From Roseateles sp. (GTDB lineage Bacteria > Pseudomonadota > Gammaproteobacteria > Burkholderiales > Burkholderiaceae), in NCBI GenBank assembly GCA_019232985.1, contig JAFAMW010000023.1, forward strand, positions 1 to 54,194: a DNA stretch of 54,194 bases, given 5' to 3'. Within the stretch, counting starts at the first letter, position 1, and each line of letters starts with the position of its first letter. Below are positions 1 to 54,194 of the stretch, piece after piece. The notes below the pieces were generated by a model that ran no database searches, had not been told where the DNA came from, and saw only the letters and a list, made by a program, of their open reading frames with translations. A program made the translations under genes and the position numbers.

Positions 1-1254
1 CACCAGCATCGCCGCGAGCAGGCACATCGCCCCGGCGACGAAGTACGCCGGCAGGTAGCTCGCGAATTCCGTCCGCGAAAAACCGGCGCCGAAGGCGGCC
101 GTCGCGGCGCCGATCTGGTGGCCGGCGAAGACCCAGCCGAACACCATGCCGGCGCGCTCGCGGCCGAAGCGGTCCGCCGTCAGCTTCACGGTCGGCGGCA
201 CGGTCGCGATCCAGTCGAGGCCGTAGAACATCGCGAACAGCGAGAGCCCGCCGATCGTGTACTCGGCCTGCGGCAGCCACAGCAGCGACAGGCCGCGCAG
301 CCCGTAATACCAGCACAGCAGCTTGCGCGCGTCCCAGCGGTCGCTGAGCCAGCCCGACAGGATCGTGCCGACGAAGTCGAACGCGCCCATCATCGCGAGC
401 ACCGACGCCGCCGGCACGGCGTCGAGGCCGCGGTCGCCGCACAGCGAGATGAAGTGGGTCTGCATCAGGCCGTTCGTCGACAGGCCGCAGATGAAGAAGG
501 TGCCGGCGAGCAGCCAGAAGGTCGGCTTGGCCGCCGCGTCGGCGAGCGCCGCGAACGGCGCGAGCCAGCTCGACGCCGCGGCCGGCGCCGGCGCGGCCGG
601 CGCGTCGGCGGCCTCGCCGTAGGCGCGCGCGCCGACGTCGGCCGGGTGGTCGCGCATCAGGATCCAGACCAGCGCCATCACGCCGAGGCAGATCGCGGCG
701 AGCGGCGCGAGCGGCGCGCGCCAGCCCCAATGCGTGATCATCCAGGCCGCGACCGGCAGGCAGGCGAGCTGGCCGGTCGCCGCGCTCGCCGTGAGCACGC
801 CCATCACGAGGCCGCGCCGCGCCGTGAACCAGCGGTTCGACACGACCGCGCCGAGCACGACGGCCGTCATGCCGCTGCCGACGCCGAGCATCACGCCCCA
901 CAGCAGCACGAGCTGCCACAGCTGGGTCGCGACGCCGGCGAGCAGCATGCCGCCGCCGACCAGCGCGAGCGCCGCGCACATCACGGCGCGCAGTCCGAAG
1001 CGCTCCATCAGCATCGCCGCGAACGGGCCCATCAGGCCGTACAGCGCGAAGCGCAGCGCGAGCGCGCCCGACACGTCGCCGGTGCGCCACCCGAACTCGT
1101 GCACGAGCGGCTGCAGCATCGCGCCGGGCAGGCCCAGCGCGGCCGACATGAACAGCATGGTCAGGAAGGTCAGCGCCGCGACGACCCAGGCATAGTGCAG
1201 GCGGCGCGCGTGCAGCAAGCGGGCGATGGGGGCGGACAGCGAGAGCGTCGTCAT
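1..1254 (-). CDS. MFS transporter, MCT/OFA-like (3' end beyond window)
   Basis: Open frame from an ATG at 1254 to the window edge, 418 codons with no stop, so the last few residues are missing. The protein starts MTTLSLSAPIARLLHARRLH and then shows regularly spaced hydrophobic segments typical of a 12-helix major facilitator. A charged, Ala/Pro-rich cytoplasmic stretch sits near the middle (about residues 210-240, encoded near 540-640), as expected between the two six-helix halves. Sequence flavour such as TVKLTADRFGRERAGMVFGW near residue 350 is that of the monocarboxylate/oxalate-formate type of MFS proteins, which move small organic acids across the inner membrane; the substrate here is not predictable. 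It is transcribed divergently from a TetR regulator 76 bp away, which probably controls it. Confidence 0.85.
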   Translation of the reverse strand, partial: MTTLSLSAPIARLLHARRLHYAWVVAALTFLTMLFMSAALGLPGAMLQPLVHEFGWRTGDVSGALALRFALYGLMGPFAAMLMERFGLRAVMCAALALVGGGMLLAGVATQLWQLVLLWGVMLGVGSGMTAVVLGAVVSNRWFTARRGLVMGVLTASAATGQLACLPVAAWMITHWGWRAPLAPLAAICLGVMALVWILMRDHPADVGARAYGEAADAPAAPAPAAASSWLAPFAALADAAAKPTFWLLAGTFFICGLSTNGLMQTHFISLCGDRGLDAVPAASVLAMMGAFDFVGTILSGWLSDRWDARKLLCWYYGLRGLSLLWLPQAEYTIGGLSLFAMFYGLDWIATVPPTVKLTADRFGRERAGMVFGWVFAGHQIGAATAAFGAGFSRTEFASYLPAYFVAGAMCLLAAMLV

Positions 1255-1270
1255 GGTTCAGCGCATTTTG

Positions 1271-1315
1271 ATGATGGATGTCATCATAAATGGTTTGATG
1301 ACGAACGCAATCAAA
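1271..1315. promoter_or_regulatory. Divergent operator region between MFS and TetR genes
   Basis: Two inverted repeats lie in the 76-bp gap. ATGATG and CATCAT (1271-1276, 1282-1287) are separated by 5 bp, and TTTGAT and ATCAAA (1294-1299, 1310-1315) by 10 bp. TetR-family repressors commonly bind such palindromes between their own gene and a divergent transporter gene. That the TetR protein at 1331 binds here is inference. Confidence 0.45.
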
Positions 1316-1330
1316 AACTAGAATACCCGC

Positions 1331-1933
1331 ATGAAAGTCAGCAAGGAACAGGCCGCGGAAAACCGCCAGGCGATTCTCGACGCCGCGGCGCGGCTGTTCC
1401 GCGAGCATGGCTTCGGCGGCGTCGGCGTCGCCGAAATCACGCGCGCGGCGGGCTTCACGCATGGCGGCTTCTACCGTCACTTCGAGTCCAAGGAAGCGCT
1501 CGCGGCCGAGGTCTGCGCGCTCGCGTTCGAGCGCTCGGTCGACAAGCTCGAGGCGCGCCTCGGCGCGGGCGGCGGCGACGCGACGGAGTATTTCCGCCAT
1601 TACCTGAGCCCGCACCATGTGCGCGAGGCCGGCGACGGCTGCCCGATGCCGACGCTCGCCGGCGACGGCGCACGCGAGCACGGCGCGGTGCCGGCGGCGC
1701 TCGCCCAGGGCATCGGCCACTATCTGCAGAGCCTTGCGCGCCACCGGCCCGACGGCACGGTCGTCGCGGCCGACGCGCCGCTCGACGACGCTGACAAGGC
1801 GCGAGCGATCCTGTGCCTGGCCGCGCTCGTCGGCGGCGTCGTGCTTGCGCGCGCGACCCACGAGGCCGCGCCGGCGCTGTCGGACGAGATCCTGCAGACG
1901 CTGCAGGCGGAGCTTCACGGGCTCTGGCGCTAG
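1331..1933 (+). CDS. TetR/AcrR family transcriptional regulator
   Basis: A 200-residue protein with a TetR N-terminal DNA-binding domain at about residues 10-57. It includes the AILDAAARLFREHGFGGVGV helix and the recognition-helix region GFTHGGFYRHFESKEAL, which is nearly the family consensus. The rest is the helical ligand-binding/dimerisation part, which cannot be assigned to an effector. Length is normal for the family. The ATG at 1331 directly precedes the conserved N-terminus. The gene diverges from the MFS transporter at 1254, and two inverted repeats lie between them, so autoregulation plus repression of the transporter is the likely role (inference). Confidence 0.93.
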   Translation: MKVSKEQAAENRQAILDAAARLFREHGFGGVGVAEITRAAGFTHGGFYRHFESKEALAAEVCALAFERSVDKLEARLGAGGGDATEYFRHYLSPHHVREAGDGCPMPTLAGDGAREHGAVPAALAQGIGHYLQSLARHRPDGTVVAADAPLDDADKARAILCLAALVGGVVLARATHEAAPALSDEILQTLQAELHGLWR

Positions 1934-1965
1934 GGACTCGCCGCGGCCCGCCGGCGCGTGGCGCC

Positions 1966-2760
1966 TTACCTGAGCTCGGGCGCGTAATGGCGCGCGATCT
2001 CCTCGGGGCGGCGGCGCGCGGCGAGCGCCTTGAACGCACCGTCCAGCCGCGCGACGAGCGCCGGCGACGTGAGCGGGTTCAGCGCGAAGTAGTAGGCGCC
2101 GCGCTGGCTCAGCAGCGCGACGCGGCGCACGCGCGTCGCCGAATGGTCGACGCGCAGCGACAGCCAGCGCATCGACAGCTCGTTGTCGGTGACCGCGTCG
2201 ATGCGGCCCGCGAGCAGCTTGCGGAAGTTCTGCGCGGTGTCGATGCCGAGCTCGATGTTCTCGGCCGGCACACCGGCCGCGATCAGGTCCTCGTAGGCGG
2301 CGTCGCCGCGCACGACGCCATAGCGGCAGGGGTGGGCGCGGTCGGCCGGCTGGCAGGCCGCGCGGCCCGGACGCACGAGGTCGAAGATCCAGGTCGCGCG
2401 CGGCGCGACCGGGCCGATCCAGATGAACTGGTGCTCGCGCTCGGGCGTGCGCGCGGTCGTGAACAGCAGCGTCGCCGGGCGCGCGAGCGTCTCGAGCTTG
2501 GCGCGCTCCCAGGGCTCGAGCTCGATGCGGCAGCGCAGCTGCGCGAGCGTGCAGGTCTCGCGCAGCAGGTCGGTCGCGATGCCGCGCACGAGGCCGTCTT
2601 CCTTGAAGTTGTACGGCGGCCAGTCCTCCGTCACGGCCTCGATGTCGGGGGCAGGGCCGGGCTCGGCGACGGTCGAGGCCCGCGCCGGCAGCAGCGCCAC
2701 GAGCAGCGCGAGCGCGGCGCGCGCGCCGCGCGATCTCGAGAGTCCGGTGTCGAAGAGCAA
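1966..2760 (-). CDS. Periplasmic solute-binding protein family 3 (ABC type, orphan)
   Basis: A 264-residue protein with a TTG start at 2760, supported by a GGAAAG purine run about 10 nt upstream. Residues 1-28 form a signal peptide ending LLPARA. The mature part begins with the family-3 binding-protein opening (EAVTEDWPPYNFKEDGLVRGIATDLL), and the EPWERAKLETL segment is typical of Burkholderiales members. No ABC permease or ATPase gene is adjacent, so it may be an orphan binding protein or act with a distant transporter or sensor. It lies 96 bp downstream of the receiver/Hpt gene on the same strand and could be co-transcribed. The ligand is unknown. Confidence 0.82.
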   Translation of the reverse strand: MLFDTGLSRSRGARAALALLVALLPARASTVAEPGPAPDIEAVTEDWPPYNFKEDGLVRGIATDLLRETCTLAQLRCRIELEPWERAKLETLARPATLLFTTARTPEREHQFIWIGPVAPRATWIFDLVRPGRAACQPADRAHPCRYGVVRGDAAYEDLIAAGVPAENIELGIDTAQNFRKLLAGRIDAVTDNELSMRWLSLRVDHSATRVRRVALLSQRGAYYFALNPLTSPALVARLDGAFKALAARRRPEEIARHYAPELR

Positions 2761-2856
2761 AGTCGTTCTTTCCGCGCCTCGCCGCGCCGAGTCATCGACG
2801 TGTCGATTGTGCGGCAGGCGGCGGGCGCGGCAATGATCTGAATAGAGGAGGCGGCG

Positions 2857-3585
2857 TCAGCGCAGCGCCGCGAGCGCGCGCCGCAGCGCCGGCCACAGCG
2901 CCTGGCCCGCGTCGGCCTCGCCGTCGGCGCAGGCCGCCTCGAGCGCGTGGGCGATGCTCGCGTCGCGCGGTTGGCCGAGCATGCGCAGCACGGTCTTGAG
3001 GCTGTGCGCGAGGTGGTGCAGCGCGGCGAGGTCGCCGCTCGCGGTCGCGCGGTCGCCCTCGTCGATGTCGGCGCCGAAGCGCTCGAGGCAGGCCGCGCGG
3101 AACGCCGCGAACAGCGCCGCGTCGCCGCCGAAGTGCAGCGCGATCGGGTCGGCCGGGGCCGGGTGCTGCGGCGCCGGCGGCACGGCCTTGGGCACGGCGG
3201 CCGCGGCCGCGAGCGCTTCCTCGACGCAGGCCTCGAGCTCGTCGAGCCGGCAGGGCTTGGCGAGCAGGCGCCAGACCTCGGGGCGGTCGAGGCGGGCGCG
3301 CGCCTGCGCGTCGAGCGCGCCGCTGAAGATCGCGATGCGCGCGGGGCCGCGCAGCGCCGGGTCGGCGGCGAGCCGCTCGACGAGATCGAAGCCGGTCAGC
3401 CCGGGCAGCATCAGGTCGCTGAGGATCAGCGCGACCGGCCCTTGGGCGAGCGCCGCCAGCGCGGCCGCGACGTCGGCGACGACGACCAGCTCGAGCGCGA
3501 AGTCCTCGAGCGCGAGCCGGACGAACTGCTGGATCGGCGCGTCGTCCTCGATCAGCAGCACGCGCGGCCGGGTCGGCGTGCTCAT
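2857..3585 (-). CDS. Response regulator with C-terminal Hpt domain
   Basis: A 242-residue protein. Residues 1-125 form a receiver domain with the acidic pair IEDD near the start, the phospho-acceptor Asp in LILSDLMLPGLTG, and the conserved Lys in LLAKPCRL. After an Ala/Pro linker, residues about 150-242 form a histidine phosphotransfer domain with the likely phospho-His in LAHSLKTVLRML; the usual HxLKGS is HSLKTV here. There is no DNA-binding output domain, so it should relay phosphate rather than bind DNA. Its ATG overlaps the stop codon of the upstream HTH-receiver gene by 4 bp (ATGA), so the two are translationally coupled. No histidine kinase gene is nearby. Confidence 0.85.
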   Translation of the reverse strand: MSTPTRPRVLLIEDDAPIQQFVRLALEDFALELVVVADVAAALAALAQGPVALILSDLMLPGLTGFDLVERLAADPALRGPARIAIFSGALDAQARARLDRPEVWRLLAKPCRLDELEACVEEALAAAAAVPKAVPPAPQHPAPADPIALHFGGDAALFAAFRAACLERFGADIDEGDRATASGDLAALHHLAHSLKTVLRMLGQPRDASIAHALEAACADGEADAGQALWPALRRALAALR

Positions 3586-4181
3586 TGGCCGGCCACTCCG
3601 AGCAGTTGCTTGATCAGCGCCGGCAGCCGCGTCACGAGCTCGGGCTTGTGCACGACCGGCACGCCCTCGAGCGCGAACGCGTAGGGCTCGCGCTGGCGTT
3701 CGTCGAGCGAGGTCACGACGATCAGGCGGCTCGTCGCGAACTGGGGCTGCGAGCGCAGGCTCGTGATCAGCGCGGCGCCGTCGATGCCGGGCAGCAGGAT
3801 GTCGACGAGCAGCAGCTCGGGCTGGAGCTGGCCGACCATCGCGAGCCCCGCGATGCCGTCGCGCGCGACGTGCAGCTCGAGCTCGGGAAACTGCTGGGCG
3901 ACGAGCAGCGCGACGAGGTTCTGGTAATGGACCGAGTCCTCGATCAGCAGCAGGCGCGGGCGCCGAGCCGTACCGCGCGCGCCGGGCGCGGCCGGCGCAC
4001 CGCCGCGGCTCTCGATCCAGGCCTGCACCGAAGCGCGCGCGATGCGGCGATGGCCGCCCGGCGTCTTCCAGGCCTGCAGCTCGCCGCGGTCGACCATCAG
4101 CTGGACCGAGCGCACGGCCATGCCGAGCAGGCGCGCCACTTCGAGCGTGGTGTAGTCGGCGGTCGTCGTCTCGGTGGGCAT
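3582..4181 (-). CDS. Excisionase-type HTH fused to receiver domain
   Basis: A 199-residue protein from an ATG at 4181, preceded by a GGAG motif about 10 nt upstream. Residues 7-55 read as a MerR/excisionase-like helix-turn-helix with wing (TTLEVARLLGMAVRSVQ, then WKTPGGHRRI). Residues about 70-195 are a receiver domain with IEDS, the phospho-acceptor Asp in LLLVDILLPGIDG, and a Lys in VVHKPEL. Most response regulators carry the DNA-binding domain at the C-terminus; here it is N-terminal. It forms a coupled pair with the receiver/Hpt gene downstream. A TTG at 4226 could extend it by 15 residues but lacks support. Target genes are unknown. Confidence 0.86.
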   Translation of the reverse strand: MPTETTTADYTTLEVARLLGMAVRSVQLMVDRGELQAWKTPGGHRRIARASVQAWIESRGGAPAAPGARGTARRPRLLLIEDSVHYQNLVALLVAQQFPELELHVARDGIAGLAMVGQLQPELLLVDILLPGIDGAALITSLRSQPQFATSRLIVVTSLDERQREPYAFALEGVPVVHKPELVTRLPALIKQLLGVAGQ

Positions 4182-4287
4182 CGGGGCTGGGCTCCAGGCA
4201 GATGATGGAAATGATAACAATGCCAAGCACCCGCGCCGGTGACCAACGCATCGCTACGTTTATGCTTGCGCGATTCGCAATACCGTC

Positions 4288-5316
4288 ATGAACCAGCCCA
4301 GACTCCACATCATCAGCCAGCTGCGCAGCCCCTTCGGCGGCACCGAGCAGCGCTCGATGCAGCTGCACCGGCTGCTCGGCGAGGTCGCTGACGTCACGCT
4401 CTGGAACACCCATCCGCGCCCGGAGCTCGCGCGGCAGTTCTACCCGGCCGCGCGGCGCCTGCACGCGCGCTACCTGAGCTTCCCGCTCAGCGGCGTGTTC
4501 TTCTTCATCGGCAACTTCGACTGGCATGTCGGGCGCTGGCTGAGCTTCACGCGGCCGACGCGCATGGTCGTGCTGCTCAATACGCCGGACATGCACCTTT
4601 CACGGCCGTTCCTGCAGCGCCTGCACGGCTTCAAGCCCGGCGTGCCCATCGACCTCTGCTACGCGGCCGACTGGATGCGCGAGGTCGTCGGCCTGCCCGG
4701 TGTCGTGCACGCGTCGCCGATCGACCTCGAGCGATTCCGGGCCGCGCCGGCGCGCGACCCGCAGCGGCCGTTCACGGTTGGCCGCCTGAGCCGCGACGTC
4801 GCGGCCAAGCACCACCCCGAGGACCCGGCGCTGTACCGCCGCCTCGCGGCCCAGGGCGTGCAGGTGCGCCTGATGGGCGCGACCGTGCTCGCGAAGGCGC
4901 TCGAGGGCGTGGCCGGGGTCGAGATCCTGCCCGAGGGCGCCGAGCCGGCCGACGCGTTCCTGCGCTCGCTCGACTGCTTCTACTACCGCACCCACCCCGA
5001 CTGGGTCGAGCCCTCGGGCCGCGTGATCTGCGAGGCGATGGCGACGAGCCTTCCCGTGGTCTGCGTGCCGCCGGGCGGCTTCACCGAGGTCATCGACGCC
5101 GGCGTGAACGGCTTTGTCACGGCCGATACCGACGCGACCTATGCCGCGCTGCTCGAGCTCGCAGCCGCCCCGCAGCGCTGCGCCGAGGTCGGCGCGCAGG
5201 CGCGCGCGGCGATGGAGCGCCGCTACGGCGCCGCGGCGCTGCGCGAGCAGATGGCGTTCATCGCCGCGCCGGCCGCGGCCGACGACGTGCGTGCGCTGCT
5301 GAACCAGCCGGCCTGA
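4288..5316 (+). CDS. Glycosyltransferase family 4 protein
   Basis: A 342-residue protein. The first half has the GT-B N-terminal pattern with the loop LRSPFGGTEQ at residues 12-21. The C-terminal half carries the GT4 nucleotide-sugar site with the glycine- and acid-rich pattern EPSGRVICEAMATSLPVV (about residues 240-257), then GGFTEVIDAGVNGF. This family transfers a sugar from an activated donor to a glycan, lipid or other acceptor in the cytoplasm. It is not beside other polysaccharide genes, so donor and acceptor cannot be guessed. It ends 10 bp from the convergent LysR gene. Confidence 0.88.
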   Translation: MNQPRLHIISQLRSPFGGTEQRSMQLHRLLGEVADVTLWNTHPRPELARQFYPAARRLHARYLSFPLSGVFFFIGNFDWHVGRWLSFTRPTRMVVLLNTPDMHLSRPFLQRLHGFKPGVPIDLCYAADWMREVVGLPGVVHASPIDLERFRAAPARDPQRPFTVGRLSRDVAAKHHPEDPALYRRLAAQGVQVRLMGATVLAKALEGVAGVEILPEGAEPADAFLRSLDCFYYRTHPDWVEPSGRVICEAMATSLPVVCVPPGGFTEVIDAGVNGFVTADTDATYAALLELAAAPQRCAEVGAQARAAMERRYGAAALREQMAFIAAPAAADDVRALLNQPA

Positions 5317-5326
5317 AGCGAGCCGC

Positions 5327-6274
5327 TCAAGGCCGCGAGAGGGTCGGCGGGCGCATGCCGGGGATGTCCGGCATCGCGCGCTTCATGACGGCCGCGAACT
5401 CGCGCAGCCGCGCCGGGTACAGGCGCGCATGCGGGTAGAGCAGGTGCACGGGCAGCGGCGCGGCCTCCCAGGCCGGCGCGAGCTGGACCAGGCGGCCGCT
5501 CGCGAGCTCGTCGACGACGAGCCAGGCCGAGACCAGCGCCGCGCCGAGGCCCTCGAGCAGGCCCGAGCGCGCGGCGTAGAGGCTGTCGGTGCTCATGCGC
5601 GGCTTGATCGCGATGCGCTCGACGCCGCTGCCGTCGATCTCGCGCAGCTCGAGCATGTCGCGGTAGAACTGAATCAGCGACAGCCAGGGCAGGCGCGCGA
5701 GCTCGTGCGGATGCTGCGGCGGCGCGCCGTCGCCCCACAGGCCCGGTTTCGCGACGAGGATGCGCGGCACCTCGGCGAGGCGCACCGCGACCAGCCCCGG
5801 CTCTTCGACCGCGCCGACGCGGATCGCGCAGTCGATGCCCTCGGCGATGAAGTCGGCCTGGCGGTCGAGCAGCAGCCAGTCGACGCTGACCTCGGGGTTG
5901 GCGCGCAGGAACGCGGCGAGCGGCTCGACGAGCAGCTGCTGGCCGAACGCGTGCGGCGCCATCACGCGCAGATGGCCGCGCGGCGTGTCCTTGGCGCCGC
6001 GCAGGTCGGACTCGACGGCGTCCCAGGCCTCGAGCAGCGACTTCGCGTGCGCGTAGCAGCGCTCGCCGTCGGCCGTGAGCTTCATCGCGTGGGTCGAGCG
6101 CTGGAGCAGCTTGAGGCCCAGCATGGTCTCGAGCCAGGCGAGCCGGCGGCTGATCGTCGGCTGGGTGCTCGCCATCTGGCGCGCGGCCGCGCTCAGGCTG
6201 CCCGCGTCGACGATGCGCACGAAGGTCTGCATGAGCTCGAGCCGGTCGAGCACGGTCGGCGCTGACTTTGTCAT
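5327..6274 (-). CDS. LysR family transcriptional regulator
   Basis: A 315-residue protein with the LysR winged HTH at about residues 10-70 (LMQTFVRIVDAGSLSAAARQ, then STQPTISRRLAWLE), followed by a LysR substrate-binding domain (about 100-300) with the usual RGHLRVMAPHAFGQ start. Normal family length. The ATG at 6274 gives a short N-terminal lead MTKSAPTVLDRLEL. It is divergent from an MFS transporter whose ATG is 93 bp away. The usual relation is that the LysR protein controls the divergent gene in response to a small molecule, here probably the transported compound (inference). Confidence 0.93.
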   Translation of the reverse strand: MTKSAPTVLDRLELMQTFVRIVDAGSLSAAARQMASTQPTISRRLAWLETMLGLKLLQRSTHAMKLTADGERCYAHAKSLLEAWDAVESDLRGAKDTPRGHLRVMAPHAFGQQLLVEPLAAFLRANPEVSVDWLLLDRQADFIAEGIDCAIRVGAVEEPGLVAVRLAEVPRILVAKPGLWGDGAPPQHPHELARLPWLSLIQFYRDMLELREIDGSGVERIAIKPRMSTDSLYAARSGLLEGLGAALVSAWLVVDELASGRLVQLAPAWEAAPLPVHLLYPHARLYPARLREFAAVMKRAMPDIPGMRPPTLSRP

Positions 6275-6367
6275 GCGTGACGTGTATGGGTGATTTGCAT
6301 TTTGGCGTTCTACCAGAATTTTTCATGCTCGGGAAGAATGATCGGCAAGTCTTCCAAGGAGTTTCCA

Positions 6368-7582
<1,215 letters not shown>

Positions 7583-7612
7583 GCCTCGGCGTTCGCCGCG
7601 AAGAACCAAGAA

Positions 7613-7646
7613 AAAGCCCCACCCGCTTGGCAGCGAGTGGGGCTTT
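7613..7646 (-). terminator. Intrinsic terminator after tRNA-Asn pair (also faces MFS gene)
   Basis: The inverted repeat AAAGCCCCAC (7613-7622) / GTGGGGCTTT (7637-7646) has an inner CGCT/AGCG extension. It is flanked by A5 on the left, so on the minus strand the hairpin is followed by U residues, as expected for termination of the tRNA transcript. It may also stop transcripts arriving from the MFS gene on the plus strand. Confidence 0.8.
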
Positions 7647-7650
7647 GATT

Positions 7651-7726
7651 TGGCTCCTCGACCTGGGCTCGAACCAGGGACCTACGGATTAACAGTCCGG
7701 CGCTCTACCGACTGAGCTATCGAGGA
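7651..7726 (-). tRNA. tRNA-Asn (anticodon GTT), second copy in transcript
   Basis: A 76-nt cloverleaf. The acceptor stem is TCCTCGA/TCGAGGA, the D-arm GCTCAGTCGGTAGAGC, the anticodon loop CTGTTAA giving GTT (Asn), the T-arm CCTGG-TTCGAGC-CCAGG, the discriminator G, and CCA is encoded. It is identical to the copy at 7778-7853, 51 bp away. Confidence 0.97.
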
Positions 7727-7777
7727 ATAGTTTCACTATGTCGGCACGTCGATCGGTTGCGACGCGCGTCTTGATCT

Positions 7778-7853
7778 TGGCTCCTCGACCTGGGCTCGAA
7801 CCAGGGACCTACGGATTAACAGTCCGGCGCTCTACCGACTGAGCTATCGAGGA
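7778..7853 (-). tRNA. tRNA-Asn (anticodon GTT), first copy in transcript
   Basis: A 76-nt cloverleaf identical to the copy at 7651-7726: the same acceptor stem, GTT anticodon in loop CTGTTAA, T-loop TTCGAGC and encoded CCA. The two genes are probably one transcript running from the TATAAT promoter at 7868-7897 to the hairpin at 7613-7646. Confidence 0.97.
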
Positions 7854-7867
7854 ACAGTGAGCCCACG

Positions 7868-7897
7868 ATTATAGGACAGATTCAGACCACTTCACAA
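7868..7897 (-). promoter_or_regulatory. Sigma70-type promoter for the tRNA-Asn pair
   Basis: On the minus strand a perfect TATAAT (-10, 7868-7873) is preceded by TTGTGA (-35-like, 7892-7897) with an 18-bp spacer, and lies about 14 bp upstream of the first tRNA. The -35 element overlaps the stop codon of the upstream TonB-receptor gene. Confidence 0.65.
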
Positions 7898-10033
7898 CTG
7901 CACCTCAAGACTCGCACGGAAAGTGCGCGGCGCGAGCGGGTAGAGGTAGACATGTGCGTACTGGTAGGGCGACTCGCGCCACGCGCGGCGGTTCGCGAGG
8001 TTGTCCACGCCGACGCGCCAGACGTACTGGGCGCCGGCGGTCTGCTGCGCGTAGCGCAGGCCCGCGTCGAGGCGGGTCCAGCCGGGCAGCATCAGGCTGT
8101 TGTCGGGCAGCACCGCGCGCGGGCCTTCGTAGACGAGGCCGCCCTGCGCCTGCAGGCCCGCCGCGACGTCCTCGCGCAGCTGCAGCTTGAGCGTGTTCGA
8201 CGGCACGTTGGTCGGCATCAGGCCGTCGAGGCGCGCGTCGGCGCTGCCTTCGCGGCGCGCGCGCAGGTGCATCGCGCTGGCGCTCATGCTGCCGCCCTGC
8301 CACTTGAAGTCGACGGCGGCCTCGAGGCCGCGGTGGCGCTCGCTGCCGTCGACCTTGGTCGTGCAGCTGCCGGTCGTGCCGTCGCAGGCGCCGACGTCGC
8401 GCGCGGCCGGCTGGCGGATGTCGAACGCGGCGAGCGACCAGTCGACGGTGTTGGTGCCCGACTTGACGCCGACCTCGGTCTGGCGGCTCTTCAGCGCGGG
8501 CAGGGCCTGGCCCGCGTTCGTGTACTGCGGCAGGTTCGGCGCGAACTGCGACTCGACGCCTTCGCCCCAGCTCGCGTAGAGCATCAGCGTGCGGCTCAGG
8601 CTGTAGCCGACGCCGGCCCAGGGCGTCGTGCACGACTGCGTGTAGGCGGTCGGCGCGCTGCCGTCGGTGCCGATCGTCGCGCGCGCGAGGCGCGTGTGGC
8701 GCAGACCCAGCCAGGCCTGCCATTGCGCGTCGATCGCGATCGCGTCGCGCACGAAGAACTCGGTGCTGCGTTCGTCGCGGTTGGTGTTCGCGGCGAGCGG
8801 CGCGGGGTCGGCCGGCGTGAAGACCTGGCCGTCGATATTGCCGGTGCCCACGTAGTTGTAGGCCTCGCCGTTGAAGCGCGCGGCGAGCGCCGTGCGCAGC
8901 ACGCCGGCCGAGACCTGGTGCGTGAGCGCGCCGGTCGCGACGCGGCCGTCGAGCGTCAGCTGCAGCGCCGTGCTGTTGCGGTGCTCGCCGTTGCTACGGA
9001 AGTCGTAGAGGTCGAAGTTGCCGTTCGGGCAGTAGCTCGAGCTCCAGTAGGTGCCGTCGCTCGCCGTGCAGCCGAACGGGAACGCGAGGCGGTCGTCGTT
9101 GCTCAGGCGCTGGACCATGCCGTGGGCCGTGACGCTCCAGTCGGCGTTCAGCTGCTGCCTGACGCGCAGGCTCGCGGTGCGGCCGTCGAAGACCGAGGGC
9201 AGGCTCCAGGGCTGGTCGTTGAGGTTGATGTTCGGGTCGATCTTGCGCGGGTCGGGCAGCGCGGTGCCGAGCAGGCTGAAGCCGGGCTGGTCGCGCTCGG
9301 CCTGGTGCCAGACCTCGCCCTCGAGCTGGACCAGCGTGGTGGGGCTCGCGCGCCAGTCGAGCGCGGCCGACAGCAGGCGCGAGTTGCCCTTGGCGTCGCG
9401 CAGCGCGGGGTCGAGCTGGGCCGCCTCGACGTTGACGCGCAGCGCGAAGCCGTTGCCGAGCTGGCGGCTCGCGTCGAGCGTGGTCTCGACCGTGCCCGAC
9501 TGGACGAAGCCGAGACCCAGCGTCGTGAAGTCCTGCACCGTCGGGCGCTTGACGACGAGGTCGACGAGGCCGCCCGGCGCGCTCGTGCCGGCCTGGATGC
9601 CGCTCGTGCCCTTGAGCAGCTCGACGCTCGCGACGTCGGCGAGCGGAAGCGCGGTCTCGGCGTTGATCGGCAGGCCGTCGCGCCGGTAGTTGAAGCGGTT
9701 GTCGAGCTGGAAGCCGCGCACGCTCAGGTAGCTCACGTAGCCGATCGCGTTGTAGGCGTCGCTCGTCGACGCGTCGAGCGAGGTCAGGCCCGAGAGCTGG
9801 GTCGTGCCGGTGTCCTTGAGCTGGTCGGCCGAGATCACGTCGGCCTGCAACGGCAGCTTTGCGACCGGGGTGTCGCCCCAGCCGCCGACCTCGACCGGCG
9901 TATTCGCGGCGTGGCCGGTGACGGACACCGTGGGCAGCGCGGTCTGGGCGTGGAGCGCGGTGGCGGGTAACAGCGCGGCTGCGGCGGCAGCGCACGCGGT
10001 CAGGCGGAGCGGGAACTTCTGGGTGGTTGCCAT
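7892..10033 (-). CDS. TonB-dependent receptor, siderophore-receptor type; candidate thiamine-compound receptor
   Basis: A 713-residue outer-membrane receptor. Residues 1-33 form a signal peptide ending ALHAQ, followed by a TonB-box-like TVSVTG. The plug domain (about 50-165) contains YLSVRGFQLDNRFNYRRDG and VELLKGTSGIQAGTSAPGG. The remainder is a beta-barrel with alternating aromatic segments. By family it resembles FhuE/FpvA-like siderophore receptors. Its leader carries what reads as a TPP riboswitch, which points instead to a ligand linked to thiamine. The frame is open up to 10198 through the riboswitch, but the start at 10033 is chosen because a proper signal peptide follows. No strong ribosome-binding site is visible before that ATG. 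Family assignment is firm; the ligand is inference. Confidence 0.9.
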   Translation of the reverse strand: MATTQKFPLRLTACAAAAAALLPATALHAQTALPTVSVTGHAANTPVEVGGWGDTPVAKLPLQADVISADQLKDTGTTQLSGLTSLDASTSDAYNAIGYVSYLSVRGFQLDNRFNYRRDGLPINAETALPLADVASVELLKGTSGIQAGTSAPGGLVDLVVKRPTVQDFTTLGLGFVQSGTVETTLDASRQLGNGFALRVNVEAAQLDPALRDAKGNSRLLSAALDWRASPTTLVQLEGEVWHQAERDQPGFSLLGTALPDPRKIDPNINLNDQPWSLPSVFDGRTASLRVRQQLNADWSVTAHGMVQRLSNDDRLAFPFGCTASDGTYWSSSYCPNGNFDLYDFRSNGEHRNSTALQLTLDGRVATGALTHQVSAGVLRTALAARFNGEAYNYVGTGNIDGQVFTPADPAPLAANTNRDERSTEFFVRDAIAIDAQWQAWLGLRHTRLARATIGTDGSAPTAYTQSCTTPWAGVGYSLSRTLMLYASWGEGVESQFAPNLPQYTNAGQALPALKSRQTEVGVKSGTNTVDWSLAAFDIRQPAARDVGACDGTTGSCTTKVDGSERHRGLEAAVDFKWQGGSMSASAMHLRARREGSADARLDGLMPTNVPSNTLKLQLREDVAAGLQAQGGLVYEGPRAVLPDNSLMLPGWTRLDAGLRYAQQTAGAQYVWRVGVDNLANRRAWRESPYQYAHVYLYPLAPRTFRASLEVQL

Positions 10034-10118
10034 CGTTGGATTGCTTGCGATGGCAGGTCGGCGAACGACATGGCCCGGGTGCGTCGGAGAGAAGAGGTGA
10101 CGGCCGCGGGCTCGATGC

Positions 10119-10250
10119 GTGCTTCCCTGCGCGAGGATTACCTCGAATCCCCGATTGGGGACTCTGAAGCGCATTGCTGCGCTTCTAGTCAGGTTCAAAG
10201 GGACTCTCTCAGTCGGCTTCGTCCGTGGACGAAGTCAACACCCCTAGCGA
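10119..10250 (-). ncRNA. TPP (thi-box) riboswitch upstream of TonB-dependent receptor
   Basis: On the minus strand the conserved blocks appear in order. GGGGTG is at 10239-10244, CTGAGA at 10207-10212 followed by GAGTCCC, and GAACCTGA at 10189-10196. A variable arm with two hairpins follows (GAAGCGCA/TGCGCTTC and CCCC/GGGG), then GGTAAT, CGCGCAGGGAAGC ending at 10121. GCT (10246-10248) can pair with AGC (10121-10123) as a short P1. This order matches the TPP aptamer, in which the helix with CTGAGA reads the pyrimidine and the GGTAAT/GCGCAGGGA part reads the pyrophosphate. The receptor ATG is about 85 nt downstream. Expected effect: repression of the receptor gene when TPP is plentiful. Confidence 0.88.
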
Positions 10251-10252
10251 AT

Positions 10253-10274
10253 GCGCCACGTCGGAACGTGGCGC
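10253..10274. other. Perfect hairpin just 5' of the riboswitch
   Basis: GCGCCACGT (10253-10261) and ACGTGGCGC (10266-10274) form a 9-bp stem with a 4-nt loop. On the minus strand it immediately precedes the TPP aptamer and a TAGAAT box at 10282-10287 lies upstream of it. It could be the 5' cap structure of the riboswitch transcript or a protein-binding site. Confidence 0.5.
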
Positions 10275-10289
10275 GGGCCGGATTCTAGC

Positions 10290-10315
10290 GCGACGGCGGC
10301 GCGGGCCGCCGTCGC
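10290..10315 (-). terminator. Strong GC hairpin after the repeat-protein gene
   Basis: GCGACGGCGGC (10290-10300) and GCCGCCGTCGC (10305-10315) form a perfect 11-bp stem with a tetraloop, starting 12 bp after the stop codon of the Gly/Ala/Ser protein. There is no clear U-tract, so termination is plausible but not certain. Confidence 0.5.
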
Positions 10316-10326
10316 GGGAGCCGGGC

Positions 10327-11322
10327 TCAGTGGCCGCTGGCCGACAGGCTGCCGTCGGCCGACGCGCCGTTGCTGCGGTTCGCGCTCGCGTTGCCGGTCG
10401 CGCTTGCGTTCGCGCTCGGGCTGCCGCCATGCGAGGCCTTGTGCGTCGTCGACGACGACGCGGTGCTGCTGCCGTTCGAAGCCGTCGAGCCGGTGCCCGA
10501 CGCGCCGGTCGTCGCCTTGCTGGTCGAGCCCGAGGTGCTGTGCGAGTGCGTGTTGCCCGCCTTGCCGCTCGCCGAGCCCGTCGTCGTGCCGCCGGCCGAG
10601 CTGCCGCTCGCGCTGCCGCCGGTCATGCCGCCGACGGCGCCGCTCGTCTTGCCGACGCTGCCCGTGGCGCTGCCGGCGCCGTTGCCGGAGACCGAGCCGC
10701 CGACGCTCGCGAGCGGGTTCTGGCCCGTGACGTGACCGGCCGCGGCCTGCAGCTCGCTCGCGCCGTTCGCGGCCGCGTTCTTCACGTTGGCGGCCGCGGT
10801 GCCAGCGCCGCTCTGCGCGCTCGCGACCGTGCTGCCGGCCGCGGCGCCCAGCGCGCCGGCCTCGGTCTGCGCGACCTGCTTGGTGGTACCGACTTCCGAT
10901 TGCGCGGCCTGCTTGGTCGCGGCGACTTCGCCCTGCGCGGCCGCTTGGGTCGCGCCGGCCTCGGTCTGCAGCGCCTGCTTGGCCGTCGCGGCCTGGGCGG
11001 TCGCGCCGTTCTTGACGTCGGCGACCTTGCCCGCGACGGCGGTCTTCGTGTCGCCGACCTTGTTGCCGGCCTTGTCGACCAGGCCGCCCGCGTCGGGCGC
11101 CTGCGGCAGGTTCGGGCGGGTCAGCTGGCCGTTGAGGTTGCCGCTGAGATTGCCGGCGAGGCTGCCGTTGCCGCTCAGCCCGCGGCCGAAGCCGCCGCCG
11201 AGGCCGCCCATGCCGCCGCCGCCGAGCAGGCCCGCATGGGCGGGCGCGGCCGCGAGGCTCAGGGCGCCGGCGAGCGCGAGGGCCAGCGTGGGCAGGGGGC
11301 GGGAGTGAGTGCGCTTGTTCAT
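10327..11322 (-). CDS. Secreted Gly/Ala/Ser-rich protein with LEA-like 11-residue repeats
   Basis: A 331-residue protein; ATG at 11322 preceded by AGGAG. Residues 1-30 are a signal peptide (ending AAAPAHA), so the mature protein begins GLLGGGG. Residues 31-60 are Gly-rich. Residues 113-156 consist of four 11-residue units (TAKQALQTEAG, ATQAAAQGEVA, ATKQAAQSEVG, TTKQVAQTEAG) with weaker units following to about 200, a periodicity like group-3 LEA proteins or long right-handed coiled coils. Residues about 205-331 are Ser/Gly/Thr/Ala-rich and probably disordered. No known enzyme or adhesin domain is visible. It lies 121 bp downstream of the subtilase on the same strand. Function unknown; a surface or periplasmic structural or stress-protective role is a guess. 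Confidence 0.8.
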   Translation of the reverse strand: MNKRTHSRPLPTLALALAGALSLAAAPAHAGLLGGGGMGGLGGGFGRGLSGNGSLAGNLSGNLNGQLTRPNLPQAPDAGGLVDKAGNKVGDTKTAVAGKVADVKNGATAQAATAKQALQTEAGATQAAAQGEVAATKQAAQSEVGTTKQVAQTEAGALGAAAGSTVASAQSGAGTAAANVKNAAANGASELQAAAGHVTGQNPLASVGGSVSGNGAGSATGSVGKTSGAVGGMTGGSASGSSAGGTTTGSASGKAGNTHSHSTSGSTSKATTGASGTGSTASNGSSTASSSTTHKASHGGSPSANASATGNASANRSNGASADGSLSASGH

Positions 11323-11443
11323 GATGAGGATCTCCTGTGGCTTGGGCGTCGGCCTGTCCGGCGCCTGCATCCTCAAGAACGCACCGTGCGAAGCACTTCT
11401 TCCACGCGAGTTGCAACGAGTTGTTCGTTGCCGTGCCGGCCGC

Positions 11444-12736
11444 TCAGGGTCGCCGCGTGCGCAGCGCCGCGCCGACGAGGCCCCAGCCGTAGACGTCGTC
11501 GCGGCCCGGCGCGCCGAGGTCGACGGCGCTTGCGCGCAGGCGCTCGAGCGCGGCCGCGTTGCTGCCGGCGTCGGCGACCGCGCGTGCGAGCAGGCCCGCG
11601 ACGAGCGGCGCCGCGAACGAGGTGCCGCGCAGCGCCGCATAGCCGCCGTCGGCCGACGCGCCCCAGAGCTCGCTGCCCGGCGCCGCGAACGCCACCTGCG
11701 GGCCGCGGCCGGCCTCGGGTAGCACGCGCTCGTGCGCGTCGACGCCGGTCACGCCGACCACGCCGGGCCAGGCGGCCGGGTACAGCGGCGGCGCGGCGGG
11801 GCCGTCGTTGCCGACCGCCGCGACGATCAGCATGCCGCGCGCCTGCGCGGCCGAGACCGCACGCTGCAGCAGCAGGTTCGGCGGGCCGACCAGGCTCATG
11901 TTGACGACGCCGACATGCTCGCGCGCGAGCCAGGCGAGGCCCTGCGCGACGCGCTGCACCGAGCCGCCGTCGGGCGCGTCGCAATAGGCGTCAGCCGCGA
12001 ACAGCTGCGCGCCCGGCAGCACGCCCGCGAAGCGGCCCTGGCGGCCGACGAGCAGCGAGGCGACGGCCGTGCCATGCGCGGCCGGGTGCCTGGCGCCGTC
12101 GGCGCAGGCCGCGCGCCGGATGTCGGTCTGGGCCAGCGCGTCGTGCGCGGCGACGCCGGTGTCGACGAGACCGACGCGCAGCGCCGGTGCGGCGCCCGCC
12201 GCGGGCGCCGCCGAGGTCGCGGCGGCTGCCGCGGGTGCCGTTGCCGCGGCTCCCGCCAGCGCGCCGCCCGGCAGATACACATGCTCGTAGTCGTACTCGC
12301 CAGCCGGGTCGAGCGCGCGCAGCTGCGCGAGCAGTTTCGTGTCGGCGCGCAGGCGCAGCCAGTGCAGGTCGAGGCCGTCGAGCGCCTGGTCCTCGATCAG
12401 CGCGACGCCGGGCAGCGCGAGCACGCGCGCGCGCGCCGCGTCGTCCGAGGGCAGGGCGAGCAGCTCGGCGCGCACGATCAGCTGGCCGGCCGGGTCGCGC
12501 GCGAGTTCGTGCGGGTGGCGCTCGATCAGCGCGTCGCCGAGTGCGTGCAGGTCGAGCGGGCTCGCGAGCGCGTCGACGCTGTCGCGCAGGCGCTGGGCGT
12601 CCTGGCGCAGCGGGTCGGTCAGGCGCTGCGGCAGCTGGACCGGCAGCGAGGGCAGGCCGCCGCCGAGCAGCCCGGCGCGGGCCGGCGCGGTGAGCCCTAG
12701 CAGGACGGCGGCAAGAACGGCGATCAGCGTTTTCAT
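11444..12736 (-). CDS. Secreted S8 family serine peptidase (subtilase)
   Basis: A 430-residue protein; ATG at 12736. Residues 1-21 are a signal peptide (MKTLIAVLAAVLLGLTAPARA), giving a mature start GLLGGG as in the neighbouring repeat protein. Residues about 25-165 are a poorly recognisable N-terminal part that may act as a propeptide, then an Ala-rich linker. The catalytic domain has Asp in VGLVDTGV, His in HPAAHGTAVASL and Ser in RGTSFAAPLVAG, so the S8 triad is intact. It is divergent from an ECF sigma factor with only 63 bp between ATGs, and is followed by the 11-residue-repeat protein. Likely exported to periplasm or surface; substrate unknown. Confidence 0.88.
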   Translation of the reverse strand: MKTLIAVLAAVLLGLTAPARAGLLGGGLPSLPVQLPQRLTDPLRQDAQRLRDSVDALASPLDLHALGDALIERHPHELARDPAGQLIVRAELLALPSDDAARARVLALPGVALIEDQALDGLDLHWLRLRADTKLLAQLRALDPAGEYDYEHVYLPGGALAGAAATAPAAAAATSAAPAAGAAPALRVGLVDTGVAAHDALAQTDIRRAACADGARHPAAHGTAVASLLVGRQGRFAGVLPGAQLFAADAYCDAPDGGSVQRVAQGLAWLAREHVGVVNMSLVGPPNLLLQRAVSAAQARGMLIVAAVGNDGPAAPPLYPAAWPGVVGVTGVDAHERVLPEAGRGPQVAFAAPGSELWGASADGGYAALRGTSFAAPLVAGLLARAVADAGSNAAALERLRASAVDLGAPGRDDVYGWGLVGAALRTRRP

Positions 12737-12799
12737 GAAAGGTAGAACGACGCGGGCATGGAAGAAAATCCGCCGCGCCAACGTTATCCGAATCAAGAC

Positions 12800-13306
12800 A
12801 TGAGTGTGGACGAGCTTCGCCAGGGTCTGGCCGCGCTATTGCCGCGCCTGCGCCGCTTTGCGCGCACGCTGGCCTGGCGCCGCGAGGACGCCGACGATCT
12901 CGTGCAGGTCGCGCTCGAACGCGCGCTGCGCGCCGCCGATCAATGGCAGCCGGGCACGCGCCTCGACGCGTGGCTGTTCCGCATCATGAAGAACGCATGG
13001 ATCGACGAGCTGCGCGCGCGCGGCCGCCGCAGCGAGGTGATCGTGGACAACGTGGACAGCGAGGCACTCGAGGAAAAGGCCGGCACGGCCGAGACCGGCG
13101 GCGTGATCACGCGCCTTGCCGTGCAGGCGGCGATGCAGCGCCTGCCCGAGGAGCAGCGCGTCGCCGTGAGCCTCGTGCTCGTCGAGGGCCTCGCCTACAA
13201 GGAGGCGGCCGAGCTGCTCGAGATCCCGGTCGGCACCCTGACGAGCCGCCTTGCGCGCGGCCGCGAGGCCCTGCAGGCCCTGCTCGTGGACGGAGAGGTG
13301 CAGTAA
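12800..13306 (+). CDS. ECF-type RNA polymerase sigma factor
   Basis: A 168-residue sigma-70 family protein with only regions 2 and 4. Region 2 is at about residues 15-80 (ARTLAWRREDADDLVQVALERAL, then WLFRIMKNAWIDELR). Region 4 is at about 105-160 (MQRLPEEQRVAVSLVLVEGL, then YKEAAELLEIPVGTLTSRLARGREAL). The start MSVDELRQGL at 12800 fits relatives; an in-frame ATG at 12758 would add 14 residues. It overlaps by one base (TAATG) with the anti-sigma gene, giving coupled synthesis. It is divergent from the subtilase gene, which together with the repeat-protein gene is its most likely local target (inference). Confidence 0.93.
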   Translation: MSVDELRQGLAALLPRLRRFARTLAWRREDADDLVQVALERALRAADQWQPGTRLDAWLFRIMKNAWIDELRARGRRSEVIVDNVDSEALEEKAGTAETGGVITRLAVQAAMQRLPEEQRVAVSLVLVEGLAYKEAAELLEIPVGTLTSRLARGREALQALLVDGEVQ

Positions 13307-14010
13307 TGGACGAGATGGAATTGATGCGCGCGCAGGCCTATGTCGACGGCGAGCTCGACGAACCCGCGCGCCAGGCCTTCGAGGCGCGCCTCGCCGCGAA
13401 CGCGGCCGCGGATGCCGAGTTGCGCGCCTACGTCGAGCGCGCGCGCGGCCTGCGCGCGCTGCTCGGCAAGGCCTACGCGCCGGTGCTCGACGAGCCCGCG
13501 CCCGAGCGCCTGCACGCGGCGCTGCAGCCGCCGCGTGCCAAGGTCGTTAGCCTTGCCACGGCGCGCGCGCGGCTCGGCTGGGCGTTCTGGGGCGGCCTCG
13601 CGGCGAGCGTCGTGCTCGGGGTCGTCGTCGGGCGGCAGATCGGACCGGCGCCGCATGGCATCGGCACGCCCGGCGCGCTCGCGCAGAACCCCCTGACGGC
13701 GGCGCTCGACAGCAAGCTGTCGGGCGAGGAGCTCGGCGGTGTGCGCCTGGGCCTGAGCTTCGTGGCCAAGGGCGGCGACTACTGCCGCAGCTTCAGCACG
13801 GCCGACGGCGCGGGCCTGGCCTGCCGCGACCGGGCCGGCTGGACCGTCCGCGCGCTCGTGCCGATGCAAAGCCCGCCCGCTTCCGAGTACCGCACCGCCG
13901 CGAGCCCGCTGCCGCCGGCCCTGCTCGAACGCATCGACGCGCTGCGCGACGGCGACACGCTCGACGCGACGCAGGAGGCCGCGGCGCGCGCGAAAGGCTG
14001 GCAGCGCTAG
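13306..14010 (+). CDS. Anti-sigma factor (membrane-anchored)
   Basis: A 234-residue protein. Residues 1-50 match the anti-sigma N-terminal pattern AYVDGELDEPARQAFEARLA, followed by helical residues. It lacks the zinc HxxxCxxC motif. One transmembrane helix lies at about residues 88-107 (FWGGLAASVVLGVVVG), leaving a C-terminal domain of about 125 residues outside the cytoplasm, including the Cys pair in GGDYCRSFSTADGAGLACRD that may form a disulfide. The TAATG overlap with the sigma gene and its position make this the cognate anti-sigma factor. The periplasmic domain is the presumed sensor; its signal is unknown. Confidence 0.9.
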   Translation: MDEMELMRAQAYVDGELDEPARQAFEARLAANAAADAELRAYVERARGLRALLGKAYAPVLDEPAPERLHAALQPPRAKVVSLATARARLGWAFWGGLAASVVLGVVVGRQIGPAPHGIGTPGALAQNPLTAALDSKLSGEELGGVRLGLSFVAKGGDYCRSFSTADGAGLACRDRAGWTVRALVPMQSPPASEYRTAASPLPPALLERIDALRDGDTLDATQEAAARAKGWQR

Positions 14011-14014
14011 AGCG

Positions 14015-14041
14015 AACAAGCCGCTCGGTGAGCGGCTTGTT
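14015..14041. terminator. Bidirectional terminator hairpin
   Basis: AACAAGCCGCT (14015-14025) and AGCGGCTTGTT (14031-14041) form an 11-bp stem with a 5-nt loop between the convergent anti-sigma gene and the ferredoxin-NADP reductase gene. The T-tract is short. Confidence 0.75.
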
Positions 14042-14061
14042 TCGTGGGGCGTCGCGGTCGC

Positions 14062-15174
14062 TCAGTCGAACACCGGCGTCTCGACGCCGAGCACCTTGTG
14101 CAGCTTCGGACTCGTCGTCGTGTACTGCAGGTGGATGCGCTTCTCGGGGAAGATGTAGGGCGCGGCCGCGAAGGCCGCGAGCGCGGCCTCGTGGAAGCCC
14201 GACAGGATCAGCTTCTTCTTGCCCGGGTAGGTGTTGACGTCGCCGACCGCGAAGATGCCGGGCACGCTGGTCTCGAACTTCTCGGTGTCGACGACGATCT
14301 GCTTGCGCTCGAGCGCGAGGCCCCATTCGGCGATCGGGCCGAGCTTCGGCGACAGGCCGAAGAACGCGAGCACCTGCTCGCAGGGCACGACGCGCGTGAC
14401 GCCGTCGCCGCCGGTGACCTTGACGCCGCTCAGGGCGCCGTCGGTCTCGACGATGTCGGTGATCGTGCCGACGAGGAACTGCATCTCGTGCTGCTCGCAC
14501 AGCTCGTGCATCTTCGCGACGCTCGCGGGCGCGGCGCGGAAGCCGTCGCGGCGGTGCAGCAGGATCACGCTCTCGGCCTTGTTCGCGCTGCCGTCCTGGT
14601 TGCCTTCGCAGAAGTTCAGCGCCCAGTCGAGCGCCGAGTCGCCGCCGCCGACGACGAGGATGTTCTTGCCGGCGAACAGCGCGGGGTTCTTGACGCGGTA
14701 GTGGACCTGGCTGCCCTCGTGCTTGTCGACGCCCTCGACCTTGAGCGTGCGCGGCTGGAACGAACCGACGCCGCCGGCGATGAAGATCGTCTTGGTCAGG
14801 AAGGTCGTGCCCTTGCTCGTCGCGACGTAGAAGCGGCCGTCGTCTTGGCGATCGACCGTCGTGACCTCCTGGCCGAGGTGGAAGGTCGCGCCGAAGGGCT
14901 CGATCTGCTTGAGCAGGTTGTCGGTCAGCTCCTTGCCCGTGCACACGGGCACGGCCGGGATGTCGTAGATCGGCTTGTCGGGGTAGAGCTCGATGCACTG
15001 GCCGCCCGGGTAGGCGAGCGAGTCGATGATGTGGGCCTTGATCTCGAGCAGGCCCAGTTCGAAGACCTGGAACAGGCCCACGGGGCCCGCGCCGACGATC
15101 ACGGCGTCGGTCTCGATCGGGCCGGCGTGGTCGGTATGGGTCTTGACGATCTCGGCGTTCACATTCGGTTCCAT
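14062..15174 (-). CDS. Ferredoxin--NADP(+) reductase, thioredoxin-reductase-like type
   Basis: A 370-residue FAD/NAD(P) oxidoreductase. The FAD-binding GxGxxG is at about residues 28-33 ([11 protein letters not shown]). The NADP site is near residue 174 ([13 protein letters not shown]), and the C-terminal FAD motif is [14 protein letters not shown]. It lacks the redox CxxC of thioredoxin reductases, which marks the TrxR-like ferredoxin-NADP reductases. It moves electrons between NADPH and ferredoxin in the cytoplasm. Only 10 bp separate it from the upstream 7Fe ferredoxin gene, so the two are almost certainly one operon. Placement after the cys cluster suggests a role in feeding electrons to sulfite reductase (inference). 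Confidence 0.9.
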
Positions 15175-15184
15175 AAGTAGTTCT

Positions 15185-15508
15185 TCAGCGGATCAGCTCG
15201 TTGAGCTTGCCCGTCTTGTCTTTCCATTCGTCGGCATCGGGCAGCGCGGGCTTGCGCTTGGTGATGCTGGGCCATTTCTGCGCGAGCTCGGCGTTGAGCT
15301 TGATCATGTGCTGCTGGTTACCCGGCACGTCTTCCTCGGGCATGATCGCGTTGACCGGGCACTCGGGGATGCACACGGCGCAGTCGATGCACTCGTCGGG
15401 GTCGATGGTCAGGAAGTTCTGGCCTTCGCGGAAGCAATCGACCGGGCAGACGTCCACGCAATCGGTGTACTTGCAGCGGATGCAGGATTCGGTAACGACG
15501 TGGGTCAT
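15185..15508 (-). CDS. fdxA: 7Fe (3Fe-4S/4Fe-4S) ferredoxin
   Basis: A 107-residue ferredoxin from an ATG at 15508 ([20 protein letters not shown]). The cysteine pattern is CxxCxxxxCxxxCP, then CPVDC, and [12 protein letters not shown], as in bacterial FdxA with one 3Fe-4S or 4Fe-4S and one 4Fe-4S cluster. The C-terminal tail (to residue 107) is also typical of this group. It is a soluble one-electron carrier. It sits directly upstream of the ferredoxin-NADP reductase and downstream of the cobA/cys cluster, an arrangement that supports use as electron donor in sulfite reduction, though FdxA is used elsewhere too. Confidence 0.95.
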
Positions 15509-15585
15509 ATGGGTTCGTGCTTTGGGTAGGGCGGCAGCGCCGACGGGGCCGCTCCGGGTCTCGCTGGGCGGCAAAGCCGCGCATT

Positions 15586-16356
15586 TTAGTCGCTCAGGGT
15601 ATCTACCAGACGCGCGCGGGGTTCCTGACCGGCCTCGAAAGCCGTGCGCTTTGGCGCGGAAGCCACGGCGCGCGCGCCGACGCCGACCGTCACGACGGTC
15701 GGCCGGCCGCGGTGCAGCAGGCTCGCCGCGGCCAGGTTGCCGACCTCGTGGTCGCTCGTGATCGCGTCGGCGCAGCCCGCGCGCGAGACCACGAGCACCG
15801 GCGTGCCGGCGGCCCAGCCCGCGTCGAGCAGGCGGCGCGCGAGCGCGCCGAGCTGGCGCCCGGCCATATAGAACACTTCGGTGTCGGCGCTGTGCGCGGC
15901 GCGCAGCTCGCCGTCGCGCGTCATTGCCGTCGTCAGCGCGACGCTGCGGCCCGCGCCGCGGCGCGTGAGCGGGCGGCGCGCCTCGGCCGCGGCTGCGAGC
16001 GCGGCCGTCACGCCGGGCACGACCTCGGACGCGATACCGGCCTCGGCGAGCGCGGCGAGCTCTTCCTCGAGGCGGCCGAACACGCTCGCGTCGCCGCCCT
16101 TGAGGCGCACGACCTGCGCGTGCTCGCGCGCCGCGCGCACCAGCGCCGCGTTGATCGCGCCCTGCGCGGTCGAGTCGCAGAAGCCGCGCTTGCCGACGTC
16201 GAGCCAGCGCGCCTGCGGCGCATGGTCGCGCAGGGCCGGGTCGGTCAGCGCGTCGAACAGCACGATGTCGGCGCGCTGCAGCGCGCGCAGGCCGCGCAGG
16301 GTGATCAGGTCGGCCGCGCCGGGGCCCGCGCTGACGAAGGTGACGAAGCCGGTCAT
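15586..16356 (-). CDS. cobA: Uroporphyrinogen-III C-methyltransferase (SUMT)
   Basis: A 256-residue protein of the precorrin methyltransferase family. The N-terminal [20 protein letters not shown] carries the GxGxxxLLT-type SAM motif. [30 protein letters not shown] and [15 protein letters not shown] are the standard SUMT blocks. It methylates uroporphyrinogen III at C2 and C7 to precorrin-2, the first step to siroheme, the cofactor of the CysI encoded in the same cluster. It corresponds to only the C-terminal part of multifunctional CysG, so the dehydrogenase/ferrochelatase must be encoded elsewhere. 14 bp downstream of cysN, same strand. Confidence 0.94.
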
Positions 16357-16370
16357 GACGGGCTCCCTCT

Positions 16371-17678
16371 TCAGCGCACGAGCAGCGCGCCGCTCGTGCG
16401 GTTGCTGCTCGGGTCGACGACGATCAGGCTGCCGGCGACGCGGTTGTCGGCGTAGGGGCTCAGCGGCAGCGCGGCCTGGAGCTCGATGCGCACGTGGCCG
16501 ATCTCGTTGACGCCGAGCTCATGCGCCTCGGCTTCGGCGAGCGTGTGGATGTCGAGCCGGTGCTCGATCGCGGCGATGCGGCCCTGGACCCAGCGGTTGC
16601 CGTGGCGCAGCCAGTACTTGCGGCCGAGCTGCGCCGGCTCGGTGTCGAGCCAGGCCAGCGTCGCCTCGAAGCCCTGGCGCGGCGCGACGCTCGCGGGCGC
16701 GATGAGCCAGTCGCCGCGGCTCACGTCGATCTGGCGCTCGAGCTGGACGCCCAGCGAGCTGCCCGCGTCCCCCGAGGCCACGGCCTCGGCCGCGCGGTGC
16801 AGCGCGACGACTTTCGCGCGTTCGCCGCTCGGCAGGATCTGGATCTCGTCGCCGACGCCCAGACGCCCCTGGGCGACGCGGCCCCACAGCGTGCGCGGCT
16901 GGTCGCCGGTGCCGTCACCGGTCTTGGCCACGTACTGCACGGGCAGCAGCAGCGGGCCTTCGACGCTGTCTTCCGCGGCCGGCAGGCCCTCGAGCACCTG
17001 CAGCAGCGACGGGCCCTGGTACCAGGTCGCCCAGTCGCCCGCGAGCGGGCTCGTGACGTTGTCGCCGCGCAGCGCGGAGACCGGCACGATCGCGGTGACC
17101 GCGATGCCGGCGGCCGACGCGAACTTGCGCAGCGCGCGTTCGACGGCCGCGAAGGCCGGGCCCGGCTGCTCGATCGCGTCGAGCTTGTTCACGGCGAACA
17201 CGATGCTCGGCACGCGCAGCAGGTGGGCGAGCAGCGCGTGGCGGCGCGTCTGCGCGAGCAGCGCGACCTCGGCCGCGGCCGTGTCGAGCTTGGTGATGTC
17301 GACGAGCACGACGGCCGCGTCGCTGCCGGCCGCGGCCGTGACCATATTGCGCGTGTACTGCTCGTGGCCCGGCGCGTCGGCGATGATGAACTTGCGCGCC
17401 TTGGTCGCGAAGTAGCGGTAGGCGACGTCGATCGTGATGCCCTGTTCGCGCTCGGCCTCGAGGCCGTCGGTCAGCAGGCTCAGGTCGATCGCGCTGCCGG
17501 CCGCGCGCTTCTCGAGCGTGTCGAGCTGGTCGGCGAGGATCGCGCGGCTGTCGAACAGCAGGCGGCCGATCAGCGTGCTCTTGCCGTCGTCGACGCTGCC
17601 GGCCGTGAGGAAGCGCAGCGCGCGGTGGTGCGTCTCGGCCTCGGCCGCGACGACGTCGGATTTCAGTACTGCGCTCAT
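16371..17678 (-). CDS. cysN: Sulfate adenylyltransferase subunit 1 (GTPase)
   Basis: A 435-residue EF-Tu-like GTPase. Walker A is [15 protein letters not shown] at about residues 27-41, the G3 motif is [20 protein letters not shown], and NKLD is G4, followed by beta-barrel domains. With CysD it makes APS from sulfate and ATP, driven by GTP hydrolysis. Length is that of CysN alone; there is no fused APS kinase (CysC) domain, which fits the APS-type reductase encoded next to it. Its ATG overlaps the cysD stop (TGATG), indicating coupling. Confidence 0.95.
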
Positions 17679-18637
17679 CAGAAATAGCCTTCCTTCTTGC
17701 GGCGCTCCATCGAGGCCTCGCTGGTGCGGTCGTCCATGCGCGTGGCGCCGCGCTCGCTGATCGTGACGGTCAGGGTCTCGGCGACGATCTCGGGCGGCGT
17801 TAGCGCGAGACTCTCGACCGGGCAGGTGCAGGTCATGTCGCCGACGGTTCGGAAGCGCACGGTCGCGGTCTCCGACTGCTCGCCGGCGAGCACCGGCGTG
17901 ACCTCGGTGACGGGCACGAGCAGGCCCTTCTTGCGCACGACCTCGCGCTCGTGCGCGAAGTACAGGCTGGGGAGCGGGATGTTCTCGCGCGCGATATAGA
18001 GCCAGACGTCGAGCTCGGTCCAGTTGCTGATCGGGAACGCGCGGAAATGCTCACCCGGGCGGATCCGCGTGTTGAACAGATTCCACAGCTCGGGGCGCTG
18101 CTCCTTGGGCTGCCACTGGCCGAAGCTGTCGCGGTGGCTGAAGATGCGCTCCTTCGCGCGCGCCTTCTCCTCGTCGCGGCGCGCGCCGCCGATCAGCACG
18201 TCGAAGCGGTGCTGCTCGATCGCCTCGAGCAGCGTGACGGTCTGGTGGCCGTTGCGCGACTCGAGCGGGCTGCTCAAGCGCACGGTGCCGCGCGCGATCG
18301 AGTCGTCCATATGCGCGACGACGAGGCGCTCGCCCATCTCGGCGACGCGGCGGTCGCGGAACTCGATCACCTCGGGGAAGTTGTGGCCGGTGTCGACGTG
18401 CAGCAGCGGGAAGGGCAGCTTGCCCGCGAACTCGTTGCCGGCGATGCGCGTTTTAAAAGCCTTCTCGGCCAGGCGCAGCACGACGCACGAGTCCTTGCCG
18501 CCCGAGAACAGCAGGCCCGGGCGCTCGAAGCTCGCCGCGACCTCGCGCAGGATGAAGATCGCCTCTTCCTCGAGGTGGTCGAGGTGGCGGTGGTCGATGC
18601 GGGGCAGCAATTGGTCGAGATTCAGGGGGGCGTTCAT
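17678..18637 (-). CDS. cysD: Sulfate adenylyltransferase subunit 2
   Basis: A 319-residue adenylyltransferase of the PP-loop ATP pyrophosphatase family. The PP-loop GLLFSGGKDSCVVLRLAEKA is at about residues 41-60, followed by LLHVDTGHNFPEVIEFRD. The C-terminus (RMDDRTSEASMERRKKEGYF) is the nearly invariant CysD tail. It catalyses sulfate activation to APS with CysN. ATG at 18637 overlaps the cysH stop by 4 bp, and its own stop overlaps cysN by 1 bp, giving a tightly coupled cysHDN run. Confidence 0.96.
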   Translation of the reverse strand: MNAPLNLDQLLPRIDHRHLDHLEEEAIFILREVAASFERPGLLFSGGKDSCVVLRLAEKAFKTRIAGNEFAGKLPFPLLHVDTGHNFPEVIEFRDRRVAEMGERLVVAHMDDSIARGTVRLSSPLESRNGHQTVTLLEAIEQHRFDVLIGGARRDEEKARAKERIFSHRDSFGQWQPKEQRPELWNLFNTRIRPGEHFRAFPISNWTELDVWLYIARENIPLPSLYFAHEREVVRKKGLLVPVTEVTPVLAGEQSETATVRFRTVGDMTCTCPVESLALTPPEIVAETLTVTISERGATRMDDRTSEASMERRKKEGYF

Positions 18638-19365
18638 GCCGGTACTCCAGAAGACTGATGGGTCGCGTGCAGGCCGCATTCCTTCGCGCTGTCCTCCCAC
18701 CACCAGCGGCCGGCGCGGAAGTCCTCGCCGACGGCGATCGCACGCGTGCACGGCGCGCAGCCGATCGAGGGCATGAACTCGTCGTGCAGCGGGTTGTAGG
18801 GGACGTCGTAGGTCTTGATGTAGTGCCAGACGTCGTTCCAGCTCCACGCGGCGAGCGGGTTGAGCTTGCGGCGTGTTTCACCGTCGGCCTCGTCGAACGG
18901 CACCTCGGCGCGGTTCGCCGACTGCTCGCGGCGCAGGCCCGTGATCCACGCGCTGCGGCCGCCGAGCATGCGCGCGAGCGGCTCGAGCTTGCGGATGCCG
19001 CAGCAGGCGCGGCGCAGCTCGATGGAGCGGTACATCGCGTCGTCGCCCTCGCGGCGCACGAACTCGATGACCTGCTCGTCGCGCGGCACGAAGCGCTCGA
19101 CTTTGAGGCCGTATTGCGCCTGGATGCGCGGCAGCAGCGCGAGGGTCTCGGCGTGCAGCTTGCCCGTGTCCAGCGTCGCGACGGCCGTGCCGAGGCCCAG
19201 GCGCGCGATCAGGTCGGTGATGACCATGTCCTCGGCGCCGAGGCTGCTCGCCTGGACGAGGCCCGCGCCGTGCACGGCCGCGGCCTCGCGCAGCAGCGCT
19301 TCGGTCAGCGCGAGGCGGTCGTCGAAGCCCGCGGTCTTGCGGGCGTACAGATCGATCGCGCTCAT
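18634..19365 (-). CDS. cysH: Adenylylsulfate (APS) reductase, assimilatory, CysH family
   Basis: A 243-residue protein. The cysteine pattern CCGIRKLEPL (about residue 130) plus GCAPCTRA (about 212) supplies the four ligands for a 4Fe-4S cluster, and the C-terminal KECGLH carries the catalytic cysteine. The paired CC and CxxC motifs distinguish APS reductases from E. coli-type PAPS reductases, so sulfate assimilation here should go APS to sulfite without CysC. Early LVQASSLGAEDMVITDL is the nucleotide-binding loop. Overlaps the DUF934 gene upstream and cysD downstream by 4 bp each. Confidence 0.94.
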   Translation of the reverse strand: MSAIDLYARKTAGFDDRLALTEALLREAAAVHGAGLVQASSLGAEDMVITDLIARLGLGTAVATLDTGKLHAETLALLPRIQAQYGLKVERFVPRDEQVIEFVRREGDDAMYRSIELRRACCGIRKLEPLARMLGGRSAWITGLRREQSANRAEVPFDEADGETRRKLNPLAAWSWNDVWHYIKTYDVPYNPLHDEFMPSIGCAPCTRAIAVGEDFRAGRWWWEDSAKECGLHATHQSSGVPA

Positions 19366-19793
19366 GCTGCCGCCACTGCCGCCCGCAGGAACCAGGGCCG
19401 CGACTCGCCGACGTCCCCCTGGTAATGGCCGGGGAAAAAGGCCAGCGCTTCGCGTGCCGCGGCTTCCGATTCGCCCGCACGCAGTTGCACGGCCGTGAAG
19501 CCGGTGCGCGCGAGCAGCGGCAGCATGTCGACGAGCACCTCGCCGACCGCGCGCAGCTCGCCGCCGAAGCGCAGGCGCGCGCGCAGCAGGCGCGCCTGGC
19601 TGTAGGCGCGGCCGTCGACCCATTTCGGGAACTGGAGCTCGATGCGGCTGAAGCGATGGAGGTCGTCGGCGAGCAGCTCGACGTCGTAGTCGTTGGCGAT
19701 CTGCAGCGCGACCGGGCCGGTCGCGGTCGCGCGCGCGGCCTGCCATTGCTCGAGGGTCAGCGCGCTATCGGTAGAGGAGGAGATGAACTTCAT
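19362..19793 (-). CDS. DUF934 protein of the sulfite-reductase cluster
   Basis: A 143-residue protein recognised as DUF934 by VALQIANDYDVELLADDL, FPKWVDGRAYSQARLLR and GELRAVGEVLVDMLPLLARTGF. The family is small and lacks an established activity. Its genes lie next to cysI and cysH in many proteobacteria, which ties it to sulfite reduction. Here it is between cysI (14 bp upstream) and cysH (4-bp overlap). No cofactor-binding cysteines are visible. A GGAGGAG run lies upstream of the ATG at 19793 on the antisense side only, so the start rests on frame and homology. Confidence 0.9.
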   Translation of the reverse strand: MKFISSSTDSALTLEQWQAARATATGPVALQIANDYDVELLADDLHRFSRIELQFPKWVDGRAYSQARLLRARLRFGGELRAVGEVLVDMLPLLARTGFTAVQLRAGESEAAAREALAFFPGHYQGDVGESRPWFLRAAVAAA

Positions 19794-19807
19794 GGCGGTA
19801 CTGCTCC

Positions 19808-21511
19808 TTACTGGGCCTGGACGGCCGCGTTGCCGGTCAGCGTGCGCTGCGCGTTGGCCGGGCCCTTGAAGGGCTCGACGCCGAGGCGGCGCACGGTGTC
19901 GATGAAGCGCTCGCCCGCAGCGCGCTCGCTACGGTAGGTCGCGACGATCGCCTCGATCACGTCGGGCACTTCGTCGGCCGCGAACGAGGGGCCGATCACG
20001 CGGCCGGCCTGGGCCGGGCCCGACAGGGTGCTGCCGTCGGCGCCGCCGAGCGTGATCTGGTACCACTCGGCGCCGTCCTTGTCGACGCCGAGGATGCCGA
20101 TATGGCCGCTGTGGTGGTGGCCGCAGGAGTTGATGCAGCCGCTGATGTGCAGGTCGATGTCGCCGATGTCCCAGAGCGCGTCGAGGTCGTCGAAGCGCTC
20201 GGTGATCGCCGCGGCGACCGGGATCGAGCGCGCGTTCGCGAGCGCGCAGAAGTCGCCGCCCGGGCACGCGATCATGTCGGTCAGCAGGCCGATGTTCGGC
20301 GTCGCGAAGCCGTTCGCCTTGGCCGCGGCGTAGAGCTCGGGCAGGTCGGCCTCGCGGACCCAGGGCAGCACGAGGTTCTGGTCGTGGCTCACGCGCAGCT
20401 CGCCGTGGCTGTACTGGTCGGCGAGGTCGGCCGCGGCGTCCATCTCGCCGTGGTTCGCGTCGCCGGGCGGCACGCCCGCGCGCTTGAGCGACAGCGTGAC
20501 CGCGCGGTAGCCGCTCAGGCGGTGGCCGTGCACGTTGCGTTCGAGCCAGCGGCGGTAGGCGGGCGCGGCGCCTTCGAAGATGTCGCGCGCGGGCGCTTCG
20601 GCGAGGCCCTCGGGCAGCACGAAATGCGCGGCGACGCGGTCGAGCTCGGCGGCGGGGATCAGGTGTTCGCGGCCGCCCTCGTCGAGCGTGAGGATGCGGC
20701 CGAACTCGGCGTTGACCGCGTCGAAGAAGCGCTGGCCCTCGGCCTTGACGAGGATCTTGATGCGCGCCTTGTACATATTGTCGCGGCGGCCGAACTGGTT
20801 GTAGACGCGAACGATCGCCTCGATGTACACGAGGATCTGCTGCCAGGGCACGAAGGCGTTGATCTCCTGCGCGATCACGGGCGTGCGGCCCATGCCGCCG
20901 CCGACGAGCACGCGGAAGCCCACGGCGCCGGCCGCGTCGCGCACGAGCTGCAGGCCGATGTCGTGCCAGCCGATCGCCGCGCGGTCCTCGCGCGCGCCGC
21001 TGATCGCGATCTTGAACTTGCGCGGCAGGAACGCGAACTCGGGGTGCAGCGTGCTCCACTGGCGCAGGATCTCGGCGTAGGGGCGCGGGTCGACGACCTC
21101 GTCGGGCGCGATGCCGGCGAACGCGTCGCTCGTGATGTTGCGGATGCAGTTGCCGCTGGTCTGGATGCCGTGCATGTCGACCTCGGCCAGGAGGTCCATC
21201 ACGTCGGCCGCGTCGACGAGCGGGATCCAGTTGTACTGGAGGTTCTGGCGCGTCGTGAAATGGCCGAAGCCGCGGTCGTGCTCGCGCGCGATGCGGGCGA
21301 GCTGGCGCAGCTGGCGGCTGCTGAGCTCGCCGTAGGGCACCGCGACGCGCAGCATCGGCGCGTGGCGCTGCACGTACCAGCCGTTCTGCAGGCGCAGCGG
21401 GCGGAACTCGTCGTCGCCGAGCGTGCCGGCGAGGTTGCGCTCGAGCTGGTGGCGGAACTGCGCGGCGCGCGCGTGGACGAACTGTCGGTCGAAGTCGGTA
21501 TACGAGTACAT
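19808..21511 (-). CDS. cysI: Sulfite/nitrite reductase hemoprotein (siroheme, 4Fe-4S)
   Basis: A 567-residue protein of the NirA/CysI family with two ferredoxin-like half domains. The siroheme/4Fe-4S ligands are CPGGDFC (about residue 424) and GCINSCGHHHSGHIG (about residue 467). The N-terminal part has FTTRQNLQYNWI, and TSGNCIRNITSDAFAG precedes the first substrate-binding half. It reduces sulfite to sulfide with six electrons in the cytoplasm. No cysJ flavoprotein gene is present, so electrons probably come from ferredoxin. ATG at 21511; 22 bp after the TauE gene. Confidence 0.94.
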   Translation of the reverse strand: MYSYTDFDRQFVHARAAQFRHQLERNLAGTLGDDEFRPLRLQNGWYVQRHAPMLRVAVPYGELSSRQLRQLARIAREHDRGFGHFTTRQNLQYNWIPLVDAADVMDLLAEVDMHGIQTSGNCIRNITSDAFAGIAPDEVVDPRPYAEILRQWSTLHPEFAFLPRKFKIAISGAREDRAAIGWHDIGLQLVRDAAGAVGFRVLVGGGMGRTPVIAQEINAFVPWQQILVYIEAIVRVYNQFGRRDNMYKARIKILVKAEGQRFFDAVNAEFGRILTLDEGGREHLIPAAELDRVAAHFVLPEGLAEAPARDIFEGAAPAYRRWLERNVHGHRLSGYRAVTLSLKRAGVPPGDANHGEMDAAADLADQYSHGELRVSHDQNLVLPWVREADLPELYAAAKANGFATPNIGLLTDMIACPGGDFCALANARSIPVAAAITERFDDLDALWDIGDIDLHISGCINSCGHHHSGHIGILGVDKDGAEWYQITLGGADGSTLSGPAQAGRVIGPSFAADEVPDVIEAIVATYRSERAAGERFIDTVRRLGVEPFKGPANAQRTLTGNAAVQAQ

Positions 21512-21533
21512 AACTACAAGCTTCCGCGGAGAT

Positions 21534-22301
21534 TCAGTGGATGACTTTCCAGCCGGCGAGCAGCAGCGAGCCGCACAGCAGCGCGCGCACCGCGCCGTCG
21601 GGCAGGCGGCGGGTCAGCTGGGCGCCGAGCCAGATGCCGGGGATCGAGCCGACGAGCAGCGGCACGAGGAGGGCCCAGGCGATATTGCCGAGCGTCGCGT
21701 GGCCGATGCCGGCGACGAGGGTCAGCGGCACCGCGTGGGCGATGTCGCTGCCGACGATGTAGCGCGCCTCGAGGCGCGGGTAGATCAGCAGGATCAGGGT
21801 CGCGCCGATCGCGCCCGCGCCGATCGACGACAGCGACACCAGCACGCCGAGCAGCACGCCCGACAGCACGGTCAGCGCCGGCTTGCGCGATGCGGGGATG
21901 AACTGTTCGAGGCGCAGGCCCAGCGCGAGCCAGCGCTTCTTGAGCGCGACGACGACGGCCGTCAGCAGCAGTGCGATGCCCAGCGAGAAGGTCAGCGCGC
22001 TCATCGAGCCCTTGCCGAGCCCGCTCGCGTGCATGGCCGCGACGGTCGCGATCGAGGCCGGGATCGAGCCCGCGAGCAGCAGGCCGGTGATGCGCCACTT
22101 GACGTGGCCGTGGCGCGCGTGGGCGACGGAACCCGAGAACTTGGTCAGCGCGGCGAACCAGAGGTCGGTGCCGATCGCGAGCGCCGGCGTCAGGCGGAAC
22201 ACCGACAGCAGCAGCGGCGTCATCAGCGAGCCGCCACCGACGCCGGTCACGCCGATGATCGCGCCGACGAGGAATCCACTTGCAATTGCCGTCCAGTCCA
22301 C
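21534..22301 (-). CDS. TauE/SafE family membrane protein (sulfite/sulfur compound transporter)
   Basis: A 255-residue membrane protein with about eight hydrophobic helices. The family hallmark repeats are GAIIGVTGVGGGSLMTPLLL near residue 14 and VSLSSIGAGAIGATLILLIYP near residue 157. The start is GTG at 22301 with an AAGG about 8 nt upstream. As first gene of the cys cluster it is likely to move a sulfur species (sulfate uptake or sulfite export); direction and substrate are not determined by sequence. Confidence 0.9.
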   Translation of the reverse strand: MDWTAIASGFLVGAIIGVTGVGGGSLMTPLLLSVFRLTPALAIGTDLWFAALTKFSGSVAHARHGHVKWRITGLLLAGSIPASIATVAAMHASGLGKGSMSALTFSLGIALLLTAVVVALKKRWLALGLRLEQFIPASRKPALTVLSGVLLGVLVSLSSIGAGAIGATLILLIYPRLEARYIVGSDIAHAVPLTLVAGIGHATLGNIAWALLVPLLVGSIPGIWLGAQLTRRLPDGAVRALLCGSLLLAGWKVIH

Positions 22302-22324
22302 AGTTCGCCTTGATAGGTAGAGCC

Positions 22325-22340
22325 GGGGGCAGGGGCCCCC
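22325..22340 (-). other. GC hairpin in the cys-operon leader
   Basis: GGGGGC (22325-22330) and GCCCCC (22335-22340) form a 6-bp GC stem with a 4-nt loop, 24 bp upstream of the TauE start codon on the minus strand. It may affect leader stability or translation; no function shown. Confidence 0.35.
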
Positions 22341-22347
22341 AGGCGAC

Positions 22348-22425
22348 GAACTTTAGAAAATCGGCTCTTATAAGTGAACTACATAGTTATTTATTGCATA
22401 TATTCTTTCGGGAATATATGAAAGC
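22348..22425 (-). promoter_or_regulatory. AT-rich promoter/activator region of the cys cluster
   Basis: The only strongly AT-rich patch in this area. It contains a perfect 9-bp inverted repeat, CATATATTC (22397-22405) / GAATATATG (22412-22420) with a 6-bp spacer, and a TATAAG -10-like box at about 22362 on the minus strand with no good -35. This is what a CysB-dependent, activator-requiring cys promoter would look like. The protein that binds is inferred, not seen. Confidence 0.45.
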
Positions 22426-22457
22426 TTCGGGGCCCGGCGCCAGGGCGCGGGCGAGCT

Positions 22458-23507
22458 TTATGCCGGAACGGTCGCGGCCGCCACCACGGCCGCCGGCAGC
22501 AGCTGGCCATAGAGGTTGCGCGGGTCGGCGAGCTGCGGGATCAGCGGCAGCGGCGTGCCAAGGCCGAGCTCGAGGGCGGTCGCGTGGAGCACGCGCAGGG
22601 CCGCGTAGTCCTCGAGCGCGAAGCCGACCGAGTCGAACACCGTGAGCTCGTCGGCCGCGCGCCGGCCCGGCGCCTGGCCCGCGAGCACGCGCCAAAGCTC
22701 GGTCACGGGGAAATCGGCCGGCATCTGCTGGAGGTCGCCCTCGATGCGCGACTGCGGCTCGTACTCGACGAACACCGACGCGGCCTCGAGCACGCCCGGG
22801 TGCAGCTCGGTCTTGCCCGGGCAGTCGCCGCCGACGCCGTTCACGTGCATGCCGGGCTCGACCATCTCGGGCGTCAGGATCACGGCGTTGCGCTTGTCGG
22901 CCGTGACGGTCGTGACGATGTCGGCGCCGCGCACGGCCTCGGCCGCGCTCGCGCACGCGCGCAGCTTGAGGCCCGGCGTCGCGGCGAGGTGGCGCACGAG
23001 GCGCGCGGTCGCGGCCGGGTCGATGTCGTACACGCGCAGCTCGTCGACGCCGAGCAGGTGGTGGAAGGCCAGCGCCTGGAACTCGCTCTGCGCGCCGTTG
23101 CCGATCAACGCCATGCGGCGCGCGTCGCGGCGCGCAAGGTGCTTGGCTGCCATGACCGAGGTCGCCGCGGTGCGCAGCGCCGTCGTCAGCGTGAGCTCGG
23201 AGAGCAGCAGCGGCGTGCCGGTCGAGACCTCGGCGAGCACGCCGAAGGCCATCACCGTGGGCAGGCCCAGGCGGTGGTTCTGCGGGTGGCCGTTCACGTA
23301 CTTGAAGCTGTAGAGCTCGGCGTCGGCGATCGGCATCAGCTCGATCACGCCGCCCGGCGAATGGGCGGCCGTGCGCGCCGACTTGTCGAACTCGGGCCAG
23401 CGCAGGAAGTCGGCTTCGAGCTCGTCGACGAGGCGGCGCAGCAGCGCGGGCAGGCCCAGGCGCTGGACCATCGAGGCGATGTCTTGGGGGCTCAGGAACA
23501 GCGTCAT
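22458..23507 (-). CDS. Ornithine cyclodeaminase family protein
   Basis: A 349-residue protein of the ornithine cyclodeaminase/mu-crystallin family. ELYSFKYVNGHPQNHRLGLPTVMAFG is at about residues 65-90, the NAD-binding loop ALIGNGAQSEFQALAF at about 134, GADIVTTVTADKRN, and GMHVNGVGGDCPGKTELHP, including the catalytic Asp region of true ornithine cyclodeaminases. Expected reaction: L-ornithine to L-proline plus ammonia, NAD-dependent. The divergent Lrp-type regulator and a palindrome in between fit substrate-induced amino-acid catabolism. The mu-crystallin family also holds other imine/amino-acid reductases. Confidence 0.88.
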   Translation of the reverse strand: MTLFLSPQDIASMVQRLGLPALLRRLVDELEADFLRWPEFDKSARTAAHSPGGVIELMPIADAELYSFKYVNGHPQNHRLGLPTVMAFGVLAEVSTGTPLLLSELTLTTALRTAATSVMAAKHLARRDARRMALIGNGAQSEFQALAFHHLLGVDELRVYDIDPAATARLVRHLAATPGLKLRACASAAEAVRGADIVTTVTADKRNAVILTPEMVEPGMHVNGVGGDCPGKTELHPGVLEAASVFVEYEPQSRIEGDLQQMPADFPVTELWRVLAGQAPGRRAADELTVFDSVGFALEDYAALRVLHATALELGLGTPLPLIPQLADPRNLYGQLLPAAVVAAATVPA

Positions 23508-23574
23508 GGCGTGAACTCGGGGAATGCGTTGACGCCATTGTTCCGGTCCGCGCAGCCAAGCAGAAGCGCAATTA

Positions 23575-23597
23575 AAGACAATAATCGTCATTGTCTT
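23575..23597. promoter_or_regulatory. Lrp/AsnC-type operator palindrome
   Basis: A perfect inverted repeat AAGACAAT (23575-23582) / ATTGTCTT (23590-23597) with a 7-bp spacer lies between the divergent cyclodeaminase and Lrp-family genes, 29 bp before the regulator ATG. Lrp/AsnC proteins bind imperfect palindromes of this kind, so it is the likely site for the adjacent regulator. Confidence 0.65.
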
Positions 23598-23625
23598 AAG
23601 CATATCGGCAGGGTAAATTGCCGAA

Positions 23626-24051
23626 ATGGATACTTTGGACCAGCAACTGCTCGCGCTCCTGCGCCAGGATGCGCGCGCGAGCGTCGCGACGCTCGCGACC
23701 CGGCTCAAGGTCTCGCGCGGCACGGTCGCTAACCGCATCGCGAAGCTCGAGGACGGTGGCGTGATCACCGGCTACACGGTCCGGCTGCGCCCCGACCAGG
23801 TCGCCGACGAGATCGTCGCGTGGATGAGCATCACGGTCGAGGGCAACCGCACGCGCGAGGTCGTCGCGATCCTGCTCGGCGAGCCCGGCGTGACCGGGCT
23901 GTTCGACACCAACGGCCGCTGGGACCTGCTCGCCGAGCTGCGCGCGGCGAGCCTCAACGAGCTCGCGGCGATCCTCGAGCGCGTGCGCCTGATCAAGGGC
24001 ATCGGCGCGACCGAGACGAGCATCCACCTGCAGAGCTACAAGCTCGGCTGA
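23626..24051 (+). CDS. Lrp/AsnC family transcriptional regulator
   Basis: A 141-residue protein. The N-terminal HTH (residues about 3-60) has LDQQLLALLRQDARASVATLATRLKVSRGTVANRIAKLE, then DGGVITGYTVRL. The C-terminal part (about 65-141) is the RAM effector-binding domain. Length is typical. It probably senses an amino acid such as ornithine or arginine and controls the divergent cyclodeaminase gene via the palindrome at 23575-23597 (inference). Confidence 0.93.
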   Translation: MDTLDQQLLALLRQDARASVATLATRLKVSRGTVANRIAKLEDGGVITGYTVRLRPDQVADEIVAWMSITVEGNRTREVVAILLGEPGVTGLFDTNGRWDLLAELRAASLNELAAILERVRLIKGIGATETSIHLQSYKLG

Positions 24052-24078
24052 GGCTCGGCGGCAGACGCCCGGCGCGGC

Positions 24079-24687
24079 TCAGGGCAGCGGCGGGGGCGGC
24101 AGCGGCGCGGCGCCGCCGGCGGCCGGCCGCGGCAGGAACATCTGCAGCGTCAGGCGCGCGGGCGCGTTCGGCGTCGTCGCCGTCACGCAATGCCATTCGG
24201 TGTCGGTCATCAGCGCGTAGGCGTTGTGGCGCGGCCGGATCATCTGGCATTGCAGCGGCGGTGCCGCGAAGTCGTGGCGCTCGATGCCGACGCCCCAGTC
24301 CTGCCAGCAGAACGCGCCGCCATGGTCGGGGTGCCAGTCGCGGTTCAGGTACACCGTCATCGAGTACTTGTCGGTGAAGTCGCTGTGCCAGGGGATGTAG
24401 CTGCCAGCCGGCCAGGCGTAGAACATCACCGTCACGCCCTGGTGCAGATAGGGCAGCTTGCCGCGCGCGTGGAGCTCGGCGAGCAGCTCGTCGGAAAAGC
24501 CGGCCTCGATCGGGTGCACGATCACCGGCGCGCTCGCGTGGACGATGCCGGCGTCCCAGAGGTTGACGTTGGTGTTCCAGACCGCCTGCTTGCGGCGCGC
24601 CTCGATATAGCGGACCAGCTTGTCGAGCGTGGCTTCGCTGAGGGCTTCGCGCCCGTGGATGACGGCCAAGATCCTGCCCTCCGGCAT
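24079..24687 (-). CDS. 2-oxoglutarate/Fe(II)-dependent oxygenase, prolyl-hydroxylase-like
   Basis: A 202-residue protein from an ATG at 24687. The HxD of the iron triad is HSDF (about residue 106), the distal His is in DTEWHCVT (about 164), and the 2OG-binding Arg follows in ARLTLQMFL. WPAGSYIPWHSDFTDKYSMT and YLNRDWHPDHGGAFCW match the P4H-like 2OG-Fe(II) fold. The target (protein, peptide or small molecule) is unknown. It converges with the Lrp gene and is divergent from the patatin-like lipoprotein gene. The last 15 residues are rich in Pro. Confidence 0.82.
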   Translation of the reverse strand: MPEGRILAVIHGREALSEATLDKLVRYIEARRKQAVWNTNVNLWDAGIVHASAPVIVHPIEAGFSDELLAELHARGKLPYLHQGVTVMFYAWPAGSYIPWHSDFTDKYSMTVYLNRDWHPDHGGAFCWQDWGVGIERHDFAAPPLQCQMIRPRHNAYALMTDTEWHCVTATTPNAPARLTLQMFLPRPAAGGAAPLPPPPLP

Positions 24688-24763
24688 TTTGCAAGGCGAG
24701 CAGGCTAGCGGGCCGATTTGAACGCCGCGTGACCGATCCGTGACCTGGCCGACAATTGCGCCC

Positions 24764-25693
24764 ATGTCCGCCCCGTCCCGTCGCGCCCTGCTCGGCGCCT
24801 GTGCCGCGCTGACGCTTTCGGCGTGCAGCTCCGTCCCGCTGATCCCGCAGGCGCCGCCGCCGGCCGTCCCCGAGACGCCGCCCGCGCCGCCCCCCCAGGT
24901 GCCACCGCCGCCGCCCAAGCCGCCGCGCGTCGGCCTCGCGCTCGGCGGCGGCGCCGCGCGCGGTTTCGCCCATATCGGCGTGATCCAGGTGCTCGAGGAG
25001 TCGGGCATCAAGGTCGACCTCGTCGCCGGCACCTCGGCCGGTAGCCTCGTCGCCGCGCTCTACGCGGCCGGTCGCAACGGCGCCGAGCTCGCCCGGCTCG
25101 CCGAGACCATGGACGAGGGCGCGATCACCGACTGGACCTTCCCGATGCGCGGCCTGATCCGCGGCGAGGCGCTCGCGCGCTACGTGCGCGAGAAGACCGG
25201 CGCGCGCCTGATCGAGCAGATGGCGCTGCCGCTGGGCATCGTCGCGACCGACCTCGAGAGCGGCCAGCCCGTGTGCTTCCGGCGCGGCGACACCGGCACC
25301 GCGGTGCGCGCGTCGAGCAGCGTGCCGACGATCTTCGAGCCCGTGCAGATCGGCGGACGCGACTATGTCGACGGCGGCCTCGTCGCGCCGGTGCCGGTGC
25401 GCGCGGCGCGCGAGATGGGCGCCGAGATGCTGATCGCCGTCGACATCTCGTCGCCGCCGAGCGCCAAGCCCGAGACCGACGCGCTGCACATGCTGCTCCA
25501 GACCGTCGCGATCATGGGCCGCAGCATCAACAACTACGAGCTGCGCGAGGCCGACGTCGTGCTGCGCCCCAAGCTCGCGGGCATCGGCAGCGCCGACTTC
25601 ACGGCGCGGCGCCGCGCGATCCAGGCCGGCCGCGAGGCCGCCGCGGCGATGCTGCCGGAGATCCGCCGGGCGATCGAGGCGAAGACTCGATGA
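24764..25693 (+). CDS. Patatin-like phospholipase lipoprotein
   Basis: A 309-residue protein from an ATG at 24764. Residues 1-22 carry a lipoprotein signal with lipobox LSAC and Ser at +2, consistent with sorting to the outer membrane. A Pro-rich spacer (about 30-60) follows. The patatin domain has the oxyanion loop LALGGGAARGFAHIG, nucleophile Ser in GTSAGS, and the catalytic Asp in DGGLV. It resembles the RssA/YchK class of acyl hydrolases. Likely activity: lipid acyl hydrolysis at the inner face of the outer membrane; substrate unknown. Ends 20 bp before the convergent response-regulator gene. Confidence 0.9.
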   Translation: MSAPSRRALLGACAALTLSACSSVPLIPQAPPPAVPETPPAPPPQVPPPPPKPPRVGLALGGGAARGFAHIGVIQVLEESGIKVDLVAGTSAGSLVAALYAAGRNGAELARLAETMDEGAITDWTFPMRGLIRGEALARYVREKTGARLIEQMALPLGIVATDLESGQPVCFRRGDTGTAVRASSSVPTIFEPVQIGGRDYVDGGLVAPVPVRAAREMGAEMLIAVDISSPPSAKPETDALHMLLQTVAIMGRSINNYELREADVVLRPKLAGIGSADFTARRRAIQAGREAAAAMLPEIRRAIEAKTR

Positions 25694-25713
25694 AAGCGCG
25701 CTGACGGCGCGAG

Positions 25714-26349
25714 TCAAGAATCCGGGTACTGCGCGAGCAGCGCGCCGAGCTCCGCGCTCGAGCGCAGCTCGAGCTTGGCGAACACGCGCGCGCGGTAGAC
25801 CTCGACGGTGCGCATCGCGAGGTTGAGCTCGGCCGCGATCTGCTTGTTCAGGCGGCCCGCGGCGACGAGGCGCATCACGTCGCGCTCGCGCGGCGTCAGG
25901 CTCGCGAGGCGCGCGTGGACCTCGGCGTCGCGCGCCGCGTGCTGCTGCATGGCCGCGGCGACGCCGAGCGCCTGCTCGATGCGGTCGACGAGCGTGTTGT
26001 CGCTATAGGGTTTCTCGAGGAAGTCGAACGCGCCGCGCTTGAGCGCCTCGACGACCATCGGGATGTCGCCATGGCCGCTGAGGAACAGCACCGGGTGGCG
26101 CAGGCCGCGCGCGAGCAGCGCCTCGTGCACGGCCGGGCCGCTCATGCCGGCCATGCGCACGTCGAGCACGAAGCAGCCGGGCGGCACGCGCTCGCCCCAG
26201 GCCGCGAGCTGCTCGAGCAGCGCCTCGCCGCTCGCGAAGTCCATCACCGCGAGGCCGCGCGAGCGCAGCAGAAAGCTCAGCGCCGCGCGCACGGCCGGTT
26301 CGTCGTCGACGAGGAAGACGGTCATCGGGTCGGTGGAGGAGGTCGTCAC
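25714..26349 (-). CDS. FixJ/DctR-type response regulator
   Basis: A 211-residue protein. The receiver domain is at about 10-125, with VDDE, phospho-acceptor Asp in CFVLDVRMAGMSG, and Lys in FLEKPYSD. A LuxR/FixJ HTH is at about 145-205 (SLTPRERDVMRLVAAGRLNK, then RTVEVYRARVFAKLE). The GTG start at 26349 is preferred because GGGAG lies about 8 nt upstream and GTGA overlaps the kinase stop by 4 bp; an ATG at 26325 is the alternative. Cognate to the kinase upstream. The divergent dctP gene suggests control of C4-dicarboxylate uptake (inference). Confidence 0.9.
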   Translation of the reverse strand: MTTSSTDPMTVFLVDDEPAVRAALSFLLRSRGLAVMDFASGEALLEQLAAWGERVPPGCFVLDVRMAGMSGPAVHEALLARGLRHPVLFLSGHGDIPMVVEALKRGAFDFLEKPYSDNTLVDRIEQALGVAAAMQQHAARDAEVHARLASLTPRERDVMRLVAAGRLNKQIAAELNLAMRTVEVYRARVFAKLELRSSAELGALLAQYPDS

Positions 26350-28268
26350 GTTTCGGGCTCCCAGCAGGGCAGGGTCACGCTGAACACGGCGCCGCCGCCG
26401 GGCGCGTCGGCCGCGTCGAACGCGCCCTGGTGCGATTCGATCAGGCTGCGGCAGATCGCGAGGCCCAGGCCCATGCCCTCGCGCTTGGTCGAGAAGAAGG
26501 GCTGGCACAGCTCGCCGATCGTCAGGCCGTTCAGGCCCGCGCCGCGGTCGCGCAGGTCGGCGCGCATGAAGCCGCCGGCCGGCGCGAGGTCGACGTCGAG
26601 GCGACGCTCGGCGGACGGCGTCGCGGCCATCGCGTCGGCCGAGTTGCGCATCAGGTTCACGAACACCTGCTCGAGCAGCACCGGGTCGCCGCGCACCGGC
26701 CGCAGCGCCGGCGCGACGCGGATCGTCACGACGACGTCGCGCTGCGCGAACTCCTGGCCGAGCAGCTCGCCGGCCTGGCGCACGACCTGCTCGAGGTCGA
26801 CGGCCTCGTCGCGCGGCTCGTGGCGCGACAGGAACTCGCGGATGCGCGCGACGATGCGGCCGGCCTGCGCCGCGTGGTCGGCCAGGGTCTGCAGCGCGCC
26901 GAGCATGTCGGCCTCGGGCATCGCGCGGTTGCGCATCGCGTTGAGCAGGCCCGTGCTGTAGCTGTTGATCACGGTCAGCGGCTGGTTCAGCTCGTGGGCG
27001 AGCGTCGAGGCGATCTCGCCGAAAGTCGTGAGCCGCGCGTGGTGGGCGAGCTGCTCGAACTGGCGGCGCTCGCGCTCCTCGGCCGCGCGCCGCGCCGTGA
27101 TGTCGAGCACCGAGCCGAGCCAGCCGACCTGGCGGCCGCTCGCGTCGATCAGCGGCGCGTCGAGCACGACGACGCGGATCTCGCGGCCGCCCGAATGGCG
27201 CCAGGTCGCCTCGTAGCCGCCCGGCGGCGCGTTGCCCGCGAGGTTGCGGTGGTGGCGCATCATCGCGTCCTCGATGTCGCCGGGCAGCCAGTAGGGGTAG
27301 GGCACGCCGGCGCCGATCAGGCGCTCGGCCGGGATGCCGACGAGCTGTTCGAAGCGCCTATTCACGTAGAGCAGGCGGCCGTCGAGGTCGCGCGCGCGCA
27401 GCCCGACCTGCATCGAGTCCTCCATCACGCGGCGCCAGCCGGCCTCGGTGCGCCACGCGTTGCTGACCGTCAGCGCGCGCTTCATCTGGCGGCGCAGCAG
27501 CCAGCTGGCCCAGCCGATCAGCACGAGAAAGCCGGGCAGCAGCAGCGCGGGCAGGCGCTGGTGCCAGCGCCTGAGCTTGTCGCGCGCGGTCAGCTCGAGC
27601 GAGACGCCGGGCAGCGGCGGGTCGAAGGAGATGCGGTGCGAGACGCCGTCGGGCAGGCCCTGGGGCTGGTCGGCCGCGCCCGAGATCTCGATGTCGTTCT
27701 GGTCGAGCATGCGCACCTCGTAGCGGCGCGCGAGCCACCAGGGCACGTACTGGCGCAGCAGCTGGCCGGCCTGGAGCCGCGCGATCAGCTCGCCGCGCTG
27801 CACGCCGGCCGCGTCGACGACGGGCGCGTGCAGGTGGATCGACAGGCCCTGGCCGCGCCCGCTCGCGACCACGGCGGCCGAGTCCGGCGCCTCCTGCAGG
27901 ATGCGCTGGTCGGGGCCGAGCCAGGTCACGCTGACCCAGCCGCGGCGCAGCGCCTGGAGCAGGCGCTCGTCGTCCTGCAGGTGCGGGCGTGGCTGGTCGG
28001 GGCGCGCCCGGCCGAGATCCCGGGCCATCTGGTCGAGGCGCTCCTGCTCGGCCTGGACCACGCCGCGCAGCGTCGCCTCGAGCGACAGCGCGTCCGTGAT
28101 CAGCGTGGTCTGCTGGTTGTCGGCCTCGAGCTGGTCCTCGTGCTGGAGCCAGACCGCGGCGACCAGCGCGAACACCAGGCCGAGCACGAGCGGCAGCCAC
28201 CACAGACCCATGCCGGCGACGGCCGGCGGGGCCTTGGACGCGGGGCTGTCGGTGAGCTCGGCAAGCAT
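26346..28268 (-). CDS. DctS-like PAS sensor histidine kinase
   Basis: A 640-residue kinase from an ATG at 28268. TM1 is at about residues 20-40 (LWWLPLVLGLVFALVAAVWL), then a periplasmic sensing region of about 220 residues, and TM2 near 260 (LLLPGFLVLIGWASWLL). A PAS domain is at about 290-405 with PYPYW and LGSVLDITARR. HisKA has phospho-His in TLAHELNQPLTVINSY (about 445). HATPase_c has VNLMRNSADAM, DRGAGLNG and GMGLGLAICRSLIESHQG. The architecture equals DctS of TRAP systems. Coupled to its regulator by a 4-bp overlap and divergent from the TRAP binding protein gene across 122 bp. Confidence 0.9.
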   Translation of the reverse strand: MLAELTDSPASKAPPAVAGMGLWWLPLVLGLVFALVAAVWLQHEDQLEADNQQTTLITDALSLEATLRGVVQAEQERLDQMARDLGRARPDQPRPHLQDDERLLQALRRGWVSVTWLGPDQRILQEAPDSAAVVASGRGQGLSIHLHAPVVDAAGVQRGELIARLQAGQLLRQYVPWWLARRYEVRMLDQNDIEISGAADQPQGLPDGVSHRISFDPPLPGVSLELTARDKLRRWHQRLPALLLPGFLVLIGWASWLLRRQMKRALTVSNAWRTEAGWRRVMEDSMQVGLRARDLDGRLLYVNRRFEQLVGIPAERLIGAGVPYPYWLPGDIEDAMMRHHRNLAGNAPPGGYEATWRHSGGREIRVVVLDAPLIDASGRQVGWLGSVLDITARRAAEERERRQFEQLAHHARLTTFGEIASTLAHELNQPLTVINSYSTGLLNAMRNRAMPEADMLGALQTLADHAAQAGRIVARIREFLSRHEPRDEAVDLEQVVRQAGELLGQEFAQRDVVVTIRVAPALRPVRGDPVLLEQVFVNLMRNSADAMAATPSAERRLDVDLAPAGGFMRADLRDRGAGLNGLTIGELCQPFFSTKREGMGLGLAICRSLIESHQGAFDAADAPGGGAVFSVTLPCWEPET

Positions 28269-28390
28269 GGCGGGCAGTCTAGGGCCTGGGGGCGTGGCGC
28301 CCGGGCGCCGCCGCGGCGCTGCGGAAATCCACACTCCCGGGGCCGCGGGGCATTGCCGAGCATGCGGCGTCCGTTGTCCGAGGAGGCCCC

Positions 28391-29413
28391 ATGTCCGACG
28401 CCGTCAATCGCCGCCAGCTCGTCGCGGGGCTCGCCGCGGGGCTGGGCCTGCCCGGTCTGCGCGGGGCGCGCGCCGACGCGCCGATCGTGATCAAGTTCAG
28501 CCATGTCGTCGCGCCCGATACGCCCAAGGGCAAGGGCGCGCTGCGCTTCAAGGCGCTTGTCGAGGCGCGCACGCATGGGCGCGTGCGCGTCGAGGTCTAC
28601 CCGGACAGCCAACTCTACCAGGACAAGGAGGAGGTCGAGGCGCTGCAGCTCGGCTCGGTGCAGATGCTCGCGCCCTCGCTGTCCAAGTTCGCGCCGCTCG
28701 GCGTGCGCGAGTTCGAGGTCTTCGACCTGCCCTTCCTGTTCAAGGACCAGGCCGCCTACCGTGCGCTGACCGAGGGCCGGCTCGGCCGCGAGCTGCTCGA
28801 CCGGCTCGAGACCACGGGCGTCAAGGGCCTTGCCTACTGGGACAACGGCTTCACGATGATGAGCGCGAACCGGCCGCTGCGCCATGTCGCGGACTTCCGT
28901 GGCCTGAAGATGCGCATCCAGAGCTCCAAGGTGCTCGACGCGCAGATGCGCGCGCTCGGCGCGGTGCCGCAGGTGCTCGCGTTCGGCGAGCTCTACCAGG
29001 CGCTGCAGACCGGCGTCGTCGACGGCACCGAGACGACGCCGTCGAACATCTACACGCAGCGCCTGTACGAGGTCCAGAAGTTCATCACGGCGTCGAACCA
29101 CGGCCACCTCGGCTACGCCGTGATCGTCAACAAGAAGTTCTGGGAGGGCCTGCCGACCGAGCTGCGCCTGGTGCTCGAGGCCGCGCTCAAGGAGTCGACC
29201 GGCTACGCGAACGCGCTCGCCGCGAGCGACAACGCCGCGGCCTTCGAGCGCATCAAGGCGAGCCGCCGGGTCGGCCTGATCGAGCTCGCGCCGGCCGAGG
29301 TCAACGAATGGAAGCGCGCGCTGATGCCCGTGCACCGCGAGATGGAGGAGCGTGTCGGCCGCGCGACGATCGACGCGGCCTACCAGGCGGCGGGCTTCAT
29401 CAAACCTGTGTAA
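28391..29413 (+). CDS. dctP: TRAP transporter solute-binding protein, DctP family
   Basis: A 340-residue protein; ATG at 28391 with GAGGAGG upstream. The signal is short with two Arg residues near the start (NRRQLVAGLAAGLGLPGL). Family blocks are IKFSHVVAPDTPKGKGAL, FDLPFLFKDQAAYRAL, LKMRIQSSKVLDAQMRALGA with the conserved substrate-binding Arg, and QALQTGVVDGTETTPSNIYT. This is the C4-dicarboxylate binding type. Unusually, no dctQ or dctM membrane genes follow; the next gene encodes a LON-domain protein. It probably serves a distant DctQM or acts as a periplasmic input for the divergent DctS-like kinase. Confidence 0.93.
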   Translation: MSDAVNRRQLVAGLAAGLGLPGLRGARADAPIVIKFSHVVAPDTPKGKGALRFKALVEARTHGRVRVEVYPDSQLYQDKEEVEALQLGSVQMLAPSLSKFAPLGVREFEVFDLPFLFKDQAAYRALTEGRLGRELLDRLETTGVKGLAYWDNGFTMMSANRPLRHVADFRGLKMRIQSSKVLDAQMRALGAVPQVLAFGELYQALQTGVVDGTETTPSNIYTQRLYEVQKFITASNHGHLGYAVIVNKKFWEGLPTELRLVLEAALKESTGYANALAASDNAAAFERIKASRRVGLIELAPAEVNEWKRALMPVHREMEERVGRATIDAAYQAAGFIKPV

Positions 29414-29432
29414 GCGCGCACAATCGCGCGCT

Positions 29433-30068
29433 GTGGCTGCCCCCCTGCCTGCGCCCTTGCCACTGTTCCCGCTGCAGTCGGTGCTGTTTCCCGGCGGCTG
29501 GCTGCGGCTGAGCGTGTTCGAGCCGCGCTACCTCGACCTGATGCGCCGCTGCGAGGCCAGCGGCGAACCGTTCGGCGTGGTCGGGCTCGTCGAGGGCCGC
29601 GAGGTCCGCGAGCGCGACGGCGAGGGCTTCCGGCGCGAGCGCTTCCACCCGATCGGTACGCTCGCCGAGCTCGTCAGCGTCGCGCGCCCGCAGGCCGGCC
29701 TGATGCAGATCTGCGCGCGCGGCACGCGGCGCTTCCGGCTCGACGCGAGCGAATGTCTCCCTCATGGCCTGTGGGTCGGCACGGCCGAACTGCTCGGGCT
29801 CGACCCGGCCGTCGCCGTACCCGGCGAGTTCAGCAGCGTCGCCAGCCTGCTGCGCAGCCTGCTGCACCAGCTCGAGCTCGGCGCGGCCGCGGCCGAGCTG
29901 CCGATCCAGCCGCCCTACGCGTGGGACGACTGCGGCTGGCTCGCGAACCGCTGGTGCGAACTGCTGCCGCTCGCTGACGCCGAGCGCCAGCGCCTGATGC
30001 AGCTCGACAACCCGCTGCTGCGGCTCGAGCTCGTCGCCGACCAGCTCGAAGGGCTCGGCATCCATTAG
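29433..30068 (+). CDS. LON peptidase substrate-binding (N-terminal) domain protein
   Basis: A 211-residue protein from a GTG at 29433, 19 bp after dctP; the frame is open earlier inside dctP but the domain begins here. LPLFPLQSVLFPGGWLRLSV, FEPRYLDLM and FGVVGLVEGREV are the start of the LON N-terminal substrate-binding domain. The helical end LLPLADAERQRLMQLDNPLLRLELV is also typical. There is no ATPase or protease domain, so this is the stand-alone form whose role is not established. Confidence 0.88.
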   Translation: MAAPLPAPLPLFPLQSVLFPGGWLRLSVFEPRYLDLMRRCEASGEPFGVVGLVEGREVRERDGEGFRRERFHPIGTLAELVSVARPQAGLMQICARGTRRFRLDASECLPHGLWVGTAELLGLDPAVAVPGEFSSVASLLRSLLHQLELGAAAAELPIQPPYAWDDCGWLANRWCELLPLADAERQRLMQLDNPLLRLELVADQLEGLGIH

Positions 30069-30107
30069 TTCCTTGCGAGGGACCGGGGCGGGCGTCGTCT
30101 GGCCGCT

Positions 30108-30157
30108 ATTTGTATTAATAGATTTATACAAATTTGGCCATATAGTGCTAATCTATA
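30108..30157 (+). promoter_or_regulatory. hipBA promoter/operators
   Basis: Two inverted repeats lie in an AT-rich patch directly before hipB. ATTTGTAT (30108-30115) / ATACAAAT (30126-30133) has a 10-bp spacer, and TATAG (30141-30145) / CTATA (30153-30157) a 7-bp spacer. The second overlaps a TATAGT -10-like box (30141-30146). HipB-type antitoxins bind palindromes in their own promoter, often two or more, so these are probable autoregulatory sites. Confidence 0.6.
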
Positions 30158-30160
30158 GCG

Positions 30161-30529
30161 ATGCCAAAAACGGCTCGCGCATTGCTCCAGCTCCCGCCGG
30201 CGACTGCCGGGGCCCTTGAAAAGCTCGGCGCCGACCTTGCCGTGGCGCGCCTGCGCCGCAAGGAATCGCTGCGCTCATGGGCCCAGCGCCTCGGCGTCAC
30301 GGTCGCGACGCTCCAACGGCTCGAAGCGGGCGATCCGTCCGTCGGCGTCGGCATCTTCGCGACCGCGCTGTGGCTGATCCAGCGCGACGGCGAGCTCGCG
30401 AACCTCGCGGCGCCCGAGCATGACCGCGGCGCCCTCGAGATGGACGTGCGCGAGGCCGTCGAGCTCGGCCGCGCGCGCGCGCGGGCCTCGGCGGCGGCGC
30501 GTGCGGCAGGTGGCGGCACAAAGGACTGA
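30161..30529 (+). CDS. hipB: HipB-like XRE-family antitoxin
   Basis: A 122-residue protein with a Cro/C1-type HTH at about residues 22-75 (LGADLAVARLRRKESLRSWAQRLGVTVATLQRLEAGDPSVG). It is followed one base later by the HipA gene, the usual antitoxin-toxin order, with inverted repeats in the promoter. It is expected to neutralise HipA and repress the operon. The Arg/Ala-rich C-terminal tail is likely flexible. Confidence 0.85.
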   Translation: MPKTARALLQLPPATAGALEKLGADLAVARLRRKESLRSWAQRLGVTVATLQRLEAGDPSVGVGIFATALWLIQRDGELANLAAPEHDRGALEMDVREAVELGRARARASAAARAAGGGTKD

Positions 30530-30530
30530 G

Positions 30531-31841
30531 ATGCGCCTGGACGAGCTCTACCTCTGGTACCTCGAGGACCCGGCCGCGCCGCGCTACGTCGGCGCGTTGC
30601 GCCTGGCCGTCGCCGGCAAGGGGGTGGCGCTGCGCTACGGCGAGGCCTGGCTGGCCGGCGGGTTCGCGCTGAGCGAGGACCTGCCGCTCGTCGACGCCGA
30701 GTTCCTGCCACCGGATCGCCTGGCCGCGGGCGCGCCGCGCGCGGTCGGTGCCGTCGACGACGCGAGGCCGGACCGCTGGGGCGAGAAAGTCATCCACTTC
30801 GTCGACAAGCCGAAGCGGCTCTCCCTGATGGAGTACCTGTACTACGCCGGCGACGACCGCTTCGGTGCGCTCGGCGTCTCCACGTCGTCGTCGAGCTACA
30901 GCCCGCGGGTCGGCGGGCCGCTGCCGCGGCTCGAGCAGGCGCAGCAGCTCAGCGAAGTGGTCGCCAAGATCGAGGCCGCGGAACCCATCGACCGGCTCGA
31001 GGCGAAGATTCTTGCCGGCGGCGGCAGCCCGCTCGGCGGCGCGAAGCCCAAGGCGCTCGTCGACATCGCCGGCGTGCAGTGGGTGATCAAATTCTTCAAC
31101 AACGAGCCCGTCGACGCGCCGCTCGTCGAGCACGCGACGATGACGCTCGCGAAGCGCGCCGGCATCGAGGTGGCCGAGACGCAGGTGGTTCGCCTGGTCG
31201 GGGCCAACGCGCTCGCGATCCGCCGCTTCGACCGCGCGCCCGGGCGCCGGATCCACAGCATTTCGGCGGGCACGGCGATCCGCGCGGCGACGGCATCGGG
31301 CACCGAGCCCGCGCTCGGCTACCCCGAGCTCGCGAGAATCCTGCGCCGCATCGGCGTCACCGACGGCGCAGCGAATCAGCGCGACGCGCGCGAACTGTTC
31401 CGCCGCATGGTGTTCAATATCCTGATCGACAACACCGACGACCACGAGAAGAACCATGCGCTGCTGGTCGTGAGCCCGTTCGCGAACGGCCGCCTGAAGC
31501 TTGCGCCGGCCTACGACGTCCTCCCGACGAACTCGGGGCAGGGCTATCAGGAGTTCATCTGCGGCGCCGACGGCCGCGACTCGACGCTGGCCAACGCGAT
31601 GTCCGAGTGCGCGGCGTTTGGCCTGCGGCCCGCCGAAGCCGCGGCCGAAGTGCAGGCGGTCATCGAGGTTGTCGACGACTGGCGCGCACATTTCGAGCAG
31701 GCCGGCGTGGTGCCGCGCGACATCGAGAGCCTGGCCGAGCGCATCGACGGCGAAGAGCTCCTCGCGCAGCGCCGCGGCTTCGACCCGGCGACGGTCCGGG
31801 CCGCGCCGGCCAGGCGCAAGCGCGCGAATCCGTTTCGTTGA
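30531..31841 (+). CDS. hipA: HipA-like serine/threonine kinase toxin
   Basis: A 436-residue protein from an ATG at 30531, one base after hipB. The N-terminal subdomain (about 1-100) precedes the loop ILAGGGSPLGGAKPKALV (about 160-177), the Gly-rich P-loop-like motif of HipA. The catalytic loop is NILIDNTDDHEKNHALL (about 300-316) and the metal-binding motif YDVLPTNS (about 330). Kinase residues look intact, so it should be active. Characterised HipA proteins phosphorylate aminoacyl-tRNA synthetases such as GltX; the target here is unknown. Confidence 0.88.
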   Translation: MRLDELYLWYLEDPAAPRYVGALRLAVAGKGVALRYGEAWLAGGFALSEDLPLVDAEFLPPDRLAAGAPRAVGAVDDARPDRWGEKVIHFVDKPKRLSLMEYLYYAGDDRFGALGVSTSSSSYSPRVGGPLPRLEQAQQLSEVVAKIEAAEPIDRLEAKILAGGGSPLGGAKPKALVDIAGVQWVIKFFNNEPVDAPLVEHATMTLAKRAGIEVAETQVVRLVGANALAIRRFDRAPGRRIHSISAGTAIRAATASGTEPALGYPELARILRRIGVTDGAANQRDARELFRRMVFNILIDNTDDHEKNHALLVVSPFANGRLKLAPAYDVLPTNSGQGYQEFICGADGRDSTLANAMSECAAFGLRPAEAAAEVQAVIEVVDDWRAHFEQAGVVPRDIESLAERIDGEELLAQRRGFDPATVRAAPARRKRANPFR

Positions 31842-31853
31842 GGAAGCGAAAAA

Positions 31854-31876
31854 AAACCCGGCACAAGGCCGGGTTT
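31854..31876. terminator. Bidirectional terminator between hipA and phaP
   Basis: AAACCCGGC (31854-31862) and GCCGGGTTT (31868-31876) form a 9-bp stem with a 5-nt loop. The run of A on the left supplies a good U-tract for the minus-strand phasin transcript; the right side has TTTG only. Confidence 0.85.
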
Positions 31877-31938
31877 GAATCAGTGCAGGGAAAGCCTAAA
31901 GCTTCGCGCGGTGCACCGAGGAGACAAGGGGTAGTGGC

Positions 31939-32496
31939 TTAGGCGGCCGCGCGCTTGGTCGAGCGCGTGGCGGTCTGCGAAGCCTTGACGGCCTGGCTCG
32001 TCGCGGCCTGGAAGTTCGCTTCGGCGACTTCGCTGGCTTGCTTGACGGCCTTCTGGACCGACTCGAAGGTGTTCTGGGCGGCGGCGACGGCCGACTTGAC
32101 CAGCGCGACGGCGTTCTCGGAACCGGCCGGCGCGTTCTTCGCGGCGGTGTCGATCACGGCGGCGAACTTCTTCTGTGCGTCGGCGAACTGGGCTTCGGCG
32201 GCCTTGACGACTTCGGCGTTGGTGTTCGACGCGATTTCGTACACGTGGCGGCTGTAGGCGGCGGCCTTCTCGGCGCTCGGCTGGAGCAGCGAGGACTGCA
32301 GGTTCAGCAGCTCTTGCGCGTCCTTGACCGACAGGGCGGCCTGGCTCGTCTCGGCGACTTCGCTCAGGGCGGTCTTCGCGACTTGCAGGTTCAGTTCCAC
32401 CAGCTTCTCCACGCCTTCGAAGGCCTTGTTCGTCAGACCGAACAGGGTTTCGAGGTTGGCCTTCTGGGCGGCGAGGACTTGTTCAGCGGTCAGCAT
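31939..32496 (-). CDS. phaP: Phasin (polyhydroxyalkanoate granule-associated protein)
   Basis: A 185-residue helical protein with the phasin pattern: [20 protein letters not shown] at the start, [45 protein letters not shown], and an Ala/Lys-rich tail like that of PhaP/PhaF proteins. ATG at 32496 with AAGGAG upstream. It coats PHA granules in the cytoplasm, showing that the organism stores polyhydroxyalkanoate. Single gene with its own promoter and terminator. Confidence 0.95.
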
Positions 32497-32560
32497 CTTG
32501 GGCTCCTTGGATCGGGGCTCCGCCCCGTGGGTTGATGTTCAACTGGCTTGTTTCGCGGTG

Positions 32561-32637
32561 TTTTGCTGCACCGCACAATTCGAAGTATATGGATCCAATC
32601 GGCGATTGCAAGAACTTTTTGTGCGTCGCAACAAAAA
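32561..32637 (-). promoter_or_regulatory. phaP promoter bracketed by two inverted copies of an operator-like motif
   Basis: The minus-strand promoter is TTGCAA (32606-32611) and TATACT (32584-32589) with a 16-bp spacer. One motif copy, TTTTGCTGCACCGCACAATT, lies on the plus strand at 32561-32580, near the expected start of transcription. A second copy in the opposite orientation, TTTTGTTGCGACGCACAAAA, lies on the minus strand just upstream of the -35 (32617-32636). The phasin repressor PhaR is the obvious candidate binder (inference). Confidence 0.6.
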
Positions 32638-32692
32638 TGTCAAAAAGTCCCGTCCGGCGGCTTGTGGTGCCGGCTCGGGCAAGATGGCGCCC

Positions 32693-33403
32693 ATGAGCCG
32701 ATTCACCACCCCCACCGCGGCCGAGGCCGCCGCCGTCGACGCGGCGATCACGAGCCGCCATTCGATGCGCGCGTTCCTGCCGACGCCGGTGCCGCGCGCC
32801 GAGGTCGAGGCGATCCTCGCGGTCGCCGCGCGCGCACCCTCGGGCACGAACACCCAGCCCTGGCAGGTCGACGTGCTCGCCGGCGCGGCGCTCGCGCGCC
32901 TGTGCGAGCGCGTGTGCGCGGCCTACGACGACCCCGAGGAGCGCGCGCTGCACAGCGAGCCCTACGCCTACTACCCGCGCGAATGGCGCTCGCCGTACAT
33001 CGACCGGCGCCGCAAGGTCGGCTGGGACCTGTACGGCCTGCTCGGCATCGGCAAGGCCGACAAGGAGCGCATGCACCTCCAGCATGGCCGCAACTACCGC
33101 TTCTTCGATGCGCCGGTCGGGCTGATGTTCTCGATCGAGGACGTGATGGCGCAGGGCTCCTGGCTCGACTACGGCATGTTCCTGCAGAACGTGATGGTCG
33201 CGGCGCGCGCGCGCGGCCTGCACACCTGTCCGCAGGCGGCCTGGACGCAGTTCCACCGCGTGATCGCCGACGAGCTCGGCTGGGGCCCCGGGCGCACGCT
33301 GGTCTGCGGCATGGCGCTCGGCCATGCCGACCCGGCCGCGGTCGAGAACGGCCTCACGACCGAGCGCGAGCCGGTCGCCGGCTTCACCCGCTTCCACGAA
33401 TGA
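32693..33403 (+). CDS. Nitroreductase family protein
   Basis: A 236-residue FMN-dependent oxidoreductase. ITSRHSMRAFLPTPVPR (about 17-33) and APSGTNTQPWQVDVL (about 47-61) are the FMN-binding start of the family, and near the C-terminus are VCGMALGHAD and the usual ending. ATG at 32693 is taken; MAP at 32684 is also possible. Substrate of such flavoproteins is broad (nitroaromatics, quinones). The next gene's ATG overlaps its stop, so the two are coupled. Confidence 0.9.
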   Translation: MSRFTTPTAAEAAAVDAAITSRHSMRAFLPTPVPRAEVEAILAVAARAPSGTNTQPWQVDVLAGAALARLCERVCAAYDDPEERALHSEPYAYYPREWRSPYIDRRRKVGWDLYGLLGIGKADKERMHLQHGRNYRFFDAPVGLMFSIEDVMAQGSWLDYGMFLQNVMVAARARGLHTCPQAAWTQFHRVIADELGWGPGRTLVCGMALGHADPAAVENGLTTEREPVAGFTRFHE

Positions 33404-34398
33404 GCGCCATGAGCGAATCGAGACCGAAGATCCTGGTCGCGCGCCGCGTGTTCCCCGAGGTGCTCGCGCGCCTGCGCGAGCATTTCGAGGTCGAGGCCAA
33501 CGACGCCGACGCGCCGTGGACGCCGGCCGAGCTGCGCGCGCGGCTGCCCGGCGTGCACGGCCTGTTCGTCGCGGGCACCGACGCGGTCGACGCGGCCGCG
33601 CTCGCCGCGGCGCCCGCGCTGCGCATCGTCGCGACGATGACGGTCGGCTACAACCACATCGACGTCGCCGCGTGCACGGCGCGCGGCGTGCTCGTGACGA
33701 ACGCGCCCGACGTGCTGACCGAGACGACGGCGGACTTCGGCTTCGCGCTGATGATGGCCGCGGCGCGCCGCGTGACCGAGGGCGAGCGCTTCCTGCGCGA
33801 AGGGCGCTGGCGCCACTGGGGCGTCGACCTGCTCGCGGGCCAGGACGTGCACGGCGCGACGCTGGGCATCCTCGGCATGGGCCGGATCGGCCAGGCGATC
33901 GCGCGGCGCGGCCACCTCGGCTTCGGCATGCCGGTGATCTATCACAACCGCAGCCGGCTCGCGCCCGAGCTCGAGGCGCCGCTCGCGGCGCGCTGGGTCG
34001 AGAAAGACGAACTGATGGCCGCGGCCGACCACCTCGTGATCGTGCTGCCCTACAGCGCGGCGACCCACCACATCGTGGCGGCGCGCGAACTCGCGCTGAT
34101 GAAGCCGGGCGCGACGCTGACGAATATCGCGCGCGGCGGCATCGTCGACGACGCGGCGCTCGCCGCCGCGCTGCGCGACGGCCGCCTCGCCGCGGCCGGG
34201 CTCGACGTGTTCGAGGGCGAGCCGGGCGTGCACGCGGCCCTGCTCGAGCTGCCCAATGTCGCGCTGACGCCGCATATCGCGAGCGCCTCGGTGCCGACCC
34301 GGCTCGCGATGGCGATGCTCGCGGTCGACAATCTGGTCGCCGCGTTCGGCGGCGCGACGCCGCCGACGCTGCTGAACCCCGAGGCGCTGCGGCGTTGA
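33400..34398 (+). CDS. D-2-hydroxyacid dehydrogenase (glyoxylate/hydroxypyruvate reductase-like)
   Basis: A 332-residue protein. The NAD(P)-binding loop is LGILGMGRIGQAIARRG (about residues 162-178). Catalytic Arg is in NIARGGIVDD, Glu in DVFEGEPGV, and His in LTPHIASAS. VTNAPDVLTETTADFGFALM is the family block before the cofactor domain. It likely reduces glyoxylate or hydroxypyruvate to the D-hydroxyacid. The start at 33400 overlaps the nitroreductase stop (ATGA); an ATG at 33409 is the alternative. Confidence 0.9.
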   Translation: MSAMSESRPKILVARRVFPEVLARLREHFEVEANDADAPWTPAELRARLPGVHGLFVAGTDAVDAAALAAAPALRIVATMTVGYNHIDVAACTARGVLVTNAPDVLTETTADFGFALMMAAARRVTEGERFLREGRWRHWGVDLLAGQDVHGATLGILGMGRIGQAIARRGHLGFGMPVIYHNRSRLAPELEAPLAARWVEKDELMAAADHLVIVLPYSAATHHIVAARELALMKPGATLTNIARGGIVDDAALAAALRDGRLAAAGLDVFEGEPGVHAALLELPNVALTPHIASASVPTRLAMAMLAVDNLVAAFGGATPPTLLNPEALRR

Positions 34399-34439
34399 GA
34401 TCGAGCGCCGCGGCGCGGGCGGGCTGAGACAATGCCCGC

Positions 34440-35789
34440 ATGACCATCGTCGACATCGTTCTTCTCGCCGGCCTGGCCGTCGTCATCGGCCTGCTGCTGC
34501 TCCTGCTCAAGCGTGCGCGACCCGAGGCGGGGCAGGGGGCGGATCTCGGCGCGCTCGTGAACCAGAGCAGCGAGCGCCTCGAGCGCAGCCTGCGCGACGA
34601 GCTCACGCGCGGCTCGAGCGGCCTGCGCCAGGAACTGCTCGGCCAGCTCGCGCAGTTCCAGCAGACCCTGCTCGCCCAGAGCGGCACCGTCGCGCGCGGG
34701 CAGAACGAGCAGATCGAGGCGTTTCGCGTCCAGCTCGCGAGCCTGCAGCAGGCGCTCGGCGGCGCCGCGCACGCCGCGCGCGAGGCCCAGGATCAGGCGA
34801 TGCTGCGCCTGACCGACGCGATGCGCGAGCGCCTCGCCGCGATGCAGCAGGACAACGAGAAAAAACTCGAGCAGATGCGCGCAACCGTCGACGAAAAGCT
34901 CCACGCGACGCTCGAGCAGCGCCTCGGCGAGAGCTTTAAGCAGGTCGCCGAGCGGCTCGAGCAGGTCCACAAGGGCCTCGGCGAGATGCAGGGCCTCGCG
35001 CGCGACGTCGGCTCGCTGAACCGCGTGCTCACGAACGTGAAGACGCGCGGCATCTTCGGCGAGGTCCAGCTCGCCGGCCTGCTCGAGCAGGTCTTCACGC
35101 TCGAGCAGTACGCGGCCAACGTCGAGACCGTGCCCGGCAGCGGCGCGCGCGTCGAGTACGCGATCCGTCTGCCCGGCCAGCGCGAGGGCGGCGCGCCGCT
35201 GTGGCTGCCGATCGACGCGAAGTTCCCGCGCGAGGACTACGAGCGCCTGCTCGACGCCCAGGAGCGCGCCGACCCGGCCGGCGCGGAGACGGCGGCCAAG
35301 GCGATCGAGACGCGCCTGCGCCTCGAGGCGCGCACGATCCGCGAGAAATACGTGGCGCCGCCGCATACGACCGACTTCGCGATCCTCTTCGTGCCGACCG
35401 AGGGCCTGTACGCCGAGGCGCTGCGCCGCCCCGGCCTCGTCCAGGCGCTGCAGCAGGAGCAGCGCGTGATGCTCGCGGGCCCGACGACGCTGCTCGCGAC
35501 GCTCAACAGCCTGCAGATGGGTTTTCGCACGCTCGCGCTCGAGAAGCGCTCGGCCGAGGTCTGGGAGGTGCTCGGCGCCGTCAAGACCGAGTTCGCGAAG
35601 TTCGGCGACGTGCTCGCGAAGACCAAGAAAAAGCTCGAGGAAGCGAGCAACACGATCGACGCGGCCGAGGTGCGCACGCGCGCGATGACGCGCAAGCTCA
35701 AGGGCGTCGAGGCGCTGCCCGAGGGCGCGGCCGGCGCGCTGCTGCAGCTCGGCGCTGCCGCCGAAGACGGCGACGACGCCGACGCCTGA
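34440..35789 (+). CDS. rmuC: DNA recombination protein RmuC
   Basis: A 449-residue protein. N-terminal membrane anchor is at residues 3-23 (IVDIVLLAGLAVVIGLLLLLL), then a long coiled coil (about 40-190). The RmuC domain (about 195-400) has NVKTRGIFGEVQLAGLLEQVF, the PD-(D/E)XK-like LWLPIDAKFPREDYERLL and FVPTEGLYAEAL. The family limits inversion of short repeats in E. coli and is predicted to be a nuclease. The C-terminus is acidic. Confidence 0.95.
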   Translation: MTIVDIVLLAGLAVVIGLLLLLLKRARPEAGQGADLGALVNQSSERLERSLRDELTRGSSGLRQELLGQLAQFQQTLLAQSGTVARGQNEQIEAFRVQLASLQQALGGAAHAAREAQDQAMLRLTDAMRERLAAMQQDNEKKLEQMRATVDEKLHATLEQRLGESFKQVAERLEQVHKGLGEMQGLARDVGSLNRVLTNVKTRGIFGEVQLAGLLEQVFTLEQYAANVETVPGSGARVEYAIRLPGQREGGAPLWLPIDAKFPREDYERLLDAQERADPAGAETAAKAIETRLRLEARTIREKYVAPPHTTDFAILFVPTEGLYAEALRRPGLVQALQQEQRVMLAGPTTLLATLNSLQMGFRTLALEKRSAEVWEVLGAVKTEFAKFGDVLAKTKKKLEEASNTIDAAEVRTRAMTRKLKGVEALPEGAAGALLQLGAAAEDGDDADA

Positions 35790-35874
35790 ACCCCACCCGA
35801 TCGCGGTGGTGCGACTTTTGGCAGGGTCGCGCGGGTGCCCTAGGATGGGCGCCCCGAATGCCGCCGAGCGCACC

Positions 35875-38682
35875 ATGAAATTGCACCGTCTGTCGAGTCT
35901 CGCCCTGGGCCTGGCCCTGGGCCTGAACCTGTTGGCGCCCGCCGCGCTGGCCAAGCCCCAGCCCAAGCCGCCGATCGCGAAGGCCGCGGCCCAGCCCGAG
36001 TTCGTGCGCGAGCTCGGCGGCATCAGCGAGTACCGGCTGCCCAACGGCCTGCAGGTGCTGCTGTTCCCCGACGCGGCGCAGACCACGACGACGGTCAACG
36101 TGACCTACCACGTCGGCAGCCGCTTCGAAGGCCAGGGCGAGTACGGCATGGCCCACCTGCTCGAGCACCTGATGTTCAAGGGCACGCCGACGCACAAGGA
36201 CATCCCGACCGAGTTCGCCCAGCACGCGCTGCGCTTCAACGGCACGACGAACACCGACCGCACCAACTACTTTGAGAGTTTCAACGCCGACGACAAGACG
36301 CTCGCCTACGCGATCGACATGGAAGCCGACCGCATGGTCCACAGCTTCATCGCCAAGGCCGACCTCGACAAGGAGATGAGCGTCGTGCGCAACGAGTACG
36401 AGCGCGGCGAGAACGAGCCGTTCGCGGTGCTCAGCAAGCGCGTCCAGGCGGCCGCCTACGAATGGCACGCCTACGGCCACGCGACGATCGGCCCGAAGAG
36501 CGACATCGAGAACGTGCCGATCGAGAAGCTCCAGGCCTTCTACCGCACCTACTACCGGCCCGACAACGCGACCCTGCTCGTCGCCGGCCGCTTCGACCCG
36601 CAGGCGACGCTCAAGCTGATCGGCGCTGCGTTCGGCCCGCTCGCGAAGCCGGCCGCGCCGGTCCCGGTGCCCTACACGGTCGAGCCCGCGCAGGACGGCG
36701 AGAAGCGCGTCGTCGTGCGCCGCGTCGGCGGGCAGCCGATCGTGCTCGTCGACTACCACGTGCCGGCGCTCGCGCACCCGGACACGCCGGCGCTGCTCGT
36801 TTACGCAAGCCTGATGTCGATGCAGCCGAGCGGCCATCTGTACAAGCAGCTCGTCGAGACCAAGCTGGCGGTCGCCGCGGGCCTCGGTGGCCTCGGCGGC
36901 CATGACCCGGGCGGCATGATGGCCTACGCGGTGCTGCCGGCCGAGGCCAAGCCGGCCGACATCGACGCGGTCGAGCACAGGCTGACCGAGCTCGTCGAGG
37001 ACGACGCCGCGACGCCCGACGCCGCGTTCACCGACGACGAGATCAAGCGCGTGCGCGAGCAGGCCGTGCTCGACTACCGCAACAGCATGAAGCGCCCCGA
37101 GGCGCTGATCGGCCAGATCTCGACGCTGCTCGGCGCCGGCGACTGGCGCCTGCTGTTCCAGCTCCAGCAGGACCTGCCGCTGGTCACGCTCGCCGACGTC
37201 GATCGCGTGCGCCACGCCTACTTCAAGCCCGCGAACCGCACGGTCGGCCACTACCTGCCGGCCGCCGAGGTCGAGCGCGTCGCGATCCCCGCGACGCCGC
37301 CGCTCGACGCCCGCCTCGCCCAGCTCAAGGCGCCGCCCAAGGTCGAGGAGGGCGAGCAATTCGATCCGACCCCCGCGAAACTCGACACGCGCACCCAGGT
37401 GCAGACGCTGCCGAGCGGCATCGAGCTCAGCACGCTCGCGAAGCAGACGCGCGGCAACACCGTCACGCTGCTGATGCACCTGCGCTGGGGCGAGCCCGGC
37501 GAGACGACGCGCGCGCTCGGCACCGACGCGGTCGACGACATGCTGCTCGAGGGCAGCGCCCATTACGACAAGCAGAAGATCCGCGACGAGCTGCTGCGCC
37601 TGAAGGCCAGCGCGAGCGTCGTCGGCGGCAACCAGGGCGCGACCCTCGTGCTCAGCGCCGAGCGCGACACCCTGCTCGACGCGCTCGCGCTGATGGCCGA
37701 CGTGCTCCAGCAGCCGCAGTTCCCGGCCGACGCGTTCGACCGCATCAAGAAGGCCGGCCTGGCCGGCCTCGAGGCCTCGCGCGAGCAGCTCGGCACGCAG
37801 CGCCAGGAGGCGACGCGCGGCTTCTACAACGCGGGCCGCGGCGTCAAGCTCGGCGACCCCGACTACATCCCTAGCCTCGACGAGCGCATCGACGAGCTGC
37901 GCCGCACCGAGCTCGCCGACGTGCGCGGCTTCTACGCGCGCTACTGGTCGGCCGACGCGGCGCGCGTCGCCGTCGTCGGCGCGCTGCCCGACGGCCTCGC
38001 CGCGGCGGTCGAGAAGGACTTCGGCGGCTGGAAGAAGGCCGACGCGCCGCGCTTCGTGCGCCATGTGTCGACGCCGTTCGCGCTGCCGGTCCAGCGCGTC
38101 GACGTCCAGGCCAGGGACAAGACCAGCGCCGAGGCGGTCTGGGACGAGCGCTTGAGCCTGAGCGAGCAGGACCCCGACTACCTGCCGCTCGCGCTCGCGG
38201 TGCGCGTGTTCGGTTCGGGCGGCATGGAGAGCCGGCTGTCGACGCGGGTGCGTCGCCAGGACGGCATGACCTACGGCATCGGCGCGCGCGTCGGCGCGCC
38301 CTGGTTCGGCCAGGACGCCGACTTCTCGATCAGCGGCACCTTCGCGCCGCAGAACCGCGAGGCCGTGCTCGCGGCCGTGCACGAGGAGCTCGAGCGCATG
38401 AGTCGCGACGGCATCACGGCCGAGGAGCTCGCGCGCGCCAAGCACGACATCCTCGAGAGCTGGCGTCAGGGCCGCGCCAACGACGGCGCGCTCGCCCAGG
38501 CGCTGAACCAGCACCTCGACATCGGCCACCGCGACTGGGTCTACACGGCCCGGCGCGACGCGGCGCTGCAGGCCGTCACGCTCGAGCAGGCCAACGCGGC
38601 CTGGCGCAAGTACATCCGGCCCGATGCATTCCTGATCACGACGGCCGGCGACTTCTCGGGCCAGGCCGCGAAGGCGAACTGA
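35875..38682 (+). CDS. M16 family zinc metallopeptidase, two-domain, exported
   Basis: A 935-residue protein. Signal peptide is residues 1-24 (ALGLNLLAPAALA). The first M16 unit has the inverted zinc motif HLLEH in GMAHLLEHLMFKGTPTHKD (about residue 95) and the third ligand Glu in VVRNEYERGENEP. The second M16 half (about 490-930) lacks HxxEH and should be structural, as in pitrilysin-type enzymes. It is expected in the periplasm and probably degrades peptides. ATG at 35875 begins the signal peptide. Confidence 0.93.
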   Translation: MKLHRLSSLALGLALGLNLLAPAALAKPQPKPPIAKAAAQPEFVRELGGISEYRLPNGLQVLLFPDAAQTTTTVNVTYHVGSRFEGQGEYGMAHLLEHLMFKGTPTHKDIPTEFAQHALRFNGTTNTDRTNYFESFNADDKTLAYAIDMEADRMVHSFIAKADLDKEMSVVRNEYERGENEPFAVLSKRVQAAAYEWHAYGHATIGPKSDIENVPIEKLQAFYRTYYRPDNATLLVAGRFDPQATLKLIGAAFGPLAKPAAPVPVPYTVEPAQDGEKRVVVRRVGGQPIVLVDYHVPALAHPDTPALLVYASLMSMQPSGHLYKQLVETKLAVAAGLGGLGGHDPGGMMAYAVLPAEAKPADIDAVEHRLTELVEDDAATPDAAFTDDEIKRVREQAVLDYRNSMKRPEALIGQISTLLGAGDWRLLFQLQQDLPLVTLADVDRVRHAYFKPANRTVGHYLPAAEVERVAIPATPPLDARLAQLKAPPKVEEGEQFDPTPAKLDTRTQVQTLPSGIELSTLAKQTRGNTVTLLMHLRWGEPGETTRALGTDAVDDMLLEGSAHYDKQKIRDELLRLKASASVVGGNQGATLVLSAERDTLLDALALMADVLQQPQFPADAFDRIKKAGLAGLEASREQLGTQRQEATRGFYNAGRGVKLGDPDYIPSLDERIDELRRTELADVRGFYARYWSADAARVAVVGALPDGLAAAVEKDFGGWKKADAPRFVRHVSTPFALPVQRVDVQARDKTSAEAVWDERLSLSEQDPDYLPLALAVRVFGSGGMESRLSTRVRRQDGMTYGIGARVGAPWFGQDADFSISGTFAPQNREAVLAAVHEELERMSRDGITAEELARAKHDILESWRQGRANDGALAQALNQHLDIGHRDWVYTARRDAALQAVTLEQANAAWRKYIRPDAFLITTAGDFSGQAAKAN

Positions 38683-38703
38683 GGCGCGCTTGCGCGCCGG
38701 ACA

Positions 38704-38734
38704 AACGCCGGCCGTCGCGCCGGCGTTTTTTTTT
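38704..38734 (+). terminator. Intrinsic terminator after the M16 gene
   Basis: AACGCCGGC (38704-38712) and GCCGGCGTT (38719-38727) with a 6-nt loop, running into a tract of nine T (38726-38734). A classic strong terminator. Confidence 0.92.
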
Positions 38735-38886
38735 ATGGCGCGCCGGATTGTGGTTTGCCGCAATGGCCGACCCACCCCGGCAAACGTCATGCTGATGTAA
38801 GCGATGGCGCGCAGCGTGGCGCCGGTCGCCTTCGCGAGGCTTGCGCGGGCGCGAATATCCAACCCATAACGGAGCGAGACAAACCC

Positions 38887-40080
38887 ATGAAGCTGATCCA
38901 CCAGACCCTCGTCGCCGCGGCCCTGCTGATCGCCTTCGGCGCGGCGCAGGCCGCCGAGCCGATCAAGATCGGCGTGTCGGGACCGTTCACCGGCGGTTCC
39001 TCGTCGATGGGCGTGTCGATGCGCGACGGCGTGCGCCTCGCGGCCCAGGAGATCAACGCGGCCGGCGGCGTGCTCGGCCGCCCGATCGAGCTCGTCGAGC
39101 GCGACGACGAGGCCAAGAACGAACGCGGCGTGCAGATCGCCCAGGAGCTGATCAACCGCGAGCATGTGGCCGCGACCGTCGGCTTCATCAACACCGGCGT
39201 CGCGCTGGCCTCGCAGCGCTTCTACGAGATGGCCAAGGTGCCGGTCATGAACAACGTCGCGACGGGCTCGATCGTCACGCACCAGTTCGACAACCAGCCC
39301 GACAACTACGTGTTCCGCAACGCCGCGAACGACAGCATCCAGGCGCCGATGATCGTCGACGAGGTCGTGCGCCGCGGCTTCAAGAAGGTCGCGATCATGG
39401 CCGACTCGACCAACTACGGCCAGCTCGGCCAGAAGGACCTCGTCGCGGCGCTCGCGAAGAAGGGCCTGACGCCGGTCGCGAACGAGAAGTTCAATATCGG
39501 CGACGTCGACATGACCGCCCAGCTGCTCAAGGCCAGGGCCGCCGGCGCCGACGCGGTGCTGACCTACGGCATCGGCCCCGAGCTCGCCCAGCTCGCGAAC
39601 GGCATGACCAAGATCGGCTGGAAGGTGCCGATGGTCGGCTCGTGGACGCTGTCGATGGCCAACTACATCGACAACGCGGGCCCCGGCGGCGAGGGCGCGC
39701 GCATGCCGCAGACCTTTGTCCAGGAACCGACCAACGCGAAGCGCCAGAGCTTCATCATCGCCTTCCTCAAGACTTTCAACCCGAAGGGCGGGCGCATGGA
39801 CTCGCCGGTCTCGGCCGCGCAGGGCTACGACTCCGTCTACCTGCTCGCCGCGGCGATCAAGCAGGCCGGCTCGACCGACGGCGCCAAGGTCAAGGCCGCG
39901 CTCGAGGACCTGAAGACGCCGGTCGACGGCGTCGTGACGACCTACAAGCACCCGTTCACGAAGGCCAACCACGAGGCGATCGACGCGAGCATCCCGGTGT
40001 TCGGCGAGGTCAAGGGCGGCCGCGTCGTCTACGCGTACGAGGCCGACCAGAAGAAGGCCTCGCTCGAGGGCAAGAAGTAA
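38887..40080 (+). CDS. Branched-chain amino-acid type ABC transporter, substrate-binding protein
   Basis: A 397-residue periplasmic binding protein, ATG at 38887. Signal peptide is residues 1-22 (ending GAAQA). IKIGVSGPFTGGSSSMGVSM, RDGVRLAAQEINAAGGVLG and ELVERDDEAK are the standard opening of the family-5/LivK type, and AAQGYDSVYLLAAAIKQAG lies near the end. It is the first gene of a four-gene plus-strand unit (binding protein, LivH, LivM-LivG fusion, LivF). The ligand could be a branched-chain amino acid or another small carboxylate or amide; the sequence does not decide. Confidence 0.93.
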   Translation: MKLIHQTLVAAALLIAFGAAQAAEPIKIGVSGPFTGGSSSMGVSMRDGVRLAAQEINAAGGVLGRPIELVERDDEAKNERGVQIAQELINREHVAATVGFINTGVALASQRFYEMAKVPVMNNVATGSIVTHQFDNQPDNYVFRNAANDSIQAPMIVDEVVRRGFKKVAIMADSTNYGQLGQKDLVAALAKKGLTPVANEKFNIGDVDMTAQLLKARAAGADAVLTYGIGPELAQLANGMTKIGWKVPMVGSWTLSMANYIDNAGPGGEGARMPQTFVQEPTNAKRQSFIIAFLKTFNPKGGRMDSPVSAAQGYDSVYLLAAAIKQAGSTDGAKVKAALEDLKTPVDGVVTTYKHPFTKANHEAIDASIPVFGEVKGGRVVYAYEADQKKASLEGKK

Positions 40081-40165
40081 AGCCGGACGGCTTCCTATCG
40101 GGTCCCGCCCGGCTTGACGGCCCGGCGGGACTTGCTTTGAATCGGGCCTGCTTTTCGGACTGTCC

Positions 40166-41047
40166 ATGGACCTGCAGATCCTTACCCAACTGATCTTCAG
40201 CGGCATCGCGCTGGGGATGATTTACGCGACCGTCGCGTTCGGCTACCAGCTGACCTTCGCGACCTCGGACACGCTGAACTTCGGCCAGGGCGAGGCGCTG
40301 ATGCTCGGCGCGCTGGTCGGCCTGTCGCTGACGAACGCGGGCGTCAACTACTGGCTCGTGCTGCCGCTCGTGTGCGTGTTCGGCGCGCTGCAGGGCGCGC
40401 TCGTCGAGTTCGTCGGCGTGCGCCCGGCGATCAAGATCAAGAGCGAGTTCGGCTGGATCATGTCGACGATCGCGCTGGGCATCATCTTCAAGAACGTCGC
40501 CGAGAACGTCTGGGGCCGCGACCAGATGCCGTTCCCGTCGCCGCTGCCCGAGGCGCCGCTGCATTTCCTCGGCGCGAACGTGCTGCCGCGCGAGCTGCTG
40601 ATCGTCGTCGGCGCGCTCGTGATGATGCTCGCGGTCGAGTTCTTCAACCGCCGCACGATCTACGGCAAGGCCGTCGTCGCGACCTTCAACGACCGCGACG
40701 CGGCCAAGCTGATGGGCATCAACACCGGGCTCGTGATCACCTTCTCGTACGCGCTGTCCTCGCTGACCGCGGCGGCCGCGGGCGTGCTCGTCGCGCCGAT
40801 CACGCTGGCCGGCGCGCAGATGGGCGGCACGCTCGGGCTCAAGGCCTTCGCGGTCGCGATCATCGGCGGCCTCACGAGCGGCCTGGGCATCATCGTCGGC
40901 GGCATCATCCTCGGCGTCGTCGAGAAGCTCTCGGGCTTCTACATCTCGACCGGCTACCAGGACGTGCCGGGCCTCGTGCTGCTGCTGATCGTGCTCGCGA
41001 TCAAGCCGGCCGGCCTGTTCGGCAAGACCGCGATCAAGAAGGTTTAA
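40166..41047 (+). CDS. livH: Branched-chain amino-acid ABC transporter permease LivH
   Basis: A 293-residue integral membrane protein with about eight helices. The N-terminus LQILTQLIFSGIALGMIYAT, then the segment LTFATSDTLNFGQGEALMLG, is the LivH hallmark. Toward the end, GGLTSGLGIIVGGIILGVVEKLSGF is typical of the last helices. It forms half of the inner-membrane pore with the LivM part of the next gene. Confidence 0.95.
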   Translation: MDLQILTQLIFSGIALGMIYATVAFGYQLTFATSDTLNFGQGEALMLGALVGLSLTNAGVNYWLVLPLVCVFGALQGALVEFVGVRPAIKIKSEFGWIMSTIALGIIFKNVAENVWGRDQMPFPSPLPEAPLHFLGANVLPRELLIVVGALVMMLAVEFFNRRTIYGKAVVATFNDRDAAKLMGINTGLVITFSYALSSLTAAAAGVLVAPITLAGAQMGGTLGLKAFAVAIIGGLTSGLGIIVGGIILGVVEKLSGFYISTGYQDVPGLVLLLIVLAIKPAGLFGKTAIKKV

Positions 41048-41054
41048 GGCGGCG

Positions 41055-42992
41055 ATGAAGGCATTAAAACTCGCCAGCGCCGCGCTCGGCGTCGCAGCCC
41101 TCGCGGCGTTCCCGCTCGTCGCGACCAATCCGTACTACATCCACCTGGTCGTCACGATCATGATCTACGCGATCGTGCTGTTCGGCCTCGACATCGTGGT
41201 CGGCTACACGGGCCAGGTCTCGCTCGGCCACGCCGGGCTGTTCGGCCTGGGCGCCTACGCGGTCGGCACGCTCGTGATGCACCTCGACCAGCCGATGTGG
41301 GTGACCGTGCCCGTCGCGATCGCCGTGACGGCCGTCGCCGGCGCGCTGCTCGCGCTGCCCGCGCTGCGCGTGACGGGTCCGTATCTCGCGATGGTCACGC
41401 TCGCGTTCGGCACGATCATCCAGATCCTGATCAACGAGATGGACTTCCTCACCGCGGGGCCGCTCGGCATCGCGCTGACCAAGCCGGTGTTCTTCGAGCA
41501 TCAATTGACCGACTCGGAGTACTTCTGGCTGGTCGGCGTGCTGATGCTCGCGGCGCTCGTGTTCGTCGACCGCGTGCTGCACTCGCACCTCGGGCGCAGC
41601 TTCGAGGCGCTGCGCGGCAGCCCGGTCGCGTCGGACTGCATGGGCGTGTCGGTCTACCGCTACAAGGTCTACGCCTTCGTCGTCAGCGCGGGCCTCGCGG
41701 GGCTCGGCGGGGCGCTCTACGCGTACTCGGAGCAGTACATCTCGCCGAACAGCTACAACTTCGAGATGACCGTGCTGTTCCTGCTCGCCGTGATCATGGG
41801 CGGGCGCAAGTCGCGCGCGGGCTCGCTGATCGGCGCGACCGTGCTCGTGATGCTGCCGAACCTGCTCGACGATATCGGCCAGTTCCGCGTCGTCGCGAGC
41901 TGCCTCGCCGCGATCGTGCTCGTTTCGGCCGGCGTCGGCGTGCGGCGCGGCCGGCTGAGCCTGGCCGCGGCGGCCGTGCCGGTCGTCGGCAGCGCGGCGC
42001 TCGCGGCCGTTTCGTACAAGCTCGACGGCCTGTCGGACTGGCGCCTGACGATCTACGGCCTGATCACGCTGTTCATCGTCTACTACCTGCAGGACGGCAT
42101 CGTCGGCTTCGTGCGCAGCGCCTTGAGCCTTCGCAGCGGCGCCGCGGCCGCGGCCGCCGAGACCCGCGCGGCGCGCGCGGCCGGGCATGCGGCCGCGGCG
42201 CTCACGCAGCGCGGCGGCGAGCGCGGCGAGGTGCTGCTCGAGGTCGGCGCCGTGCTCATGCAGTTCGGCGGCCTCAAGGCGCTCAACGAGGTCGACCTGC
42301 AGATCCGCCGCGGCACGATCCACGGCCTGATCGGCCCGAACGGCTCGGGCAAGAGCACGATGATGAACGTGATCACGGGCATCTACGCGCCGACGCGCGG
42401 CCAGGTGCGCTTCAGGCAGCAGGTCGTGAGCGGCCGCAGCTCGGCGCAGATCGCGCTCGCGGGCATCGCGCGGACCTTCCAGAACGTCCAGCTGTTCGGC
42501 GAGATGACGGTGCTGCAGAACGTCCAGGTTGGCCTGCACCATGCGTACCGGAGCAAGCTGCTCGAGGTCGCCTTGAAGCTGCCGCGCTTCCTGCGCGAGC
42601 GCCGCGACAACGCCGCGCGCGCGCTCGCGCTGCTCGAGTTCGTCGGTCTTGCCGAGCTCGCGGGCGAAGAGGCGCGCAACCTGCCCTACGGCAAGCAGCG
42701 CATGCTCGAGATCGCGCGCGCGCTCGCGCTCGACCCCGAGCTGCTGCTGCTCGACGAGCCGGCCGCGGGCCTGACCGCGCCCGACATCGAGGAGCTGCTG
42801 CAGATCATCCGCAAGATCCGCGAGCAGGGCATCACGGTGATCCTGATCGAGCACCATATGGACGTGGTCATGTCGCTGTGCGACCGCGTCTCGGTGCTCG
42901 ACTTCGGCCAGAAGATCGCCGAAGGCCTGCCGGCCGAGGTGCAGGCGAACCCCAAGGTCATCGAGGCCTATCTGGGCGGTCAGGCGGGATAA
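41055..42992 (+). CDS. Fused LivM permease - LivG ATPase
   Basis: A 645-residue fusion. Residues about 1-355 are LivM-like with about ten helices and the hallmark VGYTGQVSLGHAGLFGLGAY; a helix pair near 290-340 looks additional. An Ala-rich linker (about 356-390) is followed by the LivG ATPase: Walker A GPNGSGKSTMMN (about 427), signature LPYGKQRMLEIARALAL, Walker B LLLLDEPAAG, and H-loop IEHHMDVVMS. In most genomes livM and livG are separate genes. Continuous reading frame, no sign of a frameshift. Confidence 0.93.
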   Translation: MKALKLASAALGVAALAAFPLVATNPYYIHLVVTIMIYAIVLFGLDIVVGYTGQVSLGHAGLFGLGAYAVGTLVMHLDQPMWVTVPVAIAVTAVAGALLALPALRVTGPYLAMVTLAFGTIIQILINEMDFLTAGPLGIALTKPVFFEHQLTDSEYFWLVGVLMLAALVFVDRVLHSHLGRSFEALRGSPVASDCMGVSVYRYKVYAFVVSAGLAGLGGALYAYSEQYISPNSYNFEMTVLFLLAVIMGGRKSRAGSLIGATVLVMLPNLLDDIGQFRVVASCLAAIVLVSAGVGVRRGRLSLAAAAVPVVGSAALAAVSYKLDGLSDWRLTIYGLITLFIVYYLQDGIVGFVRSALSLRSGAAAAAAETRAARAAGHAAAALTQRGGERGEVLLEVGAVLMQFGGLKALNEVDLQIRRGTIHGLIGPNGSGKSTMMNVITGIYAPTRGQVRFRQQVVSGRSSAQIALAGIARTFQNVQLFGEMTVLQNVQVGLHHAYRSKLLEVALKLPRFLRERRDNAARALALLEFVGLAELAGEEARNLPYGKQRMLEIARALALDPELLLLDEPAAGLTAPDIEELLQIIRKIREQGITVILIEHHMDVVMSLCDRVSVLDFGQKIAEGLPAEVQANPKVIEAYLGGQAG

Positions 42993-42998
42993 CAAGCT

Positions 42999-43721
42999 AT
43001 GTTGACGATCAAGAACCTGAGCGCCGGCTACGGCAAGGTCGAGGTCCTGCACGGCGTCGCGATCGAGGTGCCGAAGGGCAAGGTGGTCACCTTGATCGGC
43101 TCGAACGGCGCCGGCAAGACGACGACCATGCGCGCGATCAGCGGCATGATCAAGCCGAGCGCGGGCGAGATCGTGCTCAACGACAGGCGCATCGACGGGC
43201 TCGAGAGCTATCACATCGCGCGCCTGGGCCTGGCCCATTCGCCCGAGGGGCGGCGCGTGTTCGCGACCATGAGCGTGACCGACAACCTTCGCCTCGGCGC
43301 GTTCCCGCGCTATACCGGCGCGCGGCCGCGCGGCGACGTCGCGGCCGACCTCGAGCGTGCGCTCGAGCTGTTCCCGCGCCTCAAGGAGCGCCGCCACCAG
43401 CTCGCCGGCACCTTGTCGGGCGGCGAGCAGCAGATGCTCGCGATGGCGCGCGCCGTGATGCTGAACCCCGAGGTCGTGCTGCTCGACGAGCCGTCGATGG
43501 GCCTCGCGCCCATCCTCGTCGACGAGGTGTTCCGCATCATCGCGGCGCTCAAGGCGCGCGGCGTGACGATGCTGCTCGTCGAGCAGTTCGCGGCCGCCGC
43601 GCTCGCCGTCGCCGACTACGGCTATGTGCTCGAGAACGGGCGCATCTCGCTGCACGGGCCGGCCGCGAAGCTGCGCGACGACCCGGCCGTGAAGGCCGCC
43701 TACCTGGGCGGCTCGCACTGA
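42999..43721 (+). CDS. livF: Branched-chain amino-acid ABC transporter ATP-binding protein LivF
   Basis: A 240-residue ABC ATPase. Walker A is GSNGAGKTTTMR (about residues 35-46), Q-loop region LGLAHSPEGRRVFATMSV, signature TLSGGEQQMLAMARAVML, Walker B VVLLDEPSMGLAP, and H-loop LVEQFA. It pairs with the LivG half of the upstream fusion to power the transporter. Six bp after the fusion gene. Ends 27 bp before the convergent SDR gene. Confidence 0.95.
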   Translation: MLTIKNLSAGYGKVEVLHGVAIEVPKGKVVTLIGSNGAGKTTTMRAISGMIKPSAGEIVLNDRRIDGLESYHIARLGLAHSPEGRRVFATMSVTDNLRLGAFPRYTGARPRGDVAADLERALELFPRLKERRHQLAGTLSGGEQQMLAMARAVMLNPEVVLLDEPSMGLAPILVDEVFRIIAALKARGVTMLLVEQFAAAALAVADYGYVLENGRISLHGPAAKLRDDPAVKAAYLGGSH

Positions 43722-43725
43722 ACCT

Positions 43726-43741
43726 CGCGCCGGCCGGCGCG
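43726..43741. terminator. Perfect 16-bp palindrome between convergent genes
   Basis: CGCGCCGGCCGGCGCG lies in the 27-bp gap between livF and the SDR gene. It can form a 6-bp GC stem with a GGCC loop on either strand. No T-tract, so it is at best a weak or factor-assisted terminator. Confidence 0.4.
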
Positions 43742-43748
43742 GGGCTGT

Positions 43749-44582
43749 TCAGGCCTTGAAGCGATCGAGCCCGAAGCGCCGGCGCAGCATGCGGTCGAGC
43801 GTGCGCGTCGGCAGCCAGCGGCCGAGCGCTGGCAGCACGAAGCTCTTGCTGCCGGTGCGGCAGATGGGGCCGGCGGCCGGGTCGAGCAGGTGCGTGACGG
43901 CGGTTCGCGCGAATGCGTCGGCCGGCGTCGCGTCGACCTGCGAGAACTGCGCGCGCCGGCGGATCAGCGCGGCCAGGGGCTGGAACGGCGAGGCGTCGGG
44001 CAGGCCGATATGGTCGCCGCCGGCCGTGCCGAAGTTCGACGCGATGCCGCCGGGCTGCACGGTCACGACGCGCACGCCCAGCGACGCGAGCTCCATTCGC
44101 ATCGCGTCGGCGACCGCGTGCAGCGCGGCCTTGCTCGCCGCGTAGGCGCCCGAGAACGGCGTCGTCACGAGCCCCGAGATGCTGCCGACATGGGCGACGC
44201 AGGGGTCGCGGCCGCGCCGCAGCGCGGGCAGCAGCGCGTTCGTGAGAACGACGGGCGCGAACACATTGGTGTCGAACTGCGCGCGCAGCGCGGCGAGGTC
44301 CTGGTCGGTGATCGCGCCGAACTGGCCATAGCCGGCGTTGTTGACGAGCAGGTCGAGCGGCGCGTCGCCGAGCGTCGCGACGAGCGCCGCGATGCTCGCT
44401 GCGTCGCAGACGTCGAGCGCGAGCGTGCGCAGGCCCAGGGCCCGCAAGGGCTCGAGCGATTCGAGCCGGCGCGCGGTCGCGATCACGGCGCAGCCGCGCG
44501 CATGGAACTCGCGCGCGAGCGCGGCGCCGATGCCGCTCGAGCAGCCGGTGACCAGGACCGTGCGCGGGGCGGCGTCGGCCAT
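43749..44582 (-). CDS. Short-chain dehydrogenase/reductase (SDR)
   Basis: A 277-residue classical SDR. The cofactor motif TGCSSGIG is at about residues 12-19, NNAGYG at about 86, the catalytic Ser near GSISG, and YAASK at about 145 with Tyr and Lys. The C-terminus is longer than usual and basic (TRTLDRMLRRRFGLDRFKA). Arg residues after the first strand (ATARRLE) suggest NADP use. Its ATG overlaps the stop of the M3 peptidase gene (TGATG), giving coupling. Substrate unknown. Confidence 0.9.
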   Translation of the reverse strand: MADAAPRTVLVTGCSSGIGAALAREFHARGCAVIATARRLESLEPLRALGLRTLALDVCDAASIAALVATLGDAPLDLLVNNAGYGQFGAITDQDLAALRAQFDTNVFAPVVLTNALLPALRRGRDPCVAHVGSISGLVTTPFSGAYAASKAALHAVADAMRMELASLGVRVVTVQPGGIASNFGTAGGDHIGLPDASPFQPLAALIRRRAQFSQVDATPADAFARTAVTHLLDPAAGPICRTGSKSFVLPALGRWLPTRTLDRMLRRRFGLDRFKA

Positions 44583-46594
44583 CAGGCCATGCCCTGGTGG
44601 CGCAGCAGCGCGTCGATCTGCGGCGCGCGGCCGCGGAAGGCCTTGAAGTTGTCGATCGCGTCGCGCGCGCCGCCGCGCTCGAGGATCTCGTGCAGGTAGC
44701 GCCGGCCCGTGGCCGGGTTGAACACGCCTTCCTCCTCGAACGCGCTCCACGCGTCGGCCGACAGCACCTCGGCCCATTTGTAGCTGTAGTAGCCGGCCGC
44801 GTAGCCGCCCGCGAAGATATGGCTGAAGCTGTGCTGCATGCGGTTGAACGGCGGCGGCGGCAGCACGGCGACCTCGCGGCGGACCTCGTCGATCACGTCC
44901 TGGACGCGCGCGTCGCTGCCGGGCTCGGCGTGCAGACGCATGTCGAACAGCGCGAACTCGACCTGGCGCAGCGTCATCAGGCCGCTCTGGTAGTTCTTGG
45001 CCGCGATCATCTTGTCGAACAGCGCGCGCGGCAGCGGTGCGCCGCTGTCCTTGTGGCTTGTCAGCTGCTGGAGCACGTCCCATTCCCAGCAGAAGTTTTC
45101 CATGAACTGGCTCGGCAGCTCGACGGCGTCCCATTCGACGCCCGAGATGCCCGACACGCCGCGCTCGTCGACCTGCGTGAGCATGTGGTGCAGGCCGTGG
45201 CCGGTTTCGTGGAACAGCGTGATCACGTCGTCGTGCGTGAGCAGCGCGGGCGCGTCGCCGGCCGGCGCCATGAAGTTGCACACGAGCTGGGCGACCGGGG
45301 TCTGCAGCGAACCTTCGGGGCGCAGCCAGCGGCCGCGCACCTCGTCCATCCACGCGCCCGAGCGTTTGCCGGGCCGCGCGTAGAGGTCCATGTAGAACTG
45401 CGCGATCAGGCGGCCGGCGCGCTCGACGCGGTAGAAGCGCACCGACTCGTGCCAGACGCTCGCGCGGTCGGCGCGGATCTGCACGTCGAAGGTCCGCTCG
45501 ACGATCGCGAACAGGCCGTCGAGCACGCCGGGCAGGGTGAAGTAGGGGCGCAGCGCCTCGTCGCTGAACGCGTAGCGCGCCTGCTTGAGCTTCTCGCTCG
45601 CGAACGCGACGTCCCAGGCCTGGAGCTCGGCGATGCCGAGCTCGCCGGCCGCGAACGCGCGCAGCTCGGCGAGGTCTTTTTCGGCGAACGGGCGCGCGCG
45701 CTGCGCAAGGTCGCGCAGGAACGCGAGCACCTGGGCCGGGCTCTCGGCCATCTTGGCGACGAGCGAGGTCTCGGCGAAGCTCGCGTGGCCGAGCAGTTGC
45801 GCCTCTTCCTGGCGCAGGGCGAGCAGCTCGCGCATCAGCGCGGTGTTGTCGAACTTCGCGTCGCCGAGCTCGCTTGCGCGCGTCGCGTAGGCGCGGTACA
45901 GGCGCTCGCGCAATGCGCGGTCCTCGGCGTACTGCATGACCGGCATATAGCTCGGGTACTGCAGCGTGATCTTGTGGCCGTCCTTGGATTCGGCTTGCGC
46001 CGCCGCACGCGCGGCGGCGACGACGTCGGCGGGTACGCCGCGCAGCTCGCCGGCGCTCGCGAAATACGCGAACGCGTCGGTCGCGTCGAGCACATGCTCG
46101 GAGAAGCTCTGCGTGAGCGCGGCCGCGCGCTCCTGAATCGCCGCGTAGCGCGCCTTGGCCTCGCCCTGGAGCTCGGCGCCGCCGAGCACGAAGTCGCGCA
46201 CCGCGTGGCGCATGACCTGGCGGCGCGCGGGGTTCAGCGCGTCGGCGTGGGCGGCGATCGCCTTGTACTTCGCGTAGAGCGCCTCGCTCGAGCCGAGCCG
46301 CGTGAAGAACTCGGTCACGGCCGGCAGCATCGCGTTATAGGCCTCGCGCAGCGCCGGCGAGTCGGCGACGGCGTTCAGATGCCCGACCGCACCCCAGGCC
46401 ACGCCGAGGCGCTCGCAGGGCAGGCTCAAGCCGCGCTCGATCGCGTCGTAGTCGGCCGGCACGGCATCCGAGGTCACGGCCGCGAAGCCGGCCTCGGCGC
46501 CCGCGAGCAGCTCGGTGATCGCGGGCACGACATCGGCGGGCGTGATCGCGGCGAAGTCGGGCAGGTCGGTGATGGTGAGGAGGGGGTTGCTCAT
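44582..46594 (-). CDS. prlC: Oligopeptidase A (M3 family metallopeptidase)
   Basis: A 670-residue thimet-type metallopeptidase with the zinc motif HETGH in DVITLFHETGHGLHHMLT (about residue 460) and the downstream Glu ligand in ISGVEWDAVELPSQFMENF. The N-terminal helical part matches OpdA/PrlC (NPLLTITDLPDFAAITPADV at the start). It degrades peptides, including signal peptide fragments, in the cytoplasm. Length is normal. The gene sits 43 bp downstream of hepT on the same strand. Confidence 0.95.
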   Translation of the reverse strand: MSNPLLTITDLPDFAAITPADVVPAITELLAGAEAGFAAVTSDAVPADYDAIERGLSLPCERLGVAWGAVGHLNAVADSPALREAYNAMLPAVTEFFTRLGSSEALYAKYKAIAAHADALNPARRQVMRHAVRDFVLGGAELQGEAKARYAAIQERAAALTQSFSEHVLDATDAFAYFASAGELRGVPADVVAAARAAAQAESKDGHKITLQYPSYMPVMQYAEDRALRERLYRAYATRASELGDAKFDNTALMRELLALRQEEAQLLGHASFAETSLVAKMAESPAQVLAFLRDLAQRARPFAEKDLAELRAFAAGELGIAELQAWDVAFASEKLKQARYAFSDEALRPYFTLPGVLDGLFAIVERTFDVQIRADRASVWHESVRFYRVERAGRLIAQFYMDLYARPGKRSGAWMDEVRGRWLRPEGSLQTPVAQLVCNFMAPAGDAPALLTHDDVITLFHETGHGLHHMLTQVDERGVSGISGVEWDAVELPSQFMENFCWEWDVLQQLTSHKDSGAPLPRALFDKMIAAKNYQSGLMTLRQVEFALFDMRLHAEPGSDARVQDVIDEVRREVAVLPPPPFNRMQHSFSHIFAGGYAAGYYSYKWAEVLSADAWSAFEEEGVFNPATGRRYLHEILERGGARDAIDNFKAFRGRAPQIDALLRHQGMA

Positions 46595-46637
46595 GGCTTG
46601 GGATGGGGGGAATCGCGGGGGCGGGTAGAGCCGCTCG

Positions 46638-46997
46638 TCAATGCAGGGTGTTGATGGCCTCGACGACGCGGGCGTGCAGGCCGGGGAGGTCCCGCTCGAT
46701 AGTGGCCCAGACGATATCGAGGTCGACCTTGAAATAGCCGTGCGCCAGCGAATTGCGCATTTGATAGCTCACGGCAAGAGGCAGTTCAGGATGCGCAGCG
46801 GCGAACTCGGGGTGTCGCGTAACGATGCTGTGGCTGGCCTCGCCGAGGATCTCGAAGTTGCGGATTACGGCGTCCTGGACCAGCGCGTTGCCGAGAAAAG
46901 CCGACTTGTCCATGCCGGCTGTGTAACGCCGAATGCGCTCGATCGCCTCGGCGATATGTTTCAGGTAGTCGGGCAGCCGTCGCGAATCGACATTCAT
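46638..46997 (-). CDS. hepT: HEPN-domain toxin HepT
   Basis: A 119-residue helical protein. The HEPN RNase motif Rx4HxY appears as RNSLAHGYF (about residues 83-91). The N-terminal half has LPDYLKHIAEAIERIRRYTAG and AVIRNFEILGEASHSI, typical of HepT. HEPN toxins cut RNA unless modified by MntA. The ATG overlaps the mntA stop by 4 bp. Motif residues are intact. Confidence 0.92.
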   Translation of the reverse strand: MNVDSRRLPDYLKHIAEAIERIRRYTAGMDKSAFLGNALVQDAVIRNFEILGEASHSIVTRHPEFAAAHPELPLAVSYQMRNSLAHGYFKVDLDIVWATIERDLPGLHARVVEAINTLH

Positions 46998-47284
46998 ACC
47001 GGAAGCGCCTCAGCGAGCACCTTCGCGCGAAAGCCGTCCGGCAGCGCGTTCGGCGTCAGCACGTCGACGCGTACGCCGAGCAGACGATTCAGTTCGAGGC
47101 GGATCGCGCCGATGTCGAACAAGGTCGTTTCGGCCGTCGGGTCGACGAGCAAGTCCAGGTCGCTGTCTTCGCGGTCCAGGCCGTACAGCGCCGAGCCGAA
47201 GACCCGCGCGTTGCATGCGCGGTTCGACGCCACGACGGCCCGAATCGCGGCGCGGTGGCTCTGCAGCAGTTCAGATGGCCTCAA
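46994..47284 (-). CDS. mntA: MntA-type nucleotidyltransferase antitoxin
   Basis: A 96-residue minimal nucleotidyltransferase starting from TTG at 47284 (MRPSELLQSHRAAI), whose N-terminus is conserved in relatives. GSALYGLDREDSDLDLLVD is the GSx10DxD active-site motif (about residues 30-48). MntA enzymes add AMP to the Tyr of the HEPN motif of HepT to neutralise it. It overlaps hepT downstream (4 bp) and a small ORF upstream (TTGA). Confidence 0.92.
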   Translation of the reverse strand: MRPSELLQSHRAAIRAVVASNRACNARVFGSALYGLDREDSDLDLLVDPTAETTLFDIGAIRLELNRLLGVRVDVLTPNALPDGFRAKVLAEALPV

Positions 47285-47511
47285 GACGGCTCCCGGCTAT
47301 TCCCGCCATGATAGCCAGCCGTGTCCCGCGGCGTCGCCAGCGCGGCATCGAGTTCTGCTTCGGAGAGCACGCGGCCCGCCACCACGTCGACAAGCCCTTC
47401 GATGGCGGTTTGCCCAAGCAACAGTCGCCCGTGTTCGGTTTGGTCCGCAAGTGCGTCGTCGAATCCGGTCGTGCCCGTGCTCGGATCGGTGTTGGAATTG
47501 CGGCTGTTCAT
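47281..47511 (-). CDS. Small protein, first gene of the mntA-hepT operon
   Basis: A 76-residue protein (MNSRNSNTDPSTGTTGFDDA at the start) from an ATG at 47511. Its stop overlaps the mntA start codon (TTGA), so it is translationally coupled, which argues that it is real. I do not recognise a family. The middle (GRLLLGQTAIEGLVDVVAGRVLSEAELDAAL) looks helical, with a polar N-terminus and a C-terminus ending NSREPS. A 20-bp palindrome ends just before its ATG. It may be an extra antitoxin or regulator (guess). Confidence 0.6.
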   Translation of the reverse strand: MNSRNSNTDPSTGTTGFDDALADQTEHGRLLLGQTAIEGLVDVVAGRVLSEAELDAALATPRDTAGYHGGNSREPS

Positions 47512-47520
47512 GGCGACTCC

Positions 47521-47540
47521 CGTTGACGACATCGTCAACG
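47521..47540. promoter_or_regulatory. 20-bp palindrome upstream of the mntA-hepT operon
   Basis: CGTTGACGACATCGTCAACG: 9-bp perfect arms around a 2-bp centre, 9 bp upstream of the ATG of the small first gene and 26 bp beyond the folD stop. Position and symmetry suggest an operator for autoregulation of the toxin-antitoxin operon. Confidence 0.6.
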
Positions 47541-47566
47541 GATGATGCGGGCGCCGCCGCGCGCTT

Positions 47567-48415
47567 TCAAGCCCGCTCGGCAGATTCGAGCGTATTGACC
47601 AGCAGCATCGTGATCGTCATCGGTCCGACGCCGCCGGGCACCGGCGTGATCCAGCCGGCGACCGCCTTGACGCCGTCGAAATCGACGTCGCCGCACAGCT
47701 TGCCCGCGTCGTCGCGGTTCATGCCGACGTCGATCACGACCGCGCCGGGCTTGACCATTTCGGCCGTCAAGACATTGCGCTTGCCGACCGCGGCGACGAC
47801 GACGTCGGCCTGGCGCGTGATCGCGCCGAGGTCGGGCGTGCCGCTGTGGCAGATCGTGACCGTCGCGTCGGCCGCGAGCAGCATCATCGCCATCGGCTTG
47901 CCGACGATGTTCGAGCGGCCGATCACCACGGCGTGCTTGCCGCGCAGGCTCTTCAGGCCGACGCTCTCGAGCATCTTCATGCAGCCATAGGGCGTGCAGG
48001 CCTTGAATCCCTGCTCGCCGACCATCAGCGCGCCGGCGCTCGCGACGTGGAAGCCGTCGACGTCCTTCGCGGGCGAGATCGCCTCGATGACCTTGTGGTC
48101 GTCGATATGCCTGGGCAGCGGCAGCTGCACGAGGATGCCGTGGATGCCCGGGTCGGCGTTCAGCGCTGCGATGCGCGCGAGCAGCTCGGCTTCGCTGAAG
48201 CTCTCGTCGTACTGCTCGAGCACCGAGTGGAAGCCGACCTCGCCGCAGGCCTTGACCTTGTTGCGCACGTAGACCTGGCTCGCCGGGTTCGCGCCGACCA
48301 GGATCACGGCGAGGCCCGGCTTGACGCCGCGCGCCGTCAGCGCGGCCGCGCGCGCGGCGACCTCGGCGCGGACTTGTCTGGCAAGCGCGTTGCCGTCGAT
48401 CAGTTGGGCGGTCAT
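47567..48415 (-). CDS. folD: Bifunctional methylenetetrahydrofolate dehydrogenase/cyclohydrolase
   Basis: A 282-residue FolD. The catalytic Lys region is [16 protein letters not shown] (about residue 50-65), [14 protein letters not shown], the [13 protein letters not shown] block, and the NADP loop [15 protein letters not shown]. It interconverts 5,10-methylene-THF and 10-formyl-THF in the cytoplasm. Length is standard. It lies downstream of the PAS-kinase/regulator operon but is separated by a strong terminator hairpin. Confidence 0.96.
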
Positions 48416-48441
48416 GTCGGACTCCTGGAGCGGGAATGCAA

Positions 48442-48467
48442 AAGGCCGCTGTTGCGACAGCGGCCTT
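48442..48467 (-). terminator. Intrinsic terminator after the PAS-kinase/FixJ operon
   Basis: AAGGCCGCTGT (48442-48452) and ACAGCGGCCTT (48457-48467) form a perfect 11-bp stem with a TGCG/CGCA tetraloop; on the minus strand it continues TTTTGC. Separates the regulator gene from folD. Confidence 0.85.
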
Positions 48468-48484
48468 GGATTGGGGTTAGGGGC

Positions 48485-49111
48485 TCAGCCCTTCGCCGTC
48501 GTCGCGCCGAGCGCGATCTTGAGCAGGTCGGCGACGGTGTTCGCGTTGAGCTTTTCCATGATGTTGGCGCGGTGCGCCTCGACCGTCTTGATGCTGATGC
48601 CGAGGTCGTCGGCGATCTGCTTGTTCAGGCGGCCGGCGACGATGCGCTCGAGCACCTGGGCTTCGCGCGTCGTCAGGCGCGCGAGCAGCGCGTCGCGGCT
48701 CGCGGCTTCCTGGTGGGTCGAGAAGGCCTGGCGCGCCTGCTCGAGCATGCGCTCGACCAGGGCCAGCAGCTCGTCTTCCTTGAAGGGCTTCTCGATGAAG
48801 TCCATCGCGCCCTTCTTCATCGTCTGCACGGCCATCGGCACGTCGCCGTGGCCGGTGATGAAGACGACCGGCAGCGGGCTCTTGCGCTCGACGAGGCGGT
48901 CCTGGAGCTCGAGGCCGCTCATGCCGTCCATGCGGATGTCGGCGATCAGGCAGGCGACTTCGCGCGGGTCGTAGCGGGCGAGGAAGGACTCGGCCGAGTC
49001 GAAGCACTTGACGCGGTAGTCCTTGCCTTCGAGCAACCATTGCAGGGAGTCACGCACGGCCTCGTCGTCGTCGACGACGTAGACATTGCCCTTCTTCGGA
49101 ATCAAGCTCAT
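48485..49111 (-). CDS. FixJ-family response regulator
   Basis: A 208-residue protein. Receiver at about 8-125, with VDDDE, phospho-acceptor Asp in LIADIRMDGMSG, and Lys in FIEKPFKED. LuxR-type HTH at about 140-200 (LTTREAQVLERIVAGRLNKQ, IADDLGISIKTVEAHRANIMEKL). It is the partner of the PAS kinase upstream (4-bp ATGA overlap). Paralogue of the regulator at 25714-26349. Target genes unknown; aceE lies divergent on the far side of the kinase. Confidence 0.92.
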   Translation of the reverse strand: MSLIPKKGNVYVVDDDEAVRDSLQWLLEGKDYRVKCFDSAESFLARYDPREVACLIADIRMDGMSGLELQDRLVERKSPLPVVFITGHGDVPMAVQTMKKGAMDFIEKPFKEDELLALVERMLEQARQAFSTHQEAASRDALLARLTTREAQVLERIVAGRLNKQIADDLGISIKTVEAHRANIMEKLNANTVADLLKIALGATTAKG

Positions 49112-51657
49112 GGTGTGGCGGTCAAATTCGCGGCGACCCCGGGCTGTGCGTCGGGACGCGCGATGTCAACGGGGATGGTGAAGGCGAACCTGCACCCTAC
49201 GACAGCGGCGCCATTGTAGAGGTTCTCGGCCTTGATCCGGCCCTGGTGGGACTCGACGATGGATCGGCACAAACCCAGGCCAATGCCCAATCCATCGGTC
49301 TTTGTCGAGAAGAAGGCCTCGTACATCCGCGTCAGGACTTCCTCGGGCAGACCCGGTCCCATGTCGGTCACGCTGAACTCGACATGGCCGCCGAGCTCGG
49401 GCGTGTGCTTGGGCACGACGCGCAGCTCGATATGCCGGCGCGACGCGGGCAGCGACGCGTTGTCGATCGCCTCGGCCGCGTTCTTCAGCAGGTTCATCAG
49501 CACCTGCTCGATCAGGATCGGATCGACGAGTAGCAGCGGCAGGCGCTGCGCGACATAGGTGTGCAGCTGGACGCTGCGCCGGCGCAGCTCGAAGCCCGCG
49601 AGGTCGACCGCGTCCTCGACGATCTCGGCCGCGTTCGCGGCCTGGCGCTGCGGCTCGCTGCGCTTCACGAAGTTGCGGATGCGGTGAATGATCTGGCCCG
49701 CGCGCTGCGCCTGCTTGGCGGTCTTCTCGAGCGCGGCGAGCAGGTCCTCGCGCTGGATCGACTCGGTCTTCACGCGCGAGACCATGCCGTTGCAGTAATT
49801 GGTGATCGCGGTCAGCGGCTGGTTGAGCTCGTGCGCGACGCTCGACGCCATCTCGCCCATGGTCATCAGGCGGCTCGTCACGGCGGCCTTCTCGGCCTGC
49901 TGGGCGGCCTGGGCCTCGGCGCGGCGGCGCACCGTGATGTCGGTCGCGATCAGCATCTGGGCGAGCCGGCCGTCGGTCCATTGCAGGTAGCGCGAGCGCA
50001 CGTCGAACCAGCGCTCGAGCGACTCGACGAAGACCTCGCGCGGGTCCGAGCCCGGCGCGTCGGCGAGCGGCGCGGGGCTGAGCGTGCCGAACTCGTCGAT
50101 CTCCTCGGGCGGCTCCTCGGGCGCGTGGCTCAGCGAGCCGCCCGCGAGCAGCGCGTGGCCGCCCGGGTCGGCGCCGAACCACAGCCGGTAGCTGCGGTTC
50201 GCGAACAGCAGCTCGCTGCTCTGCACCGACAGCACCGACACGGCCGCGTCGAGGCCCTCGAGCACGGTCGTGAAGCGCTCGTGCGAGGCCGACAGCTGGT
50301 CGCGCACGCGCTTGGCCTCGGTGATGTTCGTGATCGACGCCATCCAGCCGCTCTGCTTGCCCTTGGTGTCGACGAGCGCCGACACGTACATGCGCGCGTC
50401 GAACACCGTGCCGTCCTTGCGCATGACCTTGACCTCGGCGCCGCCGGCCGGGCTGCGGCCCTGCACCTCCTGCTGCTGCAGGCGCGCGTTCTCCTCGTGG
50501 CGATCGGGCGGCCAGTAGGGGTAGGGCGGCTTGCGGCCGATCAGCTCGGCCTCGGAGAAGCCCGTCATCGCGCAGAAGGCCGGGTTCACGTAGGTGATGC
50601 GCGACTCCATGTCCATCGCGCGCATGCCGGTCAGCATGGAGTTTTCCATCGCGCGCCGGAAGTTCATCTCGCTCGTCAGCGCGTTCTGGATCTGCAGGCG
50701 CCGGCGCATGTGGCGCCAGGTGCCGAGCAGCATCCACACGGTCAGCGCCGACAGCGCGACGACGAGCCAGAACAGCGTGTTCGAGATCAGCCCGGCCGAG
50801 GTCCGGTAGCCCTCGCCGCGCAGGATCAGGCCGTTCAGCGCGGGCGCGAACGGCACCTCGTGGGTGATCGTGTGGCGCAGCAGGTGCTTGCCCGGCATCG
50901 GCGTGACCGTGCTCGTGATCGCCTGGTCGTTCGCGTCGACGACGGCGATCGGGTGGCGCGTCGCGACCTCGGCGGGCACCGCGTGGCGCAGCAGCGCCTC
51001 GACCGAGTACTCGGCGATCACGACGCCGGCGAAGCCGTTGCGGTCGAGCAGCGGCACCTGGAGCTGGAACACCATCACGCCGTTGATGTCGGCGAACGCG
51101 CCCGAGTAGCTCGGCTGGTGGCGGTCGCGCGCGGCCTCGAACGCGAGCTCGGCCGCGCTCGAGCGCTGCGCGAGCGGCAGCGAGGGGTCGGCGCCGGCCG
51201 GCGCGCCGGCCTCGGCCTCGTAGCCGGGCAGCGCGACGAAGGACTTGCGCTCGCGGTGCGGGCCGATCCAGTCGAGCTGGACGAGGTCCGGGCGGTCGCG
51301 CATCAGCACCTGGGCCTGGAGCGCGAAGTCGCGCGGGTCGATCGCGTGCGTGACGACCTCGCGCGCGAGCCGCGCGAGCTGCTCCTGGTCTTCGGTCAGG
51401 CGCAGGCGGATCTGCTGCTGGGCGATCTCGGTGTCGCGCGTGACCGACTCGACCTCGCTCGCGATTTCCTCGTTGCGCAAATACCAGAACGCCGAAATGA
51501 TCGCGGCGAGGAACAGCAGCACCGAGATCAGCGGGCCCAGCGTCGCGAAGCGATCCTGGCGCGCCGGCGACTGGCTGCGCCACCAGGACGCGGCGAGTCT
51601 TTTGAGGGGGCGCAGCACGCTGGCCGCGGTCAGGGACGTGGTGATGGGAGGCGGCAT
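49108..51657 (-). CDS. PAS-domain membrane sensor histidine kinase
   Basis: An 849-residue kinase from an ATG at 51657. TM1 is near residue 42 (TLGPLISVLLFLAAIISAFWYL), followed by a periplasmic domain of about 230 residues, and TM2 near 300 (TLFWLVVALSALTVWMLLG). PAS1 is at about 335-455, with PYPYW and ASITNITEAKR; a second PAS-like region is at about 460-600. HisKA has VAHELNQPLTAITNYCNGM. HATPase_c has MNLLKNAAEAI, TDMGPGLP and GLGIGLGLCRSIVESHQG. The architecture is that of DctS/FixL-like kinases. The signal is unknown. Divergent from aceE across 195 bp. Confidence 0.92.
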   Translation of the reverse strand: MPPPITTSLTAASVLRPLKRLAASWWRSQSPARQDRFATLGPLISVLLFLAAIISAFWYLRNEEIASEVESVTRDTEIAQQQIRLRLTEDQEQLARLAREVVTHAIDPRDFALQAQVLMRDRPDLVQLDWIGPHRERKSFVALPGYEAEAGAPAGADPSLPLAQRSSAAELAFEAARDRHQPSYSGAFADINGVMVFQLQVPLLDRNGFAGVVIAEYSVEALLRHAVPAEVATRHPIAVVDANDQAITSTVTPMPGKHLLRHTITHEVPFAPALNGLILRGEGYRTSAGLISNTLFWLVVALSALTVWMLLGTWRHMRRRLQIQNALTSEMNFRRAMENSMLTGMRAMDMESRITYVNPAFCAMTGFSEAELIGRKPPYPYWPPDRHEENARLQQQEVQGRSPAGGAEVKVMRKDGTVFDARMYVSALVDTKGKQSGWMASITNITEAKRVRDQLSASHERFTTVLEGLDAAVSVLSVQSSELLFANRSYRLWFGADPGGHALLAGGSLSHAPEEPPEEIDEFGTLSPAPLADAPGSDPREVFVESLERWFDVRSRYLQWTDGRLAQMLIATDITVRRRAEAQAAQQAEKAAVTSRLMTMGEMASSVAHELNQPLTAITNYCNGMVSRVKTESIQREDLLAALEKTAKQAQRAGQIIHRIRNFVKRSEPQRQAANAAEIVEDAVDLAGFELRRRSVQLHTYVAQRLPLLLVDPILIEQVLMNLLKNAAEAIDNASLPASRRHIELRVVPKHTPELGGHVEFSVTDMGPGLPEEVLTRMYEAFFSTKTDGLGIGLGLCRSIVESHQGRIKAENLYNGAAVVGCRFAFTIPVDIARPDAQPGVAANLTATP

Positions 51658-51697
51658 GACGGGCGAATTATCGCGTCGGCCCCGACCCGCTTGCGGC

Positions 51698-51711
51698 GTG
51701 ACCTGGATCAA
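51698..51711. promoter_or_regulatory. FNR/ANR-like half-perfect box
   Basis: GTGACCTGGATCAA resembles the FNR/ANR consensus TTGAT-N4-ATCAA: the right half is perfect and the left half matches 3 of 5. It lies 41 bp upstream of the kinase ATG in the gap shared with aceE. Could link this region to oxygen status; chance occurrence is not excluded. Confidence 0.3.
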
Positions 51712-51852
51712 GAAAATTCACAATATGAAATCAACTCGCACGATTTGGAATTACCGGCGGGCTGTGCGACACTGCGCCGGCCTGCGCGTCAGCGCGCGCC
51801 ATCCCTCATACGAACAGGGCGTCAAATAGGCGCCCGCAGCCAGGAGACCCGC

Positions 51853-54194
51853 ATGTCCGCTCAACCCACGAGCTTTCTCGGTGCCAGCGCGAACGACACC
51901 GACGCCCAGGAAACCCGCGAATGGCTCGACGCGCTGTCGGCCGTGCTCGGCGAGGAGGGCAAGGAGCGCGCCCATTTCCTGCTCGAGACCCTGATCGACC
52001 ACGCGCGCCAGGCCGGCATCGACGTGCCGTTCTCGGCCAACACGGCCTATATCAACACCATCCCGCCCGAGCAGGAAGCCCATTGCCCGGGCAACATCCC
52101 GATCGAGAAGCGCCTGCGCGCCTATATGCGCTGGAACGCCATGGCCATGGTCGTGCGCGCGAACCGCCTGAACCCCGACGACGGCGGCGACCTCGGCGGC
52201 CACATCGGCTCGTTCGCCTCGGTGGCCAGCATGTTCGGCGCCGGCTTCAACCATTTCTGGCACGCCGCGAGCGAGAACCACGGCGGCGACCTGCTCTATA
52301 TCCAGGGCCATAGCGCGCCCGGCATCTACGCCCGCGCCTACCTCGAGGGCCGCCTCAGCGAAGACCAGCTCGACAACTTCCGCCAGGAGGTCGACGGCCG
52401 AGGCCTGTCGAGCTACCCGCACCCGAAGCTGATGCCGAACTTCTGGCAGTTCCCGACGGTGTCCATGGGCCTGGGCCCGCTGATGGCGATCTACCAGGCG
52501 CGCTTCCTCAAGTACCTGCACGCGCGCGGCATCGCCGACACCGCGAACCGCAAGGTCTGGGTGTTCTGCGGCGACGGCGAGATGGACGAGCCCGAATCGC
52601 TCGGCGCGATCGGCCTGGCCGCGCGCGAGAACCTCGACAACCTCGTGTTCGTCATCAACTGCAATCTGCAGCGCCTCGACGGCCCGGTGCGCGGCAACGG
52701 CAAGATCGTGCAGGAGCTCGAAAGCGAGTTCCGCGGCAGCGGCTGGAACGTCATCAAGCTGCTGTGGGGCAACGGCTGGGATGCCCTGCTGGCCCGCGAC
52801 ACCTCGGGCAAGCTGCGCCAGCTGATGATGGAAACGCTGGACGGCGACTACCAGGCCATGAAGGCCAACGACGGCGCGTTCGTGCGCAAGAACTTCTTCG
52901 GCAAGTACCCCGAGACGCTCAAGCTCGTCGAGCACATGAGCGACGAGGAGGTCTTCGAGCTGCGCCGCGGCGGCCATGAACCGTCCAAGGTCTACGCCGC
53001 GTTCCACAAGGCCAACGAGCACAAGGGCGAGCCGACGGTGCTGCTCGTCAAGACCGTCAAGGGCTACGGCATGGGCAAGGCCGGCGAGGGCAAGAACACC
53101 GTCCACCAGACCAAGAAACTGACCGACGAGGACATCCGCTACATCCGCGACCGCTTCAACATCCCGGTGCCGGACAGCGAGCTCGCCAAGATCCCGTACT
53201 ACAAGCCGGCCGACGACACGCCGGAGATGAAGTACCTGCACGAACGCCGCAAGGCGCTCGGCGGCTACCTGCCGCAGCGCCGCCCCAAGGCCGACGAGAG
53301 CTTCACCGTGCCCTCGCTCGAGACCTTCAAGGCCGTGCTCGAGCCGACCGCCGCGGGCCGCGAGATCTCGACGACCCAGGCCTATGTGCGCTTCCTCACG
53401 CAGCTGCTGCGCGACCCGGCGCTGGGCCCGCGCGTCGTGCCCATCCTCGTCGACGAGGCGCGCACCTTCGGCATGGAAGGCCTGTTCCGCCAGATCGGCA
53501 TCTACAACCCCAAGGGCCAGCTGTACACCCCGGTCGACAAGGACCAGGTCATGTACTACCGCGAGGACAAGGCCGGCCAGATCCTCCAGGAAGGCATCAA
53601 CGAGGCCGGCGGCATGGCCTCGTGGATCGCCGCGGCGACGTCGTACTCGACGAACAACCGCGTGATGATCCCGTTCTACGTCTACTACTCGATGTTCGGC
53701 TTCCAGCGCATCGGCGACCTGGCCTGGGCCGCCGGCGACATGCAGGCGCGCGGCTTCCTGCTCGGCGGCACCTCGGGCCGCACGACGCTCAACGGCGAAG
53801 GCCTGCAGCACGAGGACGGCCACAGCCACATCCTCGCCGGCACGATCCCGAACTGCGTGAGCTACGACCCGACCTTCGCGCACGAAGTGGCGGTGATCAT
53901 GCATCACGGCCTCAAGCGCATGGTCGAAAACCAGGAAAACGTGTTCTTCTACCTCACCCTGCTCAACGAGAACTACCCGATGCCGGGCCTCAAGGCCGGC
54001 ACGGAAGAGCAGATCCTCAAGGGCATGTATTTGCTCGAAGAGGCGGCACAGCACCCGCTCACCGTCAACCTGCTCGGCTCCGGCACCATCCTGCGCGAAA
54101 GCCAGGCCGCCAAGAAGCTGCTGGAAGAAGAGTGGGGCGTGGGCGCCAACGTGTGGAGCTGCCCGAGCTTCAACGAGCTGGCCCGCGACGGCAT
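51853..54194 (+). CDS. aceE: Pyruvate dehydrogenase E1 component, homodimeric (3' end beyond window)
   Basis: 780 codons visible from an ATG at 51853, with AGGAGA about 8 nt upstream; the usual length is near 890-900, so about 110 residues are missing at the right edge. N-terminal ETREWLDALSAVLGEEGKERA is typical of AceE. The TPP/Mg motif is GDGEMDEPESLGAIGLAARE, then NLVFVINCNLQRLDGPVRGN (about 235-280). The transketolase-like middle has DEARTFGMEGLFRQIGIYNP and YYSMFGFQRIGD. It decarboxylates pyruvate and acetylates the lipoyl group of E2; it uses TPP, the same cofactor sensed by the riboswitch at 10119-10250. Confidence 0.97.
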   Translation, partial: MSAQPTSFLGASANDTDAQETREWLDALSAVLGEEGKERAHFLLETLIDHARQAGIDVPFSANTAYINTIPPEQEAHCPGNIPIEKRLRAYMRWNAMAMVVRANRLNPDDGGDLGGHIGSFASVASMFGAGFNHFWHAASENHGGDLLYIQGHSAPGIYARAYLEGRLSEDQLDNFRQEVDGRGLSSYPHPKLMPNFWQFPTVSMGLGPLMAIYQARFLKYLHARGIADTANRKVWVFCGDGEMDEPESLGAIGLAARENLDNLVFVINCNLQRLDGPVRGNGKIVQELESEFRGSGWNVIKLLWGNGWDALLARDTSGKLRQLMMETLDGDYQAMKANDGAFVRKNFFGKYPETLKLVEHMSDEEVFELRRGGHEPSKVYAAFHKANEHKGEPTVLLVKTVKGYGMGKAGEGKNTVHQTKKLTDEDIRYIRDRFNIPVPDSELAKIPYYKPADDTPEMKYLHERRKALGGYLPQRRPKADESFTVPSLETFKAVLEPTAAGREISTTQAYVRFLTQLLRDPALGPRVVPILVDEARTFGMEGLFRQIGIYNPKGQLYTPVDKDQVMYYREDKAGQILQEGINEAGGMASWIAAATSYSTNNRVMIPFYVYYSMFGFQRIGDLAWAAGDMQARGFLLGGTSGRTTLNGEGLQHEDGHSHILAGTIPNCVSYDPTFAHEVAVIMHHGLKRMVENQENVFFYLTLLNENYPMPGLKAGTEEQILKGMYLLEEAAQHPLTVNLLGSGTILRESQAAKKLLEEEWGVGANVWSCPSFNELARDG

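Follow-up and report, generated by a model that had tools for sequence, protein, structure and literature searches.

Which compound does a TonB-dependent receptor import when its own sequence suggests a siderophore and its leader suggests thiamine? This question is raised by a minus-strand gene in a 54,194-nucleotide stretch of Roseateles sp. DNA (contig JAFAMW010000023.1), hereafter the window. Control of a TonB receptor by TPP is already published. In Bacteroides thetaiotaomicron, a deletion of OMthi (BT2390) combined with loss of biosynthesis increases the thiamine requirement, according to the portion consulted of PMC5613172, and omr1 is used as a marker for a putative B1 transporter in the portions consulted of PMC10881298 and PMC12442306. 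A Variovorax TPP operon, as described in the accessible part of PMC10409787, contains a thiamine permease and a TonB-receptor-like protein predicted to be a thiamine active transporter; the architecture of its riboswitch is not covered there. That receptor lies in a biosynthetic operon, whereas the window receptor is followed by two tRNA genes. It resembles Omr1/OMthi in being a TonB-dependent receptor behind a TPP riboswitch; OMthi belongs to another phylum and the window protein falls under a siderophore-receptor model. A first-pass annotation had placed TPP-regulated receptors mainly in Bacteroidetes, which is too narrow for the present Burkholderiales family. Sun et al. 2013 (PMC3766115), in the part available, lists Burkholderia and Ralstonia as lineages without TPP-regulated transporters.

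The receptor and its siderophore label

7892..10033, minus strand: TonB-dependent receptor, 713 aa, predicted for thiamine or a thiamine-related compound (PF00593, PF07715, TIGR01783, TPP-led orthologue group)

Plug and beta-barrel domains (PF07715, PF00593) were found above cut-off. The most likely start is ATG 10033, giving 713 aa, in preference to the TTG that opens the 768-aa reading frame, because this ATG lies in a conserved start-codon hairpin (see below) and is followed by a signal-peptide-like stretch, judged by eye. The TIGR01783 'TonB-siderophor' model scored 256.8 bits against a cut-off of 223.5, and the siderophore label would therefore be assigned, as the first-pass annotation had anticipated. 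TIGR01783 is a subfamily model and does not tell the substrate, since it also covers a TPP-led receptor that is 39% identical (locus L104).

The closest relatives of solved structure, the siderophore receptors FemA and BauA, matched weakly in sequence (E about 1e-25 to 1e-23), and no Fur-like site was seen upstream of the window receptor: the 120 nt before the aptamer matched a 19-base Fur consensus at no more than 7/19 positions. None of 100 leaders reached 13/19 against this consensus, a level attained by 0.8% of shuffles, and the mean match was 8.85 for leaders and 8.79 for shuffles.

A TPP aptamer scoring below the curated cut-off

10107..10255, minus strand: TPP riboswitch aptamer (RF00059 full length, sub-gathering score; kept upstream of orthologues)
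10132..10145, minus strand: P5 with L5, CGAGG-TAAT-CCTCG, directly 3' of insert hairpin H2 (sequence)

The conserved TPP blocks were located 5' of the receptor, on the minus strand and in the order first claimed, both by motif positions and by alignment to RF00059: GGGGTG at 10244-10239, CTGAGA at 10212-10207, GAACCTGA at 10196-10189, GGTAAT at 10142-10137 and CGCGCAGGGAAGC at 10133-10121. The covariance match runs over window positions 10255-10107(-) and model positions 1-105, that is full length, with 30.4 bits and an E-value of 4.7e-4 for 551 bases searched against all 4227 Rfam families. The gathering score of RF00059 is 54.3 bits. The proposed scan was thus positive by E-value and negative at the curated cut-off. 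Scanned at gathering thresholds, the whole window yielded two tRNAs only and no TPP element; we did not rely on that scan alone, as a true finding would have been rejected.

The claimed spacing did not survive: GAACCTG and CGCAGGGA are 58 nt apart in the window, against 15-17 nt in most relatives. Compared with RF00059 aptamers, box order and full-length alignment are the same, and the window copy differs by a 45-nt J4/5 insert, a long P3 and its sub-gathering score. It is a TPP riboswitch variant, so called from its relatives and core motifs, with TPP as the predicted ligand.

The aptamer is kept upstream of receptor orthologues

When homologue leaders were compared for TPP motifs, as the first reading had suggested, an aptamer lay directly upstream of the receptor in 101 of 104 orthologue loci, 99 by motif and two (G199, G114) by covariance model only. 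Several relatives score above the RF00059 cut-off at this place (G145, G150, G008, G117, G175 and others). Among the three loci without a counted aptamer directly upstream, G020 has 222 nt of upstream DNA only, with the 3' part of the motif present and used for its tree state, G123 has a TPP match about 5.4 kb upstream on the same strand, and the sole TPP match of G182 is near thiC. Not counted among the 104 were L002, which lacks upstream DNA, L003 and L017, which come from the genome of L001, the orthologue fragments of G007 and G057, and a second copy in G081.

Hairpins inserted at one site of the aptamer

10145..10189, minus strand: 45-nt two-hairpin insert, 5' side of J4/5 (spacing; folding z -7.14)
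10166..10185, minus strand: insert hairpin H1, 8 bp (fold)
10145..10164, minus strand: insert hairpin H2, 8 bp (fold)

H1 occurs once in the window, and C10145 could pair either in H2 or in P5. Upon computed folding, 37 of 37 inserts formed one or two hairpins, with a mean z of -4.1; for 34 of the 37, comparison with dinucleotide shuffles gave p<0.05. The loci differ widely in insert sequence and in the number of hairpins. The window insert has 37/45 positions in common with that of L185, before a cytX-like gene in another genome, and 36/45 with that of L179, before a Thiamine_BP gene, also in another genome. Receptor aptamers scored 52.8-65.9 bits with RF00059 when canonical and 29.1-41.6 bits when insert-bearing, a gap consistent with the J4/5 insert lowering the score. 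TCCTCG, the 3' strand of P5, is not required by the motif pattern and was present in 17 of 17 insert-bearing loci found by motif search; the presence of CTGAGA, GAACCTG and AGGGA, which the pattern does require, is partly by construction.

As self-contained hairpins in the J4/5 5' strand, H1 and H2 would form a four-way junction with P4 and P5, and the J4/5 3' strand (P5-CG-CAGG) is predicted to be unchanged from ordinary TPP aptamers. Most likely, the insert is a structural plug-in that the aptamer tolerates without losing TPP binding.

In a pattern search, 36 of 399 genomes of the family had such inserts, all at the same exact position of the aptamer, after a match in G699 had been dropped as the artefact of a second GAACCTG. 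The genes behind them were receptors (25), cytX-like (8), Thiamine_BP (1) and thiO-region (2), gene classes being sampled unequally by a pattern fitted to GAACCTG..CGCAGGGA. Among them are CytX-like permeases and a thiamine-binding protein of PF01910. The thiD and thiO genes of L206 and L207 were assigned by eye, as were five of the cytX-like genes; the three other cytX-like proteins and the thiO-like protein of L206 were profile-scanned. On the receptor tree (FastTree; 113 rows, 26 with insert, 83 without and 4 unscored, namely L049, L054, L083 and L102), insert state changed at least 14 times. It differs between L104 and L107 despite an identical P3. L083 and L102 have an aptamer by covariance model.

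Ten thiC aptamers from insert-bearing genomes were inspected, and their P4/P5 regions were ordinary. A thiC-type insert pattern matched in 1 of 200 genomes (G013), which is chance level and fewer than for the reversed control. A lax order-wide pattern (95 of 399 genomes) was discarded as mostly chance, the reversed control matching too; among the matches listed, a P5 element followed the insert only in G001, G129 and G191, by eye. A stricter class-wide pattern retained 3 of 274 (G129, G001, G1057), and G1057, seen by eye to have an enlarged P5/L5 region instead, was rejected as a J4/5 insert. Outside the family, no clear J4/5 insert was present in the genomes sampled, with patterns that demand the boxes of the family consensus, and a search of plasmid DNA gave no match.

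Hairpin inserts at one exact site of the TPP aptamer are new, as far as our literature search reaches. It covered few subscription journals, and no description of a J4/5 insert was found, including in the accessible portions of PMC2258182 and PMC12632268. The former (Barrick and Breaker 2007), in the part consulted, describes an optional P3a in the TPP riboswitch, stem-loop variable insertions in riboswitches generally, and low-scoring true matches with insertions at unusual positions; the same part does not name the J4/5 5'-strand site.

A start-codon hairpin and a predicted switch

10048..10057, minus strand: CCTGCCATCG, of which TGCCATCG pairs with the start-codon region and CCTGC could pair with GCAGG of P4 (P4 exchange predicted)
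10028..10035, minus strand: CGATGGCA, 3' arm of the hairpin, holding start codon ATG 10033-10031 (fold, leader comparison)

This hairpin and the insert were absent from the first-pass annotation. Stems of 6 or more contiguous bp at the start codon were computed for 70 of 100 leaders, two of these 70 looking spurious, and for 225 of 3500 mononucleotide shuffles; CCTG abuts the stem in 68 leaders. Some pairs changed on both sides in the leader alignment; in a loose alignment of 87 leaders, 19 had a non-standard outer pair 1 and 25 a non-standard pair 7. A search of 9980-10420 gave no intrinsic terminator. Control is probably translational, given the hairpin in about 70 of 100 leaders and this lack of a terminator.

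We propose a translational OFF switch. With TPP bound, P4 would form, GACCTGCCATCG would be free to pair with CGATGGCA, and the start codon would be buried. At low TPP, CCTGC would pair with GCAGG, the P4 3' strand, which would shorten the start-codon hairpin and allow the receptor to be made. In favour of this model, the energy calculated without ligand is -104.8 kcal/mol for the structure with the exchange pairing, compared with -98.7 when the aptamer core is imposed. Counting against it, the unconstrained minimum (-106.3) corresponds to neither modelled state, each pair of the start-codon hairpin retains a probability of 0.76-0.98 in the ensemble without ligand, and 5 bp of this hairpin persist in the exchange structure.

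Thiamine context

A Pfam scan of 20 window ORFs found no thiamine gene. Among nine thiC-less genomes with the receptor, the only RF00059 match with E<1 was at the receptor in 8; the ninth, G022, has a second match at a thiamine-binding gene. Speaking against a thiamine role, the receptor was not enriched in thiC-less genomes: thiC was absent in 16/50 with the orthologue and 7/20 without, in a hand-chosen set of 70 of the 200 genomes. Neighbour-ORF clustering was left unused because shadow ORFs of GC-rich DNA were mixed in, as were ARAGORN tRNA counts, which missed one L001 tRNA found by Rfam.

The kept aptamer, the lack of Fur-like excess, the thiamine genes sharing the insert and the TPP matches of thiC-less genomes make uptake of thiamine or a related compound the best reading of these sequences, as first proposed, and the siderophore name is probably wrong. 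The predicted cargo crossing the outer membrane is thiamine, a thiamine phosphate or a precursor.

Weighing the readings

Taken together, we consider it very probable that the locus holds a genuine insert-bearing TPP riboswitch, predicted to act as a translational OFF switch on a predicted thiamine-related receptor. That the receptor is truly an iron-siderophore one, the aptamer being a relic or serving another transcript, would agree with the TIGR01783 score and with FemA and BauA as closest solved sequences; it is very improbable in view of an aptamer kept in 101/104 loci, in most of which a hairpin covers the start codon of the receptor itself, of leaders without Fur-like excess, and of a model that extends to TPP-led L104. 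Switching could proceed by Rho-dependent termination or mRNA decay, a route for which the leader has roughly 60 nt available between aptamer and hairpin and with which the lack of an intrinsic terminator is compatible, but the start-codon hairpin recurs far above its shuffled control, with some two-sided changes, and we regard this route as unlikely.

The insert itself might be a functional module, slowing aptamer completion during transcription or shifting affinity or ligand, so that uptake genes and thiC respond at different TPP levels. In favour of this are its constant site, its invariable folding into hairpins, its occurrence ahead of receptor, cytX-like, Thiamine_BP and thiO-region genes, the ordinary state of the ten thiC aptamers with the thiC-type pattern at chance, and the resemblance to the L185 and L179 inserts. 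Variable sequence and hairpin number and the many state changes look like tolerance, however, 2 of the 36 inserts precede a biosynthesis region, and the tuned pattern samples gene classes unequally; we thus hold a module to be rather doubtful. A shade more doubtful is its fuller form, a functional TPP-riboswitch subtype of mainly uptake genes in one Burkholderiales family, whose four-way junction by the pyrophosphate-sensing helix would retune rate, affinity or ligand, uptake and synthesis then switching at different levels, with copies below cut-off. An aptamer site with repeated hairpin gain or loss offers a natural test of tolerance beside the ligand pocket.

The variant scores below the standard model cut-off, which leaves regulon surveys run at default thresholds incomplete. 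Across the family, a group of receptors scoring as siderophore receptors is indicated to be under B1 control and probably imports B1, and such import would change how vitamin dependence is read from genomes. The conserved start-codon hairpin makes the switching model directly testable.

Elements 5' of the aptamer

10282..10287, minus strand: -10-like box TAGAAT, about 37 nt upstream of GGGGTG (sequence)
10253..10274, minus strand: short hairpin GCGCCACG..CGTGGCGC directly before the aptamer (limits from a sub-threshold partial match to RF02871 ncS54, E 0.36)

A strict sigma-70 scan of the window leader gave no promoter. A loose pattern, applied without a control, matched hexamers resembling a -10 box within 75 nt 5' of the aptamer in 88 of 100 leaders. 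Hairpins of similar look and other sequence precede the aptamer in several relatives, by eye.

The TPP aptamer and its insert

The covariance model RF00059 (TPP riboswitch) matched the receptor leader from end to end at 10255-10107 (-), with 30.4 bits and an E-value of 4.7e-4 in a search of 551 bases. This bears out the first-pass annotation, which had placed a TPP riboswitch ahead of the receptor gene, and we consider the finding genuine, although the score is below the gathering score of 54.3 bits and a default Rfam scan of the whole window left this aptamer unreported. CTGAGA, GAACCTGA and CGCAGGGAAG were all matched in the alignment, and the low score is explained by a long unmatched stretch that has to be passed between P4 and P5. 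The two features concerned are:

10189-10145, minus strand: insert of 45 nt, which in the sequence separates GAACCTG from the P5 hairpin GAGG-TAAT-CCTC
10033-7892, minus strand: TonB-dependent receptor of 713 aa with plug and barrel domains, downstream of the aptamer

Folding of the insert predicts two adjoining 8-bp hairpins.

Conservation of the aptamer upstream of receptor orthologues

Orthologues were searched in 200 genomes of the family to which G001, a metagenome-assembled genome of the Burkholderiales, belongs. The receptor group was well separated (full-length members at or above 459 bits, next full-length matches at or below 220 bits), and 104 loci, one each from 104 genomes, were retained, with 38-64% identity to the window receptor. 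A motif search found the TPP blocks in order upstream of the receptor in 99 of the 104 loci, plus the window (101 of 106 rows before correction, one row, L017, duplicating the genome of L001 and another being the window itself). The covariance model added two genomes, G199 and G114, with an aptamer directly upstream. Among the three loci left over, upstream DNA is limited to 222 nt in G020, a TPP match of G123 lies about 5.4 kb upstream of the receptor and not directly before it, and no TPP match was found near the receptor of G182.

Distribution, folding and history of the insert

The spacing from GAACCTG to the end motif is 40-61 nt in 17 of the 104 loci, and is also long, 58 nt, in the window; the other readable loci have 15-17 nt from GAACCTG to the end motif, usually ATTGAGGTAATCCTCG. 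Two receptor loci, L104 and L107, have an identical P3, with an insert in L107 only. A pattern search of 399 family genomes gave 37 matches in 37 genomes, and none with the reversed control. One match was an artefact. The remaining 36 inserts precede a receptor (25), a CytX-like permease (8), a Thiamine_BP protein (1) or a thiD/thiO region without cytX (2). Three CytX-like proteins were profiled, with TIGR02358 as best match, under its cut-off; the other five, and the thiD/thiO cases, were assigned by eye. In L206 and L207, the insert-type riboswitch is followed by an opposite-strand thiD-like ORF and then a thiO-like gene, with no cytX; in L205, a cytX-like gene is interposed.

Twelve thiC aptamers of insert-bearing genomes were looked at, and P4/P5 was ordinary in all ten that could be read in place. 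In 200 genomes, a pattern for thiC-type inserts matched once, less often than its reversed control. Patterns run on 399 order-level genomes (which include some family members) and on 274 class-level genomes revealed, as far as such patterns reach, no clear J4/5 insert beyond the family. No further copy of the first insert hairpin was found in the window. One TPP aptamer, L213 (G1057:C122:12816-12879), appears by eye to have an enlarged P5/L5 region, an extension unlike the J4/5 insert.

All 37 inserts, window included, fold as one or two hairpins (mean z -4.1), with p<0.05 against dinucleotide shuffles in 34 and p between 0.05 and 0.063 in three; these are not independent cases, as some are near-copies (L180 and L181 are identical, as are L020 and L202). 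Two hairpins are predicted in 21 of the 26 receptor inserts, window included, and one in 7 of the 8 cytX-like inserts. Most sequences differ from one another; that of the window is alike at 37 of 45 positions to the insert before a cytX-like gene (L185), and at 36 of 45 to that before the Thiamine_BP gene (L179). The receptor tree (FastTree, 113 rows) calls for at least 14 changes of insert state, of which well-supported branches force 11. The state is nonetheless more clustered than under label shuffling, where 0 of 500 runs were as low; this tree does not distinguish gains from losses.

A TPP-controlled TonB receptor is of a known kind. A Variovorax TPP operon includes a TonB-receptor-like gene with thiamine import as its predicted role (PMC10409787), genetic evidence backs OMthi of Bacteroides thetaiotaomicron (PMC5613172), omr1 serves as a marker for a putative B1 transporter (PMC10881298, PMC12442306), and the lineages that Sun et al. 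2013 describe as lacking TPP-regulated transporters include Burkholderia and Ralstonia (PMC3766115). Barrick and Breaker 2007 describe stem-loop variable insertions in riboswitches generally, and P3a as optional in the TPP riboswitch (PMC2258182). The literature searched yielded no description of a J4/5 insert. This does not prove that none exists; within the reach of these searches, the architecture is an undescribed variant.

A hairpin at the start codon

A search of 9980-10420 for intrinsic terminators found none. The start codon lies in a predicted hairpin:

10055-10048 and 10035-10028, minus strand: start-codon hairpin, TGCCATCG paired with CGATGGCA

A strict test (at least 6 contiguous pairs) was passed by 70 of 100 leaders, two of which look spurious, compared to 225 of 3500 mononucleotide shuffles. 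Some of the 30 leaders that failed did so through small stem shifts; L008 has a TPP aptamer and no strict match. CCTG adjoins the stem in 68 leaders. A looser motif, run without a control, was present in 87 of the 100 leaders. Among these 87, two-sided changes were seen at pair 3 (C-G to T-A, two leaders) and pair 6 (T-A to C-G, one), and non-standard pairing at pair 1 (19 leaders) and pair 7 (25 leaders).

In solved structures, J4/5 and P4/P5 hold the pyrophosphate end of TPP. The GACCTGC segment resembles the P4 5' strand (AACCTGA) and could pair with the P4 3' strand (GCAGG), which suggests a strand exchange between P4 and the start-codon segment. With TPP, P4 would be held together and TGCCATCG left free to cover the start codon; in its absence, CCTGC could take GCAGG and shorten the hairpin. 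In ligand-free modelling, the exchange pairing came to -104.8 kcal/mol and a fold with the aptamer core forced to -98.7. Neither is the unconstrained minimum, which lies at -106.3 in a third structure, and the energy model keeps the start-codon hairpin likely in the free ensemble; we therefore only infer the direction of switching, in which TPP would lead to a covered start codon.

Predicted cargo of the receptor

The window receptor scores above the cut-off that TIGR01783, the model for TonB-dependent siderophore receptors, sets. Among proteins of solved structure, the siderophore receptors FemA and BauA are its closest relatives, and its closest named proteins are from Pelomonas, Roseateles and Paucibacter. 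The likeness to FemA and BauA counts against a thiamine cargo, as does the fact that the receptor is not commoner where thiC is missing (16/50 vs 7/20). On the other side, TPP control is conserved, Fur-like sites showed no excess in 100 leaders, and the same insert-bearing riboswitch form precedes Thiamine_BP and CytX-like genes. Thiamine or a related compound is a well supported prediction, as the first-pass annotation had proposed, and it was probably right to call a siderophore label mistaken. Further support comes from an RF00059 search of nine receptor genomes lacking thiC (G001, G035, G038, G162, G185, G022, G114, G081 and G190). In eight, the sole match with E<1 was at the receptor; G022 has a second, at a Thiamine_BP gene. 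The clearest case is G081, a 2.59-Mb contig of a genome listed at 2.6 Mb (other thiC-less genomes may be incomplete), with no thiC and one TPP match, behind which lie two tandem receptors (G081:C1:1565567-1569871, the first copy being L104). The present data do not discriminate between thiamine, its phosphates and HMP as cargo.

Neighbourhood of the receptor in the window

The following features flank the aptamer and the receptor:

12758-13306: sigma-70-family factor, near the Gly/Ser/Ala-rich ORF
11444-12796: subtilase, adjoining that ORF
10327-11640, minus strand: low-complexity Gly/Ser/Ala-rich ORF without Pfam match, immediately upstream of the aptamer
7781-7853 and 7654-7726, minus strand: pair of tRNA genes scoring equally in Rfam, immediately downstream of the receptor

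A hairpin just 5' of the aptamer, 10253-10274 (-), gave a sub-threshold partial match to the Burkholderia sRNA family ncS54 (E 0.36); by eye, hairpins of other sequence seem to occupy the same place in relatives. Both tRNA genes read as Asn (anticodon GTT), and several relatives likewise have tRNA-Asn genes downstream of the receptor.
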